This document shows positions 1-64,000 of a stretch of 64,000 bases of DNA, piece by piece. Numbering within the stretch: the stretch's first letter is position 1; each line of letters opens with the position of its first letter. The stretch lies in assembly GCF_018127965.1 (NCBI RefSeq), contig NZ_CP072350.1, positions 434,001 to 498,000 of the forward strand. The letters run 5' to 3'. The translations under genes were made by a program, and so were the position numbers. Source of the stretch: Prevotella melaninogenica. GTDB lineage: Bacteria > Bacteroidota > Bacteroidia > Bacteroidales > Bacteroidaceae. The notes under the pieces were generated by a model that was not told the origin of the DNA, ran no database searches, and saw nothing but the letters and a program-made list of their open reading frames with translations.

Positions 1-2
1 TA

Positions 3-302
3 TGGTTCCTTGAAACACTCCGTAAGGCTTTAGATACTGCACTTGAAAAGACGGAAGGCATCATCAGAAAGGTGCGCTTTTGGGATGAGCATAAGGACCT
101 TCAACTAAACGACCGACAAAGAAAGGTGCTCAACATGCTCCTCGATGGTTTTGAAGGAAAGCTGACTTCCTCTAAGTGGTACAAGATAAATCACTGTTCA
201 CAAGATACCGCAACTCGTGACCTCAACGACCTTGTCAAAAAGAATATATTGAAGAAAAGTAGTGAGGGAGGACGTAGCACCGCCTATGAAATGCTGATAT
301 AA
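3..302 (+). CDS. Fic-family protein, C-terminal fragment (5' end outside window)
   Basis: The frame is open from the first bases of the window to TAA at 300-302, so only the last 99 codons are present. The fragment starts WFLETLRKALDTALEKT and continues into a winged-helix-like end (LNDRQRKVLNMLLDGFEGKL ... TATRDLNDLVKKNILKK). In Fic/DOC proteins of Bacteroidota this arrangement follows the catalytic HPFxxGNGR region: a helical linker, then a helix-turn-helix domain. The Fic catalytic motif itself lies upstream and is not visible, so AMPylation activity cannot be judged. A GTG at 72 could start a 76-codon product, but the frame continues upstream with good coding character, so I treat it as the tail of a longer gene. 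It is followed by a GC-rich hairpin repeat. Confidence 0.6.
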   Translation, partial: WFLETLRKALDTALEKTEGIIRKVRFWDEHKDLQLNDRQRKVLNMLLDGFEGKLTSSKWYKINHCSQDTATRDLNDLVKKNILKKSSEGGRSTAYEMLI

Positions 303-340
303 GACAGAAAAGAAAAAGAAGAACAGCTACAGCAACAAGC

Positions 341-399
341 AGCCCCTCCCCCTTGCCCCTCCCCCAAGGGGAGGGGAGTAGAATGCGAGATACCCCTAT
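341..399 (+). repeat. GC-rich hairpin repeat, type A
   Basis: A C-rich arm and a G-rich arm (CCCCTCCCC / GGGGAGGGG) form a strong hairpin, followed by the conserved tail AATGCGAGATACCCCTA. It is nearly identical to the copy at 54681-54738. It lies between the convergent ends of the Fic fragment and the helicase gene and may act as a bidirectional terminator. Confidence 0.75.
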
Positions 400-445
400 A
401 AATATGATGTGAATGGGTGGACGGGTAAAATGGAGTTAAAGGACC

Positions 446-2107
446 TTATACTTTAACTCTTGTGTTCGTTATAGTTTTGTCAAAAGCAGTAAACTTCATA
501 ATTAATCCCTCCTTTTGTAAGGTGCCTATTATTTTGCTTGTTGGAGAATTTATAGTTGATGATGTCAATGCTTTTATAATAGTAAAGGTCTTCTTATCTG
601 ATTCTTTATTTACTATGATCATTCCCCCTGGCAAAGTATTTGTTTTTACAAGAAACATGCGATTTTTGCTACGCACATTGATTATATGGAAGCCATCCTC
701 GGTTTCTTCTATCATGTATTTACCTGAACAGAAAGGCTTGCTCAATATAGAAAACTGATGCTTGGTAATGAGCTCATTCTCTTCTGATTGGAATGACTCT
801 ATTGAGTTACATGAATCTGTGGTTGATGAAGGGTTTAGGGGTATGGGGATATCTTGAATAAGAATCATATCCTCTTTCCCTTCGCTCATATCTACTTCAA
901 CATAATCATGTATACTTTGTGTTTGCCTCAAAGTACTCCTTTGAACATTGATGTTTTTTTCTTCTCCGTAAAAGTATGACTCCCAATCTCGGTCTTCATC
1001 AGGTAGTCCAAATTGAGAGTACATACCGACATTGTCCAATATAATACACTGTTTGTTTCCATTCTTACGCAAACCTCTTCCAACCTGTTGTATATACTTA
1101 ACTAAAGACTTTGTTGGTCTTGCCAATTGTATGAACTCTATATCTGGACAATCAAAACCTTCCGAAAATATGTCTACGTTAACAATGATATCAATGTCAC
1201 CATTCTTAAAAGCTTGGATTATATTATAACGGTGTTGTGGTGGAGTTTTACTATCTATTTTCTCGATTTTTACACCATGGGCTCTGTATTGTTCACAAAT
1301 ATGTTCGCTATGTGAGCGGGAGATACTATAGATTATACCTTTTTTACCAAATGCATTTTTTTTATAGCTATCATACAGTTGGGCACGAATCTTAGAAGTA
1401 TCTATAACATCTATAAGTGCTTTTGTCTTATAGTCTCCATCAATATCAAACTCTCTAATGGTATTAATTGATTCAATAACTTTAGAATTTATAGGGATAG
1501 AGTAGTACTGATATGATGCAAGCCATCCTTTTTTTATAAAATCCTTGATAGGCATAGAAGGGATATATGCATCAAATAGGCTTGAGAAGCCGCAGTTATT
1601 CATTCTCCATGGAGAAGCCGTTACACCGAGTTTCTTTGCGTCGGGACAGAAGTGCCAAAGTTTCTTATATGAGTGTGCAATGGCGTGGTGTGCCTCATCA
1701 ATGATTATAAAATTAAAGCTTAAATCATTAATAAGACTCCTGTTAGAAGCGTGTGTTATTGTTTGTATGGATGCAACCTGTATGGGTTTTGTTGGGTCAC
1801 GCATCTCTTTCATAGTTCCAGCTAATACTCCATGGTCGATTCTGTATTTCGATAGACTATTAGAGCATTGTTCTATAAGTTCGCTTCTATGAGCTATTAT
1901 GAGTATACGGAAAAAGATATTATGACGAAGTCCCCATACATTGATGTCTCGAATGATGGACGTAAATAAACGAGTTTTACCTGTACCAGTAGGCATCTGG
2001 TACAAAATGTTGTTAGCAATATTCCATCGGCTAAAGATTTCTTCTTTAGCTTTTAGCTGGTAATCACGTAATGTGATGTCTTGCTGATAAAACTCCTTAT
2101 AATCCAT
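446..2107 (-). CDS. SF2 DEAH-box helicase, restriction-type
   Basis: About 553 aa from the preferred ATG at 2105-2107 (MDYKEFYQQD). That start lies one base after the stop of the upstream gene and is preceded by GAGGT at ribosome-binding distance; the longer frame starting at 2149 overlaps its neighbour. Superfamily II motifs are clear: a Q-motif-like LRDYQ, Walker A MPTGTGKT, motif II DEAH in IIIDEAHHA, motif III TASPWR, and motif VI QQVGRGLRKNG. This is the UvrB/ResIII-type fold found in type I/III restriction subunits and stand-alone defence helicases. The C-terminal 150 residues match nothing I recognise. It is last in the operon with the DGQHR/nuclease protein and the adenine methylase, so it probably supplies ATP-driven translocation or strand opening for that system. 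The product is probably cytosolic. Confidence 0.85.
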   Translation of the reverse strand: MDYKEFYQQDITLRDYQLKAKEEIFSRWNIANNILYQMPTGTGKTRLFTSIIRDINVWGLRHNIFFRILIIAHRSELIEQCSNSLSKYRIDHGVLAGTMKEMRDPTKPIQVASIQTITHASNRSLINDLSFNFIIIDEAHHAIAHSYKKLWHFCPDAKKLGVTASPWRMNNCGFSSLFDAYIPSMPIKDFIKKGWLASYQYYSIPINSKVIESINTIREFDIDGDYKTKALIDVIDTSKIRAQLYDSYKKNAFGKKGIIYSISRSHSEHICEQYRAHGVKIEKIDSKTPPQHRYNIIQAFKNGDIDIIVNVDIFSEGFDCPDIEFIQLARPTKSLVKYIQQVGRGLRKNGNKQCIILDNVGMYSQFGLPDEDRDWESYFYGEEKNINVQRSTLRQTQSIHDYVEVDMSEGKEDMILIQDIPIPLNPSSTTDSCNSIESFQSEENELITKHQFSILSKPFCSGKYMIEETEDGFHIINVRSKNRMFLVKTNTLPGGMIIVNKESDKKTFTIIKALTSSTINSPTSKIIGTLQKEGLIMKFTAFDKTITNTRVKV

Positions 2108-2108
2108 G

Positions 2109-4439
2109 TTATACCTCGTCTGCAGGGGCAAGTGATTGTAGAATAACACTCATCTCATCAATCTCGACTCGATTTAGAGCACGACCTTTGATTGTAGTCC
2201 AAGACTTACTAAAAGAAATAAGGTCGTTTAACCATTTTATCTTATCTGACTTTGTCCTAAAAGAGTCTGTTACTTTAATGGAGAACTCCTGTTCAAATGT
2301 CTTAAAATTCTCATCATTCTCTTTTTGGGTATGCCATTTATTATCAATGATTTCCTTGAGGTCTTGCATGTTCAAATACTCAGTCCATTCTTGATCTTCG
2401 TCTTCACTATCATTCATTCGCATAAAGCATTTCCCTTTTATGGATTTTATCTGACTTTCCCATGTACTTCCATATAAATCTTCCAATTTCAACAATACTT
2501 TATTTTTTATCAGTTTTTCTATAGCTTTGCCATATGATTTACCTTGCTCTTGAAGGTCTTTGTCCTGCGTTTCAATCCATTCTGTCAAACCTTCAGGATT
2601 ATAAGAGGATATCTTTTGGCGAATTGCATTTTGATATTTTCTGAGCCAGAAAGTGTCTGCTCCTGCTCCCTTTATGAGTAAAATCTGGCTCTTGTCATCC
2701 GCTGGTATATTGCATATATAGTCTATTAAGGCATCAAAATAGGGAGCCATCTTCTCTTTCTGCTCCTTCGTGCTTGAATTTTGAGTAAGAGCATGTTGAT
2801 GAATGAGGTGTTCATTAAATGAAGATATAAGGGATATGAATGCATACGTACCTCGGTTACATTCTATAAACTGCTCATACTCTTCAGAATACTCTTCATT
2901 CATTTTGTAGTAGACATAGGCATAGCACTCCTTAATGAGATTTGATATGCGTTTTTGAGAATCGTTCATAGCTTTATTATGCTCTATGCACTTTGTGTTA
3001 TAGAGACAAACATCGGTATGTTTGGTAAACTCTTTTGATGTTGCTTTGGGAAGTAGAGATGACTGTGATAATGCAGTGTCAAAGGGCTTGAAAGTAAGCT
3101 TAGCAGTATCCTCACCAATAGAAATTTTTCTTGTTAAAACGCTATTATTTCCTGTAGCTAATTGTTTGATAATAGATGAGCGTAAGGCTTTGAGTCTGGA
3201 GTCAAGACGTGGAGAGTTCCAGTTTAAGTCCTCATTTAAGTCAAGGCGTAAGCCTGGGCTTACAGCTTTCTGGTGCTCATTGATATCCATAAAAATTTTC
3301 AACTGCTCATCAGATGGTAAGCCATTAAAAGCTACTACGGGTATTGTATTTGTGTCTTTATACTTTGAGCCTGCATAGCCATAAACGCGATGCTGTCCGT
3401 CTATAATATATGCAATACAATATGCATTTGGAATAGTAAGGTATCCCAATTTTGTTTTTGTGTTATCACTTCCTCCAGCAGCTTGTTCAAACTGTACTCT
3501 GTTCTTCTTATTTGAATCGTCAAAATTAACGATAACTGTGTTTGGGAAATATCCTCCTTTATCTATAAACTCACCAATTCCTTTGAGTCTTGAAGGGACG
3601 AGTAGTCGTTGGTACGTAGGCATTGAGATCTGAGTGTTTACTTTTGTTCGATGTAGTACGAATCCAATTTTGAGCAATTTAGCAGGCTCTATAGATAGCA
3701 TAAAGTATTCGTGTCCTCCCATACTACCTCGAAGCGCAGGGATGCGAATTTTCTCATTGTTTATTCTTTCATGCTGAAACATGAGTCCATAGAACTGATA
3801 TATTACAGTGGATTTGTAGGACTTGATCAAACTGTTCACATAGTCATATGTGTTATCTGTAAACTGAAATATCTTATTATCAATCAAGCGTCTTTCATCG
3901 TAGCAATCTTCAGGATATGTATAGTTTCTTGTAGCGAAGATAAACTTCACCTTTTTCTCTTGCCCATAGATTTCTTTTAAAACACGCATTACCCCTTCTT
4001 TGTAAAGGCATATTTCTCCTATTTCCTTTTTGAAAGAAGCTTGTTTTATGTTTTCAGTAGCTTTGCATTCTACAACGAAAATGGCTTCTTCACCAACTGC
4101 TACGATATCAATTTGATGTCTATCTTCTGAATTTTTGCCCCATGGGATGACCAAATTTTCGTCATAATTCAATATTCTGAAGCCGAGGTTATAGAACATA
4201 CACCAGATATCATCTTCAAAACGGATGTCTATAGGTTTAAGTTTTTGAATCTTTGCTTTGTGTTTAGAAGTAGAAACCTCTTCCCAACCTTCACTAAGAT
4301 AGCCTTCTAATTCATTCAAAGAAATACTTCTTGTTTCATAAGGAGTTTTCTTTGCCTTGAACTTCTTTGTAAGAACAGAGGGATCATCTGTCATATGTTC
4401 TTTTATACTCTGGATTTGAGTTGGTGTTAATAGTGCCAT
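2109..4439 (-). CDS. Nuclease-DGQHR fusion protein
   Basis: 776 aa, probably cytosolic. Residues about 70-170 look like a restriction-endonuclease fold: D111 in HQIDIVAVG and E124-x-K126 in FVVECKAT fit the PD-(D/E)xK pattern. Residues about 240-480 hold a DGQHR domain, with the name motif at 347-351 (YIIDGQHRVYGYAG) followed by IPVVAFNGL and FMDINEHQKAVSPG. DGQHR proteins belong to the ParB/DndB-like group; DndB belongs to the phosphorothioate modification locus. The C-terminal 300 residues are mostly helical and unrecognised. It lies 14 bases after the adenine methylase stop and one base before the helicase start, so the three genes are almost certainly one transcript. My inference is that it is the effector or specificity subunit of a modification-dependent defence system. 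Fusion of nuclease and DGQHR in one chain is the unusual point. It is AT-rich compared with housekeeping genes in the window. Confidence 0.8.
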   Translation of the reverse strand: MALLTPTQIQSIKEHMTDDPSVLTKKFKAKKTPYETRSISLNELEGYLSEGWEEVSTSKHKAKIQKLKPIDIRFEDDIWCMFYNLGFRILNYDENLVIPWGKNSEDRHQIDIVAVGEEAIFVVECKATENIKQASFKKEIGEICLYKEGVMRVLKEIYGQEKKVKFIFATRNYTYPEDCYDERRLIDNKIFQFTDNTYDYVNSLIKSYKSTVIYQFYGLMFQHERINNEKIRIPALRGSMGGHEYFMLSIEPAKLLKIGFVLHRTKVNTQISMPTYQRLLVPSRLKGIGEFIDKGGYFPNTVIVNFDDSNKKNRVQFEQAAGGSDNTKTKLGYLTIPNAYCIAYIIDGQHRVYGYAGSKYKDTNTIPVVAFNGLPSDEQLKIFMDINEHQKAVSPGLRLDLNEDLNWNSPRLDSRLKALRSSIIKQLATGNNSVLTRKISIGEDTAKLTFKPFDTALSQSSLLPKATSKEFTKHTDVCLYNTKCIEHNKAMNDSQKRISNLIKECYAYVYYKMNEEYSEEYEQFIECNRGTYAFISLISSFNEHLIHQHALTQNSSTKEQKEKMAPYFDALIDYICNIPADDKSQILLIKGAGADTFWLRKYQNAIRQKISSYNPEGLTEWIETQDKDLQEQGKSYGKAIEKLIKNKVLLKLEDLYGSTWESQIKSIKGKCFMRMNDSEDEDQEWTEYLNMQDLKEIIDNKWHTQKENDENFKTFEQEFSIKVTDSFRTKSDKIKWLNDLISFSKSWTTIKGRALNRVEIDEMSVILQSLAPADEV

Positions 4440-4453
4440 ATTTATATACTTAT

Positions 4454-5380
4454 TTATTGTCCGTTGTTATAGTTCTTTATAAGTAACTCTATTTCTTTTT
4501 TTCTTTTGCCTACATGAGCATTTATGTATCTGTGAGCTTCTATCTGAGTTATATGATATCCCTGATAGAGTTTTGTAAAATAAGATTCTCCATGACTATC
4601 CATAGAGTTTGAGTTACTCTGCATTATTTTACATCCTCTATCTGTCATTATATCACAGAATTCTTTTAATCTTTCCTGCTCTTTGTCATCAAATATGTTA
4701 TGAGAATACTCTTTAAAGTGAGCTGTTCCCGATAGTGGGCGATACGGTGGATCTATATAAATGTAATTATAGTTTTGTCCCAAGTGTTTCGTAATATTAC
4801 TATAGTCCCCAGTATAGATTTCAACCTTTTCAAGCAGTTTATGGTCAGCCAATATAAGTTTCTCATCACATATTGTAGGATTCTTGTATTTACCAAATGG
4901 AACGTTAAACTTTCCACTGGTATTAACTCTATATAAACCATTAAAGCAGGTCTTATTTAGGAATAAAAAAAATGCAGCTTTTTCTTTATCTATTATTTCC
5001 TTGTTATTGTAATCATCACGTACCTTATAGTAATAGCGTGACTTCTCATCCATATTTGGTAACTGCAAATATTCTTTTTCTATCAGCTTCAGTTGTTTAA
5101 TAAGAGTTTGAGGATTGTTCTTTATGAGGTTGTAGCAGAAAATCAAATCTTTATTTACATCGTTGATAACAACTCTGTGTATATTAGTAAAATGCGTAAG
5201 CATATAAAATAACATTGCACCGCCACCAACAAAAGGCTCAATATATGTAATACTATCTTGATTACAGAAATCATCAGGTAAATGAGTCGAAAGGAGTTTC
5301 ACAAGTGAACCTTTCCCTCCAGCCCATTTTACAAATGGTTTTGCAACTTTTATTGTTTTCGGCTCATCTTTTATTGCCAT
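4454..5380 (-). CDS. D12-class DNA adenine N6-methyltransferase (Dam-like)
   Basis: 308 aa. Motif I is FVKWAGGKGSLVKLL near the N terminus (AdoMet binding) and the catalytic motif IV is YIDPPYRPL. This order (motif I, target recognition, DPPY) is that of the D12/alpha group, which transfers a methyl group from AdoMet to adenine N6. Family length is 260-310 aa, so it looks intact. It starts at ATG 5378-5380 and is the first complete gene of the operon, ahead of the nuclease-DGQHR protein and the helicase. A promoter of Bacteroidota form lies at 5642-5649. Methylation probably marks self DNA for the downstream nuclease. The recognised sequence cannot be read from the protein. Confidence 0.9.
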   Translation of the reverse strand: MAIKDEPKTIKVAKPFVKWAGGKGSLVKLLSTHLPDDFCNQDSITYIEPFVGGGAMLFYMLTHFTNIHRVVINDVNKDLIFCYNLIKNNPQTLIKQLKLIEKEYLQLPNMDEKSRYYYKVRDDYNNKEIIDKEKAAFFLFLNKTCFNGLYRVNTSGKFNVPFGKYKNPTICDEKLILADHKLLEKVEIYTGDYSNITKHLGQNYNYIYIDPPYRPLSGTAHFKEYSHNIFDDKEQERLKEFCDIMTDRGCKIMQSNSNSMDSHGESYFTKLYQGYHITQIEAHRYINAHVGKRKKEIELLIKNYNNGQ

Positions 5381-5413
5381 AATTTTTTAGAATTAGAGTT
5401 GAAGAAATTTGGT

Positions 5414-5625
5414 TTAATCATCACTTTTCAGGTCATAGTGATTCTTTATCAACTTCAAGGCTTCTGTTCTTTTTGAAACATTCCTATTGGTAGCTGACTT
5501 ATATTTGTAGATCATTTCTTTACCGTAGTAGGTGAAAATTCAAGTTGAACCAATAGATCTTTAGTTGTTCTTTTCCATCGAAAAGAACTCCTTTTATATG
5601 ATTTCCCATTGTCTTTATGTTTCAT
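5414..5625 (-). pseudogene. Possible frameshifted small gene at the head of the methylase operon
   Basis: An ATG at 5623-5625, just inside the predicted transcript, opens a 37-codon basic frame (MKHKDNGKSYKRSSFRWKRT...). A second overlapping frame (FTYYGKEMIYKYKSATNRNV ... KLIKNHYDLKSDD) then runs to TAA at 5414. Both halves have coding-like composition and overlap near 5530, which suggests one roughly 65-aa basic protein broken by a single-base shift. It might be a small regulator of the operon or simply a short upstream frame. I recognise no family. Confidence 0.3.
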
Positions 5626-5641
5626 ATCACAATATGTTTTA

Positions 5642-5649
5642 CAAAGGTA
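5642..5649 (-). promoter_or_regulatory. -7 box upstream of methylase operon
   Basis: On the minus strand this reads TACCTTTG, matching the Bacteroidota TAnnTTTG box. It lies 260 bases upstream of the methylase ATG, with only the possible small frame at 5414-5625 between. Confidence 0.5.
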
Positions 5650-6153
5650 TTAAATAATATAGGAAATCCATAACATTAAGAACTTTTCTGAAAAAAATCA
5701 GTGTTTTATTAGTATTTTCTCCATCTTTATGATTTATAAGTGTAAATCGTATTGTGTTATTTTTGTATGTTTTATTTGCCCTTTCTATGAAGAGCGTATC
5801 ACTTTATAGAATTTAGAACCATGAAAGCATATTATCAAGAAGCGAAAGAAGAAATGTTGTTTGTGGATATGAAAGATTGAACTATCTGATTAAATCCAAA
5901 TCGGTTATTAGGGCCTAAACATATTTTGTTTTATTATCGAGAAGATTGTTTGGCTTCTGTGCGCAGACGTAGCCGATTATGTAATGTTATAAAGGCAGAC
6001 AAGGCGGTGATAAGAAGGCAGAAGATGGTAGGAAACAATACAATAGTAAGAATTATTAGTATTATGGACTAATAACAGATTGCCTTTAAACACACTTTTC
6101 TATACTTAATATAATGTTTGATTCGTAATTCAAAAAAACCACTATAAGATATT
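5650..6153. other. AT-rich intergenic stretch, no gene recognised
   Basis: No long frame. A 19-codon frame at 5821-5879 (MKAYYQEAKEEMLF...) has no family resemblance and is not called. No RNA gene or repeat was seen here. Confidence 0.5.
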
Positions 6154-6362
6154 GAAAAATCATTACACATTCTCGCTTAATCCCCCTTCAAAGTCACGAG
6201 AAAAGTCACTTAAAAAGCTAATTTGCAACTAACAGAGAATCAATAGGTTATAAAACTACAAACTAAAAGGTGCTTAATTGGATTCCAAAAGGGCGTTAGT
6301 AAGGGTCTTAAAGGGCATCTTTTGCAAGCCCAAAGGGCGTTAATTCGAACGCTATTTGTGCC
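6154..6362 (+). repeat. Dispersed ~210-bp element, copy A
   Basis: Begins GAAAAATCATTACA. About 100 bases later it carries the core words AAAAGGTGCTTA, AAAAGGGCGTTAGTAAG and AAAGGGCATCTTTTGCAAGC. The same order of words occurs at six other sites in the window. The final unit is diverged in this copy. Confidence 0.85.
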
Positions 6363-6394
6363 CTTCTGATTTTTAGTCTGTGAATTATCTTTAC

Positions 6395-6745
6395 GAAAGT
6401 TGACGAGTTGACAAGTTAGACGAGTAAACAAGTTGCTTGTGAAGAGAGACAGAGTAATAAGGTTAACAAGTAGATAGGTTAACAAGCAACTTGTTAACTC
6501 GTCTACTTGTCAACTCGTCCACTTCAAAGTGAGACATGGTAACATGAGAACAAATTTCTTCTTTATTACAAGTAACTTGTCAACTCGTCAACTTCAAAGT
6601 GAGACAAAGTAACATAAGAACAAGTTTTCCTTTATAGGAAGCCACTCGTCCACTTGTTACTCGAAAGAACTTTGTTCTCCTGTTACTTTGTCTTCAATTA
6701 TCCTGTCTACAATCAACTTGTTTACTTGTTCACATGTCTAACTTG
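6395..6745. repeat. Degenerate ACAAGT / GACGAGT repeat tract
   Basis: Alternating words such as ACAAGT, AGACGAGT and GTTAACAAG with their complements fill this stretch. A 70-bp direct repeat is nested inside (ACTTCAAAGTGAGACA at 6521 and 6591). Similar tracts lie at 12240-12365, 16620-16720, 28790-28990 and 30886-31110. Confidence 0.7.
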
Positions 6746-6757
6746 TCTACTTACAAC

Positions 6758-6794
6758 AAAACCGTGCAAAGGTCTTTGTGGACCTTGGCACGGT
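6758..6794 (-). terminator. Rho-independent terminator of rubrerythrin gene
   Basis: On the minus strand ACCGTGC and GCACGGT pair, with an inner AAGGTC/GACCTT stem, followed by TTTTGTTG. It lies 37 bases downstream of the rbr stop. Confidence 0.85.
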
Positions 6795-6830
6795 ATGTGA
6801 CTAACGCTATGGAATTATTATTGCGTCGAT

Positions 6831-7484
6831 TTAGTAGTTTGACTCCTCAACCTGGAAGAAGCTCTGTGGGTGGTTACATACAGGGCAAACAGCTGGAGCC
6901 TTCTTGCCGATAACGATGTGACCACAGTTGCGGCACTGCCAGATGCAGTCGCCCTCACGAGAGAATACTACGCTATCCTCGATGTTCTTCAAGAGCTTGC
7001 GGTAACGCTCCTCGTGGTGCTTCTCAACCTTACCAACGCTGCGGAACTTAACTGCCAACTCAGGGAAGCCTTCTTCCATAGCATCCTTTGCCATCTGCTC
7101 GTACATATCGGTCCACTCGTAGTTCTCACCAGCTGCTGCGTCAGCGAGATTCTGAGTTGTTGTTGGGATATCACCCTCATGGAGGAACTTGAACCAAATC
7201 TTAGCATGCTCTTTCTCGTTGCGTGCTGTCTCCTCGAAGAAACCTGCAATCTGCTCATAGCCGTCCTTCTTAGCTTTTGAAGCATAGTAGAGATACTTAG
7301 TGTGTGCCTGGCTCTCACCAGCGAAAGCGTCCTTAAGGTTCTGCTCAGTCTTAGTACCCTTCAAAGCCTCTGGGTTGAACTCCTTGAACTTCTCAGCCTT
7401 AGCGTGACATACTGGGCATTCTGCTGGAGCCTCTGTTCCCTCGTGGATGTAACCACAAACGGTGCAAATAAATTTCTTTTTCAT
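6831..7484 (-). CDS. rbr: Rubrerythrin with two rubredoxin-like domains
   Basis: 217 aa, cytosolic. Rubrerythrin is a diiron NADH-peroxidase-type protein that removes hydrogen peroxide in anaerobes. Residues 1-40 carry one rubredoxin-like iron knuckle pair ([10 protein letters not shown] ... CPVCHA). The central four-helix ferritin-like domain shows the diiron ligand pattern ([49 protein letters not shown]). The C terminus carries a second rubredoxin site (CRNCGHI ... CPVCNH). Classic rubrerythrin is about 190 aa with only the C-terminal rubredoxin, so the extra N-terminal metal site is notable. ATG at 7482-7484; monocistronic, with its own promoter (7629-7636) and terminator (6758-6794). Confidence 0.95.
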
Positions 7485-7628
7485 AATGTTCTTGTATTTG
7501 TATAATGTTCTTGTATTATAATAATAAAATGTGTTCGAATTACGAATGCTATCGCTTTAATATCCACTGATAGTCAGTTGGATATCTATTGTGTTCTTGC
7601 TCTGTAATTATTACAATCTTTCTGGGTG

Positions 7629-7659
7629 CAAAGGTATTAATTATTTCCGAGTCTGTCAA
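7629..7659 (-). promoter_or_regulatory. Promoter of rbr
   Basis: On the minus strand TACCTTTG (7629-7636) is preceded, 18-19 bases upstream, by TTGAC (7655-7659): the -7/-33 arrangement of Bacteroidota. The implied 5' leader is about 135 nt and contains a direct repeat of TACAAGAACATTAT just before the ATG. Confidence 0.6.
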
Positions 7660-7800
7660 CTTTAATTGCTCTTTTTTTATACCAAACGACCTATTTAGAC
7701 AACGAATAATTAATGAATGAATAGTAATAACAGAGCGCATAAAAAGCTAAAAACCTCTGTGTCTCAAGTTCCAAATAGGATGTTTCAAACCCCAAGTTAA

Positions 7801-7975
7801 CTACGAATTACGCGAATGGCACGAAGACAGAATGACATAGTGACATATACTTCAATGACATATTTTAGAATGAAGACAGAATCGACAAGACTGCGAATTA
7901 CGCGAATGACACGAATCATTATCGCAAACATTATTCGAGAAATTCGTGCAATTCGTAGTTCTAATCATAAAGTTC
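7801..7975. repeat. Inverted-repeat element (GAATTACGCGAA family), copy 1
   Basis: An arm containing CGAATTACGCGAATGACACG (7893-7912) faces an imperfect complement, AATTCGTGCAATTCGTAG (about 7941-7958). The fixed tail GTTCTAATCATAAAGTTC follows. A half-arm also occurs at 7801. The same structure and tail recur at 17530-17630. Confidence 0.65.
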
Positions 7976-8007
7976 AAAGCTCAATGTTCAAAGTTCAAAG
8001 GTAAAAG

Positions 8008-8160
8008 AGTTCATATCATAAAGTTCAAAGTTCAAATCTCAAAGTTCAAAGGTAAAAGAGTTCATATCATAAAGTTCAAAGTTCAAATCTCAAAGTTCAA
8101 AGGTAAAAGAGTTCATATCATAAAGTTCAAAGTTCAAATCTCAAAGTTCAAAGGTAAAAG
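8008..8160. repeat. 51-bp tandem repeat, 3 units
   Basis: The unit starting AGTTCATATCATAAAGTTC begins at 8008, 8059 and 8110 and breaks off at 8161; successive units are essentially identical. The 51-bp period is a multiple of three, so it creates a repetitive open frame (7946-8191) that I do not consider a gene. Confidence 0.9.
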
Positions 8161-8214
8161 AGTTCAATGTTCAAAGTATAGACGTTTTTAGTTAAAAAAT
8201 TCTTAGTTAAATAA

Positions 8215-8245
8215 TTGTAGTTTATAAAAATATGGTGTATCTTTG
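8215..8245 (+). promoter_or_regulatory. Promoter of the GH31 gene
   Basis: TATCTTTG at 8238-8245 with TTG at 8215-8217, spaced 20 bases apart. The predicted transcript start falls after the first in-frame ATG (8232), so the real start codon must be the one at 8340. The 5' leader of about 90 nt contains a small CCAAG/CTTGG hairpin. Confidence 0.65.
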
Positions 8246-8339
8246 CCACTCAGTAACAAAAAAACTATTAGCTAAAAACCAAAAGGAGTTCGGAAACCAA
8301 GTAAACCTAAGCTTGGGGACGGGCGACGAGATCTATAAA

Positions 8340-11300
8340 ATGAAAAAGAAGAAAGCCAAGATTTTACTTGCTGCCTTGTTATTGGCAGTGGGAGAGACCG
8401 CGTTCGCTGACGGAAAGGCAGTGAGTGGTATTCGACAAATCAATCCAACAACGGTAGAGATTACTTATAGCGACGGTGGCGTGATGACAGTAGACTTCTA
8501 TGGTCAGAATGTATTTCGCCTTTTTCGCGACCCAAAGGGTGGTATCGTTCGTGACCCTGCAAGTAATCCTCCAGCACGTATTCTCCTCGATAATCCACGT
8601 AAGAACGCAGGACGACTGAGCGTTAATGAGACTGATGCGGACGTAGCGGTCGCAACAGCTGAGGTACGTGTGTGCTTCGATCGCAGCACGGGTCTGATGA
8701 CTGTCACCGACCTTCGCAATGGTAAGGAGGTTATTAAGGAGGTGAAGGGAGTAGACTTCCAAAAGAATCGCACCACCGTTACCCTCGCCAATGCAGCAGG
8801 AGAGTATTTCTATGGTGGCGGTGTACAAAACGGTCGCTTCTCACATCGTGGCAAACGCATTGAGATTGTCAATACCAACAGTTGGACCGATGGCGGTGTT
8901 GCTTCGCCAGCTCCGTTCTATTGGTCAACAGGGGGCTATGCTGCCATGCCTTACACCTTCGCTCCCGGTGCCTACGACTTCGGTAGTGCAGACAAGCATA
9001 CGGTGACGATTAGTCACGATATGCCTTATCTCGACCTCTTCCTGATGGTCGATAGTACTCCCGTTTCTTTGCTTCAAGATTATTATCAGCTTACTGGTAA
9101 CCCTGTCTTGTTGCCAAAGTTTGCTTTCTATGAGGGTCACCTCAATGCCTACAACCGAGACTATTGGAAGGAGACAACCGAAGAAGGCAAGGGAATCTTT
9201 TTTGAAGACGGCAAGCGATATGTAGAAAGTCAGAAGGACAATGGCGGTATCAAGGAAAGTCTTAATGGCGAAAAGCAGAACTATCAGTTCTCTGCGCGTG
9301 CCGTTATCGACCGTTATAAGAAAGACGATATGCCATTGGGTTGGATTCTTCCTAATGATGGTTACGGAGCTGGATATGGTCAGACAACTACCCTCGATGG
9401 TAATATAGCCAACCTTAAGAGCCTTGGCGACTATGCGCGTAAGAACGGTGTAGAGATAGGTCTATGGACCCAGTCAAACCTTCACCCAGTCGACAGCATT
9501 CCAGCACTCTTACAGCGTGACATCGTCAAAGAGGTGCGCGATGCAGGCGTACGTGTCTTGAAGACCGACGTAGCATGGGTCGGTGCGGGCTATTCCTTTG
9601 GACTCAATGGTATTGCCGATGTGGCTAATATCATGCCTTACTACGGCAGCGATGCGCGTCCGTTCATTATCACCCTCGACGGCTGGGCTGGTACACAGCG
9701 CTATGGTGGTGTATGGTCGGGCGACCAAACCGGTGGCGAGTGGGAGTATATTCGTTTCCACATCCCAACTTATATCGGCTCTGGACTCTCTGGAATGGGT
9801 AATATTACGAGCGATATGGACGGTATCTTCGGTGGAAAGAATCTCTCAGTGAACATCCGTGACTTCCAATGGAAGACCTTTACACCAATGCAGTTGAATA
9901 TGGATGGGTGGGGTAGCAACCCTAAGTATCCACAAGCTTTGGGCGAACCAGCCACAAGTATCAACCGCTCTTACCTCAAACTCAAGTCAATGCTCCTGCC
10001 TTACACCTACTCATGTGCCCATGAGGCGGTGACAGGCAAGCCACTCATGCGTGCGATGTTCCTTGATGATAGCAACGATTACACCCACAGCAGTGCTACA
10101 CGCTACCAATATATGTATGGTCCTTCGTTCCTCGTGGCACCTGTCTATCAGAACACGGCAGCCGACAAGGAGGGCAACGATGTGCGCAATGGCATCTACC
10201 TACCAAAGGGAACATGGTACGATTACTTCACGGGTGCTACTTACGAAGGTGGTTGCATACTCAACGATTACTTCGCACCCATCTGGAAGTTGCCTGTCTT
10301 GGTGAAGTCGGGTGCTATCATTCCGATGGTCAACGCGAATAATAATCCTTCTGAGATTGACAAGAACCGTCGTGTCTTTGAACTCTATCCAGACGGTAAG
10401 ACCGAGTTTACACTCTATGATGACGACGGAACAACACAGAAATATCTCGCTAATGAGAAGTCAACAACCCGCATCACCTCCGATCTTAACGATAAGCAGG
10501 TGTTGACCGTAAGTATCGACAAGACCGAAGGATCGTTCGATGGAATGGTGAAAAATCAGTCAACAACCTTCTATTTGAACGCCAATGCAAAGCCTAAGAA
10601 GCTCACAGCCGTTATCGGTGGGAAGAAGATTCGACTCACAGAATCAGAGCAGGGCGATAACACATGGCAGTATGTTCAGGCTTCGAATATCAACCGTTTC
10701 TCAACGGCTAACAGCGAGATGGAACGCCTTTTGGTAACTAAAAATGCCCAAATCATCGTGCGTTTGGCTTCCTGCGACATCACAAAGGAGGCTGTAGAAC
10801 TCCGCGTGGAGGGTTTCGCACGTCTGAATAAGTCTAATGAAACCTTGCGAAAGAAGGGTGTCTTGACAGCTCCAGAAGTCCTCGAGGCGGATATTCAGTC
10901 GTATAGTGTCACGCCAAAGTGGAAGTCTGTGCAGAATGCTGACTACTATGAGATAGCCTTCAATGGTCAGACTTATACCACTATCCGCCACAATTCGCTC
11001 CTCTTCGACGATCTCCAGCCTGCCACCGACTATGATTTCAAGGTGCGTGCAGTCAATAGCGATGGGGCAAGTGAGTGGACGCCACTACACGTGAAGACGG
11101 CTGTCAATCCATTGGAGTATGCTATCCAAGGACTTACCGCAACCTCTACCGCCCGTGATATGGAAGGTTTCGAAATCCATCGACTCGTTGACTTCAGTAC
11201 GACTGGCGACATCTGGCACACCTATTATTATACGAAGGCGGTGCCATTCGACTTCACTGTCGACCTCCATAGCACCAACACGCTCGACAAACTGCAGTAT

Positions 11301-12134
11301 GTTCCACGTGCAAATGGCGGTAACGGTACGATTACGAAGTGCGATATCGCTGTCAGCAAAGACGGTAGAAACTGGACAGAAATCGGTCCACAGCAGTGGG
11401 CTCGAGATGGTAGAACGAAGGAAGTGACGCTCTCTACCCACCCAGTGGCACGTTATGTGAAGGTGAGCGTGAAGGAAGCTGTTGGCAACTTCGGCTCTGG
11501 TCGTGAGTTCTATGTCTTCAAAGTGCCGGGCACAAAGACTATTCTGCCGGGCGATATCAACCTTGATGGTAAGGTAGACGAGAACGATTTCACCTCTTAT
11601 ATGAACTATACAGGACTTAAGAAGGGCGATGCCGACTTCGATGGTTATATCTCTGGTGGTGACATCAACGGCAACGGTCTCATTGATGCTTACGACATTT
11701 CGAATGTTGCCATGCACCTTGAGGATGGTTGGAACGACGATGACGTAGCCCCTGTTAGCGGTAAGGTTTATTACGAATACAACCGTAAGTCTTACGCTGC
11801 AGGCGACGATGTCATCATCAAGGTGAAGGGTAAGGACCTGCAGTCAGTCAATGCCTTCAACCTTATCTTCCCATATAGTCCGAAGGAATTGCAGTTCGTT
11901 AAGGTTGAGACCGACCCATCAATGGTAATGCGCAACCTCACCTACGACCGTCATCACAGCGATGGTTCTCAGGTTCTCTATCCAACCTTCGTGAATGTGG
12001 GCGACCACCATACGCTCAATGGCGATGCCGACCTCCTCGTCATCCGTATGAAAGCCCTCAAACCATTCGTCGTTAAGAATACAACAGCCAAGGGCTTGTT
12101 AGTGGATAAGCGGTTGAGAGAGGTGGAGTTGTAG
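8340..12134 (+). CDS. Secreted multidomain GH31 glycosidase
   Basis: 1264 aa from ATG 8340 (MKKKKAKILLAALLLAVG), a typical signal peptide ending near AFADGKA. The first ATG of the frame (8232) lies inside the promoter and is rejected. Residues about 60-700 form the GH31 mutarotase-like plus TIM-barrel unit. Likely catalytic acids are D410 in VLKTDVAWVG (nucleophile) and D462 in SGDQTGGEWEYIRF (acid/base). The GDQxGGxWEYIRFHIPTYIG signature resembles the clostridial CPE1046-like branch, which includes alpha-N-acetylgalactosaminidases (from memory). After the barrel come an FN3 domain (about 845-923), an F5/8-type carbohydrate-binding domain (about 928-1063), a dockerin-like calcium repeat (GDINLDGKVDENDF ... 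GDINGNGLIDAYD) and a cohesin-like end (about 1140-1264). The M60 peptidase next door supports a role in mucin-type O-glycan breakdown. The substrate is inference. Confidence 0.88.
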   Translation: MKKKKAKILLAALLLAVGETAFADGKAVSGIRQINPTTVEITYSDGGVMTVDFYGQNVFRLFRDPKGGIVRDPASNPPARILLDNPRKNAGRLSVNETDADVAVATAEVRVCFDRSTGLMTVTDLRNGKEVIKEVKGVDFQKNRTTVTLANAAGEYFYGGGVQNGRFSHRGKRIEIVNTNSWTDGGVASPAPFYWSTGGYAAMPYTFAPGAYDFGSADKHTVTISHDMPYLDLFLMVDSTPVSLLQDYYQLTGNPVLLPKFAFYEGHLNAYNRDYWKETTEEGKGIFFEDGKRYVESQKDNGGIKESLNGEKQNYQFSARAVIDRYKKDDMPLGWILPNDGYGAGYGQTTTLDGNIANLKSLGDYARKNGVEIGLWTQSNLHPVDSIPALLQRDIVKEVRDAGVRVLKTDVAWVGAGYSFGLNGIADVANIMPYYGSDARPFIITLDGWAGTQRYGGVWSGDQTGGEWEYIRFHIPTYIGSGLSGMGNITSDMDGIFGGKNLSVNIRDFQWKTFTPMQLNMDGWGSNPKYPQALGEPATSINRSYLKLKSMLLPYTYSCAHEAVTGKPLMRAMFLDDSNDYTHSSATRYQYMYGPSFLVAPVYQNTAADKEGNDVRNGIYLPKGTWYDYFTGATYEGGCILNDYFAPIWKLPVLVKSGAIIPMVNANNNPSEIDKNRRVFELYPDGKTEFTLYDDDGTTQKYLANEKSTTRITSDLNDKQVLTVSIDKTEGSFDGMVKNQSTTFYLNANAKPKKLTAVIGGKKIRLTESEQGDNTWQYVQASNINRFSTANSEMERLLVTKNAQIIVRLASCDITKEAVELRVEGFARLNKSNETLRKKGVLTAPEVLEADIQSYSVTPKWKSVQNADYYEIAFNGQTYTTIRHNSLLFDDLQPATDYDFKVRAVNSDGASEWTPLHVKTAVNPLEYAIQGLTATSTARDMEGFEIHRLVDFSTTGDIWHTYYYTKAVPFDFTVDLHSTNTLDKLQYVPRANGGNGTITKCDIAVSKDGRNWTEIGPQQWARDGRTKEVTLSTHPVARYVKVSVKEAVGNFGSGREFYVFKVPGTKTILPGDINLDGKVDENDFTSYMNYTGLKKGDADFDGYISGGDINGNGLIDAYDISNVAMHLEDGWNDDDVAPVSGKVYYEYNRKSYAAGDDVIIKVKGKDLQSVNAFNLIFPYSPKELQFVKVETDPSMVMRNLTYDRHHSDGSQVLYPTFVNVGDHHTLNGDADLLVIRMKALKPFVVKNTTAKGLLVDKRLREVEL

Positions 12135-12180
12135 AAAAGCAAGCAACTAACAACTAACACCCCCCACCTAACACCCAACC

Positions 12181-12234
12181 AGCCCCTCCCCCTTACCCCT
12201 CCCCCAAAGGGAGGGAGTGAAATGCGGGATACCC
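12181..12234 (+). repeat. GC-rich hairpin repeat, type A
   Basis: CCCCTCCCCC / GGGAGGGA hairpin with tail AATGCGGGATACCCC, 45 bases after the GH31 stop. It is placed as a possible terminator. Confidence 0.7.
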
Positions 12235-12239
12235 CGTAA

Positions 12240-12365
12240 GAAGTAAACGAGTGGGCGAGTTAACAAGTATACGAGTTAACAAGTATACGAGTTAACAAGT
12301 AGACGAGTTATATGTCACAATGCATATAACTCGTTAACTTGTCTACTTGTCTACTTGTCTTCTAA
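12240..12365. repeat. Degenerate ACAAGT / ACGAGT repeat tract with hairpin
   Basis: Repeats of ACGAGTTAACAAGTAT are followed by a perfect 12-bp inverted repeat, ACGAGTTATATG (12304-12315) and CATATAACTCGT (12322-12333), with a 6-nt loop. Confidence 0.7.
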
Positions 12366-12450
12366 AAACCTCCATGCTATCTTTGAACTTTTCCGTGTGA
12401 CATTACGCCATAGTTTTAAACCCGAATCTGTCATCAGATTCTAAACTTAT

Positions 12451-12484
12451 TTTGTATAAATATCAATTAGTTTGTCTATCTTTG
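12451..12484 (+). promoter_or_regulatory. Promoter of the M60 peptidase gene
   Basis: TATCTTTG at 12477-12484 with TTTG at 12451-12454. It implies an unusually long leader of about 280 nt before the ATG at 12772. The leader shows short self-complementary stretches but no riboswitch class I can name. Confidence 0.55.
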
Positions 12485-12771
12485 CAGCGCCAACGTAGCA
12501 GACTACGCCAAGGTACGAAGACTGACACGATGCTGATAAGAAAATAAAAGGCATTAGAAATCAATATAATTAGTAAGCTTTATGAGCATTGTAATCTACT
12601 AACTGATTCGGATTTAATCACATCTAAGGAATGTGCGAAGCCTTAGCACGGAGTGTGCAGAGGGTAAACACCATTGGTGCAAGCCGTCCACATAATCTTA
12701 AAAGTGCATGAATAAGGACTTGAATATTACCGAAGAGAACTTAAGGAAACAATTATTTATTTTTTACATAT

Positions 12772-15700
12772 ATGTTATTCGAAAGATTTTTACGCAATAA
12801 GTCTCTGATGGCGGCAATGGCATTGACCGCTGTTATGCCAAGTGTTGCGAAGGCTTCGATTCTGTCAGCTGCTCCAACGGCTGAGGGGGAGAACCAGCAA
12901 CTCAAGGCGGGAGTTTATTTCATTGTTAATGACAAGCGTCAGGCAGGCACAGACCTCCACGTCTATGTTGACGAGAGTGGTTTGCATGGAAAGAATTATA
13001 CTTCTCTTGCAGCAGACTATTCTAATGCTTTTCTCCTTCATGCTAAGGGCGACAAGTATACCATTCAGAGTTTGAAGGATGGTAAGTATGTGCAGAATGT
13101 CAATGGTAACAGTGTCCCTTATAAGACAGGCAACGACGCTCATAAGTTCCAGATTGTTTATCAGTCACAGTCAAGTGGTACGGGTAAGTCTTACTTCAAT
13201 ATCTATAATGATCAGGTAGGAGGAAACCAATTCTGCTGGCACCTCGATGCTCAGAGAAACGTTGTACGTTGGTATCCTTTGAGAGATAACGGCAGAATAG
13301 CACTCGGACCAAGTGAGTTTCGTCTTGACCCTGTGACTTCTCTCAGCAAGCAGCAGGTTCTCGATCGTTTGGCTGAGTTGACAAAGATTGTTGACCCACG
13401 TAAGGATTTGAATAAGTACTATCAGATTGTGTCTGATACTTACGGCAGAGCAATGCGTGAGGACTATATTGTTGGAGAGTTGTCTACGGGTGGTTTCGTT
13501 GATACCGACTACAGCTACTGTTGGAAATTAGTGAAGTTGGGTAGCGGTCGTTATGCTTTCCAGAATGCTGTTACAGGTAAGTATATCGCTCAGCAGAATG
13601 GTCAGACAAGCCGTTACTATACAACATCTGAGGAGCAGGGCAATGGCTTTGAGTTCAATCTTAACGAGAGCGACCCATATGTATTGGCTTTCGAGATGGT
13701 TGATGCTTACAACGTAGGTATTCACTGTGCTGAGAGTCAGGGCTATCATCCAGTAGGATGGTATGTGAACAACGAGGCTAATAAGTGGGTTTTCAAGGTG
13801 GCTACAATCGATCAGGCAAAGCTCAAGGAGCAGCAGGAGGCTTACAAGGCACGTGTCAACTTGACCAAGAATGTGGATGTCTATGCTGAGAAAGTGGCTA
13901 AGTATTTCACTAACAGTGCCGCTACGGAGGTTACTGCCGCTACTAAGGCGATGACCGATGAGGCTTTGAAGGCGCAGATGACTACCGAGGGTGTGCCACA
14001 GGGTTTGCAGGAGGTTGTGTTGAAGATTAAGAACCAAAGCTGGACCGTTTATCCAAGTGGTCGCAACTGGGAGAAGCAGTTCCGTATCGCTGATTATAAG
14101 GTTTACAGCGAGAATAACTATGGTGCTTGGGCGCGTTCAATGGGTATCGGCTACGATTATGGTAGTATGACGAATCCAACAGGTGTTACTGCTCGTGATG
14201 GCGAAGACCTCTTCGTCTTCCTTGGCGATGACATCCCACAGAATGCAACCGTGCAGATTGAACTCGTACCATTGGGTACACGCAGTGCTGGTAAGTACTA
14301 TAACTTGAAGAAGGGATTGAACATTATCCTCAATCAGGGCGAGAACAACGTGTTTGTTAACTATATCGGTCGTACCTTCAACAACGGTAAGTACCTTAGA
14401 GATTATAAGCCTATGAACATCCACATCGAGGGTGGTAAGGTGAATGGTTACTTCGATCTTACTAAGGGTAATACCAATGAGGACTGGCAGACAATGCAGT
14501 CTGACGGTCTTGTTTGGGCTAAGGCGTTCAATATGAAGGGCGAATTGGTTGTTATGAACATGCCAAGCCAGGCTTGCAAGGACTATACTCCTGTTCACAT
14601 GAAGGAGTTGGTTGAAATCTGGAACAGCATTGTACAGCGTGAGGACGACCTCATGGGCTTCCGTGCTGCTGAGCGTGATAAGTGCAACAACGTTCTTAAT
14701 GCTACTGCTGTTGACCATGGTTATATGTATGCTACGACTGGTGGTACCTATTATAACTACAACACTTTGGCTGACGTACTCAACTACGACAAGATGAAGT
14801 GGGGTAACGGTACACTCTGGGGTCCTGCTCATGAATTCGGTCATAACCATCAGCAGCTGTTCAATACGGCAGGTATGACGGAGATTTCTGTCAATATGTA
14901 TTCTAACATGGTGATGTTTACTTCTGGTCGCGTAACCAGTCGTTCAGAAAACTGTTCTTATACAGATGTTGACGGTAAGAAGTATGATGGTGTTTGCGAG
15001 AGTGCTGTCTCAACCTATGCTGACCGCTTTGCTAATAAGAAGATGTGGTTTGAATATGGCACATGGGGTACAACGCAGATGTACTACAAGCTCTATATGA
15101 TGTTCCATTCGACTGGTCTTGATGATCAGTTCTGGCATAAGTGCCTCGATTATCTCCGTACCCACCGCCTTGAAGGTCAGGGAACAGCCAACTGTCAGGG
15201 TCAGAACGACTACTTACTCTTTGCTAAAGCGTGTTGTGTAGCAGCCAATCAAGACCTCTCAAGCTTCTTTGAAGCATGGGGACATTTCTATGATGTAAAC
15301 GGTTCTGTTATCGGTGACTACAGCAATACAACCATGTATACCACAAGAGCACAGTGGATGGAGGCTATGAAGTTCATGAAGCAGTTCCCTAAGGGCCCTG
15401 CAAACAATATGATTTTCATTGACGATCATATCCGTCGTACCCCAGCTATTTATCCTGGTGCTGCTCCTGGCACAATGCGTCAAGACTTTAACGATGCTGT
15501 ACGCATTGGTTCAATGGGCGACTTCGGCTCATGGGATCAGTTTAAGAGAGACAGCCTCGGTCAGGGTTATGCTATTATCAAGACGCAGAGCGATGCTAAT
15601 GGTCGTCGCACCTATACTATGGAGGCTAAGAACAGCCACGTGGTAGGTTTCAAGATTTACGACAGCAAGGGTCAGCTTATCTACTTTGCGAACACCAAGA

Positions 15701-15966
15701 CCTTCACTATTCCTAAGAAGGTGATGGAGGATGCTAACAACGATATCAAGGTTAAGGTTTGCGGTTCAGACGGTTCTGAGGTTGACCCAGGTACCATTCC
15801 AACAGGTATCAAGACCTTCTCAGCTCAGGCTAACGGTGGTAAGGTAGATGTTTATAGCATCTATGGTGTCCTCGTTCGCAGTAAGGTGAATGCAGAGACA
15901 GCCCTCGAAGGCTTACCTAACGGCGTTTACGTTGTTGGTGGTAAGAAGGTGGTAGTGGGTAAGTAG
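12772..15966 (+). CDS. Secreted M60-family (mucinase-type) metallopeptidase
   Basis: 1064 aa. Signal peptide MLFERFLRNKSLMAAMALTA...AKAS. Residues about 40-370 hold beta-rich segments, possibly glycan-binding, that I cannot name. The catalytic domain follows, with the gluzincin motif HEFGHNHQQ (His687-Glu688, His691) and the downstream Glu704 in NTAGMTEIS, matching the M60 pattern HExGHxxQ...E. M60 enzymes cleave heavily O-glycosylated mucins. The C-terminal 80 residues end in VYSIYGVLVRSKV ... LPNGVYVVGGKKVVVGK, a sorting-tail style seen in type IX-secreted Prevotella proteins. Product expected extracellular or surface-bound. It has its own promoter and a strong terminator at 16031-16073. 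The GH31 enzyme directly upstream on the same strand suggests joint attack on glycan and peptide. Confidence 0.9.
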   Translation: MLFERFLRNKSLMAAMALTAVMPSVAKASILSAAPTAEGENQQLKAGVYFIVNDKRQAGTDLHVYVDESGLHGKNYTSLAADYSNAFLLHAKGDKYTIQSLKDGKYVQNVNGNSVPYKTGNDAHKFQIVYQSQSSGTGKSYFNIYNDQVGGNQFCWHLDAQRNVVRWYPLRDNGRIALGPSEFRLDPVTSLSKQQVLDRLAELTKIVDPRKDLNKYYQIVSDTYGRAMREDYIVGELSTGGFVDTDYSYCWKLVKLGSGRYAFQNAVTGKYIAQQNGQTSRYYTTSEEQGNGFEFNLNESDPYVLAFEMVDAYNVGIHCAESQGYHPVGWYVNNEANKWVFKVATIDQAKLKEQQEAYKARVNLTKNVDVYAEKVAKYFTNSAATEVTAATKAMTDEALKAQMTTEGVPQGLQEVVLKIKNQSWTVYPSGRNWEKQFRIADYKVYSENNYGAWARSMGIGYDYGSMTNPTGVTARDGEDLFVFLGDDIPQNATVQIELVPLGTRSAGKYYNLKKGLNIILNQGENNVFVNYIGRTFNNGKYLRDYKPMNIHIEGGKVNGYFDLTKGNTNEDWQTMQSDGLVWAKAFNMKGELVVMNMPSQACKDYTPVHMKELVEIWNSIVQREDDLMGFRAAERDKCNNVLNATAVDHGYMYATTGGTYYNYNTLADVLNYDKMKWGNGTLWGPAHEFGHNHQQLFNTAGMTEISVNMYSNMVMFTSGRVTSRSENCSYTDVDGKKYDGVCESAVSTYADRFANKKMWFEYGTWGTTQMYYKLYMMFHSTGLDDQFWHKCLDYLRTHRLEGQGTANCQGQNDYLLFAKACCVAANQDLSSFFEAWGHFYDVNGSVIGDYSNTTMYTTRAQWMEAMKFMKQFPKGPANNMIFIDDHIRRTPAIYPGAAPGTMRQDFNDAVRIGSMGDFGSWDQFKRDSLGQGYAIIKTQSDANGRRTYTMEAKNSHVVGFKIYDSKGQLIYFANTKTFTIPKKVMEDANNDIKVKVCGSDGSEVDPGTIPTGIKTFSAQANGGKVDVYSIYGVLVRSKVNAETALEGLPNGVYVVGGKKVVVGK

Positions 15967-15969
15967 GTA

Positions 15970-16028
15970 GCCTCACCCCCAACCCCTCTCCGAATGGAGA
16001 GGGGCGTGAAATGCGGGATACCCCTATA
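15970..16028 (+). repeat. GC-rich hairpin repeat, type A
   Basis: GCCTCACCCCC, then CCCCTCTCC / GGAGAGGGG, then tail AATGCGGGATACCCCTAT. It begins four bases after the M60 stop. Confidence 0.7.
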
Positions 16029-16030
16029 GA

Positions 16031-16073
16031 AAAAAGACAGAGTAACAAGCAAAACTGTTACTCTGTCTTTTTT
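16031..16073 (+). terminator. Rho-independent terminator of the M60 gene
   Basis: AAAGACAGAGTAACA pairs perfectly with TGTTACTCTGTCTTT across an 8-nt loop, followed by a T run. Confidence 0.9.
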
Positions 16074-16079
16074 GTAGGG

Positions 16080-16125
16080 ACCTCCCCCAACCCCTCCAAA
16101 GGAGGGGAGTGCCTAATGGGGTGCG
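16080..16125 (+). repeat. GC-rich hairpin repeat, type B
   Basis: CCTCCCCCAACCCCTCC and GGAGGGGAG form a hairpin, followed by the type B tail GTGCCTAATGGGGTG. Confidence 0.7.
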
Positions 16126-16145
16126 AGTTAAAACAAAAAGTAGGG

Positions 16146-16283
16146 ACCTTCTCCAGCCCTTCGAAGGAGGGGAGTGTCTAACGGAGTGGGAGTTTAAAAC
16201 CAAATCAGCTAATATACAATAGGCTTACTCTTCAAATCTTTATTCGCAGGCAACTCCCCTCCTTTGGAGGGGTTGGGGGAGGT
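16146..16283. repeat. Composite element: two inverted type B hairpins with spacer
   Basis: A plus-oriented type B hairpin (16146-16190) and a minus-oriented one (16247-16283) enclose a spacer with AAAACCAAATCAGC and CTTCAAATCTTTATTCG. The same pair with a recognisably homologous spacer occurs at 23164-23293. Confidence 0.65.
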
Positions 16284-16388
16284 GGTATGTGAAAATGCTA
16301 ATATAGAATAGGTTTACTCTTCAAATCTTTATTCGTTAGGCAACTCCCCTCCTTTGGAGGGGTAGGGGGAGGTTGATATGTAAAAATG
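16211..16388. repeat. 89-bp direct duplication
   Basis: AATATACAATAGG... at 16211 and AATATAGAATAGG... at 16300 start two near-identical units, each ending in a minus-oriented type B hairpin (second at 16337-16373). Confidence 0.8.
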
Positions 16389-16605
16389 CTTTACAAATCC
16401 TCAAACATTAAGACTTAAAATAGAACAAAAAGACAAACAATTCTCTTACCCTTGTAAGTATTTTGTTATCAGATAGTTGTGAGTATGGATTTCAAAAGGT
16501 GCTTAGTAGGGGTTCAAAAGGGCGTTAGTAAGACCTCAAAAGGGGATGTTTTGTAAGCCAATTGGGCGTCTTTTCAAAGGCAAGAGAGCACGTATTGAAA
16601 TTTAG
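16385..16605 (+). repeat. Dispersed ~210-bp element, copy B
   Basis: Contains CAAAAGGTGCTTAGTAG, CAAAAGGGCGTTAGTAAG, AAAAGGGGATGTTTTGTAAGCC and GGGCGTCTTTTCAAAGG in the standard order. The 5' part is diverged. Confidence 0.75.
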
Positions 16606-16619
16606 TATACGAAAAATGT

Positions 16620-16720
16620 TTACAAGCAGACAAGTTTACAAGTTCACAAGTAAACAAGTTGCGTACGAAACATATAACTTGTAAACTCGTTTACTCGTTC
16701 ACTCGTTTACTTTTTTTTAA
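16620..16720. repeat. Degenerate ACAAGT repeat tract
   Basis: ACAAGCAGACAAGTTTACAAG-type words are followed by complementary ACTTGTAAACTCGTTTACTC words, giving a long imperfect inverted repeat just upstream of the WG-repeat gene promoter. Confidence 0.6.
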
Positions 16721-16752
16721 AAAACACACTTGCTTTTGGTTTATTATTTTAG

Positions 16753-16760
16753 TATCTTTA
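16753..16760 (+). promoter_or_regulatory. -7 box of the WG-repeat gene
   Basis: TATCTTTA, one base off the TAnnTTTG form, 40 bases before the ATG at 16801. Confidence 0.4.
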
Positions 16761-16800
16761 CAGCGGAAGATTATTAATACCTAAATAACGAAGATTCAAG

Positions 16801-17451
16801 ATGAAAAGATTAATGTTTATTATTCCGATGTTGGCTTGCTGTTTCGCACTGACTTGTTTATCATTTACAGACGAGAAGGACTCGTATTTGGTTTTGCAGG
16901 TTGATACGACACAGAAGTACGAACAATATTCTTATGTTAATGAGAAGGGAGAAACGGTTGTGCCTTATAATCGTTATTTGCTGTGTTATACAGATACCAT
17001 CCGTACGATTGGTTTTGTGCTGAAACCGAATGTGGGGTGTGTGGCTATCAATAATCAGGGGCAGGAGCTGTTCAATGTTTATATGGTGGATAACGGCAAT
17101 GACTATCCCGTTGATGGACTCTTTAGAATCTTGGATGAGAGCGGACAGAAGATGGGCGTCGCGAATATGGAAGGCAAGGTTGTTGTCAGTCCGAAGTACG
17201 ATGCTATCTTTCCATATCATGACGGTTTGGCAGCTGTGGCAGTAGGGAGTAAGACGGTGCGACCAGCCGATGATCCAGAACATGAATATACTGTAGGAGG
17301 CAAGTGGGGATTCATCGATAAGCAAGGCAACGAGGTTATTCCTTTGGAGTATGATAGTATCGCTAACTATCGCCGCTTTGTGAATGGTAAAGCCCTTGTC
17401 TTGAAGCATGGTAAGTGGATGAAACTCTCTATTCGTCAGAAGAAGAGATAG
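16801..17451 (+). CDS. WG-repeat exported protein
   Basis: 216 aa. It begins MKRLMFIIPMLACCFALTCLSF, a signal sequence whose LTCLS or LACC could be a lipobox, so it may be a lipoprotein. The body carries WG-type beta repeats: VNEKGETVVPYNRY, INNQGQELFNVY, MEGKVVVSPKYDAIFPYHDG, and the clearest one, GKWGFIDKQGNEVIPLEYDS, near the C terminus. WG repeats form beta propeller-like scaffolds in bacterial envelope proteins; no enzymatic role is indicated. Monocistronic, with a -7 box at 16753 and a two-tier hairpin terminator at 17460-17513. Function unknown. Confidence 0.8.
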   Translation: MKRLMFIIPMLACCFALTCLSFTDEKDSYLVLQVDTTQKYEQYSYVNEKGETVVPYNRYLLCYTDTIRTIGFVLKPNVGCVAINNQGQELFNVYMVDNGNDYPVDGLFRILDESGQKMGVANMEGKVVVSPKYDAIFPYHDGLAAVAVGSKTVRPADDPEHEYTVGGKWGFIDKQGNEVIPLEYDSIANYRRFVNGKALVLKHGKWMKLSIRQKKR

Positions 17452-17459
17452 AGAGTGCT

Positions 17460-17513
17460 GGCAACAAATCGTTTGGGGAATTGCGAAAGGACTTCCCCAA
17501 CTCTCTCGTTGCC
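17460..17513 (+). terminator. Hairpin after the WG-repeat gene
   Basis: GGCAAC (17460-17465) pairs with GTTGCC (17508-17513), and inside it TTGGGGAA pairs with TTCCCCAA. No long T run follows, so termination strength is uncertain. Confidence 0.5.
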
Positions 17514-17529
17514 TTCAAAGTTCACTGGG

Positions 17530-17730
17530 GACTACGAATTACGCGAATTGCACAAATCACTTAGCAAAAGAATTCGTGTCATTCGTAGTCGTTCAATATT
17601 CGTAGTTCTAATCATAAAGTTCAATGTTCAAACCTCAAAGTTCAAAGTATAATAATGATTCGTGTCATTCGTGCCATTCGTAGTTCTAATCATAAAGTTC
17701 AAAGTTCAAACCTCAAAGTTCAATGTTCAT
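17530..17730. repeat. Inverted-repeat element (GAATTACGCGAA family), copy 2, plus half copy
   Basis: ACTACGAATTACGCGAATTG at 17531 faces GAATTCGTGTCATTCGTAGT at 17570-17589. The tail GTAGTTCTAATCATAAAGTTC follows. A third half-unit, GATTCGTGTCATTCGTGCC, with the same tail lies at 17657-17730. Confidence 0.7.
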
Positions 17731-17732
17731 AG

Positions 17733-18617
17733 TTATTTTACCGTATAAACAGTAGAGGTCAGTTTCATCTTTTCGACATCAAACGTAGTGAGGTAAGAAG
17801 TATCAGCGAAGGCTGTTGAGAGTACGGAGAACCTCTTTATCCCATACAGGTCGCAACCATAAAGCATATAGTTAGCGATATCTGTCGTTGTGAAATAAGG
17901 TGTCATCGGGGTATGTGAGTGCATTACCTCTGTTATCTCTTCACCATTCATTGTTATCGGTTGCTCAAGAAAACTACGATGAAACCTGCGCCAACTGAGT
18001 ATGTTCATATCCTTATCAAAGTCGAAAGCGTAGTCATCACCGATAGGAATCACCCCATGTTTCGTTGTACCATGCAGAAGATAGAGTCTATAACCACCTT
18101 TCTCTAAAGGGAGCAAGTCCCAGTTCAAGCCAGAAGTGTTAGCCAAGAAAATACTATCTCCCTTCTCTTTTATGACCTTACGAGGTGCAATCTGCTTTGC
18201 TTTGAGCTGTTCAATCTCGGTTGGTTTAAGTTTACGTGGTGTGGCAGAACAGACATAGAAACTCGTGTCGTTACTCAAGTGGAGCGTCAGTTCAAAGACA
18301 GTCTGTTCCTTATCAAGGTTAGCAAAGATATAACGCCATGTCAGGTTTCCTTCTTCAAAAGCAGTAGCAGAATTGATTTCCTCTCTCTTAACATTATATT
18401 TCATAAGCGAATCAGTAGCTCGCCACGCCAATTTCTCATAAGTATACAATAACATTCCTTCCGCAAGGATAGAGTCATTGATAGCTTGGAAACGTTCTGG
18501 AGAGGGTGCTGTCAACTTCTTTGGTGCGGTCTGTGCCTTACCATAAATGGAGAAACATAAGAAGAAAAGTACGAACAAGATAGGTTTTGTCTTGGATTTG
18601 TAAAGTGATGTTTTCAT
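17733..18617 (-). CDS. Exported protein of unknown function
   Basis: 294 aa from ATG 18615-18617. The N terminus MKTSLYKSKTKPILFVLFFLCFSIYGKAQ is a clear signal peptide, with cleavage expected after KAQ. The mature part is soluble and mixed alpha/beta, with no transmembrane segment or lipobox. Segments such as ERFQAINDSILAEGMLLYTYEKLAWRATD and HSHTPMTPYFTTTDIANYMLYG look like a conserved Bacteroidota periplasmic protein, but I cannot name the family. It stands alone between repeat-rich spacers, with no obvious promoter of the TAnnTTTG form directly upstream. Confidence 0.8.
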   Translation of the reverse strand: MKTSLYKSKTKPILFVLFFLCFSIYGKAQTAPKKLTAPSPERFQAINDSILAEGMLLYTYEKLAWRATDSLMKYNVKREEINSATAFEEGNLTWRYIFANLDKEQTVFELTLHLSNDTSFYVCSATPRKLKPTEIEQLKAKQIAPRKVIKEKGDSIFLANTSGLNWDLLPLEKGGYRLYLLHGTTKHGVIPIGDDYAFDFDKDMNILSWRRFHRSFLEQPITMNGEEITEVMHSHTPMTPYFTTTDIANYMLYGCDLYGIKRFSVLSTAFADTSYLTTFDVEKMKLTSTVYTVK

Positions 18618-18635
18618 AATAATATTTGTTTAGGA

Positions 18636-18927
18636 GGCCTCACCCCCCAGCTCCCTCTCCTGCAGAGAGGGGAGTGCAGGAAACAATTCGCTTGGGGATG
18701 AAAGCCTTGTTTGGTTTAACTTGCTTGGAGATTAATCCTTATTCGGTTTAATTTGTTTGAGGTTAAAAGCTTTATTCAATCTATTTTACTTGAGATAAAA
18801 AGCTTTAACCGAACTAATTTACCTGAGCTAATCCGCTTTGGGAAAGCATTTCCGTCATTCCCCAGTTTTATAGGGGTATCTCGCATTTCACGCCCCTCCC
18901 TATGGGGGAGGGGACGGGGGAGGGGCT
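18636..18927. repeat. Composite element: type C hairpin ... type A hairpin (inverted)
   Basis: Type C at 18636-18698 (CCCTCTCCTGCAGAGAGGGGA with tail AACAATTCGCTTGGGGA) and inverted type A at 18870-18927 (TAGGGGTATCTCGCATTTC then the hairpin) are the same pair found at 28347-28530 and 41061-41214. In this copy the spacer has expanded into about five degenerate units of 33 bp (18688-18855) with GCTTGGGGATNAAAGC and TTCGGTTTAA words. Confidence 0.7.
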
Positions 18928-18970
18928 GGTTGGCTGGTTGTTTGGTTGTTTGGTTTTGTTGTGTTGGGCT

Positions 18971-20668
18971 TTACTCCTCCATCAACTTCCTATATCTACC
19001 CTTCTTAATCTCCTCATTGCCCAATCGGCGTGCCTTATTGATTTCATAATCAGAGAATCCACCTTCAAAGTAGACAACTTCACCGTTACCCTCAAAGGCA
19101 AGGATGTGGGTACAGATACGGTCGAGGAACCAACGGTCGTGGCTGATGACAACCGCACAACCAGCGAATGCCTCAAGACCTTCCTCTAAGGCACGGAGTG
19201 TGTTCACGTCGATATCGTTGGTAGGCTCATCGAGGAGGAGGACGTTACCTTCCTGCTTCAATGCCATAGCCAACTGAAGACGGTTGCGCTCACCACCAGA
19301 GAGTACTGAACAAAGCTTGCTCTGGTCGGTTCCTGAGAAGTTGAAACGTGAGAGATAAGCACGTGAATTGACATCACGTCCACCCATACGAATCGTCTCA
19401 TTGCCCTGTGATACTACGTCATATACCGTCTTGTTAGGGTCGATATCCTTGTGCTGCTGGTCAACATAAGCAAGTTTAACGGTCTCGCCCACCTCGAATG
19501 TACCGCCATCAGCCTGCTCCAAGCCCATGATAAGGCGGAAGAGCGTTGTCTTACCCGCACCGTTAGGACCGATAACACCTACGATGCCGTTAGGAGGCAA
19601 CATGAAGTTGAGGTCGTTGAAGAGTACCTTCTCACCGAAAGCCTTCTTTACGTGCTGTGCTTCGATAACCTTATTACCCAAGCGTGGACCGTTAGGAATA
19701 AAGATTTCGAGCTTCTCCTCACGCTGTTTCTGCTCCTCGTTGAGCATCTGTTCGTAAGAGTTCAGACGCGCCTTACCCTTTGCCTGACGAGCCTTTGGTG
19801 CCATGCGCACCCACTCCAACTCACGCTCCAAAGTCTTGCGACGCTTAGAAGCCGACTTCTCTTCCTGCTCCATGCGCTTTGTCTTCTGATCAAGCCATGA
19901 TGAGTAGTTGCCCTTCCATGGAATACCCTCGCCACGGTCGAGCTCAAGAATCCACTCGCTCACATCGTCCAAGAAGTAACGGTCGTGAGTAACAGCGATA
20001 ACAGTACCCTCATACTGCTGCAAATGCTGCTCCAACCAGTCGATACTCTCAGCATCAAGGTGGTTGGTAGGCTCATCGAGCAACAACACATCTGGCTTCT
20101 GAAGGAGCAGACGGCAGAGTGCAACACGACGACGCTCACCTCCAGAGAGGTTGGTCACTGGCAAATCACCCTTAGGACAACGCAGTGCATCCATCGCCCT
20201 TTCGAGTCGTGAATCAATGTTCCAGGCGTCCGTTGCATCGATAATATCCTGCAACTCAGCCTGACGCTGCATCAGCTTGTCCATCTTGTCAGCATCAGAG
20301 TAATACTCCTCCAAGCCGAACTTTACGTTGATATCGTCGTATTCCTTCAGTGCATCATAGATATGTTGCACACCCTCCATAACATTCTCCTTCACGGTCT
20401 TCGCCTCATCGAGTGGTGGATCCTGTGGCAGATAACCCACTGAATAGCCCGGACTCCATACCACTTCGCCCTCTGTTGGTTCCACAAGACCAGCGATAAT
20501 CTTCATCAGCGTAGACTTACCTGCGCCGTTCAGACCAATAATACCTATCTTTGCACCATAGAAGAACGAGAGGTAAATGTTCTTCAGAATCTGTTTCTGG
20601 TTCTGTGGGATAATCTTCGATACACCCACCATTGAGAAGATAATCTTCTTGTCGTCTACTGTTGCCAT
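18971..20668 (-). CDS. ettA: ABC-F protein EttA (energy-dependent translational throttle)
   Basis: 565 aa, cytosolic, no membrane segments. Two ABC ATPase cassettes are present: Walker A GLNGAGKS (residues 45-52) and GPNGAGKT; signatures NLSGGERRRVALCRLL and VLSGGERNRLQLAMAL; Walker B LLLDEPTNHLDAES and LLLDEPTNDIDVNT. Between them lies the P-site tRNA interaction linker (residues about 240-320, rich in Arg and Lys). Length and the N-terminal IIFSMVGVSKIIPQNQKQIL match EttA, which binds the ribosomal E site and couples translation initiation to ATP/ADP ratio. ATG 20666-20668; own promoter at 20693-20725. Confidence 0.95.
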   Translation of the reverse strand: MATVDDKKIIFSMVGVSKIIPQNQKQILKNIYLSFFYGAKIGIIGLNGAGKSTLMKIIAGLVEPTEGEVVWSPGYSVGYLPQDPPLDEAKTVKENVMEGVQHIYDALKEYDDINVKFGLEEYYSDADKMDKLMQRQAELQDIIDATDAWNIDSRLERAMDALRCPKGDLPVTNLSGGERRRVALCRLLLQKPDVLLLDEPTNHLDAESIDWLEQHLQQYEGTVIAVTHDRYFLDDVSEWILELDRGEGIPWKGNYSSWLDQKTKRMEQEEKSASKRRKTLERELEWVRMAPKARQAKGKARLNSYEQMLNEEQKQREEKLEIFIPNGPRLGNKVIEAQHVKKAFGEKVLFNDLNFMLPPNGIVGVIGPNGAGKTTLFRLIMGLEQADGGTFEVGETVKLAYVDQQHKDIDPNKTVYDVVSQGNETIRMGGRDVNSRAYLSRFNFSGTDQSKLCSVLSGGERNRLQLAMALKQEGNVLLLDEPTNDIDVNTLRALEEGLEAFAGCAVVISHDRWFLDRICTHILAFEGNGEVVYFEGGFSDYEINKARRLGNEEIKKGRYRKLMEE

Positions 20669-20692
20669 TTATTCTTTCGTTTGTTTTGTAGG

Positions 20693-20725
20693 CAAAGATA
20701 ATGAAAATAATTCATATTGGCAAAT
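20693..20725 (-). promoter_or_regulatory. Promoter of ettA
   Basis: On the minus strand TATCTTTG (20693-20700), with TTTGCC about 20 bases upstream, 25 bases before the ATG. Confidence 0.6.
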
Positions 20726-21066
20726 CAAGACAGAAGGACAGAAGACAGAATGATGGGTGGAAGACATAATGACAAAAGGACAGAAGGTATAATGACAAAA
20801 GAAACAGGAGAAAGGGAAAGCCGGAGGAACAAAGGAACGTTTAACCAAAAATGCGGGTATTAACGTCTAAACATATTGTAGCTTAATGAGATTTGAGTTT
20901 ATTTCATAGACAAGAAGAAATCACTGTAAAAGATTTATATTACTATTCTATTCAAGGACTTGCATTTGTTGGTAACTATCAGCTTCTGCCAAAAGGGGGC
21001 GAATTCAATCCCTTTGAAGTTAGGGTTGTTTAGTTTTTCCCATCAACAAAATACTAATAAAATCAT
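20726..21066. other. Intergenic stretch with GACAGAA-type simple repeats
   Basis: From 20728 to 20800 the words GACAGAAGG and AATGACAAAAGG alternate. The rest is unremarkable AT-rich DNA with no gene seen. Confidence 0.5.
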
Positions 21067-21094
21067 TGATAATTCAGAATAATGTTTACCTTTG
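21067..21094 (+). promoter_or_regulatory. Promoter of the first small membrane protein
   Basis: TACCTTTG at 21087-21094 with TTG at 21067-21069. The leader to the ATG at 21253 is about 150 nt. Confidence 0.55.
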
Positions 21095-21252
21095 CAGGGG
21101 TAATCATTAAAAGGATACGTACGTAACGTGTTGGCAGGCAAATAATAAATGTACGGAGCATTCTCATCTTTACCTACTTACAAATACCCACCCACCAATA
21201 GGAATACTTATCCCTCAAATTAGGAAAGTATTATCTTATAAAACAAGCGAGT

Positions 21253-21510
21253 ATGACAAAACCCCTTTCACCTTACAGATGGCTCGGCTATATGTTTGTT
21301 TGGATGCCAGCGTGCCTATATCTTCTTCAAAAAGGAGAAAAATCTATGGTGTTTATCATCATCCTTTTATTATTAGCAATAGTGATAAATGGTTATTGCG
21401 CATATAAGTTTGCTTTGGAGAAGTGGATATTCTTAGCTATAATGGCATTCGTTGTGGCTATGGTGCTTGACTTTTACCCATTGTTTCTCTATTTTGTAGT
21501 AATGCGGTAA
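21253..21510 (+). CDS. Small membrane protein, paralogue 1
   Basis: 85 aa with three hydrophobic segments (YMFVWMPACLYLL, MVFIIILLLLAIVINGYCAY, WIFLAIMAFVVAMVLDFYPLFLYFVV). It starts MTKPLSPYRWLGYM. It is about 75% identical by eye to the protein at 22227-22496 (shared SPYRWLGYM, VWMPACL, NGYCAY, FALEKW, FVVAMVLDF). No family recognised. The two copies and the diverged one at 21760 form a small tandem family of inner-membrane proteins. The conserved P-Y-R/I-W-L-G opening suggests a shared partner or assembly signal. Confidence 0.75.
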   Translation: MTKPLSPYRWLGYMFVWMPACLYLLQKGEKSMVFIIILLLLAIVINGYCAYKFALEKWIFLAIMAFVVAMVLDFYPLFLYFVVMR

Positions 21511-21759
21511 TCTTGGCGTAACTAAGGATTTATCTGTATACTTTTTCTTTATCAAATTCCTTGCAAAGATACTCACGAAACGAATTATTTATGTATCTTT
21601 GCTGGTGATATTCGATACTTGAATGGTGGTGTAACTTATTGATTAACAATCATAATGACACTGGTTATCCTTTGATTTACCGACTTTTATCAAATAACTA
21701 TTCATGCGTTTTTTATCTCCTTCATTGGGATAGAATTACATTTAAAAACAAAAGTAATT

Positions 21760-21996
21760 ATGGCAAAAAAACCTTTACCATATATATGGCTGGGCTTAGC
21801 TTCTCTTTGGCTTTTAATATGCCCCATTTTCTTTATACATGGATTGGGTTCGTCAGAAGCATGCAACACCTTTTACGCACTGACAATAGCGGTAAATCTT
21901 TTTTGCTCTTATAAATTCGGTGAAGAGAAAGGGATAGCAAAAGGCATATTGTTTTTCGGTTTTGCTATTTTATGTGACATATTTTTTGTATCTTAA
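21760..21996 (+). CDS. Small membrane protein, diverged paralogue 2
   Basis: 78 aa starting MAKKPLPYIWLGLASLWLL, then GSSEACNTFYALTIAVNLFCSYKFGEEKGIAKGILFFGFAILCDIFFV. Three hydrophobic segments sit in the same positions as in its neighbours, with matching landmarks (PLPYIWLG for SPYRWLG, NLFCSYKF for NGYCAYKF, EEKG for LEKW). About 50 bases immediately before its ATG are identical to those before the 22227 gene, so the cluster arose by duplication. A longer frame starting at 21639 is not needed. A -7 box TATCTTTG lies at about 21594-21601. Function unknown. Confidence 0.7.
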   Translation: MAKKPLPYIWLGLASLWLLICPIFFIHGLGSSEACNTFYALTIAVNLFCSYKFGEEKGIAKGILFFGFAILCDIFFVS

Positions 21997-22226
21997 TATT
22001 CTTAATTTTATATGCATTAAGCTGACATAACTAAACGCTACGGAGTTGTTTTCTACATTTCTTATCCCTATTGTTCAATGATATACGAGCTGACGAAATG
22101 GTAAAGAGAAGTAATACCTTCTTTCGCATATCCAACTCTTAAGAATAACGTTAGATTCACCGACTTTATTAAATAACTATTATCTCCTTCATTGGGATAG
22201 AATTACATTTAAAAACAAAAGTAATT

Positions 22227-22496
22227 ATGGAAGAAACTCCTTCACCCTACAGATGGCTCGGCTATATGGTTGTTTGGATGCCAGCGTGTCTACTTCTTCT
22301 TCAAGAAGGAGAAAGATCCGAACTGTTTATCTTCATCCTTTTATTAGTAGCAATAGTGCTCAATGGTTATTGTGCATATAGGTTTGCTTTGGAGAAATGG
22401 ACATTCTTAGCCATACTGGCATTCGTCGTGGCTATGGTACTTGACTTCCTCCCAATTGTTGCCTATTTCGTAATAATAGAAATATTCATGGCGTAA
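22227..22496 (+). CDS. Small membrane protein, paralogue 3
   Basis: 89 aa starting MEETPSPYRWLGYMVVWMPACLLLLQEG. Three hydrophobic segments as in the 21253 gene, with a slightly longer C terminus (VAYFVIIEIFMA). The upstream 50 bases (CTCCTTCATTGGGATAG ... AACAAAAGTAATTATGG) are shared with the 21760 gene, although the protein itself is closest to the 21253 gene. This mixed ancestry indicates recombination within the cluster. No known family; inner-membrane location inferred. Confidence 0.75.
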   Translation: MEETPSPYRWLGYMVVWMPACLLLLQEGERSELFIFILLLVAIVLNGYCAYRFALEKWTFLAILAFVVAMVLDFLPIVAYFVIIEIFMA

Positions 22497-22578
22497 CTAA
22501 CACTTCAGAGTCGTTTCCTACTTTTCTTAGGGTCTTCAGGATTTTGGAGTGATAAGTTTTTCCACTTAAGGTTAGGTT

Positions 22579-22830
22579 TCTGACGAAATGTCACACGGAG
22601 AAAAGGAGAGTACGGAGGATTATTAAAACAAAGCTATGGAAGTCACAGAGGCACCGCCAGTGTATAGAGTGACGGAGCTTGTTTGCCAATTCGATTAGCA
22701 ATTTTATATACAAAGCGTTTATCCCAAAAGTTATCAAGAATCCGTACGCTACACCTCCGTCGCTCTTTGTGCCGTCGGCATCTCCGTAATATTACGTTAC
22801 CTCCGTCCCCTCCGTGACTCTGTGTGCCTA
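22579..22830. repeat. CACGGAG-type inverted element
   Basis: Starts ACGAAATGTCACACGGAG and AAAAGGAGAGTACGGAGG, continues GGAAGTCACAGAGGCACCGC, and ends with the complementary CTCCGTGACTCTGTGTGCC at about 22812-22830. An inverted partial copy lies at 54184-54290 and a short one at 12385-12425. Confidence 0.6.
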
Positions 22831-22899
22831 TTATATAAGACTTTTAGTTTATCACTTCATATTTCGGATGAACCTTTTTTATCACACTTACGCTTTGAA

Positions 22900-23115
22900 T
22901 TTTCCTTACATAACATCGGCGAAAATATCCCTAAAAACAGCCAAAAACAGCCTTTTAGAACGTCTTTGTAACTAACAGCATATCAAGTTATTGCAAACTC
23001 GCATAGCAAGAGGTGCTTAATTGGACTCCAAAATGGCGTTAGTAAGACCCTAAAAGGGCATCTTTTGCAAGCCGAAAGGGCGTCTTTTCAAAGCCAAAAG
23101 ACCATGTGTTGAATT
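22900..23115 (+). repeat. Dispersed ~210-bp element, copy C
   Basis: TTTGTAACTAACAGCATATC, then AGGTGCTTAATTGGACTCC, GGCGTTAGTAAGACCC, AAAAGGGCATCTTTTGCAAG and AAAGGGCGTCTTTTCAAAGC in order. Confidence 0.85.
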
Positions 23116-23163
23116 TTAGAGTATGGAAAATTGTTTACAAATAAGCGCCCCAGTTCCTCCAAA

Positions 23164-23293
23164 ACCTCCCCCAACCCCTCCAAAGGAGGGGAGAAACAAA
23201 TGGGATAATGATTTAAAAACAAAATCAGCCAAGGGACAATCTGGTTTACTTTGTAAATCTTTATCCGTTTGGCACTCCCCTTGGGGGAGGGGC
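23164..23293. repeat. Composite element: two inverted type B hairpins with spacer
   Basis: Type B hairpins at 23164-23202 (plus) and 23268-23293 (minus) around a spacer with AAAACAAAATCAGCC and TTGTAAATCTTTATCCG, homologous to the spacer at 16190-16246. Confidence 0.65.
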
Positions 23294-23480
23294 TGTTTGT
23301 GTCTGTGTTGTCATAATTATGACGTACTGATGAGAACTTCATTCAAATAATTGTGGATTATGAATTGGAATTGTGGAATAGTAGTAATAATAATTATGAA
23401 TTCTGAATTTTGAATTCTGAATTACTATAATTGCTTGTGTGCGTGAACAATACTTCTAATTAAAAAAAAAGAACTTTTCT

Positions 23481-23512
23481 TTTGGTATTTATTGTATAAA
23501 CGACTATATTTG
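23481..23512 (+). promoter_or_regulatory. Promoter of the susC/susD operon
   Basis: TATATTTG at 23505-23512 with TTTGG at 23481-23485, about 20 bases apart. The ATG follows 28 bases downstream. Confidence 0.6.
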
Positions 23513-23540
23513 TAGCACAAAACCTAAATCAATAGAATAT

Positions 23541-26500
23541 ATGTCTAATTTTATGAAAGTAAGTCAGAACCGCAGAAAGCACCCGCCATTTGTAACTGGC
23601 AGCTTAGCTTTCTCTTTTGCACTTGGGTTGATGGCATTTGCACCATCCCCAGTATTAGCCAATGTGGATGCGAACACGAGTATGAGTGTTCAGCAGCAAA
23701 AGCAGAGTATCAATGGTGTAGTGAAAGATGCTAATGGCGACCCAGTCATTGGTGCTTCTATACTGGCAAATGGTACTCCTGTAGGGGTGACCGACATGGA
23801 CGGTCGCTTCTCAGTCTCTGTTGCTCCGGGTACGGAGTTAAAGATTAGTTATGTTGGTTTTGCCACTCAAAGCGTCATGGTGAGAAGTGGTGTGACGAAC
23901 TATAACGTTACTCTGAAGGATGAGAACAGCGCCTTGAGTGAGGTTGTTGTTGTCGGTTATGGTACACAGAAGAAGGCAAACCTCTCTGGTTCTGTTGCAC
24001 AACTCGATAGTAAGGCACTCGAAAACCGCCCTATCTCTAACGTGTCTTCAGGCTTGCAGGGCTTACTGCCAGGTATCACGGTGACCGGAGCTGACGGTGC
24101 ACCGGGTCTTGATAATGGTACGATTCTTGTGCGTGGTGTGGGAACATTGAACTCCGCTTCACCTTATATATTGATTGATGGTGTTGAGGCAGGAACGCTC
24201 AACTCGCTTGATCCAGAGGATATCGCGAGTATCTCAGTCCTGAAGGATGCTTCTTCAGCAGCCATCTATGGTTCAAAAGCATCTAACGGTGTGATTCTGG
24301 TAACTACAAAACGAGGGCAGAATGGTGCGCCAAAGGTTAGTTATTCAGGTTATTTTGGTATTCAGAATGCAACAGCCTTGATGGAAAGGATGAATTCTGC
24401 CGATGCCGCTTACTATTATAATAAGGCATTGGAGCGTAGTGGTAAGGCAGCACGTTTCTCTGATGAAGCGATTAAGAAGTTCCGTGATGGTTCAGATCCT
24501 TACAACTATCCTAATACAGACTGGTATGATCTTGCATTCAAGACAGCTTGGCAAAACCGCCATAACGTGAACATTACAGGTGGTAATGAGTATGTGAAGT
24601 ATCTTGCTTCTGCTGGTTATCTCAAGCAGAGCAGTATTCTTCCTAATGCAGGTCGTGAGCAGTTTAATGGTCGTGCAAACCTTGACATGGTGTTGTCAAA
24701 GCGCATCACTGCCCATCTTAACCTCTCTTATATCCAAAACAACTACCGTGATGCAAGTAGTGCATACGCTGGTGGTAGTAGCGATCAGATTATTCGTCAG
24801 CTGAATATCATCGCTCCTTGGATTGTTTATAAGTATGAAGATGGTACTTATGGTACTGTTTCTGATGGTAACCCAATGGCTTGGTTGGAGTCTGGTATGA
24901 CCGTAAACCGCAACAACCGTAACTTTACGGGTATGATTGGTATTGACTATCAGATTATCAAGGATTTGAAACTGACACTCCAAGGGGCTTACATTGATAA
25001 CTCACAGCGTTATTCTTACTTCCAGAAGTTCATCCAGTATAACCCTAATAAAGCCTCTGACCCTAACAAGTTAGAGATTGCTCACTATGACTGGCATCGC
25101 ACAACTTTCGATGCGTTCCTGAACTATGACAAGTCATTTGCGAAGCACAACTTCAAGGCTATGCTCGGTTGGCATACTGAACGCTATAAGTATTTGCCAG
25201 ACTGGATGTATCGTAAGAACTTCCCTAATAATGAGCTTACTGATATGAACGCTGGTGATGCTTCGACACAGCAGAACGCTGGTAACACTCGCGAGCTGTC
25301 AATGGTGTCATACTTCGGTCGTCTGAATTACGACTATGCTGGTCGTTACCTCTTTGAGGCAAACTTCCGTTCAGATGCTTCTTCACGCTTTGCGGAGGCT
25401 CATCGCTGGGGTTTCTTCCCATCATTCTCTGCTGCATGGCGTATCTCTGAGGAACCATTCATGGAGAGTTCAAAGTCATGGTTGAACAACTTGAAACTGC
25501 GTGCATCATGGGGTCAGTTGGGTAATCAGGATGCTTTGAACGATTACTATCCTTGGATGAACACTTACAACCTCAATGCGAAGTATCCATTTGGTGGACA
25601 GCTCACTCCGGGTTACTATCAGGGTAGCTATCACCTTGAGACTATCTCTTGGGAGCGTTCAACCACATGGGGTGTTGGTCTTGACTTTACCCTCTTCGGT
25701 GGTTTGACTGGTTCGTTGGATTACTACAACCGCAAGACTACAGGTATCATCATGAACGTGTCTGCTCCAGCAGAGTTTGCACTCGGTGCTTACAAGGATA
25801 ATATCGGTGCATTGCGCAATCAGGGTGTTGAGCTTTCATTGGCTTACGCAAAGCAGTTGAACAAGGATTGGACAATCAATGTTGGTGCGAACTTCTCTTA
25901 CAACAAGAATAAGATTCTCTACTTGGGTGAGGGAACCGAATATGTTGTAGATAAGGATAACCGCAACCGCCGTACAGCTATTGGTCAGCAGTACAAGAGC
26001 TATTATATGTACAAGGCAACGGGTAAGTTCTTCAACTCACAGCAGGAGGCTGACGACTTCACAGCGAAGTATGGTAACCCATTCGGACGTAAGTTCATGG
26101 CGGGTGACCTTATCTATGAGGACACAAACGGTGACGATAAGCTCGATTCAAACGACCGTATCTACACCAAGCATACTGATATCCCAGCAATTACCTACGG
26201 CTTCAACCTCGGTGCAACATGGAAGAACGTAGACTTCTCTATGATTTGGCAGGGTGTTGGTGCAGTATCTCATATCTACAATCGTGAGGTACTTGGTGAG
26301 TTCTCTGGTGATGCCAGCCACCCTTCAACACTGTGGAAAGACTCATGGACAGACGACAACCACAATGCTAAGTTGCCACGCGTATTCGAGACAGGAAACA
26401 GCCCAAGTGACATGACTCGTGCTATGTCAACCTTCTGGTTGTGGAACACAGCTTACTTGCGTTTGAAGACTTTGCAGTTGGGTTACACCCTTCCAAAGAG

Positions 26501-26669
26501 TGCGCTCAAAGCTATTGGACTTGAGAAGGTACGTATCTACTATGCAGGTGAAAACCTCCTTACCTTCGATGCATTGCCATTCAATATTGACCCAGAAGTG
26601 ACCAGCGAGCGTGGATCATCTTATCCATTGCTGCGCTCACATTCTATCGGTATCAATATCACATTCTAA
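23541..26669 (+). CDS. SusC-family TonB-dependent outer-membrane transporter
   Basis: 1042 aa. An N-terminal signal segment (GSLAFSFALGLMAFAPSPVLA) is followed by a CarboxypepD_reg-like domain (INGVVKDANGDPVIGASILANG, residues about 55-130), the SusC signature ALSEVVVVGYGTQKKANLSGSV, a plug domain (GLLPGITVTGADG ... ILVRGVGTLNSASPYILIDGVEAG) and a 22-strand barrel ending LLRSHSIGINITF with the terminal aromatic expected of outer-membrane proteins. SusC proteins import oligosaccharides or peptides with their SusD partner, powered by TonB. The partner gene begins 22 bases downstream. No glycosidase or sensor gene adjoins, so the ligand is not predictable; the following M6 protease hints at peptide or glycopeptide. 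Confidence 0.95.
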   Translation: MSNFMKVSQNRRKHPPFVTGSLAFSFALGLMAFAPSPVLANVDANTSMSVQQQKQSINGVVKDANGDPVIGASILANGTPVGVTDMDGRFSVSVAPGTELKISYVGFATQSVMVRSGVTNYNVTLKDENSALSEVVVVGYGTQKKANLSGSVAQLDSKALENRPISNVSSGLQGLLPGITVTGADGAPGLDNGTILVRGVGTLNSASPYILIDGVEAGTLNSLDPEDIASISVLKDASSAAIYGSKASNGVILVTTKRGQNGAPKVSYSGYFGIQNATALMERMNSADAAYYYNKALERSGKAARFSDEAIKKFRDGSDPYNYPNTDWYDLAFKTAWQNRHNVNITGGNEYVKYLASAGYLKQSSILPNAGREQFNGRANLDMVLSKRITAHLNLSYIQNNYRDASSAYAGGSSDQIIRQLNIIAPWIVYKYEDGTYGTVSDGNPMAWLESGMTVNRNNRNFTGMIGIDYQIIKDLKLTLQGAYIDNSQRYSYFQKFIQYNPNKASDPNKLEIAHYDWHRTTFDAFLNYDKSFAKHNFKAMLGWHTERYKYLPDWMYRKNFPNNELTDMNAGDASTQQNAGNTRELSMVSYFGRLNYDYAGRYLFEANFRSDASSRFAEAHRWGFFPSFSAAWRISEEPFMESSKSWLNNLKLRASWGQLGNQDALNDYYPWMNTYNLNAKYPFGGQLTPGYYQGSYHLETISWERSTTWGVGLDFTLFGGLTGSLDYYNRKTTGIIMNVSAPAEFALGAYKDNIGALRNQGVELSLAYAKQLNKDWTINVGANFSYNKNKILYLGEGTEYVVDKDNRNRRTAIGQQYKSYYMYKATGKFFNSQQEADDFTAKYGNPFGRKFMAGDLIYEDTNGDDKLDSNDRIYTKHTDIPAITYGFNLGATWKNVDFSMIWQGVGAVSHIYNREVLGEFSGDASHPSTLWKDSWTDDNHNAKLPRVFETGNSPSDMTRAMSTFWLWNTAYLRLKTLQLGYTLPKSALKAIGLEKVRIYYAGENLLTFDALPFNIDPEVTSERGSSYPLLRSHSIGINITF

Positions 26670-26691
26670 CCGTAAATACCCGATATACATT

Positions 26692-28305
26692 ATGAAAACT
26701 GTAAGAACATATATATTAGCAGGTGTGGCAGCCTTTGCGCTCACATCTTGTAATGACTACCTTACCACTGTGCCGAAGGATGCAATGTCACCAACTACAA
26801 CATGGAAGACGGGCGACGATGCTGAGAAGTTCCTTGTGGGCTGTTATGATGGTTGGGAAGATGGTGGAGCCCTGCTTTATTGGGACGCTGGCTCTGATTT
26901 TGCGTACAACAACTTCCCTTGGGAAGGCTTTACCAATATCGGTAATGGTTCGCTCTCACCATCGTCTCCGGGTTGGTCGTTCTACGATTATACTATCATT
27001 GGTAGATGTAACACCTTCCTTGAGAATGTTGATAAGTGTGTCTTCAGCAGCGATGCGGTAAAGAAAGACCTCGTTGCGCAGGTGAAGGCTATCCGCGCTT
27101 ACAACTATTTCCGCATGGGTTTCCTCTATGGTGGTGTGCCAATCGTTAAACCTTTCACCAGTGCTCAGGAGGCACGCGTGCCACGTAATACGGAGCAAGA
27201 AGTGAAGGATTTGGTATTCAAAGACCTTGATGAGGCGATTGCTGATATCAATACGTCTCCTGCTGCACGTGGACGTATCGCAAAGGGTGCTGCCTTAGCA
27301 ATGAAGATGCGTGCTGCTCTCTACTGGGGCGACTATCAGAAGGCGAAGGATGCTGCTCAGGCTATCATTGACTTGGGTAAGTATGAACTTGATTCTGACT
27401 ATACCAACCTCTTTAAGTTGGCTGGTGTTGACTCAAAAGAAATCATCCTTGCCGTACAGTATAAGAGTGGTACTCGCCCACTGGGCACTATCGGACAGCT
27501 CTATAACAATGGCGATGGTGGCTGGTCATCAGTGGTTCCAACACAGAAGTGTGTCGATAACTATGAGATGAGCAATGGTATGACAATCACTGAGGCGGGT
27601 TCTGGCTATGATGCAACGCATCCTTTCCATGGTCGTGACCCACGTATGGCAATGACGATTCTCTATCCCGGTTGCGATTGGGAAGGTACTATCTTCAATA
27701 CCCTCGACGAGAATGTCAATGGTAAGAAGAACCCTAACTATCCAACCAATGCTGCCAACTCATCTAAGACTGCCCTCACATGGCGTAAGTACTTAGATCC
27801 AAAGACACAGTATGCTGACGTATGGGACACTGAGGCTTGCCCTATTGTCTTCCGTTATGCTGAGGTGCTCTTGACATGGGCAGAGGCAGAGAACGAGTTG
27901 AATGGTCCTTCTGCCAACGTCTATGCAATGATTGACAAGGTGCGTACACGCGTGGGTATGCCTGCCGTTGACCAGTCAAAGTATAACACAAAGGACAAAC
28001 TTCGTGAGTTGATTCGTCGTGAGCGTGGCTCTGAGTTTGCTGGTGAGGGTCTCCGTCGTGCTGATATCTTACGTTGGACAAGCAATGGTAAGATGGTCGC
28101 AGAGACAGTATTGAATGGTCCATTGAACCGTATCACAGGTACTATTAACACATCTGCTACCGACCCAACTATGCGTGCCGTAGTCAGTGGTAGCAGCAAG
28201 GTTGAGGACCGTACGTTCCAAACCTTCAACAGATACCTGCCAATCCCACAGTGGAATATCTCTGATAATCCTAAGTTGGAGCAGAATCCAGGGTATGCGA
28301 AGTAA
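26692..28305 (+). CDS. SusD-family surface lipoprotein
   Basis: 537 aa from ATG 26692 (MKTVRTYILAGVAAFALTSCNDYL). LTSC is a good lipobox, so the protein is lipidated. The earlier ATG at 26611 overlaps susC and is rejected. The N-terminal SusD-like part (TTWKTGDDAEKFLVGCYDGW, AIRAYNYFRMGFLYGGVPIV) and the C-terminal RagB/SusD part (WRKYLDPKTQYADVWDTEACPIVFRYAEVLLTWAEAENEL, LIRRERGSEFAGEGLRRADILRW) are both complete. It binds substrate at the cell surface and closes over the SusC barrel. It forms an operon with susC (22-base gap) and is followed by a GC-rich hairpin. Confidence 0.95.
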   Translation: MKTVRTYILAGVAAFALTSCNDYLTTVPKDAMSPTTTWKTGDDAEKFLVGCYDGWEDGGALLYWDAGSDFAYNNFPWEGFTNIGNGSLSPSSPGWSFYDYTIIGRCNTFLENVDKCVFSSDAVKKDLVAQVKAIRAYNYFRMGFLYGGVPIVKPFTSAQEARVPRNTEQEVKDLVFKDLDEAIADINTSPAARGRIAKGAALAMKMRAALYWGDYQKAKDAAQAIIDLGKYELDSDYTNLFKLAGVDSKEIILAVQYKSGTRPLGTIGQLYNNGDGGWSSVVPTQKCVDNYEMSNGMTITEAGSGYDATHPFHGRDPRMAMTILYPGCDWEGTIFNTLDENVNGKKNPNYPTNAANSSKTALTWRKYLDPKTQYADVWDTEACPIVFRYAEVLLTWAEAENELNGPSANVYAMIDKVRTRVGMPAVDQSKYNTKDKLRELIRRERGSEFAGEGLRRADILRWTSNGKMVAETVLNGPLNRITGTINTSATDPTMRAVVSGSSKVEDRTFQTFNRYLPIPQWNISDNPKLEQNPGYAK

Positions 28306-28306
28306 A

Positions 28307-28350
28307 AGCCCCACCCCTTCCCTCCCCGAAGGGGGAGGGGAAAAAAGCCT
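28307..28350 (+). terminator. GC-rich hairpin after susD
   Basis: CCCCTTCCCTCCCC pairs with GGGGGAGGGG and is followed by an A run on this strand. It is a structural terminator candidate in the repeat family described elsewhere. Confidence 0.5.
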
Positions 28351-28530
28351 CACCCCCAACCCCTCTCCGAATGGAGAGGGGCGTGAAATGCGAGATACCC
28401 CTTGTGGGTTTGGAAAAGTTGAGAGCCTTACCCAAGCTAATTAGTTAGGCTTAAGCTTTTCATCATTCCCCAAGCAAATCGTTTCCTACACTCCCCCTCT
28501 CTGCAGGAGAGGGGGTTGGGGGGTGAGGCT
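28347..28530. repeat. Composite element: type A hairpin ... type C hairpin (inverted)
   Basis: Type A at 28347-28402 with tail AATGCGAGATACCCC, a 60-base spacer, then inverted type C at 28467-28530 (CCCCAAGCAAATCGTTTCC before the hairpin). Same partners as at 18636-18927 and 41061-41214, in the opposite orientation. Confidence 0.7.
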
Positions 28531-28559
28531 TTTTTCTTTAACCGTGTCAAAAACCTTGA

Positions 28560-28765
28560 CATTTCCTCCAATAAAATCCTTGAAATAAAGGTGAAAAACA
28601 CATATTGCGAGTAGGTTTGTAACTCGCAGAAAATCAAATGATTATAAAACACGACAGTAAGAGATACTTATTAAGGCTTTAAAAGGGCGTTAGTAAGGGT
28701 CTTAAAGGGCACCTTTTGCAAGCCAAAAGGGCGTCTTTAAGAAGCCAAAAGACCACCTTTCACTC
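28560..28765 (+). repeat. Dispersed ~210-bp element, copy D
   Basis: GTTTGTAACTCGCAG, then AAAAGGGCGTTAGTAAGG, AAAGGGCACCTTTTGCAAGC, AAAAGGGCGTC and GCCAAAAGACCACC. Confidence 0.85.
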
Positions 28766-28789
28766 TCTACGTACTTGAAAAAAGATGAC

Positions 28790-28990
28790 AAGATGGGCGA
28801 GTAGACGAGTGAACATGTTTAGTTGACTTGTCCACTTACCATGTTGCTTTGTCTTTTATTTACCCTGTCTACAAGCAACTTGTCCACTCGTCTACTCGTT
28901 GACTCGTCCACTTACCATGTTACTTTGTCTTTTATTTACCCTGTCTACAAGCAACTTGTTCACTCGTCTACTTGTTCACTCGTCTACTTT
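28790..28990. repeat. Degenerate ACTTGTC / ACTCGTC tract with 75-bp duplication
   Basis: CACTTACCATGTTGCTTTGTC (28834) and CACTTACCATGTTACTTTGTC (28909) start two near-identical units that run into ACTCGTCTACTTGTTCACTC words. Confidence 0.7.
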
Positions 28991-29035
28991 CTCACTTTTT
29001 TGCCATTTTATTTTCTTACCTTTTAATTTTTTATT

Positions 29036-29043
29036 TATATTTG
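29036..29043 (+). promoter_or_regulatory. -7 box of the M6 protease gene
   Basis: TATATTTG, 67 bases before the ATG at 29110. The longer frame starting at 28972 begins upstream of this promoter and is therefore rejected. Confidence 0.55.
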
Positions 29044-29109
29044 CACTGTCTTTTGAAAAATAACATCTTACTAATTAAAAACCAGAGAATCATATTTAAA
29101 AGCAGTCTT

Positions 29110-30885
29110 ATGAAGAAAATTATAACTCTCTTAGCCAGCGTTTTGTTGGCAACATCATCATTTGCTATTCCTGCCATGAGGATGTGGCGAAGCTTTAAGC
29201 AGGCTGACGGAACAATCCTAAAGGTGATGACCGTAGGCGATGAGCATTTCAATTATGCGCTGACAGAGGACAATATCCCTGTGTTGCCCCATAACGGCAG
29301 CTATTATTACGCGCGTATCGAGGATAATCAGCTGGTGCCTTCATCGGTGTTAGCCCATAACAAGGCATTGCGAAAGGGAAAGGAAGAACTCGTTGCAGCA
29401 GCCATTCAGCAAGTAAGACAACTGCAAAAACAACATGAGATGCATGTCAATTCTAAGCCTTTCGGAGAAGGATTGGGAATGACATGGGAGGGTAAGAAGA
29501 AAGGACTCGTCATCTTGGTTGAGTTCGAAGATGTGGCTTTCAAAGACCCAAAGAATGTGTTGACGCTCAGACCACGTGAGAAAGATGTCAAGACGCTCTA
29601 TGAGAACATGCTCAACAAGGTGGGATATACCAATGACAATGGTGCTATCGGTAGTGTTCACGACTATTTCCTCGACCAAAGTAATGGTAAGTTCGACCTC
29701 ACTTTCGATGTCGTAGGACCCGTAAAGCTCAAGCATCCTCATAAGTTTTATGGTGAGCGAACAGCGAATATGAATGATGCGAATGCACCACAGATGATTA
29801 TTGATGCCTGCAATGCTATCCAAGGGGTAGACTTCAGTAAGTACGACTGGGATGATGATGGCGAAGTAGAGCAGGTTTATGTCATCTATGCCGGTGAGGG
29901 TGAGGCTACTGGTGGTGAGTCAAGTACTATCTGGCCACACAAGTATTCCCTTACTGATGCAGGACTTGACGCACTGACTTTCAACGGACAAACGATAAAT
30001 ACCTACGCTTGTAGCAATGAAATCATTCGTGCGAAGGTGAATGAGAAGTCGCGTATCTACTATTCTGGTATCGGTACTATCTGTCATGAGTTCTCGCATT
30101 GTCTCGGTCTGCCCGACTTCTATGATACACGTGGCGGCAGTAACATTGGTTCTGGACGATACGATTTGATGTGTGGTGGTAGTTATAATGGTGGACCAGA
30201 GAGTTTGATTAACGTCTATGGTGGTACTGGAATCGGCACTGTTCCAGCTGGTTACGATGCTTACGAAAAGGCTTATATGGGGTGGCTAAAGCCTATCACA
30301 CTTGCCGATGAGGCTGTTGAAGTGAAGAATATGAAGGGACTTGCCGAGGGTGGCGATGCCTATTTCCTTTATAATCCAGACACGAAGAATGAATATTATA
30401 TCTTTGAGAATCGCACGCCTCACCGCTGGGATGCTGAGTTGCCGGGTCACGGACTGATGGTTTTCCACGTTGATTTCGATGCTTATTCATGGCGAATGAA
30501 CAACCTCAATGCTGCTTCTGCACAGCGTCATCCACGCTTCACGATAGTGTCTGCCGATGGTCGACTCGATCATGACACGCAGAATAGCGACCCATTCCCA
30601 ACGGATTTGAACAATAGCTTAACGAAGTCTACCGACCCACGCCTAAGTTTTTATACGAACTATAACGTCAGCAGTCAGGCTGGAGTCAAGCAGATTGTTC
30701 GCAACAATGACAACACAATTTCCTTCCACTTTACTCCGCTAAAGGCTGCAACAGGTATCAACAACCTCTCTGCCGACCACGAACAGCCAGCCGAGACCTA
30801 TACACTCTCTGGTGTAAAGGTTACGGACAATCAGAATCTCCACAACCAGATTGTGATTGTTAAAGGTAAGAAGGTGAGGAAGTAG
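29110..30885 (+). CDS. Secreted M6-family zinc metalloprotease
   Basis: 591 aa from ATG 29110, signal peptide MKKIITLLASVLLATSSFAIPAM. The catalytic motif HEFSHCLGLPDFYD (residues 326-339) is HExxHxxGxxD, with the downstream turn SGRYDLMCGG typical of M6 (immune inhibitor A-like) peptidases. Preceding segments GKKKGLVILVEFEDVAF and GSVHDYFLDQSNGKFDLTFDVVGP are the conserved M6 core. The C terminus ends TYTLSGVKVTDNQNLHNQIVIVKGKKVRK, a sorting-tail style shared with the M60 protein and the 59-kb protein. Such enzymes degrade host proteins outside the cell. It follows the susCD operon but has its own promoter (29036) and terminator (31225). Confidence 0.9.
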   Translation: MKKIITLLASVLLATSSFAIPAMRMWRSFKQADGTILKVMTVGDEHFNYALTEDNIPVLPHNGSYYYARIEDNQLVPSSVLAHNKALRKGKEELVAAAIQQVRQLQKQHEMHVNSKPFGEGLGMTWEGKKKGLVILVEFEDVAFKDPKNVLTLRPREKDVKTLYENMLNKVGYTNDNGAIGSVHDYFLDQSNGKFDLTFDVVGPVKLKHPHKFYGERTANMNDANAPQMIIDACNAIQGVDFSKYDWDDDGEVEQVYVIYAGEGEATGGESSTIWPHKYSLTDAGLDALTFNGQTINTYACSNEIIRAKVNEKSRIYYSGIGTICHEFSHCLGLPDFYDTRGGSNIGSGRYDLMCGGSYNGGPESLINVYGGTGIGTVPAGYDAYEKAYMGWLKPITLADEAVEVKNMKGLAEGGDAYFLYNPDTKNEYYIFENRTPHRWDAELPGHGLMVFHVDFDAYSWRMNNLNAASAQRHPRFTIVSADGRLDHDTQNSDPFPTDLNNSLTKSTDPRLSFYTNYNVSSQAGVKQIVRNNDNTISFHFTPLKAATGINNLSADHEQPAETYTLSGVKVTDNQNLHNQIVIVKGKKVRK

Positions 30886-31110
30886 ACGAGTGAACGAGTT
30901 GCTTGTAGACAGAATAATAGAAAGACATAGTAACATAAGAACACGAGTTGGTTGTGAGGCAGGGTAATAGTGAAGACATAGTAACAGATGAACAAAGTTC
31001 TTTTGAGTAACAAAGAGACGGGGTTTTGTGGACGTGTTAACGATTTGTTTGCGGAGAAAGACAGAGAAACAGAAGAGTGAGTTTTAGTTGACGAGTTAAG
31101 GAGAGAGCAA
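30886..31110. repeat. Degenerate GACGAGT / AACATAAGAAC tract
   Basis: GTAGACGAGTGAACGAG, AGACATAGTAACATAAGAAC and AGACATAGTAACAGATGAAC words repeat at irregular spacing directly after the protease stop. Confidence 0.6.
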
Positions 31111-31224
31111 GTTTATAAGTTATATGTTGTGATAGATATTTGAGGGTGATGGCTGAAACGCAACTTGGTGTTGTCATCTTCTCTCGCCCTCTACTCTGTA
31201 AATATAATTAATAGTGGTATAAAT

Positions 31225-31260
31225 AAAGGGCATGAATTGGCTTTCCATTCATGCCCTTTT
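31225..31260 (+). terminator. Rho-independent terminator after the M6 gene
   Basis: AAAGGGCATGAAT pairs with ATTCATGCCCTTT around a loop of about 10 nt, followed by T. It lies 340 bases after the stop. Confidence 0.75.
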
Positions 31261-31357
31261 GCTTTGGAAGAAGTGCTTTTTATGTATATACCTGATTATC
31301 TTGTCCACTTGTAAACTCGTTTACTTTGATATTTGACATTTTTTTTCATACCCTTCA

Positions 31358-31578
31358 AAACCAATATATGGTCTTTTGGTTGCAAAAAGGTGCTCAATAG
31401 ATTTGCAAAAGGTGCCCTTTTGTGTTCTTACTAACGCCCTTTTGAAGTGCTATTAGGCACCTTTCGCTTTGCTACTTTATAACTATTTGATTCACTGTTG
31501 GTTGCAGAGTAGCTTTTTTAAGCGTTTTTTGCTCAACTTTTGCGGGAGGTTTAAGCGATAAAATGTAATGATTTTTCT
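31358..31578 (-). repeat. Dispersed ~210-bp element, copy E (inverted)
   Basis: Read on the minus strand: GAAAAATCATTACA, CGCTTAAA, GCAACCAACAGTGAATC, AGTTATAAAGTAGCAAAG, CAAAAGGGCGTTAGTAAG, AAAAGGGCACCTTTTGCAA, CAAAAGACCATATATTGG. Confidence 0.85.
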
Positions 31579-31741
31579 GTTCCTTATCTGTATTGTTACT
31601 TTGTCTTTTACAATTATCTTGTTCCCTCGTCTACGTGATTCCTCGACCACTCGTTCTTCGTTAAATATATGTTCTCATGTTACTTTATCTCTTTCTTGCA
31701 AGCAGCGGTTCTCTTGTCCACCCTGCTAACTTGTCATAAAC

Positions 31742-31769
31742 AAAAAAACCTTGGCGGGAAGCCAAGGTT
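31742..31769 (-). terminator. Terminator of the tRNA-Asp operon
   Basis: On the minus strand CCTTGGC pairs with GCCAAGG around TTCCC, followed by seven T. It lies immediately downstream of the second tRNA. Confidence 0.9.
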
Positions 31770-31773
31770 TCAG

Positions 31774-31847
31774 CGGTGCGTACGAGACTCGAACTCGTGA
31801 CCTCCTGCGTGACAGGCAGGCATTCTAACCAACTGAACTAACGCACC
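31774..31847 (-). tRNA. tRNA-Asp (GTC)
   Basis: 74 nt. The acceptor stem GGTGCGT/ACGCACC has discriminator G. The anticodon stem CCTGC/GCAGG encloses the loop CTGTCAC (anticodon GTC). The T-arm GAGTTCGAGTCTC is intact; no CCA is encoded. Second in a tandem pair on the minus strand, identical to the other copy. Confidence 0.97.
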
Positions 31848-31872
31848 ATGCATTACAGATTTGGGGTTTTAG

Positions 31873-31946
31873 CGGTGCGTACGAGACTCGAACTCGTGAC
31901 CTCCTGCGTGACAGGCAGGCATTCTAACCAACTGAACTAACGCACC
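31873..31946 (-). tRNA. tRNA-Asp (GTC), first copy
   Basis: Identical 74-nt sequence to the copy at 31774-31847, separated by 25 bases. It is the promoter-proximal copy, with a TACCTTTG box at 31986-31993. Confidence 0.97.
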
Positions 31947-31985
31947 AAAATGGATGTTTAAAACCCTTTTTCTGTTTTGCGTGTG

Positions 31986-31993
31986 CAAAGGTA
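31986..31993 (-). promoter_or_regulatory. -7 box of the tRNA-Asp operon
   Basis: Minus-strand TACCTTTG, 40 bases upstream of the first tRNA, with TTTTGG about 20 bases further up. Confidence 0.6.
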
Positions 31994-32032
31994 ATAATAA
32001 AAATCTATTCCACCAAAATTAATTTATGCTTT

Positions 32033-32551
32033 TTATATAAAAAGTTGCATTACCCTTGCATCCTTGTATTGTCCGTCACAATAAAGCCACTCTTTCAGTA
32101 TACTACCATTTGTAAAACCAATGGACGAAAGACAGCGGGTTGACACCTCGTTGTCAACGTCTACTACAGCGTAGATTTGTTTGAGGTGTAGCCCATTGCG
32201 CGTATAGTCGATTAGGGCGGAAATAGCGGCTTGTGCATAGCCTTTTTGGCGAAATGGTTTCATGATGATAATACCCATTTCCGCCCGCTGATGCTTTGGG
32301 TCGAAGTTGACAAGGTCTATCACACCGACAATTTCCTGCTCACGATTCTCAATCATCATACGCAGTTGTCCGTCGATATAGATATCGTTTTTCGCGTCAG
32401 CAATGTAATTATGTAGGGCATAACGGCTGTAGGGAACATTCGTTGCACTGATGTTCCATAGGCTACGATCGTTCTCAATGTGATAGAGCATATCGAGGTC
32501 TTCCGGCTCCATTGCTCTCAGTCTGACTTCCACGTGCTGTTTCTTTTCCAT
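32033..32551 (-). CDS. GNAT-family N-acetyltransferase
   Basis: 172 aa, cytosolic. It opens VRLRAMEPEDLDMLYHIEND, with the acetyl-CoA-binding region MGIIIMKPFRQKGYAQAAISALIDYT (the R/Q-x-x-G-x-A/G loop) and the C-terminal VDVDNEVSTRCLSSIGFTNGSILKEWLYCDGQYKD. This layout matches the RimJ/RimL/SpeG branch, which acetylates protein N termini or polyamines. Last gene of the recR operon; its ATG lies 3 bases after the glycosyltransferase stop. Substrate unknown. Confidence 0.85.
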   Translation of the reverse strand: MEKKQHVEVRLRAMEPEDLDMLYHIENDRSLWNISATNVPYSRYALHNYIADAKNDIYIDGQLRMMIENREQEIVGVIDLVNFDPKHQRAEMGIIIMKPFRQKGYAQAAISALIDYTRNGLHLKQIYAVVDVDNEVSTRCLSSIGFTNGSILKEWLYCDGQYKDARVMQLFI

Positions 32552-32554
32552 GCT

Positions 32555-33757
32555 TTAATCTCCTATAACTTCCATCATGGTGACGACTCTATTCTCCTTT
32601 CTATGGTAGAAACCAATGTGAATATTCTGCTTTGGCTGTTCAGCAAAGACATTCAGGATGTCTTGATAGCTGAACAAGTCGGTGTCATAGACGATGCAGT
32701 AAGGTCTGTTCTTGCCTCCAAACTCCTTGAGTAGGTCGGCGTGCGTGTGCTGCAAGCTATCCTTATCCGCTACTCGATACTCTGCCACGAGGGCATTATC
32801 TGTTGCTAATTGTTGGCATTTTCCCATGACATCTTTGCCTGCAACAAATATATAATGTGGGAATGATTTAGCTTTCGAAGTGCGAAATCCCAACTTCTTT
32901 CTCGTTGCTCGAATGGTAGTACCTATCAGTGAACCAAAGGCTTTCACGTAGATAGCCGTCTTAATCGGTAGTCGCCACAATGCGTTCATACCGCCATAAT
33001 GCTTGCGGAAGAAGATGAGCATGGCATCATAGAAGACATGAACATATCGGAAGCTCGACTTCTGCGTACTCTCGCCCTTGTAATGCAGGATGCGCACGGG
33101 GAGATACCAGTTCTCGAAGCCGCCTTTCAGCAATCGATAGCTGAGGTCGACATCCTCACCATACATAAAGAAGTCCTCGTCTAAGAGTCCTACCTTGTCT
33201 AAGGCTGTCCTGCGAAGGAAGCAGTAAGCTCCGCTGATTACCTCAATCTTGCCTGGAACATCCCACGGCAGACTACCCATATAATAATGTGCAAAGCGGT
33301 CACTTTGTGGGAAATGCTTGCAAAGTCCTACCATCTTATAGAACGAAACAATGGGTGACGGCAAGCCACGACGACTTTCTAAGGCTCGTTCACCACAGTG
33401 ATTAAGCATCTGTACGCCATGTCCTCCAGCCGTTAGGTGACTATCCATGAAGTCGATAGAAGCATGGATAACCTCCTCGCCGACAACCGTGTCGGGATTG
33501 AGTAGTAAGACATATTCGCCCTTACTCTGGCGAATCGCAATATTATTACCACCCGCAAAGCCTAAGTTATGCGCACTGGCAATGAAATGAACATCAGGGA
33601 AACGGCTGCGCAGATAGGCTACGGAGCCGTCATGAGAATGGTTGTCAACCACAAATACCTCAGCTTCAACGCTTTTCAAAGCGCGCTGAAGACTCTCAAG
33701 ACACTGTTGGAGATAATATTTTACGTTATAATTAACGATGACAACGCTCAGCTTCAT
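32555..33757 (-). CDS. Family 2 glycosyltransferase
   Basis: 400 aa. GT-A fold: KLSVVIVNYNVKYYLQQCLESL at the N terminus, the metal-binding acidic pair in LLLNPDTVVG, and the acceptor/catalytic region GAYCFLRRTALDKVGLLDEDFFMYGEDVDLSYRL, near the rhamnosyltransferase (WbbL/RfbF) group. It transfers sugar from a nucleotide donor, probably in surface polysaccharide synthesis at the inner face of the membrane. The C-terminal 120 residues (HYIFVAGKDVMGKCQQLATDN...) form an extra domain not usual for GT2. In the recR operon: the membrane-protein stop and this ATG adjoin at 33757/33758. Confidence 0.9.
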   Translation of the reverse strand: MKLSVVIVNYNVKYYLQQCLESLQRALKSVEAEVFVVDNHSHDGSVAYLRSRFPDVHFIASAHNLGFAGGNNIAIRQSKGEYVLLLNPDTVVGEEVIHASIDFMDSHLTAGGHGVQMLNHCGERALESRRGLPSPIVSFYKMVGLCKHFPQSDRFAHYYMGSLPWDVPGKIEVISGAYCFLRRTALDKVGLLDEDFFMYGEDVDLSYRLLKGGFENWYLPVRILHYKGESTQKSSFRYVHVFYDAMLIFFRKHYGGMNALWRLPIKTAIYVKAFGSLIGTTIRATRKKLGFRTSKAKSFPHYIFVAGKDVMGKCQQLATDNALVAEYRVADKDSLQHTHADLLKEFGGKNRPYCIVYDTDLFSYQDILNVFAEQPKQNIHIGFYHRKENRVVTMMEVIGD

Positions 33758-34216
33758 TTATGCTTGTTCTGAATTATCCATAGAACATTCATGCTCGCAA
33801 CGCTTCTTGTTGGGGAAGACGAAGAATAAGCTCAACGCTAAGATGACGGCAAGATAGAAGAAACTTACACTATCCCCGAAGGCATAGTAGAAGAAGGTAT
33901 TGAGTATCATCGGAACGCAAAGCATCATTATTCGCACGCTACCCCAGAAGAGAAGCTTACGACTGACGTGGCTCTCGTCGGTATGTAAGTCAGAATGTAC
34001 GTAGCCAATCTTGAAAAGGAAGAGTGCAAGTGGGATAGTAGCGAGGGTCAACAGCTGCATAAGAAACTGCACAGTAACCATATTGCTGCTTTCAACATCA
34101 GCCCACGCACCGGGCAACATCAGTTCAAGTTCATACACCGCGATGATGAGCAGTGTGATAAGGCATGAGCCAAAGAACTCAGTAAGAAGTATTTTTCTTG
34201 TTGTATCCATAGTCAT
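33758..34216 (-). CDS. Small integral membrane protein, unknown
   Basis: 152 aa with four predicted membrane segments (ILLTEFFGSCLITLLIIAVY, FLMQLLTLATIPLALFLFKI, IMMLCVPMILNTFFYYAFG, SFFYLAVILALSLFFVF) and a Cys/His-containing tail (KKRCEHECSMDNSEQA). It starts two bases after the recR stop; a second ATG six bases in (34210) is equally possible. Resembles unnamed Bacteroidales membrane proteins found next to recR. No function inferred. Confidence 0.8.
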   Translation of the reverse strand: MTMDTTRKILLTEFFGSCLITLLIIAVYELELMLPGAWADVESSNMVTVQFLMQLLTLATIPLALFLFKIGYVHSDLHTDESHVSRKLLFWGSVRIMMLCVPMILNTFFYYAFGDSVSFFYLAVILALSLFFVFPNKKRCEHECSMDNSEQA

Positions 34217-34218
34217 CT

Positions 34219-34827
34219 TTAAGACTCAAAGGGTGTGCGGTTCAGAATACTTCTGCCCAACGTCACCTCATCTGTATATTCAAGTTCGTCGCCAACAGAG
34301 ATACCTCGTGCGATAACCGACAGTTTCACGCCTGTGTCTTTCAGCTTGCGTGAGATATAAAAGTTGGTTGTGTCGCCCTCCATCGTACTGGCAAGGGCAA
34401 GGATGATTTCCTTCACCGTACCCTCTTCTACGCGCTCTACGAGTGATTCAATTTCTAAGTCGTGCGGTCCGATGCCGTCCATCGGAGAGATGATACCCCC
34501 CAAAACGTGGTATAATCCATGGAACTGCTGGGTATTTTCAATCGCCATCACGTCCTGAATGTTCTCTACCACACAGACCACCGAGGCATCTCGGCGTGGG
34601 TCAGAACAGATAGAACAAACCTCATTATCGGAAATGTTATGGCAAACCTTGCAATACTTCACGTCGTGCTTCACACGTATGACAGCATCCGCAAAGCTAT
34701 CCACGTCCTCTGTAGACTGGCGTAGCAGATGCAAAACAAGGCGCAGAGCGGTCTTGCGCCCCACACCTGGCAACTGTGAGAAAGCCTCTACGGCACGTTC
34801 TAAGAGTTGAGAAGGGTATTGTTGCAT
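34219..34827 (-). CDS. recR: Recombination protein RecR
   Basis: 202 aa, the usual length. Helix-hairpin-helix [20 protein letters not shown] at residues 16-35, C4 zinc finger [16 protein letters not shown] and a Toprim domain ([17 protein letters not shown] ... [16 protein letters not shown]) are all intact. RecR works with RecO (and RecF) to load RecA at single-strand gaps. First gene of a four-gene minus-strand operon with the membrane protein, GT2 and GNAT genes. Confidence 0.97.
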
Positions 34828-34862
34828 TTAAAATTAATTCTCGTAGGCTGGAGATAATCGAA

Positions 34863-34893
34863 AGGAGGGTTACACTTGTAATCCTCTTTTTTT
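34863..34893 (+). terminator. Terminator-like hairpin upstream of recR
   Basis: GAGGGTTACA pairs with TGTAATCCTC and is followed by seven T on the plus strand. No plus-strand gene ends here, so its role is unclear. Confidence 0.45.
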
Positions 34894-35012
34894 ATTCTAT
34901 ATAGTCGATTAGGACAATGGCTTTGATTTTGAGAGATATAGGGACACACCCCAAAAGTGCATCCCTATACAGACAGCCAGTCCTTAAAATAATATCTGTT
35001 GCTTCCTCTTGA

Positions 35013-35507
35013 TTAATCATCAAAGAGGTAGATGCCGAGACCAACCTTCAAGCCCACTGTCGAATAGTTATGTGTCTTGAATGACTGGTCATAGTAAAGC
35101 GCAGGCTCAATCGTCACCGAACGGTTGATGAAGAAGGCATAACCCACCTCAACACCCGGCATCAGGTCGTTATAACTATGGTTGGCATGGAGAAGCTTCA
35201 CACCCGCACCGAGGTAGAGTCCGTTCTGTGTGATATAATAACGTCCACCAACACCCACACTGATATGGTCGGCAACAGCCTCAGAACCATTGTGTGCCGC
35301 ATCGAATGTAGCAAGCACCATGAGGTTATCCCAAGGGAAGTAACCTGCCTTTGCTTGTACACCTAAGTTTAATCCCTCCTGACCATTATAGTGCAAGTCG
35401 AGTCCTGTCAGGGAAGCACCTAAGTAGCCCTTACCCTCTTGAAACTGTGCAGATGCACTGATGCTCACTACCATTGCTGCAACGAACAGCATAAATCTTT
35501 TTATCAT
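35013..35507 (-). CDS. Small outer-membrane beta-barrel protein
   Basis: 164 aa from ATG 35507 (MIKRFMLFVAAMVVSISASAQFQEGKG); the frame's earlier ATG at 35546 is rejected because the signal peptide begins here. Alternating hydrophobic strands (YLGASLTGLDLHYN, LNLGVQAKAGYFPW, ISVGVGGRYYITQNGLYLGAGVKLLH, MPGVEVGYAFFINRSVTIEPALYYDQSF, STVGLKVGLGIYLFDD) indicate an 8-strand OmpA/OmpW-like barrel. No peptidoglycan-binding domain. Promoter at 35581-35588. Confidence 0.85.
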   Translation of the reverse strand: MIKRFMLFVAAMVVSISASAQFQEGKGYLGASLTGLDLHYNGQEGLNLGVQAKAGYFPWDNLMVLATFDAAHNGSEAVADHISVGVGGRYYITQNGLYLGAGVKLLHANHSYNDLMPGVEVGYAFFINRSVTIEPALYYDQSFKTHNYSTVGLKVGLGIYLFDD

Positions 35508-35560
35508 AGCAATATTACGATATAAATAATAATTTAGGATTGACAAATAATACCATAGGT

Positions 35561-35821
35561 TTATGTCAATAAACTTAAGACAAAGGTAAGGATAATATTT
35601 GGAATGAGGAAAAAATTGACATTCTTTATAAAATAGATGGTGACACCAAGCCTTTTGCCTATCATTTCATGGCAAGCGAATTCAGTACCATTGTCAGTTG
35701 TAATAGACTTGATATGCTCTTTGAATGGAGATAGCAAATGTATTACAGTGCGTGCCAACTCTTTGACATTTTTCCCCTTTGCTATTCTATTATGCCATGC
35801 AACATGCAGGTTATCTTCTAT
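35561..35821 (-). pseudogene. IS30-family transposase remnant
   Basis: The open frame IEDNLHVAWHNRIAKG ... ELARTVIHLLSPFKEHIKS, ITTDNGTEFACHE, MIGKRLGVTIYF matches the middle of IS30 transposases, including the second catalytic Asp (TTDNGTEFA). Both ends are missing: a stop lies at 35822-35824 and the sequence becomes unrelated after VTIYF, before the catalytic Glu. Dead element. The porin promoter overlaps its degraded 3' end. Confidence 0.8.
35581..35588 (-). promoter_or_regulatory. -7 box of the beta-barrel gene
   Basis: Minus-strand TACCTTTG, 75 bases before the ATG at 35507, inside IS30-derived DNA. Confidence 0.55.
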
Positions 35822-35907
35822 CTATGATTTGTCTTTGAACAAATAAAGCAGCTATAGGCAAAGTCCCATACTTTCTTCGTTAATTTCTTTTCTACTTCTA
35901 CAATTCT

Positions 35908-36165
35908 TTATTTAATATTACGACTTTCTTCTATTAGTTTTTCTTTTGATGGTAATTTTTCTACGTTAAGGATAAAGGCTATTTTCTCATCATATATTAA
36001 AGTTAAATATCCTTTATGTTCCCATTCTTTTAATACAGGAAGTATTCTTTCCCTTTCTGTATATATAATTGGAGGAAAGCTATCCCATGTCCAAATAGGA
36101 CTATATGCAAATGGATCATGACAAATATAAGTTGCCAATACACGAACAATTTTTATTCTCTTCAT
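35908..36165 (-). CDS. Small acidic/basic protein, paralogue 1 (orphan immunity-like)
   Basis: 85 aa: MKRIKIVRVLATYICHDPFAYSP ... RERILPVLKEWEHKGYLTLIYDEKIAFILNVEKLPSKEKLIEESRNIK. Aligns along its length with the 89-aa protein at 36221-36490 (MKR, YICHD/YIYHD, SPI.W, ERI.P.L..W...GY..LI.D..IAF, EKLPSKE.LIEES). No family recognised. It is preceded, with a one-base gap, by a short frame ending MVNLKTGRTITLK (stop 36167-36169), like its paralogue. AT-rich. Confidence 0.6.
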   Translation of the reverse strand: MKRIKIVRVLATYICHDPFAYSPIWTWDSFPPIIYTERERILPVLKEWEHKGYLTLIYDEKIAFILNVEKLPSKEKLIEESRNIK

Positions 36166-36166
36166 A

Positions 36167-36217
36167 TTATTTTAATGTTATTGTTCTACCTGTTTTCAAG
36201 TTCACCATTCTCATCAA
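36167..36217 (-). pseudogene. C-terminal gene tail in front of paralogue 1
   Basis: The minus-strand frame LMRMVNLKTGRTITLK followed by TAA matches the tail LTRMTNLKTGEVTTFK in front of the second paralogue. It looks like the last codons of a lost upstream gene copied with its neighbour. Confidence 0.45.
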
Positions 36218-36220
36218 TCA

Positions 36221-36490
36221 TTATTTGAGATTCAGGCTCTCTTCTATTAGTTGTTCTTTTGATGGTAATTTCTCTGGAATAAAAGAAAAAGCAATGTCGT
36301 TATCTTCTATTAATTTTATATATCCATTTTCCTGCCATTTCAACAAAATGGGTCTAATTCTTTCATACTTATTTCGAAGATTTTTATTTAGCACATCTAA
36401 TAAATTCCAATCAACAATTGGAGACATCAAATAAATATTATCGTGATAAATATAATTTATTATTATTAATAGTAATCTACTACGTTTCAT
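36221..36490 (-). CDS. Small protein, paralogue 2 (orphan immunity-like)
   Basis: 89 aa: MKRSRLLLIIINYIYHDNIYLMSPIVDWNLLD ... EQLIEESLNLK. Same architecture as the 85-aa paralogue downstream. The tail-plus-small-gene pair is duplicated as a unit, as seen in polymorphic toxin loci where immunity genes directly follow a toxin C terminus. No toxin domain survives here, so immunity is inference. It lies 10 bases after the remnant tail at 36501-36640. Promoter candidate at 36768. Confidence 0.6.
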   Translation of the reverse strand: MKRSRLLLIIINYIYHDNIYLMSPIVDWNLLDVLNKNLRNKYERIRPILLKWQENGYIKLIEDNDIAFSFIPEKLPSKEQLIEESLNLK

Positions 36491-36500
36491 AACTCATGTG

Positions 36501-36640
36501 TTATTTGAAGGTTGTGACTTCTCCTGTTTTTAGATTTGTCATTCTTGTTAATTTAATTTTAGATTGTGTTATAAATTGCGTCTGCTTTCTTACCGCTTCG
36601 TATTTCAAGCGATTCAGTTGAATGTGTTGAAGGGTCTATA
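36501..36640 (-). pseudogene. C-terminal remnant of a lost gene in front of paralogue 2
   Basis: The frame from after a TAG at about 36640 reads TLQHIQLNRLKYEAVRKQTQ, then FITQSKIKLTRMTNLKTGEV and TTFK before TAA at 36501-36503. Strongly basic, about 44 codons, no start codon near its beginning. Interpreted as the end of a larger gene, possibly a toxin. Confidence 0.45.
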
Positions 36641-36767
36641 GTTTCTTAGTCCATGTATTATTTATTGATTCTTTTATCAAGCTATTTGCTTACTCATAAG
36701 TGTATTAAAAGCAAAAGTTCCACCCTGGTACGCATTTAAAAGAGGCGTGGTGGAAACTGTCACGGCA

Positions 36768-36800
36768 AAGGTAGTTCTTTTATTTTAATCTTGCAAGTCT
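36768..36800 (-). promoter_or_regulatory. Promoter and hairpin leader of the small-paralogue region
   Basis: Minus-strand TACCTTTG (about 36768-36775) with TTG about 22 bases upstream. The first transcribed bases can fold: GTTTCCACC pairs with GGTGGAAC near 36719-36758. Confidence 0.5.
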
Positions 36801-36907
36801 TTAGAGTAAATCTTTGAAAATCATTGAAAAAGGTAAATTGAAGTATGAATAGAAAAGCTATTGGTCTCTGGTTTATAAGTGTTTGTAAACTATTTTCACT
36901 CATCTTA

Positions 36908-37126
36908 AAACCAATACATGCTCTTTAGGGGGCTAAAAGAGGCTCTTTCGGCTTGCAAAAGGTGCCCTTTTGAGGTCTTATTAACGCCCTTTTGAAGTCC
37001 AATTAAGCACCTTTTACTTTGCTACTTTATAACTAATTGATTTCCTTATGGTTACAAACCTGCTTTTTATATGTGATTTTGCCGTTATTTATTGATGTTT
37101 TCTTTGAACTTATGTAATGATTTTTC
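36908..37126 (-). repeat. Dispersed ~210-bp element, copy F (inverted)
   Basis: Minus strand: GAAAAATCATTACA, GTTTGTAACCATAAGG, AGTTATAAAGTAGCAAAG, AAAAGGTGCTTAATTGG, CAAAAGGGCGTTAATAAG, AAAAGGGCACCTTTTGCAAG, AGAGCATGTATTGG. One of the best-preserved copies. The 99-codon frame here (37033-37332) is not a gene. Confidence 0.9.
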
Positions 37127-37318
37127 AATCTATTGTCTATAGATTTTTGAAGTCTTAAAATGAACCTTATAAATAACTTTAGCCGCATGACCTGATGCCT
37201 TACAGCCTGCACACAGCAGATTACCTTCATGAAAAGAAACGTTTTCTGTTGGGAACATAAACATTTCTTTCCATGAAAGTAAAGCTTTATTCTCACGAAA
37301 ATACCTCCGAGAGTGTTG

Positions 37319-39526
37319 TTATAGGCAGGCAACAGTGAGGCCCGCCATGACGATGCTGACCATACTCATGAGTTTGATAAGGATGTTGAGCGATGGACCA
37401 GAGGTGTCTTTGAATGGGTCGCCAACGGTGTCACCGACGATGGTTGCCTTGTGAGCGTCAGAGCCTTTACCACCGAAGTTGCCCTCCTCGACATACTTCT
37501 TCGCATTGTCCCACGCACCACCAGCATTCGACATGAAGACGGCAAGGGTGAAGCCGGCTGCCAAACCGCCTACTAACAAGCCCAATACACCTGCCACTCC
37601 GAGTAAAAGACCGACGACAACAGGGATGATGATAGCCAAAAGCGATGGGATGATCATCTCGTGTTGCGCACTCTGAGTACTGATTTCTACGCATCGTCCG
37701 TAGTCTGGTGTGCCTGTTCCTTCTAATATTCCCTTAATCTCACGGAACTGGCGACGCACTTCTTCTACCATCTTTCCTGCTGCTCTACCCACAGCACCCA
37801 TTGTCAATCCGCAGAAAAGGAAGGCTGCCATAGCACCGATAAACGCACCGACAAGCACCTTTGGATTCATCAGGTTCACTTGGAAGAAGTTCATGAAGTC
37901 TGGGATAGTAGCCTTTGTGGCATCAATGGTTTCGCCTGCAACGTTGGTCATTTGTGTACCGACACGTGCCATGGCAATCTTGATTTCCTCGATATAAGAA
38001 GCCAACAACGCCAATGCGGTCAATGCAGCCGAACCAATAGCAAAGCCCTTACCCGTAGCAGCTGTGGTATTACCTAAAGCATCAAGGGCATCAGTGCGCT
38101 GGCGCACCTCCGCTCCTAACTCGCTCATCTCCGCATTACCGCCAGCATTGTCGGCAATTGGTCCGTAGGCATCTGTTGCCAAGGTGATACCCAAGGTTGA
38201 GAGCATACCGACCGCAGCGATACCGATACCATAGAGTCCGTGCTGAATAGAGAGTGCTGACATCGACATGTCAAAGCCGTTGGCACAGAGATAACTCAGC
38301 ATGATAGCCACTGAAATAGAAAGGACTGGGATGCAAGTAGAAATCATACCCGTACCAATACCTTTTATAATAACAGTCGCAGCACCTGTATGACTTGCCT
38401 CCGAAATTGCCTTTGTAGGTACATAACTCTGGGAAGTATAGTACTCCGTTGCCTGTCCGATGATAACACCAGCTGCCAAACCAGCAATCACAGAGAAGCT
38501 AACACCCAACCAGTTCTCTAATCCTAAGAGGTAGAGAATGAGGAAACTAACAGCTGCAATGAGTACGGCAGCCGTGTTCGTGCCCAATCCTAAGGCGTGG
38601 AGAAGGTCTTTCATCGTGGCTCCCTCCTTTGTTCTTACGAGGAAAATACCGAACAAACTAAGGAAAACACCGACGGCTGCGATGAGCATTGGAGCGATGA
38701 CAGCCTTCAGTTGCATATCACCCGATGAGGCAGCAAAGGCAGTTGCACCTAAAGCAGCGGTAGAAAGAATCGAACCACAATAGCTCTCGTATAGGTCGGC
38801 ACCCATACCAGCCACGTCACCCACGTTGTCGCCTACGTTGTCGGCAATCGTTGCAGGGTTGCGTGGGTCGTCTTCAGGGATGTTAGCTTCCACCTTACCC
38901 ACAAGGTCGGCGCCCACGTCAGCCGCCTTTGTATAGATACCGCCACCCACACGAGCAAACAAAGCCTGTGTAGAAGCACCCATACCGAAGGTCAACATCG
39001 TTGTAGTGATGGTGATAAGCATCTCGCTCGTTGTCATCTTATCAGAATAGAACCAAGTGAGGACAATGAACCAAAGGGCTATGTCTAACAAACCTAATCC
39101 TACGACAACTAATCCCATGACAGCACCCGAACGGAAGGCTATCTTGAGTCCATCGTTAAGTCCCTTACGTGCTGCGTTGGCTGTTCTTGCACTGGCATAG
39201 GTAGCCGTTTTCATACCGAAGAAACCAGCAAGACCAGAGAAGAAGCCACCAGTCAGGAAGGCAAAGGGTACCCATTCATTCTGTGCATTGAAGCCATAAG
39301 CCATGATGGCGAAGATGATCGCAAGGACAACAAAAACAATCAATACGACTTTGTATTGTTGTTTCAGATACGCCATGGCACCACGGCGCACGTATTCAGC
39401 AATCTCAACCATGCGGGGTGTACCCTCCTCCGCTTTCATCATAGACTTAAAGAAATACCATGCCATACCCAAGGCGCATACAGATGCAATGGGAATGAGC
39501 CAAAAAACTTGTGGGATGTGTTCCAT
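37319..39526 (-). CDS. hppA: Membrane-bound ion-translocating pyrophosphatase
   Basis: 735 aa with about 16 membrane helices. Substrate-site motif [35 protein letters not shown] is complete, as is the C-terminal [23 protein letters not shown]. Residues [10 protein letters not shown] carry Ala rather than Lys at the potassium-determining position, so the enzyme should be K+-dependent. It hydrolyses pyrophosphate and pumps Na+ and/or H+ out of the cytoplasm; Bacteroides members of this branch are dual Na+/H+ pumps (family knowledge). ATG 39524-39526; a TATATTTG box lies at 39573-39580 on the minus strand. Monocistronic. Confidence 0.96.
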
Positions 39527-39872
39527 AATTCAATATGTTTAGGTTGTGTAATAGATAGATTATAATATGGCGCAAATATATAAAAAAATATTGAGAGGGA
39601 GCCTGTTTTGTTTTTTTTAACAAGGTTGTAACTAAAATACTCCTATAAAGGAACAGTGGGCTCATATTTTATTGCTACCTTTGTCCACGTTACGTGGAAT
39701 TGTACTATATGTTTTTTACTATAATGCTATTGAAAAATCTATATATAGCAAAACTTTGAGGAATTTATTGTTTCTCTGAGACTTGTAACAGCATTAGCAA
39801 TAAGTTTCTTTTTCGTAGCAAAATTAAAGTCGAATACTATTAATATTAAACCTTTTATATTTTTTGTAAGAA
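39527..39872. promoter_or_regulatory. Divergent intergenic region, hppA / RES gene
   Basis: Holds the minus-strand box TATATTTG (39573-39580) for hppA and a plus-strand TACCTTTG (39676-39683). A short palindrome TCCACGTTACGTGGA follows the latter, 180 bases before the RES gene. No gene seen. Confidence 0.5.
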
Positions 39873-41000
39873 ATGACACATCTAGAACTCTACCAAGAAT
39901 TGCTAAATCCTAACTCTGATTTGGTATACCCTTTTAAATATGATGATGAAGATAAAGACTATTTTGATTATTGGAGTGATTTAGTTGAGAAGTATAAAAA
40001 AAAGATTGATAATCTTAGTGATGAAAGTCTAAAGACTCTGAACAAGGCTTTTGAAAAAGCATTAAAAGGGTTTGATCAATTTAAGCCAACTGAAAAACAT
40101 GATTTTAAAGCAAATTTTGATGAGATTTGCAAAACGATAAAAGAATCTTTAAAATTATGCTATAAGAATTACTATGAAGATGCATATAAATTATTGTTTG
40201 AATTCTTTACTAAGCATGATGATTTCTATTTAAAAATGCTTCCAAGAATAATTGTTGGGAAGAAAGTCTTTTATAGAATACGACCAGATTTTAAGCCTAG
40301 CGAAGGAAAAGAGCAAGATGGTGACTTATTTCATCTCCCATTTCATTTACGTCACAAAGCAGCTTCTACAAGGTATGGCTTCTTAGGTTATCCTGTCTTC
40401 TATCTTGCTGGAAGTTTACAAACTGCTTGGTATGAGATGAACTGTCCTGATATTAAGTCCTTTTCTTATGCAAAATTTAGACCTAAAAACACATTAAGTT
40501 TCTTAGATTTAGGTTACCCAATCTCTGAAGAATTAGAAGACTGGGAATATTATAGCTTTTTAGTTTTCTACCCTTTAATAATGGGATGTCTTATATCTGT
40601 AAAACATCCAGATGACCCTTTTAAACCAGAATATATGCTACCTCAGTTTATGACTAAAATTATTAGAGAAAGACCTCAAAAGGGTAGCCCAGAATTCGGC
40701 AACCCTTCAACGAATATAGGGTTTGCAGGTATTGTGTATATGTCTACAAAAAGTCCACACAAAGATAACTTAGAAGATCTGTCATTACGCAATTTTGCAC
40801 TATTCCCTCGAAATACATTTTGTCGAGAAGGTCATGATAACGAATACCTGTCTCCTAAGTTTGAAATGACAGATATAAAGACTTTTTCTGATTTGAGTGA
40901 AAGTCTTTCAAAAGAAGATTCGTTGGAAATTATAAAAGATATAGACAAAAATTTGTTGAAAGAAGAATTTCACCCTATTAATGTTACATTGAAACAATAA
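39873..41000 (+). CDS. RES-domain protein with long N-terminal helical extension
   Basis: 375 aa, very AT-rich. The C-terminal half carries the RES signature: VFYRIRP (Arg135/Arg137), FHLPFHLRHKAASTRYGFLG, YPVFYLAGSLQTAWYEMN (Glu188) and the late GIVYMSTKSP (Ser291). RES domains degrade NAD+ in toxin-antitoxin pairs. Here residues 1-125 are a charged helical extension, unlike the compact ~150-aa RES toxins. No Xre-type antitoxin gene adjoins on either side: upstream is hppA on the opposite strand, downstream a repeat. Larger RES proteins with an N-terminal helical domain are known in Bacteroidota but I cannot confirm this one's subfamily. It may be an autonomous NADase defence protein. Codon and base composition point to acquisition. 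Confidence 0.75.
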   Translation: MTHLELYQELLNPNSDLVYPFKYDDEDKDYFDYWSDLVEKYKKKIDNLSDESLKTLNKAFEKALKGFDQFKPTEKHDFKANFDEICKTIKESLKLCYKNYYEDAYKLLFEFFTKHDDFYLKMLPRIIVGKKVFYRIRPDFKPSEGKEQDGDLFHLPFHLRHKAASTRYGFLGYPVFYLAGSLQTAWYEMNCPDIKSFSYAKFRPKNTLSFLDLGYPISEELEDWEYYSFLVFYPLIMGCLISVKHPDDPFKPEYMLPQFMTKIIRERPQKGSPEFGNPSTNIGFAGIVYMSTKSPHKDNLEDLSLRNFALFPRNTFCREGHDNEYLSPKFEMTDIKTFSDLSESLSKEDSLEIIKDIDKNLLKEEFHPINVTLKQ

Positions 41001-41060
41001 GATGTTGCTTATTTTTGGATATATATAAAAATATTGATAGGTAAAGAAAATTAAAAAAAA

Positions 41061-41214
41061 GCCTCACCCCTAGCCCCTCTCCTGCAGAGAGGGGAGTGTA
41101 AACGGTTTGCTTAAGTAATCAAGTAATGATGAGCAGTAAGATTTGAGAACCACAAGGGGTATCACGCATATCACTCCCCTCCCTTTGGGGGAGGGGCAAG
41201 GGGGAGGGGCTGCT
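41061..41214. repeat. Composite element: type C hairpin ... type A hairpin (inverted)
   Basis: Type C at 41061-41112 (CCTCTCCTGCAGAGAGGGGAG, tail AAACGGTTTGCTT), a 40-base spacer, then inverted type A at 41152-41214 (AGGGGTATCACGCATATC then the hairpin). It lies between the convergent RES and nitroreductase genes. Confidence 0.7.
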
Positions 41215-41254
41215 TGTTGTTGTGGTGGTGGTGTGTTTGGTTGTTTCGCTTTTT

Positions 41255-41986
41255 TTACCACTGCTCCTTCAGTGTTTCTAACAACGTCTTTGATATGGCT
41301 TCATTCGCCTCTTTCGTATATCTTAGGTCGGTGAAGACTTGTGCGAGGGTTTCTTTGTTGTTGATTTCCACAAAGTGTTTGTTTTCCTTTAACTGCTCCT
41401 TTGGCGTATAGAATGCATCGATACGGTCGGGGGTATAGTCTTCGTAAGTCTCGTGGTGGATGATGCTATCGATAGGAAGGCGGTCGGTGAGGGCTGGATC
41501 TTCAGCAGGCCAACCGAGTGTGATAGTGGCAACAGGCATCACGAGACGTGGCAGTTGTAGGACTTCAATGATGGTTTTAGGGTTGTAAATGGTTGTACCT
41601 AAGAAGCAAGTACCTAAGCCCTCTTCCTCAGCAAGATTGCAGAAAGTCTGACAATAGAGCATCGCATCGGTGGCAGCATTGAGGAAAGAAAGGAAGTTGT
41701 CGTAACCCGGAGTTGCCTTACGGTTCTCCGCCCAGAGCGTAGTACGACGGAAGTCAGCGCAGAAAGTGAGGACCACAGGCGCGCCCATGACCATCGGTTG
41801 GTTGAAATGAGCAGGTGCTAATTGCGCCTTCTTTTCCTCGTTTCGAGTGATGACAACCGAGTAAAGCTGTAGGTTTCCCATTGTTGGCGTACGTTCAGCC
41901 TTCTCCAATAGAGTTTTCAACAAATCCTCCGATACATCCTTGTTGGTGTATTTTCTTATCGTCTTTCTTGTATTGATAGTTTTCAT
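41255..41986 (-). CDS. Nitroreductase-family flavoprotein
   Basis: 243 aa from ATG 41984-41986 (MKTINTRKTIRKYTNKDVSED). The upstream extension to 42097 is rejected because it crosses the promoter. FMN-binding features: RKTIRKY, ERTPTMGNLQLYSVVITRNEEKK, GLGTCFLGTTIYNP, LPRLVMPVATITLGWPAEDP. NAD(P)H-dependent reduction of nitro compounds or quinones is typical; the natural substrate is unknown. Cytosolic. A minus-strand TAACTTTG box at about 42008-42017 serves it, divergent from nrdJ. Confidence 0.9.
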   Translation of the reverse strand: MKTINTRKTIRKYTNKDVSEDLLKTLLEKAERTPTMGNLQLYSVVITRNEEKKAQLAPAHFNQPMVMGAPVVLTFCADFRRTTLWAENRKATPGYDNFLSFLNAATDAMLYCQTFCNLAEEEGLGTCFLGTTIYNPKTIIEVLQLPRLVMPVATITLGWPAEDPALTDRLPIDSIIHHETYEDYTPDRIDAFYTPKEQLKENKHFVEINNKETLAQVFTDLRYTKEANEAISKTLLETLKEQW

Positions 41987-42007
41987 TTTAGATAATTTTG
42001 ATGCTAC

Positions 42008-42082
42008 AAAGTTAAGTAAATGTTTTCTATTTTGGAAAACAATTCGTAACTTCGCAGACGAAAAAATTCTAAAACGACAATA
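42008..42082. promoter_or_regulatory. Divergent promoter region nitroreductase / nrdJ
   Basis: 96 bases between the two start codons. Minus strand: TAACTTTG near 42010. Plus strand: TAACTTCG near 42048. No cobalamin riboswitch is visible although NrdJ needs B12. Confidence 0.5.
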
Positions 42083-44683
42083 ATGGAAACCAAACAAACT
42101 TACTCATTTGATGAAGCTTTTCAAGCATCTTTAGCTTATTTCGGCGGAGACGAACTTGCTGCCCGTGTGTGGGTTAACAAGTATGCGATGAAGGATAGCT
42201 TCGGAAATATCTATGAGAAGTCGCCAGAACAGATGCATTGGCGCATTGCTAACGAGATAGCTCGTATTGAAAACAAATATAAGAACCCTTTGACGGCACA
42301 GGAGGTTTTCGACCTCTTGGACCATTTCAGATATATTATCCCTGCTGGTAGTCCGATGACGGGTATCGGTAACAACTATCAGGTGGCATCCCTTTCCAAC
42401 TGTTTCGTAATCGGTTTGGACGGTAATGCCGATTCTTATGGTGCCATTATGCGCATTGACGAAGAGCAGGTACAGCTGATGAAGCGTCGTGGTGGAGTAG
42501 GACATGACCTGACCCATATCCGTCCGAAAGGCTCACCAGTTAAAAACTCAGCTCTGACTTCAACAGGTCTTGTTCCTTTCATGGAGCGTTATTCAAACAG
42601 TACTCGTGAGGTAGCGCAGGACGGTCGTCGTGGTGCCTTGATGCTTTCAGTAAGTATTAAGCATCCAGATTCAGAGGCGTTTATCGATGCCAAGATGGAA
42701 GAAGGTAAGGTGACCGGTGCTAATGTGTCGGTGAAGATTACCGATGAGTTCATGCAGGCAGTCGTTGAAGATAAGACATACGTACAGCAGTTCCCTACCA
42801 ATAGCAGCAAGCCAAGCGTAACGAAGGAGATTTCTGCTAAGGCATTGTGGGAAAAGATTGTACATAACGCATGGAAGAGTGCCGAGCCGGGCGTACTGTT
42901 TTGGGACACAATTATCCGAGAGAGTATTCCTGATTGTTATGCAGACCTTGGTTTCCAGACCGTTTCAACGAATCCATGTGGTGAGATTCCACTCTGTCCA
43001 TACGATAGTTGTCGACTCCTTTCGTTGAATCTCTATTCATACGTTATCGACCCATTCACAGACCATGCACGCTTCGATATGGAATTGTTTAAGCGTCATG
43101 CGCAACTCGCACAGCGATTGATGGACGATATCATCGACCTTGAGATGGAGAAAATCGACCTCATCATGTCGAAGATAAAGACTGATCCTCAGGTGGATGA
43201 GGTGAATAGTGCAGAGTATCATCTTTGGGAGAAGATTAAGAAAAAGAGCTGTCAGGGTCGTCGTACAGGTGTGGGAATCACCGCTGAGGGCGATATGATA
43301 GCAGCTATGGGCTTGCGTTATGGAACACAGGAAGCAACCGACTTCTCTGTTGATATTCATCGCACATTGGCACTGAATGCTTATCGTTCATCAGTAACAA
43401 TGGCACAGGAGCGTGGTGCGTTTGAGATATATGATGCTAAGCGAGAGGAGAAGAATCCGTTTATCCTTCGTCTGAAGGAGGCTGACGGACAGCTCTACGA
43501 GGATATGAAGAAGTATGGTCGTAGAAATATTGCCTGTCTGACGATTGCTCCTACGGGTACAACCTCGCTTATGACACAGACGACATCGGGTATTGAACCT
43601 GTCTTTATGCCTGTATATAAGCGTCGCCGTAAGGTGAATCCAAACGATACGGATGTACATGTAGACTTCGTTGATGAGGTGGGCGACTCTTTTGAGGAGT
43701 ACATTGTTTACCACCGTAAGTTCCTGACATGGATGGAGGTGAATGGAATTGATACGCAGAAGAAGTACAGTCAGGAAGAGATTGACGAACTTGTGAAGCG
43801 CTCTCCTTATTATAAAGCAACGGCTAACGACGTTGACTGGCTGATGAAGGTACGTATGCAGGGCGAGATTCAGAAGTGGGTAGACCACTCAATCTCAGTC
43901 ACTGTGAACCTTCCAAATCAGGTTGACGAGGAGTTAGTGAATAAACTCTATGTTGAGGCATGGCGTAGTGGTTGCAAGGGTTGTACTATCTATCGTGACG
44001 GAAGTCGCTCGGGTGTGATGATTTCGGTATCGAAGAAGGATAAGACAAAGGACGAAAAGCCTGTCGATGAGGAGAAGGCAAAAGACCTTAACTCAGCTGA
44101 GGAGCATCATGAGCATATCTGTAATCATCCAAATGTAATTGAAGTTCGTCCAAAAGAATTGGAGTGTGACGTCGTACGCTTCCAAAACAACAAAGAGAAA
44201 TGGGTGGCTTTCGTTGGTTTGTTAGAGGGTTATCCTTACGAAATCTTTACTGGTTTGCAGGACGATGAGGAGGGTATTGCCCTTCCAAAGAGCGTAACCA
44301 AGGGTAAGATTATCAAGCAAACAGCCGAAGATGGTAACCATCGTTACGACTTCCAGTTTGAGAATAAGCGTGGTTATAAGACTACTGTTGAGGGCTTGTC
44401 AGAGAAGTTTAACCCAGAGTATTGGAACTATGCGAAGCTGATTTCAGGCGTATTGCGTTATCGTATGCCAATCGACCACGTCATCAAGCTCGTTGGTTCG
44501 CTGCAGTTGAAGAACGAAAGCATCAATACATGGAAGAATGGTGTTGAGCGAGCTTTGAAGAAGTATGTTGTTGATGGTACGAGTGCGTCAGGCTTGAAAT
44601 GTCCAGTCTGTGGCCAAGAGACCCTTGTTTATCAAGAAGGTTGTCTGATTTGTACCAACTGTGGTGCCTCACGTTGTGGCTAA
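42083..44683 (+). CDS. nrdJ: Class II (adenosylcobalamin-dependent) ribonucleotide reductase
   Basis: 866 aa. Reduces ribonucleotides to deoxyribonucleotides with a B12-generated thiyl radical. First redox cysteine in VASLSNCFVIG, radical-site region TNPCGEIPLCPYDSCRLLSLNLYSYV, phosphate-binding IAPTGTTSLMTQTTSGIEPVF. A C-terminal TSCPD domain (RFQNNKEKWVAFVGLLEGYPYEIFTG ... GLSEKFNPEYW) and a zinc ribbon ending CPVCGQE ... CTNCGASRCG are typical of the NrdJ-Z form. ATG 42083. Oxygen-independent, as expected of an anaerobe. Confidence 0.96.
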   Translation: METKQTYSFDEAFQASLAYFGGDELAARVWVNKYAMKDSFGNIYEKSPEQMHWRIANEIARIENKYKNPLTAQEVFDLLDHFRYIIPAGSPMTGIGNNYQVASLSNCFVIGLDGNADSYGAIMRIDEEQVQLMKRRGGVGHDLTHIRPKGSPVKNSALTSTGLVPFMERYSNSTREVAQDGRRGALMLSVSIKHPDSEAFIDAKMEEGKVTGANVSVKITDEFMQAVVEDKTYVQQFPTNSSKPSVTKEISAKALWEKIVHNAWKSAEPGVLFWDTIIRESIPDCYADLGFQTVSTNPCGEIPLCPYDSCRLLSLNLYSYVIDPFTDHARFDMELFKRHAQLAQRLMDDIIDLEMEKIDLIMSKIKTDPQVDEVNSAEYHLWEKIKKKSCQGRRTGVGITAEGDMIAAMGLRYGTQEATDFSVDIHRTLALNAYRSSVTMAQERGAFEIYDAKREEKNPFILRLKEADGQLYEDMKKYGRRNIACLTIAPTGTTSLMTQTTSGIEPVFMPVYKRRRKVNPNDTDVHVDFVDEVGDSFEEYIVYHRKFLTWMEVNGIDTQKKYSQEEIDELVKRSPYYKATANDVDWLMKVRMQGEIQKWVDHSISVTVNLPNQVDEELVNKLYVEAWRSGCKGCTIYRDGSRSGVMISVSKKDKTKDEKPVDEEKAKDLNSAEEHHEHICNHPNVIEVRPKELECDVVRFQNNKEKWVAFVGLLEGYPYEIFTGLQDDEEGIALPKSVTKGKIIKQTAEDGNHRYDFQFENKRGYKTTVEGLSEKFNPEYWNYAKLISGVLRYRMPIDHVIKLVGSLQLKNESINTWKNGVERALKKYVVDGTSASGLKCPVCGQETLVYQEGCLICTNCGASRCG

Positions 44684-44808
44684 GCAGTTAACAGTAAAGT
44701 TCAATTAAGTCCTAATTCGGTCATTAGAAATACCTATTGTAGACTAATGACAGTCTTGGATTAAAACAGAGGGCAGGCAGCTCGTCTTGCCCTCACTTCT
44801 CTTAAAGA

Positions 44809-45195
44809 ATGATGAAATTAATGACAAGTTATATACTTCTGCAAGGTCTTCACTTCCATGCTTGTATCGGAGTAGGGGAGCAGGAGCGAGTAGTCGGTAA
44901 TGAGTATGTGCTCGACTTGCGGTTAGGCTATCCCTTTGCAAAGGCAATGGAGAATGATGATGTTGCTGACACGCTGAACTATGCAGAGGCTTTTAATGTC
45001 ATAAGAGAAGTCATGAAACAACCCGCTCGCCTGTTAGAATCTGTCGCTGGGTCCATTGTCGAGGCATTGTGTGCGGCTTTCCCAATGCTAAGTAGTATCG
45101 ACTTAAAACTCGTGAAACTTAATCCTCCAATGGGTGCTGACAGTGATGGGGCAGGCGTGGAATTACACTTAATAAATGATAAAACCGAGGTTTAG
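44809..45195 (+). CDS. folB: Dihydroneopterin aldolase
   Basis: 128 aa. Converts 7,8-dihydroneopterin to 6-hydroxymethyl-dihydropterin and glycolaldehyde in folate synthesis. Conserved features: YILLQGLHFHACIGVGEQER, GNEYVLDLRL, ADTLNYAEAFNVI, LLESVAGSIVEAL and the late KLNPPMGADSDGAGVEL (the P-P loop with the catalytic Lys). Three ATG codons cluster at 44809, 44812 and 44821; the first is taken. Followed by the amidase gene after 52 bases, possibly co-transcribed. Confidence 0.93.
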   Translation: MMKLMTSYILLQGLHFHACIGVGEQERVVGNEYVLDLRLGYPFAKAMENDDVADTLNYAEAFNVIREVMKQPARLLESVAGSIVEALCAAFPMLSSIDLKLVKLNPPMGADSDGAGVELHLINDKTEV

Positions 45196-45247
45196 AGCCT
45201 TGGTTTCCCAACGAAAAGCCGTATCTTTGCCCTTTAAATAGTTAAGT

Positions 45248-46579
45248 ATGTTTAAGAAAATATCGCTTCTCCTTGTTTTCTTGGTCTTGTCGGTAAGCCT
45301 GTCATGGGCTGCAGACGGACGGTTCACACTTGTTATTGACCCTGGTCATGGTGGTCATGACGCTGGTGCGATAGGTGCAATATCTAAGGAGAAGGACATC
45401 AACTTGAATATAGCCTTGGCTTTTGGTCGTTATGTTGAGAGGAATCTGCCAGATGTCAATGTGATTTATACCCGTAAGACCGACGTGTTTATCCCTTTGC
45501 ATCAACGTGCCGATATAGCCAACAAAGCTAAGGCAGACCTTTTTATATCCGTACATACGAACTCTGTGGGTTCGGGTCGCTATGTAAAGGGTTTCCAAGT
45601 GTACACCTTAGGTATGCACCGTGCGAAGGCTAATCTCGATGTGGCTATGCGAGAGAATAGTGTAATCTCAATGGAGAAAGGCTATCAGCAGACCTATCAG
45701 GGTTTTGACCCAAACTCCTCAGAGAGTTATATCATGTTTGAATTCATGCAGAATGCGAACATGGAGCGGAGTGTTGAGTTAGCCCGAATGATACAGAACT
45801 CTGTTTGTTCGTCTGCAGGACGTATTGATAAGGGTGTTCATCAGGCAGGTTTCCTCGTGTTGAGAGAGAGTTATATGCCAAGTTGTTTGATAGAGTTAGG
45901 CTTCATTACGGCAGCTGATGAGGAGGAATATCTGAACTCTCCAGAGGGTATAGATGCTATGGCAAAGGGTATTTACAATGCTTTTGTACAATACAAGAAT
46001 GCCTATGACACACGAATTGTGGTGCCTTACCGCCCTGTTGAGAACAAGCGAATCGTGATAGATCGTGTTGTCCCAACTGCTCCAACAACTAAACCGCGTC
46101 CTGTTTCGCCAATAGAGCGTTCCCGTTCTGTGGCTCCTGTGCAGCGTTCTCGTTCTACAGTACCCGTAGAGCAGCCACGTTCTTCCACCCCAGCACCCCC
46201 AGCTCGCCCTATGAATAAGGTACAAGAGGCGAAGAAGAGGATCTCAGATGCGATTCGAGAGTTGCTCCCTTGTAATGATTCTGAGGCTGGAACGGCAAAG
46301 AGCGTACCTGTCTTTAAGGTTCAGGTGTTGGCTTCTAACCGTCAGTTACGGTCGGGTAGTGAACTCTTCCGTGGGCATACAGACATTGATTGTGTACAAG
46401 AAGGTAACTTTTATAAGTATTTTATAGGCTCCAGTACGAATTATAACGACATCTCACGCTTGCGTGGAAAGCTGTTGAAAGACTTCCCACAAGCTTTTAT
46501 TATTGCCTACAAAAACGGTGTACGTATGGATGTCAACCAAGCAATAGCAGAGTTTCTCAAGAATAAAAAGAATAAGTAA
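45248..46579 (+). CDS. N-acetylmuramoyl-L-alanine amidase (AmiC type)
   Basis: 443 aa. Signal peptide MFKKISLLLVFLVLSVSLSWAADG. Amidase_3 domain at about 25-255: IDPGHGGHDAGAIG (zinc His and Glu site), DLFISVHTNS, SYIMFEFMQN and the catalytic Glu in SCLIELGFI. A low-complexity Pro/Arg/Ser linker follows (VSPIERSRSVAPVQRSRST..., residues about 280-320), then a C-terminal SPOR-like segment (VPVFKVQVLASNRQLRSGSELFRG ... YKYFIGSSTNYNDISRLRGKL). Cleaves the stem peptide from glycan strands in the periplasm, probably during division. 11 bases before the MCE gene. Confidence 0.93.
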   Translation: MFKKISLLLVFLVLSVSLSWAADGRFTLVIDPGHGGHDAGAIGAISKEKDINLNIALAFGRYVERNLPDVNVIYTRKTDVFIPLHQRADIANKAKADLFISVHTNSVGSGRYVKGFQVYTLGMHRAKANLDVAMRENSVISMEKGYQQTYQGFDPNSSESYIMFEFMQNANMERSVELARMIQNSVCSSAGRIDKGVHQAGFLVLRESYMPSCLIELGFITAADEEEYLNSPEGIDAMAKGIYNAFVQYKNAYDTRIVVPYRPVENKRIVIDRVVPTAPTTKPRPVSPIERSRSVAPVQRSRSTVPVEQPRSSTPAPPARPMNKVQEAKKRISDAIRELLPCNDSEAGTAKSVPVFKVQVLASNRQLRSGSELFRGHTDIDCVQEGNFYKYFIGSSTNYNDISRLRGKLLKDFPQAFIIAYKNGVRMDVNQAIAEFLKNKKNK

Positions 46580-46590
46580 ACAAAACGGAT

Positions 46591-47571
46591 ATGAAGAAAT
46601 TTTTCACACCACAGGTAAGGATTGCCATCGTTGCTATACTTGCTATCGTTGTGTTATTCTTTGGAATACAGTTCCTAAGAGGTATTTCCCTCTTCTCGAA
46701 TGACGCACATTACAAGATTAAGTTCAACGATATCACGGGCTTGTCTACATCAACTCCTGTCTATGCTCGTGGTTTTAAGGTGGGTATCGTTAGGAATATT
46801 GATTACGACTATGATAAGTTAGGCGAGTCTATCACAGTCGATGTCGATGTTGAAAAGACATTGAGAATCCCAGAGGGTACTACCGCTGAGATTGTTAGTG
46901 ACATCATGGGTAACGTGAAGGTCGTACTGCAGTTTGGCAAAAGCACGAAGTTCTTGGAGCCTAACGGATGGATTGACGGTGGTATTAATGATGGTACTTT
47001 AGGCGACTTGAAGAGTATGGTGCCTTCTATCCAGAAGATGTTGCCAAAGTTGGATAGCATCCTTGGAAGCGTAAATACACTCCTTGCCGACCCAGCTCTT
47101 CAGAGTTCGGTACACAATGTAGACAAGATTACAGCCAATCTTACTACTTCTACCCGTGAGCTTAACACCTTGCTCGCACAGGTTAATGGTTCTTTGCCTG
47201 TTATGACGGCAAAGGCTGGTAGGGTGATGGACAATGCCAACGGCATGATGGTGAACGCAAACAGAGGCATTACAGAGGCTCGTGGGGCTATCCGTGGCGT
47301 AAATACGATGATGTCTAACCTTAATAATAAGGTGAACGGACTCGATGTTGAGGCTACGATGGCTAAGGTGAACACAACTTTAGACAATATGAACTCGCTC
47401 ACAGCTAAGCTGAATAGCAACGAGGGTACAATGGGCTTGATGCTTAACGATGCCTCTTTGTACAATAATCTTAATAGCACGATGCGCTCAGCAGATAGTC
47501 TTTTGACAAATCTTAAAGCACATCCAAAGCGTTATGTTCATTTCTCTATCTTTGGTAGAAAAGACAAGTAA
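46591..47571 (+). CDS. MlaD/MCE-family lipid-transport protein
   Basis: 326 aa. One N-terminal membrane helix (IAIVAILAIVVLFFGIQFL), then an MCE domain (residues about 38-115: YKIKFNDITGLSTSTPVYARGFKVG, VDVDVEKTLRIPEG, AEIVSDIMGNVKVVLQFG), then a long coiled region (residues 150-310, LTTSTRELNTLLAQVNGSL ... LDNMNSLTAKLNSNEGTMGLMLNDASLYNNLNST). MCE proteins are substrate-binding parts of phospholipid ABC importers between the two membranes. The permease and ATPase are not adjacent, as is common in Bacteroidota. Operon with the amidase; strong terminator at 47611-47665. Confidence 0.92.
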   Translation: MKKFFTPQVRIAIVAILAIVVLFFGIQFLRGISLFSNDAHYKIKFNDITGLSTSTPVYARGFKVGIVRNIDYDYDKLGESITVDVDVEKTLRIPEGTTAEIVSDIMGNVKVVLQFGKSTKFLEPNGWIDGGINDGTLGDLKSMVPSIQKMLPKLDSILGSVNTLLADPALQSSVHNVDKITANLTTSTRELNTLLAQVNGSLPVMTAKAGRVMDNANGMMVNANRGITEARGAIRGVNTMMSNLNNKVNGLDVEATMAKVNTTLDNMNSLTAKLNSNEGTMGLMLNDASLYNNLNSTMRSADSLLTNLKAHPKRYVHFSIFGRKDK

Positions 47572-47610
47572 TTTAAATATAGTCTAAATAATATCGTCAA
47601 TGTTTCACAT

Positions 47611-47665
47611 GCAGGGAAAGTGTTTTGAAGCTGTTTGAATATCAGCTTCTTTGCGCTTTCCCTGC
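47611..47665 (+). terminator. Terminator after the amidase-MCE operon
   Basis: GCAGGGAAAG (47611-47620) pairs with CTTTCCCTGC (47656-47665), with an inner GAAGCTG/CAGCTTC stem, then GTTTGTTT. Confidence 0.85.
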
Positions 47666-47861
47666 GTTTGTTTCACTCTCAGCGTCATAAAGGGCGTAGG
47701 CATGTTAAACTATTTGTTTTTCAAATACTTACAATTACACAACTACGCAAAATGAGTGGTTTGTAAGAAAGATAACGCAACCTCCACAGATATAACGATT
47801 TACAAACTTTCACGTCTTTAGGACATTATCTTACAAATAGTTTTCTTTATAAATAAATTGC

Positions 47862-47869
47862 TATCTTTG
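47862..47869 (+). promoter_or_regulatory. -7 box of dnaA
   Basis: TATCTTTG, 77 bases before the ATG at 47946. No cluster of TTATCCACA-type boxes is visible, so I do not call an origin here. Confidence 0.5.
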
Positions 47870-47945
47870 CACTATCGAAATTAATCAGAGATAGTCGGCA
47901 AGCCACTATTTCGAGAAAGACATAGATATTTATAGATAACCAATT

Positions 47946-49352
47946 ATGAACGTCAGTCCTAAAAATCTTTGGGATAGTTGCCTCCAGCTCATAAAGGAGA
48001 ATGTGACCGAGCAGCAATTTGACACCTGGTTTCGTCCGATTGTTTTACAGTCGTACAAGCCAGCATCAAAGACATTGTTAGTTCAGGTCCCAAGCCAATT
48101 CGTATATGAGTATTTGGAGGGACATTACGTAGACTTGCTACGTAAGGTCTTGACGCGTGTCTTCGGACAAGGCGTACAACTGACGTATCGTGTAATGGTT
48201 GATCAGGAAAATCACTTGTCACAAGACTTAGAGCAGGATACCGTAGAAGATATCTCTTCACAGCGTCCTACTGCTCGTGCCAATCAGAGCCCAACCGTAC
48301 TGGATACAGTGCCACAGGACCTCGATTCACAACTCGACCCTCATAAGTCATTCAGCAACTATGTTGAAGGCGACAGCAACAAACTTCCACGTTCTATCGG
48401 TCTTTCTATCGCAGAACATCCTAACACAACACAGTTTAACCCAATGTTCATCTATGGACCATCGGGCTGTGGAAAGACCCACCTTGTTAATGCTATCGGA
48501 TTAAGAGCTAAGCAACTCTATCCTCAAAAGCGTGTGTTATACGTGTCTGCACGTCTGTTCCAAGTACAGTACACCGATTCTGTACGACAGAATACTACCA
48601 ACGATTTTATCAACTTCTATCAGACAATTGACATTCTGATTGTCGATGATATTCAGGAATGGGTTACTGCAACAAAGACGCAGGACACTTTCTTCCATAT
48701 TTTTAACCACCTTTTTCGTAATGGAAAGCGTATCATCTTGGCGAGCGACCGCCCACCAGTAGATCTCAAGGGTATGAACGACCGCCTGCTGACTCGTTTC
48801 TCTTGCGGACTGATTGCAGAGTTGGAAAAACCAAACGTACAGCTGTGTGTGGATATTCTCTACAGCAAGATTAAGCGTGACGGTCTTAACATTCCAGAGG
48901 ATGTGGTGCGCTTCATCGCCGAGACAGCTAATGGTAGTGTACGTGACCTTCAAGGTGTTATCAACTCATTGCTCGCTTACAGCGTCGTTTACAATAGTAA
49001 TATTGATATGCGATTGGCTGAGCGTGTTATCAAACGTGCAGTGAAGATTGACGACGAACCGTTGACAATTGACGATATCATGGACAAGGTATGCTCGCAT
49101 TATAATGTCACGATGTCGGCAGTCAACTCTCGTTCTCGCAAGAAAGACATTGTGATGGCACGCCAAGTGAGCATGTATATGGCACAGAAATATACGAAGA
49201 TGCCTGCAAGTCGTATCGGAAAGTTGGTGGGTAATCGTGATCACAGCACCGTAATCCACAGTTGCTCTAAGATTGAAGACCGTCTTAAGGTTGACAAGGG
49301 ATTCCATGCTGAAATCGCAAGTATTGAAAACTCTTTTAAGTTAAAAGCATAA
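47946..49352 (+). CDS. dnaA: Chromosomal replication initiator DnaA
   Basis: 468 aa. Domain I (NLWDSCLQLIKENVTEQQFDTWF), variable linker, domain III AAA+ with Walker A GPSGCGKTHL, Walker B ILIVDDIQ, sensor and arginine-finger region (NDRLLTRFSCGLIAEL), and domain IV with the DnaA-box signature (SRIGKLVGNRDHSTVIHSCSKI). Binds DnaA boxes and opens the origin with ATP. It uses RFSCG where many homologues have RFxWG. Monocistronic with its own promoter and terminator. Confidence 0.97.
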   Translation: MNVSPKNLWDSCLQLIKENVTEQQFDTWFRPIVLQSYKPASKTLLVQVPSQFVYEYLEGHYVDLLRKVLTRVFGQGVQLTYRVMVDQENHLSQDLEQDTVEDISSQRPTARANQSPTVLDTVPQDLDSQLDPHKSFSNYVEGDSNKLPRSIGLSIAEHPNTTQFNPMFIYGPSGCGKTHLVNAIGLRAKQLYPQKRVLYVSARLFQVQYTDSVRQNTTNDFINFYQTIDILIVDDIQEWVTATKTQDTFFHIFNHLFRNGKRIILASDRPPVDLKGMNDRLLTRFSCGLIAELEKPNVQLCVDILYSKIKRDGLNIPEDVVRFIAETANGSVRDLQGVINSLLAYSVVYNSNIDMRLAERVIKRAVKIDDEPLTIDDIMDKVCSHYNVTMSAVNSRSRKKDIVMARQVSMYMAQKYTKMPASRIGKLVGNRDHSTVIHSCSKIEDRLKVDKGFHAEIASIENSFKLKA

Positions 49353-49366
49353 GGTATTAGTTTGAG

Positions 49367-49397
49367 AGTCTGTCGCATGGTCGTGGCAGGCTTTTTT
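49367..49397 (+). terminator. Terminator of dnaA
   Basis: GTCTGTC pairs (with G-U pairs) with GGCAGGC, followed by six T, 14 bases after the dnaA stop. Confidence 0.75.
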
Positions 49398-49448
49398 AAT
49401 TGACTTAAACCTTACTCCCTCACCTGAAAATAACCTTCCCCTCACTCT

Positions 49449-49668
49449 GAAAAATCATTACAAACTAAGTAAATAAATTCCCTCAGAAGTGCTAAAAGGT
49501 ACTTAAAAATATATCTTTGTAACTCTCATAGCATCAAGCTCTTGCATGAGAGTGTTTTAAAAGGTGCTTACTTCGAGTTCAAAAGGGCGTTAGTAAGCGT
49601 TCAAAAGGGCATCTTTTGCAAGCCAATTGGGCATCTTTTCGAAGCCAAAAGAGCATCTTTTCAAAACG
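49449..49668 (+). repeat. Dispersed ~210-bp element, copy G
   Basis: GAAAAATCATTACA, CTTTGTAACTCTCATAGC, AAAAGGTGCTTACTTCG, CAAAAGGGCGTTAGTAAG, AAAAGGGCATCTTTTGCAAG, GGGCATCTTTTCGAAGCC, AAAGAGCATCTTTTC. It has the largest number of core units. Confidence 0.9.
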
Positions 49669-49814
49669 AGGATGTGAAAAATAATTACATTCGTTGTAAG
49701 GAGTGGTTTTGGAGATGGTTAAGGATACCCATTTAAAATTGTTCATTTTGGGTAGGACTGTTTGGCATTAAACGTAATAAAAAAGTGACTATACATAGTT
49801 TTAAAACAAAAATG

Positions 49815-50861
49815 ACGCCAGTTCGGGATAAGAAAGTTCTCTAAAAAGTTGGTAATCTCGCTATTATTTTGTAACTTTATAGTTGAAAATCAATCACTTA
49901 CAAAACATATATAGCGATGATTACCACAGACAAAGTTACAGAAATATTTTGTATATTGGATGAGTTCTGCAAGAATTTAGATGCCGAGTTAACTAAAAAC
50001 CTACACATTGCCCCCATAGACGAGGGATATAAGCGCATGCGAAACCGTAAAGGGCAGATGTCAAGAGCGAAATCATGACCATCCTGTTGTGCTATCATTT
50101 TGGCTCTTTCCGCAACTTCAAGCACTATTACCTCTTCTTCATCAAGGAGCATCTGGCAAGCTACTTCCCTAAGGCCGTGTCCTACACGCGTTTCGTGGAA
50201 CTCATGCCTCGCGTGTTCTTCGAACTGATGGCCTTCATGCGCATCCAAGGTTTTGGAAAGTGCACGGGCATTAGTTTCGTGGACAGCACGATGATTCCCG
50301 TATGCCACAATATGAGAAGGAATTTCAACAAGGTGTTTGATGGACTTGCTAAGAACGGAAAGGGAACAATGGGGTGGTGTCATGGCTTCAAGCTTCATCT
50401 GCTGTGCTACGAGATGGGCGATGTACTCACGTTCTGCCTAACTCCCGCAAACGTGGACGACAGGGACCCTAGGGTGTGGCAGGTCTTCACCAAGGTGCTC
50501 TACGGCAAAGTATTTGCCGATAAGGGCTACATCAAGCAAGAGTTCTTTGAGAACCTCTTCAACCAAGGCATCCATCTCGTTCACGGGCTCAAATCAAACA
50601 TGAAAAACAATCTTATGCCCTTGTGGGACAAGATGATGCTGCGCAAGCGATATATAATAGAATGCATCAACGAACTGCTCAAGAACAAGGCCAACCTTGT
50701 CCATTCACGCCATCGCTCCGTACATAACTTTCTCATGAATCTCTGTGCGGCATTGGCTGCATATTGTTTCTTCGAGAATAAGTCCGAGGCACTTCCCGTG
50801 CGCATTGAAAAGGCTAGGCAATTGGAACTTTTCTAAGCAAATCCTTATCCCGAACTGGCGT
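49815..50861 (+). mobile_element. IS982-family insertion sequence
   Basis: Bounded by perfect 18-bp inverted repeats ACGCCAGTTCGGGATAAG (49815-49832, complement 50844-50861), 1047 bp. Size, single transposase and ACxC-type ends fit IS982. No clear target duplication could be read in the flanks. Confidence 0.88.
49918..50836 (+). pseudogene. IS982 transposase, frameshifted
   Basis: The first frame (MITTDKVTEIFCILDEFCKN ... RNRKGQMSRAKS) stops at about 50078. The continuing frame starts in the overlap (SEIMTILLCYHFGSFRNFKHYYLFF) and runs to 50836. The join at KGQMS/SEIMTILL falls in TCAAGAGCGAAATC, so one base is missing or a slip is needed. DDE residues are visible in the second part: GISFVDSTMIPV, VFADKGYI, and Glu in RYIIECINELLKNKANLVHSRHRS. 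Intact length would be about 305 aa. Probably inactive unless frameshifting occurs. Confidence 0.85.
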
Positions 50862-50891
50862 AACAACTACGAAAGACATCAAGCATACCAC

Positions 50892-51072
50892 GAGGGTGTG
50901 TCAAAATGCAAATATCATTTTGATGATCTTACAGTTTGAAACAATCCAATAAAAAATGACCATTTCTATACTCGATTTTGAGTAAAGAAATGGTCTTTTC
51001 TTTGCCTTTAGAAGAATCCTACTTATAGATTGAAAGTTGTCAAGTTAATAATTTGCATTTTGACACACCCTC
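50892..51072. mobile_element. 181-bp MITE-like element with 22-bp perfect terminal inverted repeats
   Basis: Ends GAGGGTGTGTCAAAATGC and its exact complement GCATTTTGACACACCCTC. No coding capacity. An internal perfect hairpin GACCATTTCT/AGAAATGGTC lies at about 50957-50996. It sits between the IS982 copy and the TonB receptor. Confidence 0.75.
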
Positions 51073-51130
51073 CAGAGGGGGTGAGGCTTTTTCCCTACTT
51101 CTAGGTATTGCACTATTCCTTACAACATCC

Positions 51131-51138
51131 TACCTTTG
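51131..51138 (+). promoter_or_regulatory. -7 box of the 51.3-kb TonB receptor
   Basis: TACCTTTG, about 120 bases before the chosen ATG at 51257. The longer frame from 51053 starts inside the MITE and is rejected. Confidence 0.5.
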
Positions 51139-51256
51139 CATTAACAAATCAAAGGCGAGCTCTAGAATCATTGATAAGGTCACAAAAAGCCCTATGGGGC
51201 GTGCTGTGACTATATCGAAGATTTACAGAACATGCCTGAATTTAAAACAATTTAAA

Positions 51257-53767
51257 ATGATAAAGAAAAGAACCGTAAAACAGATTTTATGTAAATCGGC
51301 GTTTGTTTTCGCCGCTACGTTCGTTCTTTCGCTGCCCACTTACGCAAGGCACGAGAACGAAGTGAAAGTTAATACCGAAGCCAACATTAAGGGACGCGTT
51401 GTGGATAGTAAAACACAACATCCTCTTTCGCACGCGAGCGTGCTGGTTTTGGGTACAGTTATCACTACCACCACCGATGCCGATGGCCATTTTATGCTGC
51501 GAAATCTGCCTGTGGGAAAGGTGATTGTGGAAGTGCGCTCGGCTGGTTATAGGGCTTACAAACACGAGGTGACAACGCAAAAAAATAATACCCATGAGCT
51601 GAATGTGATGCTCAAACCCGACGAAATTGCGCTCGACGAGGTTGTTGTGTCGGCCAATCGTAGTCAAACACTTAGACGTGAGTCGCCTGTGGTTGTGAAT
51701 GTTCTGGACACGAAGTTGCTCGAGTCTACCCATTCTACAACCTTGGTGCAGGGTTTAAATTTCCAACCGGGCGTGCGAACTGAAGATAATTGCACCAATT
51801 GCGGATTCTCGCAGGTGCGCATCAATGGGCTTGATGGTCATTATTCGCAAATATTAATCGACTCGCGACCTGTTTTCACGGCCCTTCAAGGTGTTTATGG
51901 ACTCGAACAGATACCCTCTAACATGGTGCAACGTGTTGAAATTGTTCGCGGTGGTGGCTCGGCGCTCTTCGGTGCTTCGGCCATTGGTGGCACCATCAAC
52001 ATCATTACCAAAGAACCTAGCGAAAATTCGGCCGATGTGGCGCACACCATCACAGGCGCAACAAATGGCTCTACTGCTTTCGACAACAACACCACGGGCA
52101 ACCTATCGGTTGTTACAACCAATAATAGAGCTGGTTTTTATCTCTATGGACAAAGCCGACACCGCGCTGCTTACGACCGCGATGGCGATGGTTACACCGA
52201 CCTTCCCACGCTAGATAATAAAACTGTGGGGCTTAGCTCTTTCTTCCGACTCACCGATTACTCCAAAATAACCCTTAAATACCACGGCTTGAAGGAGTAT
52301 AGACGTGGCGGAAACAAACTTTACTTGCCTGCTCACGAGGCCAATATTGCCGAACAAATCGAACATACCATCAACGGCGGAAGTTTGGGCTACGACCTCT
52401 TTAGCCTTAATGGTAAGGGACATTTCAGTGCTTATGCCTCGTTTCAAAACGTTGACCGTAAGAGTTATTACGGCGGACTGGGCGAACTGGCCACCGCTGC
52501 CGATGGACTTAAGGCCTTGAACGAAGCCTATAAACTGGGACTTAACCTCGATATGAGCGAAGACGATGCCGCCACGCTGCCCGCCAACCAACAACAAACG
52601 CTGGCCGATGCGCAAGCCTACGACAAAGCACAACGAGCCTATAACCTTACGCATAACATCAATTACATAGCTGGTGCGCAATATGTGCACAATTTCGACC
52701 GTCTGTGGTTCATGCCTTCGAGTCTTGTTGTGGGGGCCGAATATAGCTACGACCGCATTAAAGACCACTCTCTGGGCTACAACAGCCTGATGGAACAGCG
52801 CGTGAATATTGGTAGCTTCTTTGCTCAAAACGAATGGAAAAACAACCATTGGGGCTTGCTTCTGGGCGGACGACTAGACAAACACAACCTTATCTCGCAT
52901 CTTATCTTTAGTCCGCGCGTTAATCTGCGCTACAATCCCACGCCCAACACCAATTTCCGACTTACTTACGCTGGCGGATTTAGAGCCCCACAGGCTTTTG
53001 ATGAAGACCTTCATACGCGTATTGCTGATGGCGACCGTGTGAAAATTGCGTTGGCTAAGGATTTGAAAGAGGAACGTTCGCACAGCTTTAGTGCATCGGC
53101 CGACCTCTATAAAAGTTTTGGAACAGTACAAACCAACGTTCTTATTGAGGGCTTTTACACACGCCTTAACAACATGTTTGCTACACGCAAACTGGCTGAT
53201 GATGTGATTATTGATGGCGCACGTGTTGAAGAACGCTTCAATTCTAACGGTGCAACGGTGTATGGAATTAACCTCGAGGGCAAGGCTTCGCTCTCGTCGT
53301 GGGCGCAATTGCAAGCTGGTTTTACTTGGCAAAGCAGCCGTTATCGCACGCCCGAAGAATGGGACGACGATGCTGCTCCCGAGTTTAAAACCACTAAACG
53401 TCTGCTGCGAACGCCCAACACCTACGGATATTTCACCCTCACTGTGCATCCCACCATCGATTTTGCCCTATCGTTATCGGGCGTTTACACGGGTAGAATG
53501 TATGTTGGCCACCCCAAAGGGGGGAGCGAGCGCACCAACGACTTTGCTATCATTGAGCACACTCCCGCGTTTCTCACGCTTAACCTGAAGCTTGCCTATA
53601 ATTTCTACATAACTAAGCAGGTGAAATTGGAGGCTAGTGCGGGGGTGCAAAACATGCTCGATGCTTACCAAAAGGATTTGGATAAAGGGGCTTCGCGTGC
53701 CTCCGACTATGTTTACGGACCTACTCAACCCCGCAGTTTGTTTCTTGGGGTGAAGTTTTCGTACTAG
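51257..53767 (+). CDS. TonB-dependent outer-membrane receptor (haem/siderophore/cobalamin type)
   Basis: 836 aa from ATG 51257 (MIKKRTVKQILCKSAFVFAATFVLSLPTYA, signal peptide). CarboxypepD_reg domain (IKGRVVDSKTQHPLSHASVLVLG), TonB-box-like DEVVVSANRSQTLRRESPVVVNVL, then a plug with a CxxC pair (TEDNCTNCGFSQVRINGLDG) and YSQILIDSRPVF, ALQGVYGLEQIPSNMVQRVEIVRGGGSALFG. Barrel ends QPRSLFLGVKFSY. This resembles the HmuR/BtuB-like receptors of Bacteroidota that import haem or a similar metallo-ligand; the ligand is not certain. Gln is encoded mainly by CAA and the gene is richer in GCC/GGC codons than its neighbours, which favour CAG. With IS982 and the MITE next to it, it looks acquired. Confidence 0.9.
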   Translation: MIKKRTVKQILCKSAFVFAATFVLSLPTYARHENEVKVNTEANIKGRVVDSKTQHPLSHASVLVLGTVITTTTDADGHFMLRNLPVGKVIVEVRSAGYRAYKHEVTTQKNNTHELNVMLKPDEIALDEVVVSANRSQTLRRESPVVVNVLDTKLLESTHSTTLVQGLNFQPGVRTEDNCTNCGFSQVRINGLDGHYSQILIDSRPVFTALQGVYGLEQIPSNMVQRVEIVRGGGSALFGASAIGGTINIITKEPSENSADVAHTITGATNGSTAFDNNTTGNLSVVTTNNRAGFYLYGQSRHRAAYDRDGDGYTDLPTLDNKTVGLSSFFRLTDYSKITLKYHGLKEYRRGGNKLYLPAHEANIAEQIEHTINGGSLGYDLFSLNGKGHFSAYASFQNVDRKSYYGGLGELATAADGLKALNEAYKLGLNLDMSEDDAATLPANQQQTLADAQAYDKAQRAYNLTHNINYIAGAQYVHNFDRLWFMPSSLVVGAEYSYDRIKDHSLGYNSLMEQRVNIGSFFAQNEWKNNHWGLLLGGRLDKHNLISHLIFSPRVNLRYNPTPNTNFRLTYAGGFRAPQAFDEDLHTRIADGDRVKIALAKDLKEERSHSFSASADLYKSFGTVQTNVLIEGFYTRLNNMFATRKLADDVIIDGARVEERFNSNGATVYGINLEGKASLSSWAQLQAGFTWQSSRYRTPEEWDDDAAPEFKTTKRLLRTPNTYGYFTLTVHPTIDFALSLSGVYTGRMYVGHPKGGSERTNDFAIIEHTPAFLTLNLKLAYNFYITKQVKLEASAGVQNMLDAYQKDLDKGASRASDYVYGPTQPRSLFLGVKFSY

Positions 53768-54183
53768 GTATTATGTCTTTTTTACCCAAAAACAGTGGGT
53801 AGAGTTGTTTTGATTTTGTGTATTGCTGGACACATTGCCGATGTTGTTATTGAAAATGTGGTGCACTACGCTCAAACAATATCATAGGCAAGATGCCGAC
53901 AAGCCAACAAAAGATGAACTGGATGAAATGTAAGCAACATCAATTGTGTGATTAGTGGTCTTACAATTGATTTGGGTTTAAAAAGCTGGGTGTAATGATT
54001 GAAAGCTACGGTAAATAGACTTTACAAAACGCATTTCAGTACTACACCACTTCTAGAAAGGCAAAAACGCCTGTAGGCGATGCCAGTGGCACAATGAGCG
54101 ACGGAGATGAAGCGTACAGATTCCTGATAAGTTTTGGGGTAAATGCTTTGGGCATAAAATCTCTAATAAAACTGGCAAATAAC
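53768..54183. other. Intergenic stretch, no gene recognised
   Basis: A hairpin ACCCA/TGGGT lies at about 53793-53810 near the receptor stop. A weak frame (60 codons, 54042-54224 minus) overlaps the adjoining repeat and is not supported. Confidence 0.4.
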
Positions 54184-54290
54184 CTCCGTTTCTCCACGCA
54201 CCGCGGTGCCTCTGTGACTTCCATTGCCTTGTATGCAATAAGCCTCTGTACACTCCTTTTCTCTGTGTGACATTCCGCCAGAGTTCAAAA
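54184..54290 (-). repeat. CACGGAG-type element, inverted partial copy
   Basis: Minus strand: GGCGGAATGTCACACAGAG, AAAAGGAGTGTACAGAGG, GGAAGTCACAGAGGCACCGC, matching 22579-22660. Confidence 0.65.
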
Positions 54291-54352
54291 TTTAGGCGGA
54301 CAGCCTTATGATTCCAAGTTTCAGAAGACCCAACAAAATGAGTAATTAAGCA

Positions 54353-54667
54353 ATGAAGACCTATGATTTCCATTATTCTGTTCACGAGGTGGACGGAAAA
54401 CTATTTAAGTTGATTGAATGCTCTACATGGCCTCGCCTGAATGTTCAGGTGATTGATACCACGCCTGACCGCTTTGAAGACGATTTAAATGTGATTAAAA
54501 GCCGTTCTCTTTGTGGTTATTCTCCCCATGATAAAACCTTTATTCTCAAGCATGCAGGTGGTGAGGGCAACGGTGAATTGAAACAAAGTAATCTCGATGA
54601 GATTTTCGACGGCATGAAGGAGATTATGAATGCTGCTGTGAAATGGTGGATGAAAAATAAAAAATAA
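54353..54667 (+). CDS. Conserved small cytosolic protein, unknown
   Basis: 104 aa: MKTYDFHYSVHEVDGKLFKLIECSTWPRLNVQVIDTTPDRFEDDL ... NLDEIFDGMKEIMNAAVKWWMKNKK. Soluble alpha/beta composition, no signal peptide, good codon use, ATG with an AAGCA region upstream. I do not recognise a family. It stands alone between a repeat on one side and a type A hairpin on the other. Confidence 0.6.
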   Translation: MKTYDFHYSVHEVDGKLFKLIECSTWPRLNVQVIDTTPDRFEDDLNVIKSRSLCGYSPHDKTFILKHAGGEGNGELKQSNLDEIFDGMKEIMNAAVKWWMKNKK

Positions 54668-54680
54668 CACATAACAAGCA

Positions 54681-54738
54681 GCCCCTCCCCCTTGCCCCTC
54701 CCCCAAGGGGAGGGGAGTAGAATGCGCGATATCCCTGT
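54681..54738 (+). repeat. GC-rich hairpin repeat, type A
   Basis: Nearly identical to 341-399: GCCCCTCCCCCTTGCCCCTC, GGGGAGGGGAGTAG, AATGCGCGATATCCC. It follows the 104-aa gene by 13 bases. Confidence 0.75.
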
Positions 54739-55180
54739 GAGGTTTGATATAAAATAAAATTTGTAAACATAAAATAACGATATGTCAAACAAAGTCGCTA
54801 TATTTGTAGTTCGGCACTTCAAAACAAATTTTCCTGTCACTTCTGTCATCATTTGTGGACGTTTAACTTGTTGATTTACAATAAACTCTACGCAAATGTT
54901 AAAATGACAGCAAATGAAAATAAAAGTAAGTTTGTGAGAAGTGTTGTAATTGAGGCAGACTTTATTAGCCTATTTGGGATGTACCATAGGTTATAGTGTT
55001 TACTTTGCATATCTATCTTCTTGTATGAGATTGTGATAAAGACTTTGTTGTAGAAGTAGATAAAGAAATATCTGCTTAATCAGACAAGGTGCTGTATTGG
55101 ATATAAATCTGATGATTGATGTACAGATTTTTTCTGATGCATATGTATGAATGAAAATATAACAGTAAATTGAAACAAAT
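54739..55180. other. AT-rich region upstream of mcrBC
   Basis: TATATTTG at 54799-54806 and a TTTACTTTGC box near 54999 are possible promoters. The leader to the mcrB ATG is long either way. No gene seen. Confidence 0.4.
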
Positions 55181-57295
55181 ATGAATTTTACTTGGATTCC
55201 TTTCTACAAAGAGTTTGCAGAAAAGCTTCTGCAGTTTCAGACAGATAGGAAAAAGTTGCTTAAACTAATATATGATAACAGAGCTACTCTTTTAGCAGAT
55301 TACCTTCATGACGAAGGTGGTAAGGATGATTTATTCACAGACATTGATCCGTTTACTACTTTCGGAATATTTAATCGAGGTGTTAAAAAAGAAAATAGAA
55401 TCCGCTCTGCAGAATTATTTAAGGATCTTCTGAATATGTCAGCTAATGTTCCAGAAGACTTTGTAGGTATTCCTATCCTTAATAATCAGAAGTCTCATTT
55501 CTTTGGTTTTAGAAGGGATCGTGAAGATGATGATATTGATAATCTTTGGAGTTTGTTTGTAAAAGTAGTTAAGAAAGAGAACTTCGAAGACGAATATAAC
55601 ATAGTCATAAGACAATATATTATACGTGTAAATATCACAATGGCTTTGTTCTGGATTCGTCCTGAAGATTTCTTAGCTTTTGACAGTACGAATAGAGCAT
55701 ATTTGAAAGAACATTATGGTGTTATATTACCAAATAAAGCTCCAGAATATTCAGAGTATATGAGTATACTTAATGATATAAAGGCGAAAATGAAGAAAGG
55801 TGTTATAAAGGAAAAAACATTCTATGAACTTTCTGCAAATGCGAACAATGGAACATTAGATGATGCAGAACTAACATGGTATGATGATGTTGTCCGTATA
55901 TGGGAGCGACGTAAGAACATAGTGTTATATGGTGCACCAGGTACTGGTAAGACTTATGACGTACCAGAGCTTGCTGTTCGTCTTTGTGATCCGGCGTTTA
56001 TGGCAACAGGACCGAGGCGGGAGGAGATAGTAAGCAGATACAATCAGCTTAAAACGGAAAAGCGTATTGCCTTTACAACCTTTCATCAGTCCTTAGACTA
56101 TGAGGATTGGATTGAGGGCTTACGCCCTGTTGTCAACGAGAATAGTCAAGTAACCTACGAGATAGAAAGCGGAATCTTCAAGAAGTTGTGTGAAGAGGCA
56201 GAACGCCCTGTGGTTAAGGATAAGAAGGTGGGTATCGCCGATAATGCTGTTGTCTGGAAGGTTTCACTTGCAGGAACGGGCGATAATCCAGTACGAAGCG
56301 ACTGTATGAAGAATAGCTATATTCGTATCGGGTGGGATGGTTATGGTCCAGTTATCTCAGATGAGACCGATTGGAGTGTTTATAATGGTGAAGGCAAGCA
56401 GATATTAGATGCTTACATCAATAAGATGAAGATAGGCGATATCGTTATGTCGTGTTATTCAAGTCAGACGATTGATGCCATTGGAGTCGTTGTTGGTGAT
56501 TATGAGTTTGAGGATAAGTTCCCTAACTATAAGCGTGTTAGACGTGTTAACTGGCTTGTAAAGAACATCAATGAGAATATTGTAGAGATGAATGATGGTA
56601 AGACTATGACCTTGGGAACGGTCTATCGTTTGAATTCTATCACGCTTGACAATGTAAAATCAATTCTTGAGAAGTACAATACTTCTTCTAAGATGGAGGA
56701 GAACGACAAAGCCTATGTGATGGTTATTGACGAATTGAATCGTGGAAATGTGTCGAAGGTGTTTGGCGAGCTGATAACACTGCTCGAAGCAGACAAGCGT
56801 AAGGGACGTATTAATGCTGAAAGTGTCGTGCTGCCTTACTCTAAGAAAGGTTTTCATATTCCAAACAATGTCTATCTGATTGCAACCATGAATACTGCCG
56901 ACCGCTCTTTGGGCTCGCTTGATTATGCTATCAGACGACGTTTTGCCTTCATTGCAGAGAAGCCATTTGGCTTAGAAGTAGAAGGATTCAATGAGGATCT
57001 TTTTGAGAAGGTTAGTAGTCTGTTTGTTAAGAACTTTGATGAGTATAAAGAGAGTGGTTGGGACCTGACGATGAAGCTCGAACCCGCAGACACGCTGTCT
57101 GAAGAGTATAAACCAGAAGATGTTTGGATTGGTCATAGTTACTTCCTGATGCAGGATGAGGAGGGTGAAGATAATACGAGCAATCGTCTTCTCTATGAGA
57201 TTATTCCACTTTTAGAGGAGTATGTTCGTGATGGTGTGCTGACAGCAGAGGCACAAGATGTTATCGACGAATTATATAAGCAAGCAACCGAGTAA
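55181..57295 (+). CDS. mcrB: McrB-type AAA+ restriction subunit with EVE-like insertion
   Basis: 704 aa, cytosolic. N-terminal 1-240: helical domain not matching the E. coli McrB DNA-binding domain. AAA+ core: Walker A GAPGTGKT (251-258), FTTFHQSLDYEDWIEGLRP (McrB hallmark), Walker B VMVIDELNRGN (513 on), GTP-selectivity motif MNTADRS (570-576) and arginine finger RRRFAF. Between the Walker motifs, residues about 358-490 form an inserted module (VWKVSLAGTGDNPVRSDC ... IGWDGYG ... KIGDIVMSCYSSQTIDAIGVVVGDYEFED) resembling an EVE domain, a family that reads modified bases. McrB translocates on DNA and activates McrC at modified sites. The stop overlaps the mcrC start (TAATG). Confidence 0.9.
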   Translation: MNFTWIPFYKEFAEKLLQFQTDRKKLLKLIYDNRATLLADYLHDEGGKDDLFTDIDPFTTFGIFNRGVKKENRIRSAELFKDLLNMSANVPEDFVGIPILNNQKSHFFGFRRDREDDDIDNLWSLFVKVVKKENFEDEYNIVIRQYIIRVNITMALFWIRPEDFLAFDSTNRAYLKEHYGVILPNKAPEYSEYMSILNDIKAKMKKGVIKEKTFYELSANANNGTLDDAELTWYDDVVRIWERRKNIVLYGAPGTGKTYDVPELAVRLCDPAFMATGPRREEIVSRYNQLKTEKRIAFTTFHQSLDYEDWIEGLRPVVNENSQVTYEIESGIFKKLCEEAERPVVKDKKVGIADNAVVWKVSLAGTGDNPVRSDCMKNSYIRIGWDGYGPVISDETDWSVYNGEGKQILDAYINKMKIGDIVMSCYSSQTIDAIGVVVGDYEFEDKFPNYKRVRRVNWLVKNINENIVEMNDGKTMTLGTVYRLNSITLDNVKSILEKYNTSSKMEENDKAYVMVIDELNRGNVSKVFGELITLLEADKRKGRINAESVVLPYSKKGFHIPNNVYLIATMNTADRSLGSLDYAIRRRFAFIAEKPFGLEVEGFNEDLFEKVSSLFVKNFDEYKESGWDLTMKLEPADTLSEEYKPEDVWIGHSYFLMQDEEGEDNTSNRLLYEIIPLLEEYVRDGVLTAEAQDVIDELYKQATE

Positions 57296-58608
57296 TGAGA
57301 GTAGTGCAACTTCAAGAACAGTTGTTGGAGAATACTTATCTTCAACAAACAGAGTGTGAGGCTATCATCCCTTATATGGATGATGGCTCGGAAGTTGTGC
57401 GTAGGGTTAAAAGAGGGCGTGAGGAGAAGGAACTCTGTCTTAAGCTATCTCGTAAAGCGGATAGCATCTGTGCCACTGGCTCTTATTTCGTTGGGGTAGA
57501 CTGGATTAAGGAAGAGGAGTTAGCTGTACAAGTCAGTCCTAAGATGAATGACGGCTTTGAGATAGACTATGTTCGTATGTTAAACGAGGCATTGGCAGAA
57601 CCCGATAACATGGAGCATCTGAAAGACTTACTCACCATTCGTTTTGATAAACCTTCTATCCGTATCAGTCAGCAGCAAGACCTGTTGAGTATCTTTTTGA
57701 TTACAGAGTATTTGAATATTCTTCAGCGTATCGTAAGAAAGGGTTTGAAGAAGAGTTATTATAGGATTGAAGAAAACCTAAACAATAAGGTTAAAGGACA
57801 TATCCTTGTCAGTAGAACGATTCAACGAAACCTTGCGAAGGGACGTATTACAGACAATGTTTGCCGTTACCAGGTGTATGACATTGACTCACCAGAGAAC
57901 AGAATACTAAAGAAGGCACTTGTTTTTTGTAGGAAACAGTTGGAGGTTTATAAGCATGCACTTGACACAAAGGCTTTGGAAAAGAAGATAAGATATGTGC
58001 AGCCTTCTTTCGAGCGGGTGGGCGATGAGATAAGTGTTAAGGCAATGAAGACGTTTAAGGGTAATCCTGTTTTCAAAGAATACTTCACGGCTGTTGAGTA
58101 TGCGCAACTGCTGCTAAGGCGTTTCAGTTATGATATTACACTTGTTGGTAAGAAAGAGATAGTCACGCCTCCGTTCTGGATAGATATGAGCAAGCTTTTT
58201 GAGTTATATGTTTTTGGTAAGCTTAAGAAGATATTTACAGGGAAAAGAGAGATTCAATATCATGTGAAAGCTCATTATCAAGAACTTGACTATCTTCTGA
58301 AACCGACAGAGTGGACTGAACCCTACGTTATTGATGCGAAATATAAACCACGTTATAAGCAGGGTGGTGGTATAACTATGGACGATGCAAGGGAAGTTGG
58401 TGGTTATGCCCGATTAAGCAAAGTCTATAAAAAGTTAGGCTTGAATGAAGAGACTGCACTGCCTATTAAGTGTCTCATTATCTATCCCGACCAAGATCAA
58501 GAAGAGCGATTTACTTTTACAAGGACGGAAGAACCAGCGTTTGAAAAGGTTTCTAATTATGTACGTTTCTACAAATTAGGAATCAGGTTGCCTGTTATTT
58601 CTGTGTGA
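57295..58608 (+). CDS. mcrC: McrC-type 5-methylcytosine restriction endonuclease subunit
   Basis: 437 aa. N-terminal McrB-contact region, central helical part with SPENRILKKAL (conserved McrC), and a PD-(D/E)xK nuclease: Asp in YQELDYLLKP and D-x-K in PYVIDAKYKPRY, followed by ITMDDAREVGGYARL with the conserved Tyr. The ATG overlaps the mcrB stop by one base, implying translational coupling. It cuts DNA when loaded by McrB. No companion methylase adjoins, as expected of a type IV (modification-dependent) system. Confidence 0.93.
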   Translation: MRVVQLQEQLLENTYLQQTECEAIIPYMDDGSEVVRRVKRGREEKELCLKLSRKADSICATGSYFVGVDWIKEEELAVQVSPKMNDGFEIDYVRMLNEALAEPDNMEHLKDLLTIRFDKPSIRISQQQDLLSIFLITEYLNILQRIVRKGLKKSYYRIEENLNNKVKGHILVSRTIQRNLAKGRITDNVCRYQVYDIDSPENRILKKALVFCRKQLEVYKHALDTKALEKKIRYVQPSFERVGDEISVKAMKTFKGNPVFKEYFTAVEYAQLLLRRFSYDITLVGKKEIVTPPFWIDMSKLFELYVFGKLKKIFTGKREIQYHVKAHYQELDYLLKPTEWTEPYVIDAKYKPRYKQGGGITMDDAREVGGYARLSKVYKKLGLNEETALPIKCLIIYPDQDQEERFTFTRTEEPAFEKVSNYVRFYKLGIRLPVISV

Positions 58609-58983
58609 ATCGCTATTAACTCAATCGTTTTTTCTTTTATTTTCGTCCCTTTTTTAGGTCTTTATTGTTTTATAATGTTATTTCTTACTTTATATTTTTT
58701 CTATAAAGTAGTACTTTTTCTGTAGGTTTTTATTTGTTGTTATATGTCTGATATATAGATTATTATGATTTCTTTTGATGTTTAAAAAGTTATTGAAAGA
58801 CTTATATTGATTTATATTATAGCCGTAGGAAGTTTGTATTCGCTTTTAGTTTCGCTTTTTCTTCGTAATATTGTAGTTGAAAAGGAAAGATAAGAAACCT
58901 AAATCTTTGTTGATAAGAAAAAGGGACTTCGAGTTGTATTACGAAATAAATCAGATTTTAATAACCTTTTAATATATAAGTTT
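58609..58983. other. AT-rich spacer
   Basis: T-rich DNA with a weak TAATATTG promoter-like box near 58867. No gene or repeat. Confidence 0.4.
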
Positions 58984-59868
58984 ATGGGATTAAAAACATT
59001 TACAAAATCTATTTTATTTTGCGCTTTATTCGTTGTTGGCGCATTGTCTGCAAAAGCTGCTGATCGCTTAGTAATCGTCGGTGATGCTACATGGGGTGGT
59101 TGGAATCTTGGTCAATCTACCGTTATGCAGAAGTCTGATGAGAACGCTGATGTCTTCAAGGCAACCGTTCATTTGGATGCAAACAAGGAGTTTAAGTTCT
59201 TGACTGAGCTTGGTTGGGGTAACTTGGAGTATCGTGCTGGAGCAAGTTCTGTTACCTTACAGTCGGGTGTTGAGGCTCCATTGGTTAGCAGCGAAGATGA
59301 GCCTACCGATGGTAAGTTCTTTGTTTCTGAGTCTGCCAACTATGATATTGTTTGTAACTTGGCTACGAAAAAAGTGGTTGTTACCAAAGCTGCTTATCAG
59401 ACAACAGATTTGAAGCACACTGCTTTATGGATGATTGGTAGTGCTACAAAGGGCGGTTGGAGTATCGGAGAAGGTACGATTATGAAGGCAGATGCAACTA
59501 ATCCTGCTAAGTTCTCAGCACGAACAGAGTTGAAGGCTGGTGAGTTGAAGTTCGGTACGAATGTCTATGCTGGCTTCGATCAGATGTTCTATTTGCGCGA
59601 CTTGTCAGACGAGGGTAAGATTGTCTTTGGCGGTGATGATAACAAATGGAACATCACAGAGGAGGCTACATACGACGTTACTGTTGATGTTGCTGCGATG
59701 ACAGTGTCATTTACTAAGGTTGATCCAACAGCGATTAGCAGTGTAGAGACAGCAAACAATGCACCTGCAGTTTACTACACATTGAGCGGTGTGAAGGTTG
59801 AGAAGCCTGTTGCTGGTGTTTATGTAAAGCGTCAGGGTGGTAAGTCAGTGAAGGTTGTAGTGAAATAA
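58984..59868 (+). CDS. Secreted SusE/SusF-like glycan-binding protein
   Basis: 294 aa. Signal peptide MGLKTFTKSILFCALFVVGALSAKA. Two tandem domains of about 100 residues, each opening with the same pattern: LVIVGDATWGGWNLGQSTVM and LWMIGSATKGGWSIGEGTIM, with KFKATV.../FSARTEL and FKFLTELGWG.../KFGTNVYAG. This is the starch-binding module repeat of SusE/SusF. The C-terminal 45 residues (AVYYTLSGVKVEKPVAGVYVKRQGGKSVKVVVK) are the same type of sorting tail as in the M60 and M6 proteins, so it is probably exported by type IX rather than anchored as a lipoprotein. No SusC/D gene adjoins. Terminator at 59950. Confidence 0.85.
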   Translation: MGLKTFTKSILFCALFVVGALSAKAADRLVIVGDATWGGWNLGQSTVMQKSDENADVFKATVHLDANKEFKFLTELGWGNLEYRAGASSVTLQSGVEAPLVSSEDEPTDGKFFVSESANYDIVCNLATKKVVVTKAAYQTTDLKHTALWMIGSATKGGWSIGEGTIMKADATNPAKFSARTELKAGELKFGTNVYAGFDQMFYLRDLSDEGKIVFGGDDNKWNITEEATYDVTVDVAAMTVSFTKVDPTAISSVETANNAPAVYYTLSGVKVEKPVAGVYVKRQGGKSVKVVVK

Positions 59869-59949
59869 AACCTTGTTTCTTACAATAGTTGGGGTGAGAG
59901 AATAAGCCCCTTTGTATAGTAAAACTTCTTACATTCGGTTATAAATAAA

Positions 59950-59993
59950 GCCATATCGACATCTCCCTACGGAGATGAAGATATGGCATTTTG
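59950..59993 (+). terminator. Terminator of the SusE/F-like gene
   Basis: GCCATATC pairs with GATATGGC and the inner CATCTCC with GGAGATG, followed by ATTTTGATTT. It may also serve the convergent thiamine operon. Confidence 0.85.
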
Positions 59994-60011
59994 ATTTGTA
60001 GAAAAGGTTTG

Positions 60012-60752
60012 TTATATTTTATGCGTACGGTAAATTATGTAATCACCGTCCGCTTGGATTGTAAATTCATTCGATAAGGCTTCGTTCAGTGTTCCCTGCC
60101 ATAGTTCGCTGAATGGATAGACGTCCCATTTCAGTCCGTTACTACTTAGCTCCTTGCAGGTAGCATTGAAGATACTTACTTGCTGTCCGGGGAATGATTC
60201 AAAGCGCATTGTACCCGATGCTGCAACAAAATATCCATAGTCGGTTACCATCACTGGGTTGATAGCCAACTGACGATAGTAATAGAGCATGAGAGAGATG
60301 TTGCCCAAAGTATGATCTTCACGCTTTCCCGTCGCTCCGAGGTAGCAGAAGCGAGGACGAGTATGGGTAGATGCATCCATCTTTAGATGTGAACGAGCAA
60401 AGAGGGTAGCCTTGGTCAGGTCGTTAAACTCCTGCTCCGAAATCGGATGATAGATGTGTGCATAGCGTTGTTTCAGCTCTTCAGAGAGTGAATCGCCATC
60501 ACCCACCACTGCTGTTGGCTCTATATCATATTCCAGTAAATCCTCCAAAGCACCATCACAAACAATCAGATTTTCCGCAGTGCGTAGGATGTGAAGGGGT
60601 AGGACGTGGGTTGGGAAGTCGCCAGCAGCAAGGATGACGGTACTAAAGCCTCCCCCAACCCCTCCGAAAGGAGGGGAGTGCCTAACGGAGTGTTCGTTGG
60701 GAATGTGTTGGTGTTGTCCGTTCTTATTATTCTTTTTGTTATTGATAATCAT
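60012..60752 (-). CDS. thiN: Thiamine pyrophosphokinase
   Basis: 246 aa. Transfers pyrophosphate from ATP to thiamine. Core begins near residue 37: STVILAAGDFPTH, LIVCDGALEDLLEYDIEPTAVVGDGDSLS (metal-binding Asp cluster), SEQEFNDLTKATLFAR, YLGATGKREDHTLGN (catalytic region). Residues 21-36 (HSVRHSPPFGGVGGGF) are encoded by a type B hairpin repeat (60648-60691) that lies in frame, and no later ATG exists before the core, so the repeat is part of the coding sequence. Third gene after the TonB receptor and PnuC genes. This arrangement is the known thiamine salvage set of Bacteroidota. Confidence 0.9.
   Translation of the reverse strand: MIINNKKNNKNGQHQHIPNEHSVRHSPPFGGVGGGFSTVILAAGDFPTHVLPLHILRTAENLIVCDGALEDLLEYDIEPTAVVGDGDSLSEELKQRYAHIYHPISEQEFNDLTKATLFARSHLKMDASTHTRPRFCYLGATGKREDHTLGNISLMLYYYRQLAINPVMVTDYGYFVAASGTMRFESFPGQQVSIFNATCKELSSNGLKWDVYPFSELWQGTLNEALSNEFTIQADGDYIIYRTHKI
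60648..60691 (+). repeat. Type B hairpin repeat inside the thiN reading frame
   Basis: CCTCCCCCAACCCCTCC / GGAGGGGAGTGCCTAACGG with the full type B tail, read antisense by thiN. Confidence 0.85.
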
Positions 60753-60769
60753 TTATCTTGATATTCTTA

Positions 60770-60925
60770 TTCTGTTCTTTCTCTCTTCCGAGATACTTTG
60801 TATTCGTTTTATTTATTGCAGTAACTTTATTTTATTCTATCTCTCTTCGAGATACTTTGTATTCGTTTTATTTATTGCAATAATCTATTTTGTTCTTTCT
60901 CTCTTTCGAGATACTTTATATGGTA
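60770..60925. repeat. 59-bp tandem repeat, about 2.6 units
   Basis: The word GAGATACTTTGTATTCG begins at 60790 and 60849 and, cut short, at 60908. Flanking CTCTCTTC and TTTATTGCAATAA parts repeat too. It lies between thiN and pnuC. Confidence 0.85.
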
Positions 60926-60993
60926 TTATTCCTTTCGATAACTTCTCCTTCAGCCTATGAATATATTTTGGAGAACTCTAAAGGAACTTTTCT

Positions 60994-61082
60994 TCCGTTA
61001 GGCATCCCCCTCCTTTGGAGGGGTTAGGGGAGGTCTTCCCTATTTGCACTCCCCTCCTTTCGGAGGGGTTGGGGGAGGCTCC
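60994..61082 (-). repeat. Two adjacent type B hairpins (inverted orientation)
   Basis: 60994-61034 and 61045-61082, both in minus orientation. The second encodes the last 13 residues of the PnuC protein. Confidence 0.8.
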
Positions 61083-61624
61083 TTCCTCCACTTAAAGTAC
61101 CCTGCCACTGCAATAACAGCATAGAACGCATAGAGTCCTGCGGTGAAAGGAATCTCTTTATATACATAAAGTCCTGCTAATTCGATGTCGACAACAATCC
61201 ATATCCACCACTGTTCGATGTATTTCTTTGCTAACGCCCACAGTCCGATGAAGCTGAGTGCATTGCCGAAGCTATCTAATACCGGTACGGTAGAGTTCGT
61301 GAACTTGATGAGGATGAGATAAAGTGCAGCCCAGAGAAGGAGGAAGACAAGCAGTGAGGGGAGTATCAAACGTCGAGGATAGTGTGTGATAGGAATCTCC
61401 TCCGCCCCTTTCTTCCTTCCGAACTTCCAATACAAAAAGCCATAGATGGCTGCTAAGGTATAGTATATCTGCATTCCAAAGTCCGCATACAGTCCTGCCT
61501 CGTAATAGACAAACATATAGATGACAGGCATAATAATCCCCGTCAACCAAAGCCATATACTCGCTTTGTATTCTTGATAGATGTAAATTAGGCCGACGAT
61601 GCAGCCCAGCATGTCTAATGTCAT
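61040..61624 (-). CDS. pnuT: PnuC-family vitamin transporter (probably thiamine, PnuT)
   Basis: 194 aa with about 7 membrane segments (DMLGCIVGLIYIYQEYKASIWLWLTGIIMPVIYMFVYYEAGLYADFGMQIYYTLAAIYGFLYW...). The WLWLTGIIMPVIYM, YADFGMQIYY and QWWIWIVVDIELAGLYVYKEI segments are the PnuC signature (conserved Trp and W-x-x-x-D). PnuC proteins are facilitators that rely on phosphorylation of the cargo; the downstream thiamine pyrophosphokinase would do this. The last residues PPPTPPKGGECK come from a type B hairpin, so the native C terminus has been replaced or extended. Confidence 0.88.
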   Translation of the reverse strand: MTLDMLGCIVGLIYIYQEYKASIWLWLTGIIMPVIYMFVYYEAGLYADFGMQIYYTLAAIYGFLYWKFGRKKGAEEIPITHYPRRLILPSLLVFLLLWAALYLILIKFTNSTVPVLDSFGNALSFIGLWALAKKYIEQWWIWIVVDIELAGLYVYKEIPFTAGLYAFYAVIAVAGYFKWRKEPPPTPPKGGECK

Positions 61625-61681
61625 AATGAATATGAAAGAAAAGCGACCAACAACAAACCATCAGCAATCCACCCACCAACC

Positions 61682-61888
61682 AGCCCCTCTCCCTTCCCCT
61701 CCCCCAAAGGGAGGGGCGTAGATAGCGAGATACCCCTTGTGATTATTACATGAGTTTACAAGTGGACAGGCTTGCGTGTAAACAAGTTGTCTTACTTGGG
61801 AGTTGGTTCTTTTCTTACAAGCAATCTACAAGCAAATAGTACATTTCACGCCCCTCCCTTTGGGGAGGGGAAGGGAGAGGGGCCAGTT
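61682..61888. repeat. Inverted pair of type A hairpins
   Basis: Plus-oriented type A at 61682-61740 (tail AGCGAGATACCCC) and minus-oriented type A at 61842-61888, with a 100-base spacer containing ACAAGT-type words. It lies between the receptor and pnuT genes. Confidence 0.7.
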
Positions 61889-61928
61889 GGTGGTCTACTT
61901 GGTAGGTTTTGTTGCTGTCTTGTTCTGT

Positions 61929-64000
61929 CTAAAACTTCACCGCAACACTTCCCATCATATTAAACCCTGCCATTGGGATAAAACCAATCTGCGTATATCG
62001 GTTCTCGTTAGGATGACCGTCGTGATCGAGTATGGAACTATATACCCATCCGCTGGCTGCATAATGGCGATTGAAGATGTTGTTGAGGTTCACACCGAAG
62101 ACAGCTTCCTTCAAACCAGCAATGTGCTTGGTAGGACGAAGGGTGTAGCTGAGGTTGACATTCGTCTGTGAATAGCATGGCAACGAACGTGTCATATTCT
62201 CGGTATTGTCGAGATACTGACGACTGACGAAGTTTGTATGCCATACTGCCTCAAAGCCTTTGTAATGGAGATTGAGCATACCATTGAGGATGGCTGATGG
62301 TGAGAATGCCAAAGTGGAGTGGTTGTAATGAATCTTACGGAACGAAGACTCCCAGTCTACACTTGCCATCTCGTCAAAATCCTTGATGATATTACGACTC
62401 AAAGTAGCGTTACCCTCAACGGTCAACCATGACAATGGGCTCCAACCTGCCTCCAACTCAGCTCCCATACGATAGCTGTCCTTGATGTTTGTCGTCAGGT
62501 TCGCACCGATATCACTCTGCGCACCAGTCTGTACAAACTGGTTGTTATAGTTCATATAATAGAGGTTCACCCCTGCTCTCCAGTTGCGACCATTGTATTG
62601 ATAGCCCATTTCGATATCCACCATACGCTCTGGCGATGGTGCAGGATAACTACCATTGTTGGTGAAGTTATTACGTTCTGGCTCACGACTGGCATGCGCA
62701 ATAGATGCGTAAGCCTTGTGACCACCACGATAATAGCTGATTCCTGCTTTGGGATTGACGAAGTCATAACGCTCGCTGATGTCTAAGAGCTGGTTCTGAT
62801 AGCCACTTCCGACCTTATAGAAACGGTCGTTCTGACCATCGGTCATATATTCTACATGACGGATCTGCAGGTCCATAAACACGTTCCAATAGTCTGCAAA
62901 GTTGTATTTTGCCTTGAAGAATCCACTGTAATCATACTTACGTGCCTTAGAGTCATAATACTTATAATCATTGCCACCAGCACGATACTTCGCATCTGCC
63001 TCCTCATTCTTTATATAGGTGAGGTAACCGAAGTGACTGCCACGGAACTGCTGTAGGTTCAGTCCGCCTGTCACATCCCAACTCTCGTCCTTGTAATTGC
63101 TGGTGTAAACAATGCCGTAGGTGTGCTGTGACAAACCTTTCAAGCGTACGAAGTCAGACTTCTTGATGAACTTACCATTGCTATCGGTGAACGCTAAACC
63201 AAACTTTGCAAACTTTGTGTTATGCTTAAATTCGCTGTAATAGCCGTAACCATAGGTGTAATGCAGGGTTACGTTATGACTCCAATGATTGGAAGGGTGG
63301 AAAGCAAACGATAAGAGGTTATGATTCTGATAGAAATTATCTGTCGTCTTGTTCCAAAATGAGCCGTCACGCATCGTGTAACGTGCTGTCTCGTAGTTGC
63401 CGTTTGCATCCTTAACGAAGGCTCCGTTAGCATCGGTCTGCAGGTATTCATAGAGTTGGTTGAACTTACCTAACCCCCTCTCATACATATCTTTATAGGT
63501 CATGATACCTGTCTTAGCACCGTAGGTACCATCCATCAGACTCAAGTCATTACTACCCGTAACGACACCGTTCCATGCCTGTCCAGTCTTTTCGAAGTTG
63601 CCGATGTTCTTATAACTGATGCGGAAGTTATCGCCCAACCATGTTAGTCCACCATAGTAAGAACCCGAACGCCCACTCGTTCCGTTGACATATCCGTCTG
63701 TTGCGGTCTCATGATAGGCTCCATCGAAGATAAGATGATTAAAGAGCAGACCAGTAGAGAACTTCAAACCAGCGTTATATGTATTGTATGAACCATACGA
63801 ACCACTCACCTCTACGCTCGGTTTTCTGCTTGGTGCACTCGTTGCCAACGACACCGAACCACCAAAAGCACCATCACCATTGGTTGATGTTCCGATACCA
63901 CGCTGTATCTGTACACTATTCATCAGCGAAGCGTATGAGTTCATGTTCGCCCAGAAAACGGTCTGATCTTCTGGTGAGTTGAGCGATACTCCATCTAACG
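61929..64000 (-). CDS. TonB-dependent receptor, probably thiamine (5' part outside window)
   Basis: At least 690 codons; the frame is open to the window edge, reading LDGVSLNSPEDQTVFWANMN before the first internal ATG. Plug-domain end (SVQIQRGIGTSTNGDGAFGGSVSLATSAPSRKPSVEVSGSYGSYNTYNAGLKFSTG) and complete barrel to GFIPMAGFNMMGSVAVKF with terminal Phe. Order receptor-PnuC-thiamine pyrophosphokinase on one strand is the thiamine uptake cluster known in Bacteroides, so thiamine or a precursor is the likely ligand. A TPP riboswitch would be expected upstream, outside the window. Confidence 0.85.
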   Translation of the reverse strand, partial: LDGVSLNSPEDQTVFWANMNSYASLMNSVQIQRGIGTSTNGDGAFGGSVSLATSAPSRKPSVEVSGSYGSYNTYNAGLKFSTGLLFNHLIFDGAYHETATDGYVNGTSGRSGSYYGGLTWLGDNFRISYKNIGNFEKTGQAWNGVVTGSNDLSLMDGTYGAKTGIMTYKDMYERGLGKFNQLYEYLQTDANGAFVKDANGNYETARYTMRDGSFWNKTTDNFYQNHNLLSFAFHPSNHWSHNVTLHYTYGYGYYSEFKHNTKFAKFGLAFTDSNGKFIKKSDFVRLKGLSQHTYGIVYTSNYKDESWDVTGGLNLQQFRGSHFGYLTYIKNEEADAKYRAGGNDYKYYDSKARKYDYSGFFKAKYNFADYWNVFMDLQIRHVEYMTDGQNDRFYKVGSGYQNQLLDISERYDFVNPKAGISYYRGGHKAYASIAHASREPERNNFTNNGSYPAPSPERMVDIEMGYQYNGRNWRAGVNLYYMNYNNQFVQTGAQSDIGANLTTNIKDSYRMGAELEAGWSPLSWLTVEGNATLSRNIIKDFDEMASVDWESSFRKIHYNHSTLAFSPSAILNGMLNLHYKGFEAVWHTNFVSRQYLDNTENMTRSLPCYSQTNVNLSYTLRPTKHIAGLKEAVFGVNLNNIFNRHYAASGWVYSSILDHDGHPNENRYTQIGFIPMAGFNMMGSVAVKF

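Follow-up and report, generated by a model that had tools for sequence, protein, structure and literature searches.

The first 5.4 kb of the 64,000-nucleotide stretch of Prevotella melaninogenica DNA analysed here (the window) encode a methylase and a putative nuclease whose pairing suggests an as yet unnamed restriction-modification system, with a DNA cutter that is driven by a switch and perhaps controlled by a methyl mark. The conserved core is a two-gene pair, consisting of a D12-class adenine methylase (M) and a large nuclease-DGQHR protein (D), since a D12 gene adjoins D in nearly all informative loci whereas the SF2 helicase gene that follows in the window (H) accompanies D in only about a quarter of the loci. 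The helicase is thus an add-on to the pair.

Organization of the operon

The preliminary description of this DNA, made from the letters alone, had listed three genes with intervals of 14 and 1 bases, and the ORF coordinates agree with it; M, D, and H follow one another on the minus strand (Table 1). An alternative GTG start at 2149 would make H overlap D. The operon is AT-rich, with a GC content of 0.349 against 0.430 in the remainder of the window. A profile search of the whole genome found a single D12 gene and a single DndB-family gene. Immediately downstream of the operon (window 3-302) lies the gene of a Fic family protein with DUF4172, and the same arrangement is seen at L133:17196-18302.

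The assignment of M as a DPPY-bearing D12 methylase holds over the whole protein, which scores 274.8 bits against TIGR00571 (dam; curated cut-off 114.85) and reaches an E-value of 3.3e-59 against the Pfam D12 family (PF02086). Its closest solved structure is DpnM (2dpm), followed by E. coli Dam, and it shares 46% identity with the methylase from the DpnII cassette in locus L065. The third gene is an SF2 helicase as described, passing both the ResIII and the Helicase_C models of Pfam. Its best NCBIfam match is RadD (NF053632), far under the cut-off (130.9 vs 720), and its best PDB match is 7clg, which we take to be SauUSI; RadD was also matched.

Table 1. Features of the M-D-H operon in window coordinates.
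Feature	Position	Strand	Evidence
M: 308-aa N6-adenine DNA methylase of the D12 class (Dam/DpnM type) with a DPPY motif	4454..5380	-	TIGR00571, PF02086
D: 776-aa nuclease-ParB/DGQHR-helical protein, proposed restriction effector	2109..4439	-	TIGR03187, PF14072, AlphaFold pLDDT 88.3
D residues 70-222: PD-(D/E)xK nuclease domain	3774..4232	-	AlphaFold model, structural matches
D residues 111-126: predicted active-site motif D111, E124-C125-K126	4062..4109	-	row conservation
D residues 231-392: ParB/sulfiredoxin-fold NTP-switch (DGQHR) domain	3264..3749	-	AlphaFold model, structural matches
D residues 347-351: DGQHR motif	3387..3401	-	92/92 rows, partly by selection
D residues 395-776: helical C-terminal domain that may bind DNA or a partner	2112..3257	-	pLDDT 95.1 folded alone
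H: RadD-like SF2 helicase, 553 aa from ATG, lineage-specific add-on	446..2107	-	ResIII, Helicase_C

Domains and active-site residues of the D protein

D passes TIGR03187 (DGQHR; 114.2 bits, cut-off 58.85) as well as the Pfam DndB family (PF14072; 56.3, cut-off 29.1), and its AlphaFold model consists of a PD-(D/E)xK fold, a ParB-type NTP-switch fold carrying the DGQHR motif, and a helical C-terminus. The fusion of a nuclease with a DGQHR domain in one chain, previously read from the sequence, is therefore borne out, and structure prediction gives the N-terminal region a nuclease fold and the DGQHR region an NTP-switch fold, both with structural matches. At E-values up to 1, the Pfam matches of D are DndB, NERD, Hjc, and WipA_N, the N-terminal NERD match being under its gathering score (20.8 vs 22.1), and none is to DUF262, DUF1524, or HNH. 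The DndB and DpdB models reach only the middle of the protein (residues 229-441), PADLOC recognising no more than this DpdB-like part, and two further D proteins compared with PADLOC matched DpdB and DndB only.

The proposed D..ExK motif is present, with D111 kept in 91, E124 in 88, and K126 in 85 of the 92 rows of the D alignment. E75, in the first helix of the nuclease domain, is kept in 88/92 rows. Parts of the ExK motif are lost in L046, L072, and L088, and the lysine is replaced by R or T in L002, L003, L047, and L075. The cysteine between the catalytic E and K (C125, window 4065-4067) occurs in 91/92 rows, which is above the E or the K themselves. In the switch domain, Q277-R278, the DGQHR motif, F383, and N387 are found in every one of the 92 rows, the conservation of DGQHR being partly selected because IDGQHR was among the patterns used to fetch the loci. 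The DGQHR of D probably occupies the position that the GERR box has in ParB proteins. The family motif list given in the accessible text of PMC4619093 is QR, DGQHR, and FxxxN.

For the helical C-terminal domain, a PDB comparison returned no convincing match. A 217-aa protein from a Phyllobacterium plasmid (L004:6998-7651), whose gene precedes that of a KAP family NTPase, matches D only over C-terminal residues 571-771, and this domain may be a separate module.

Pairing of methylase and nuclease across relatives

A scan of named genomes with the D alignment yielded 430 relatives, and the loci of the best 80, which are not a random sample, were fetched with patterns that included IDGQHR among others. 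With an ORF caller and profile models, 68 of these 80 loci were seen to have M upstream of D and in the same orientation. On recheck, M turned out to be present but missed in L076 and L083, to lie upstream of D on the opposite strand in L078, and to accompany a D split by an insertion element in L082, while L085 and L086 have a divergent D12 gene adjoining D. In the Sulfurovum genome of L082, the pieces that break D (6782-7983) are of an ISAZ013-type transposase. Four loci (L041, L050, L051, and L060) end too near D, leaving 76 of the 80 informative, and 74 of these 76, across several phyla, have a D12 methylase as the neighbour of D. The only two without such a neighbour, L040 and L059, come from genomes that carry a D12 gene elsewhere, against a background of 4 in 14 control genomes. 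Among the 998 other ORFs in the loci of the best 80, there are 71 matches to M, and 70 of them stand at position -1 or -2 of D. Six long viral-contig relatives (L090-L095, out of 40 viral loci) also have a D12 gene nearby.

The distribution of D is patchy: it occurs in 6 of 149 relatives and in 3 of 395 genomes of the phylum, the genome studied here being counted in both. None of the six proteins flanking the window's locus was found beside D in seven other loci. Co-occurrence with defence islands, suggested earlier as a check, did not emerge: the neighbour scan gave no clear island.

Pairwise distances of M and D are correlated over 67 non-redundant rows (Spearman 0.33), and also within the DpnM-like methylase class (0.645, 25 rows) and within the second class (0.335, 42 rows); each value is above all of 2000 permutations. 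Plain shared descent can yield correlated trees as well and could contribute here. The methylase tree has 32 rows in the DpnM-like class and 43 in the second (L048, L078, and L094 were left out), and mapping the class label onto the D tree requires a minimum of three switches. Such switches need either a shared site or an altered specificity of D. Our reading is that the pair travels together, with few methylase exchanges.

These results bear on the idea that D is a type IV-like enzyme directed against modified phage DNA, with M kept for some other purpose, such as protection against DpnII-like enzymes or host marking. GmrSD-type enzymes, which have a ParB-like switch, are indeed type IV according to the available parts of PMC4619093 and PMC12373910. 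A type IV enzyme needs no methylase, however, so that neither the near-constant pairing in the informative loci nor the correlated trees would be expected, and we consider this account distinctly unlikely.

In L006 (3767-4213) and 13 other loci, identical-D duplicates included, a 148-aa DUF7226 gene lies between M and D. Part of its product aligns with one segment of a type II endonuclease model in PADLOC.

The helicase is restricted to one clade

H follows D in 21 of the 80 loci (the best 80 of 430). When 92 rows of D were arranged in a quick tree, the 26 H-bearing loci all fell within one Bacteroidales-centred clade of 31 rows, and no H was found outside it. Within that clade, H is present in 26 of 31 rows, and collapsing four pairs of rows that have the same D gives 22 of 27; it was not found in L016, L018, and L019 although downstream DNA is present, and L021 ends too soon downstream of D to be scored. 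G016, at 86% identity the closest relative whose context is known, keeps open frames for M and D, and its H is reduced to frame-shifted pieces.

The three genes had earlier been treated as a unit, and this does not survive the comparison: their co-occurrence is common in the Bacteroidales-centred clade and rare over the fetched loci as a whole. The tight spacing in the window and the high frequency of H in the window's clade are what one would expect if the helicase were obligatory, as in type I or III enzymes. Its absence outside the clade and from three clade loci, together with its decay next to an open M and D, makes such a three-gene system highly improbable. What stands of the candidate modification and defence system is thus a narrower, two-gene form made of M and D, and not the set that includes the helicase.

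The DpnII connection and a possible recognition site

Among the loci clustered, a DpnII-family endonuclease gene directly precedes D in five (L059, L065, L069, L070, and L089), all Pfam-checked, and in the last four the order is M, DpnII, D. By similarity grouping, a PF01555 N6/N4 methylase gene, presumably DpnA-like, is found near D in ten loci; seven of these were Pfam-checked. Because DpnII directly precedes D in those five loci, the gene order suggests a GATC-type site for the window's subclade. The genome studied here gave no match to DpnII (PF04556) in a search that was positive in 1 of 14 control genomes, and it carries two PF01555 genes, both located on its other contig. It looks as if, in the window's lineage, D (with H) had taken the place of a former DpnII. 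GATC occurs 58 times in the window against 214 expected, and it is also depleted in relatives without D; the counts are uninformative. CTAG, GGCC, and GATC are depleted to varying degrees in the window (1-64000) and in the same-genus stretches among L137-L156, with and without D.

A proposed model of methylation-gated restriction

We propose, with moderate confidence, that M marks the host DNA and that the ParB-fold NTP switch gates the nuclease of D according to adenine methylation. In the DpnM-type subclade, which includes the window, M would methylate the host adenine at GATC or a GATC-like site. D would be the restriction enzyme of the pair and would depend on an NTP, its helical C-terminal part and its ParB domain reading the site, its DGQHR domain binding and hydrolysing NTP as a switch, and its N-terminal PD-(D/E)xK domain cutting or nicking. 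On a methylated self site, D would be driven off or brought into a harmless NTP-hydrolysing state, while on an unmethylated foreign site the nuclease would fire, presumably in defence against phages. Where it is present, H may help to process the cut DNA or track along it, and would be dispensable. The computation establishes the pairing of the genes, their correlated inheritance, both folds, and the conservation of the active-site residues; adenine methylation at GATC, use of NTP, cleavage, the sign of the methyl signal, and a role against phages are inferred.

The proposal of a methylation-gated, NTP-dependent enzyme is based on the analogues DndI, SspE, and LlaJI. DndI is a ParB-family NTPase-nuclease that restricts unmarked phage DNA and leaves self DNA, its ATPase being stimulated by the host phosphorothioate (PMC11662687, accessible text). 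In SspE, mark recognition, GTP hydrolysis, and cleavage are coupled (PMC13251355, accessible text). As far as the available part of PMC12707154 describes it, LlaJI is a type IV-like NTPase machine turned on unmodified sites and accompanied by methylases.

The sign of the methyl signal could also be the reverse, with the host mark activating D: marked DNA would stimulate the NTPase, the nuclease would then attack unmarked DNA, and D would be idle without M. SspE works in this way with phosphorothioate, according to PMC13251355 and PMC11662687, and its type of switch fold is also found in D. The D12 gene found elsewhere in both genomes without an adjacent one fits our main reading equally well, and the loci shared with DpnII suggest ordinary restriction logic. 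We regard this reversed control as unlikely.

D might instead belong to the modification side, regulating or assisting M in the manner of DndB or DpdB, with its nuclease preparing or proofreading sites. Its DGQHR domain is indeed nearest to these modification-side proteins (PMC10853773 and PMC12839542, accessible text). The DndB and DpdB models cover only the middle of D, however, and D has a conserved PD-(D/E)xK domain in addition. Dam-type methylases, moreover, are known to act on their own. A role as modification partner is therefore very unlikely, and gating of the D nuclease by methylation is the reading that we retain below.

Relation to known systems

DndI, SspE, GmrSD, and BrxU resemble D in joining, within one chain, a nuclease to an NTP switch of the ParB/sulfiredoxin type that bears a DGQ[H/Q]R motif, and DndI and SspE are, like D, paired with a DNA modification module. 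In these four enzymes, the nuclease is HNH and C-terminal and the family model of the switch domain is DUF262, whereas in D the nuclease is PD-(D/E)xK and N-terminal and the domain is DndB/DGQHR. The partner of D is an adenine methylase instead of the sulfur modification of DndI and SspE, and D is without a known modified-cytosine target. LlaJI, in the accessible text of PMC12707154, shares with the M-D pair the use of a type IV-like NTPase-nuclease on unmodified sites together with methylases, but consists of McrB/McrC-related proteins where the M-D system has a single ParB-fold nuclease. On our best reading, the M-D system relates to SspE, DndI, and GmrSD as LlaJI relates to McrBC.

Compared with the DpnII/MboI system (DpnM, DpnA, and DpnII), the window has a DpnM-like M, and DpnII and PF01555 genes stand near D only in some relatives. 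DndB and DpdB share the DGQHR domain (PF14072, TIGR03187) with D, without the nuclease and helical domains that D adds. H has the SF2 core in common with RadD and 7clg, but is a stand-alone gene that is absent from most of the loci of the best 80 of 430. As to the earlier remark that the locus has no dnd genes, a DndC search of the genome gave no match (five control genomes had matches under the cut-off and none above), which supports it; the DndE search was also without a match, with control genomes equally silent.

The remark that the set fits no standard system stands in so far as PADLOC has no model for D beyond its DpdB-like middle, where the similarity to DpdB of the Dpd system was seen. 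M matches the Dam-like component B of PD-Lambda-5 weakly, and component A was matched neither by D at E-values up to 0.1 nor among the 25 of 30 families listed for H. We found no published description of the M-D pair in searches confined largely to open literature outside REBASE. What appears new here is the effector architecture; restriction-modification as a kind of system is already known.

If the model is correct, a restriction-modification architecture spread over several phyla is unmodelled in PADLOC and concealed by two annotations, "Dam methylase" and "DGQHR domain-containing protein". NTP-switch control of nucleases would then extend from sulfur and modified-cytosine marks to N6-methyladenine, and DGQHR proteins outside dnd and dpd loci would gain a testable role. 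A Dam-like methylase that seems to be an orphan may then be one of the two halves of a restriction system, a point of importance for the transformation of gut Bacteroidales.

Radical-SAM plasmids and other possible marking modules

Two alphaproteobacterial plasmids go against an exclusive link with methylation. There, the neighbours of D include a short protein with DGQHR, a radical-SAM protein, HSP90-like ATPases, and a PIN-like protein, and no annotated D12 gene lies within 9 kb on each side. Because these loci have no annotated D12 nearby, methylation is not the only partner of D, which could be a reader of more than one mark or an effector with no tie to methylation. It is tempting, though we regard it only as a tentative and rather doubtful extension, to see in D the founder of a group of restriction enzymes that read DNA marks, a ParB-fold NTPase-PD-(D/E)xK protein being combined with varied marking modules: D12 methylases of two classes in most of the loci, the DpnII operon in some, and the radical-SAM/DGQHR/HSP90-like-ATPase cluster on the alphaproteobacterial plasmids. 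The radical-SAM neighbours are also a pointer to a possible new DNA modification.

A conserved trio, made of the short DGQHR protein, the radical-SAM protein, and an HSP90-like ATPase, is found on the plasmids L002, L003, L157, L158, and L159 (Novosphingobium, Agrobacterium, Mesorhizobium, Rhizobium, and Roseomonas). A PIN-like protein and a second ATPase accompany it in 4/5 stretches, and its radical-SAM gene occurs in 12 plasmid records. The companion of the trio is D in two stretches and a module of helicase and ParB-N in three; the latter three plasmids are outside the five plasmid records that hold a close relative of the plasmid D. The trio may form an unknown system of DNA modification whose effectors can be exchanged.

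Repeats elsewhere in the window

Two repeat regions lie at higher coordinates of the same window. Overlapping inverted and direct repeats on the theme ACTTGTCAACTCGTC occupy positions 6397-6752, beside a gene that we take to be rubrerythrin-like. At 7957-8211, direct repeats that recur about every 51 bases form an array before a 1300-aa ORF.
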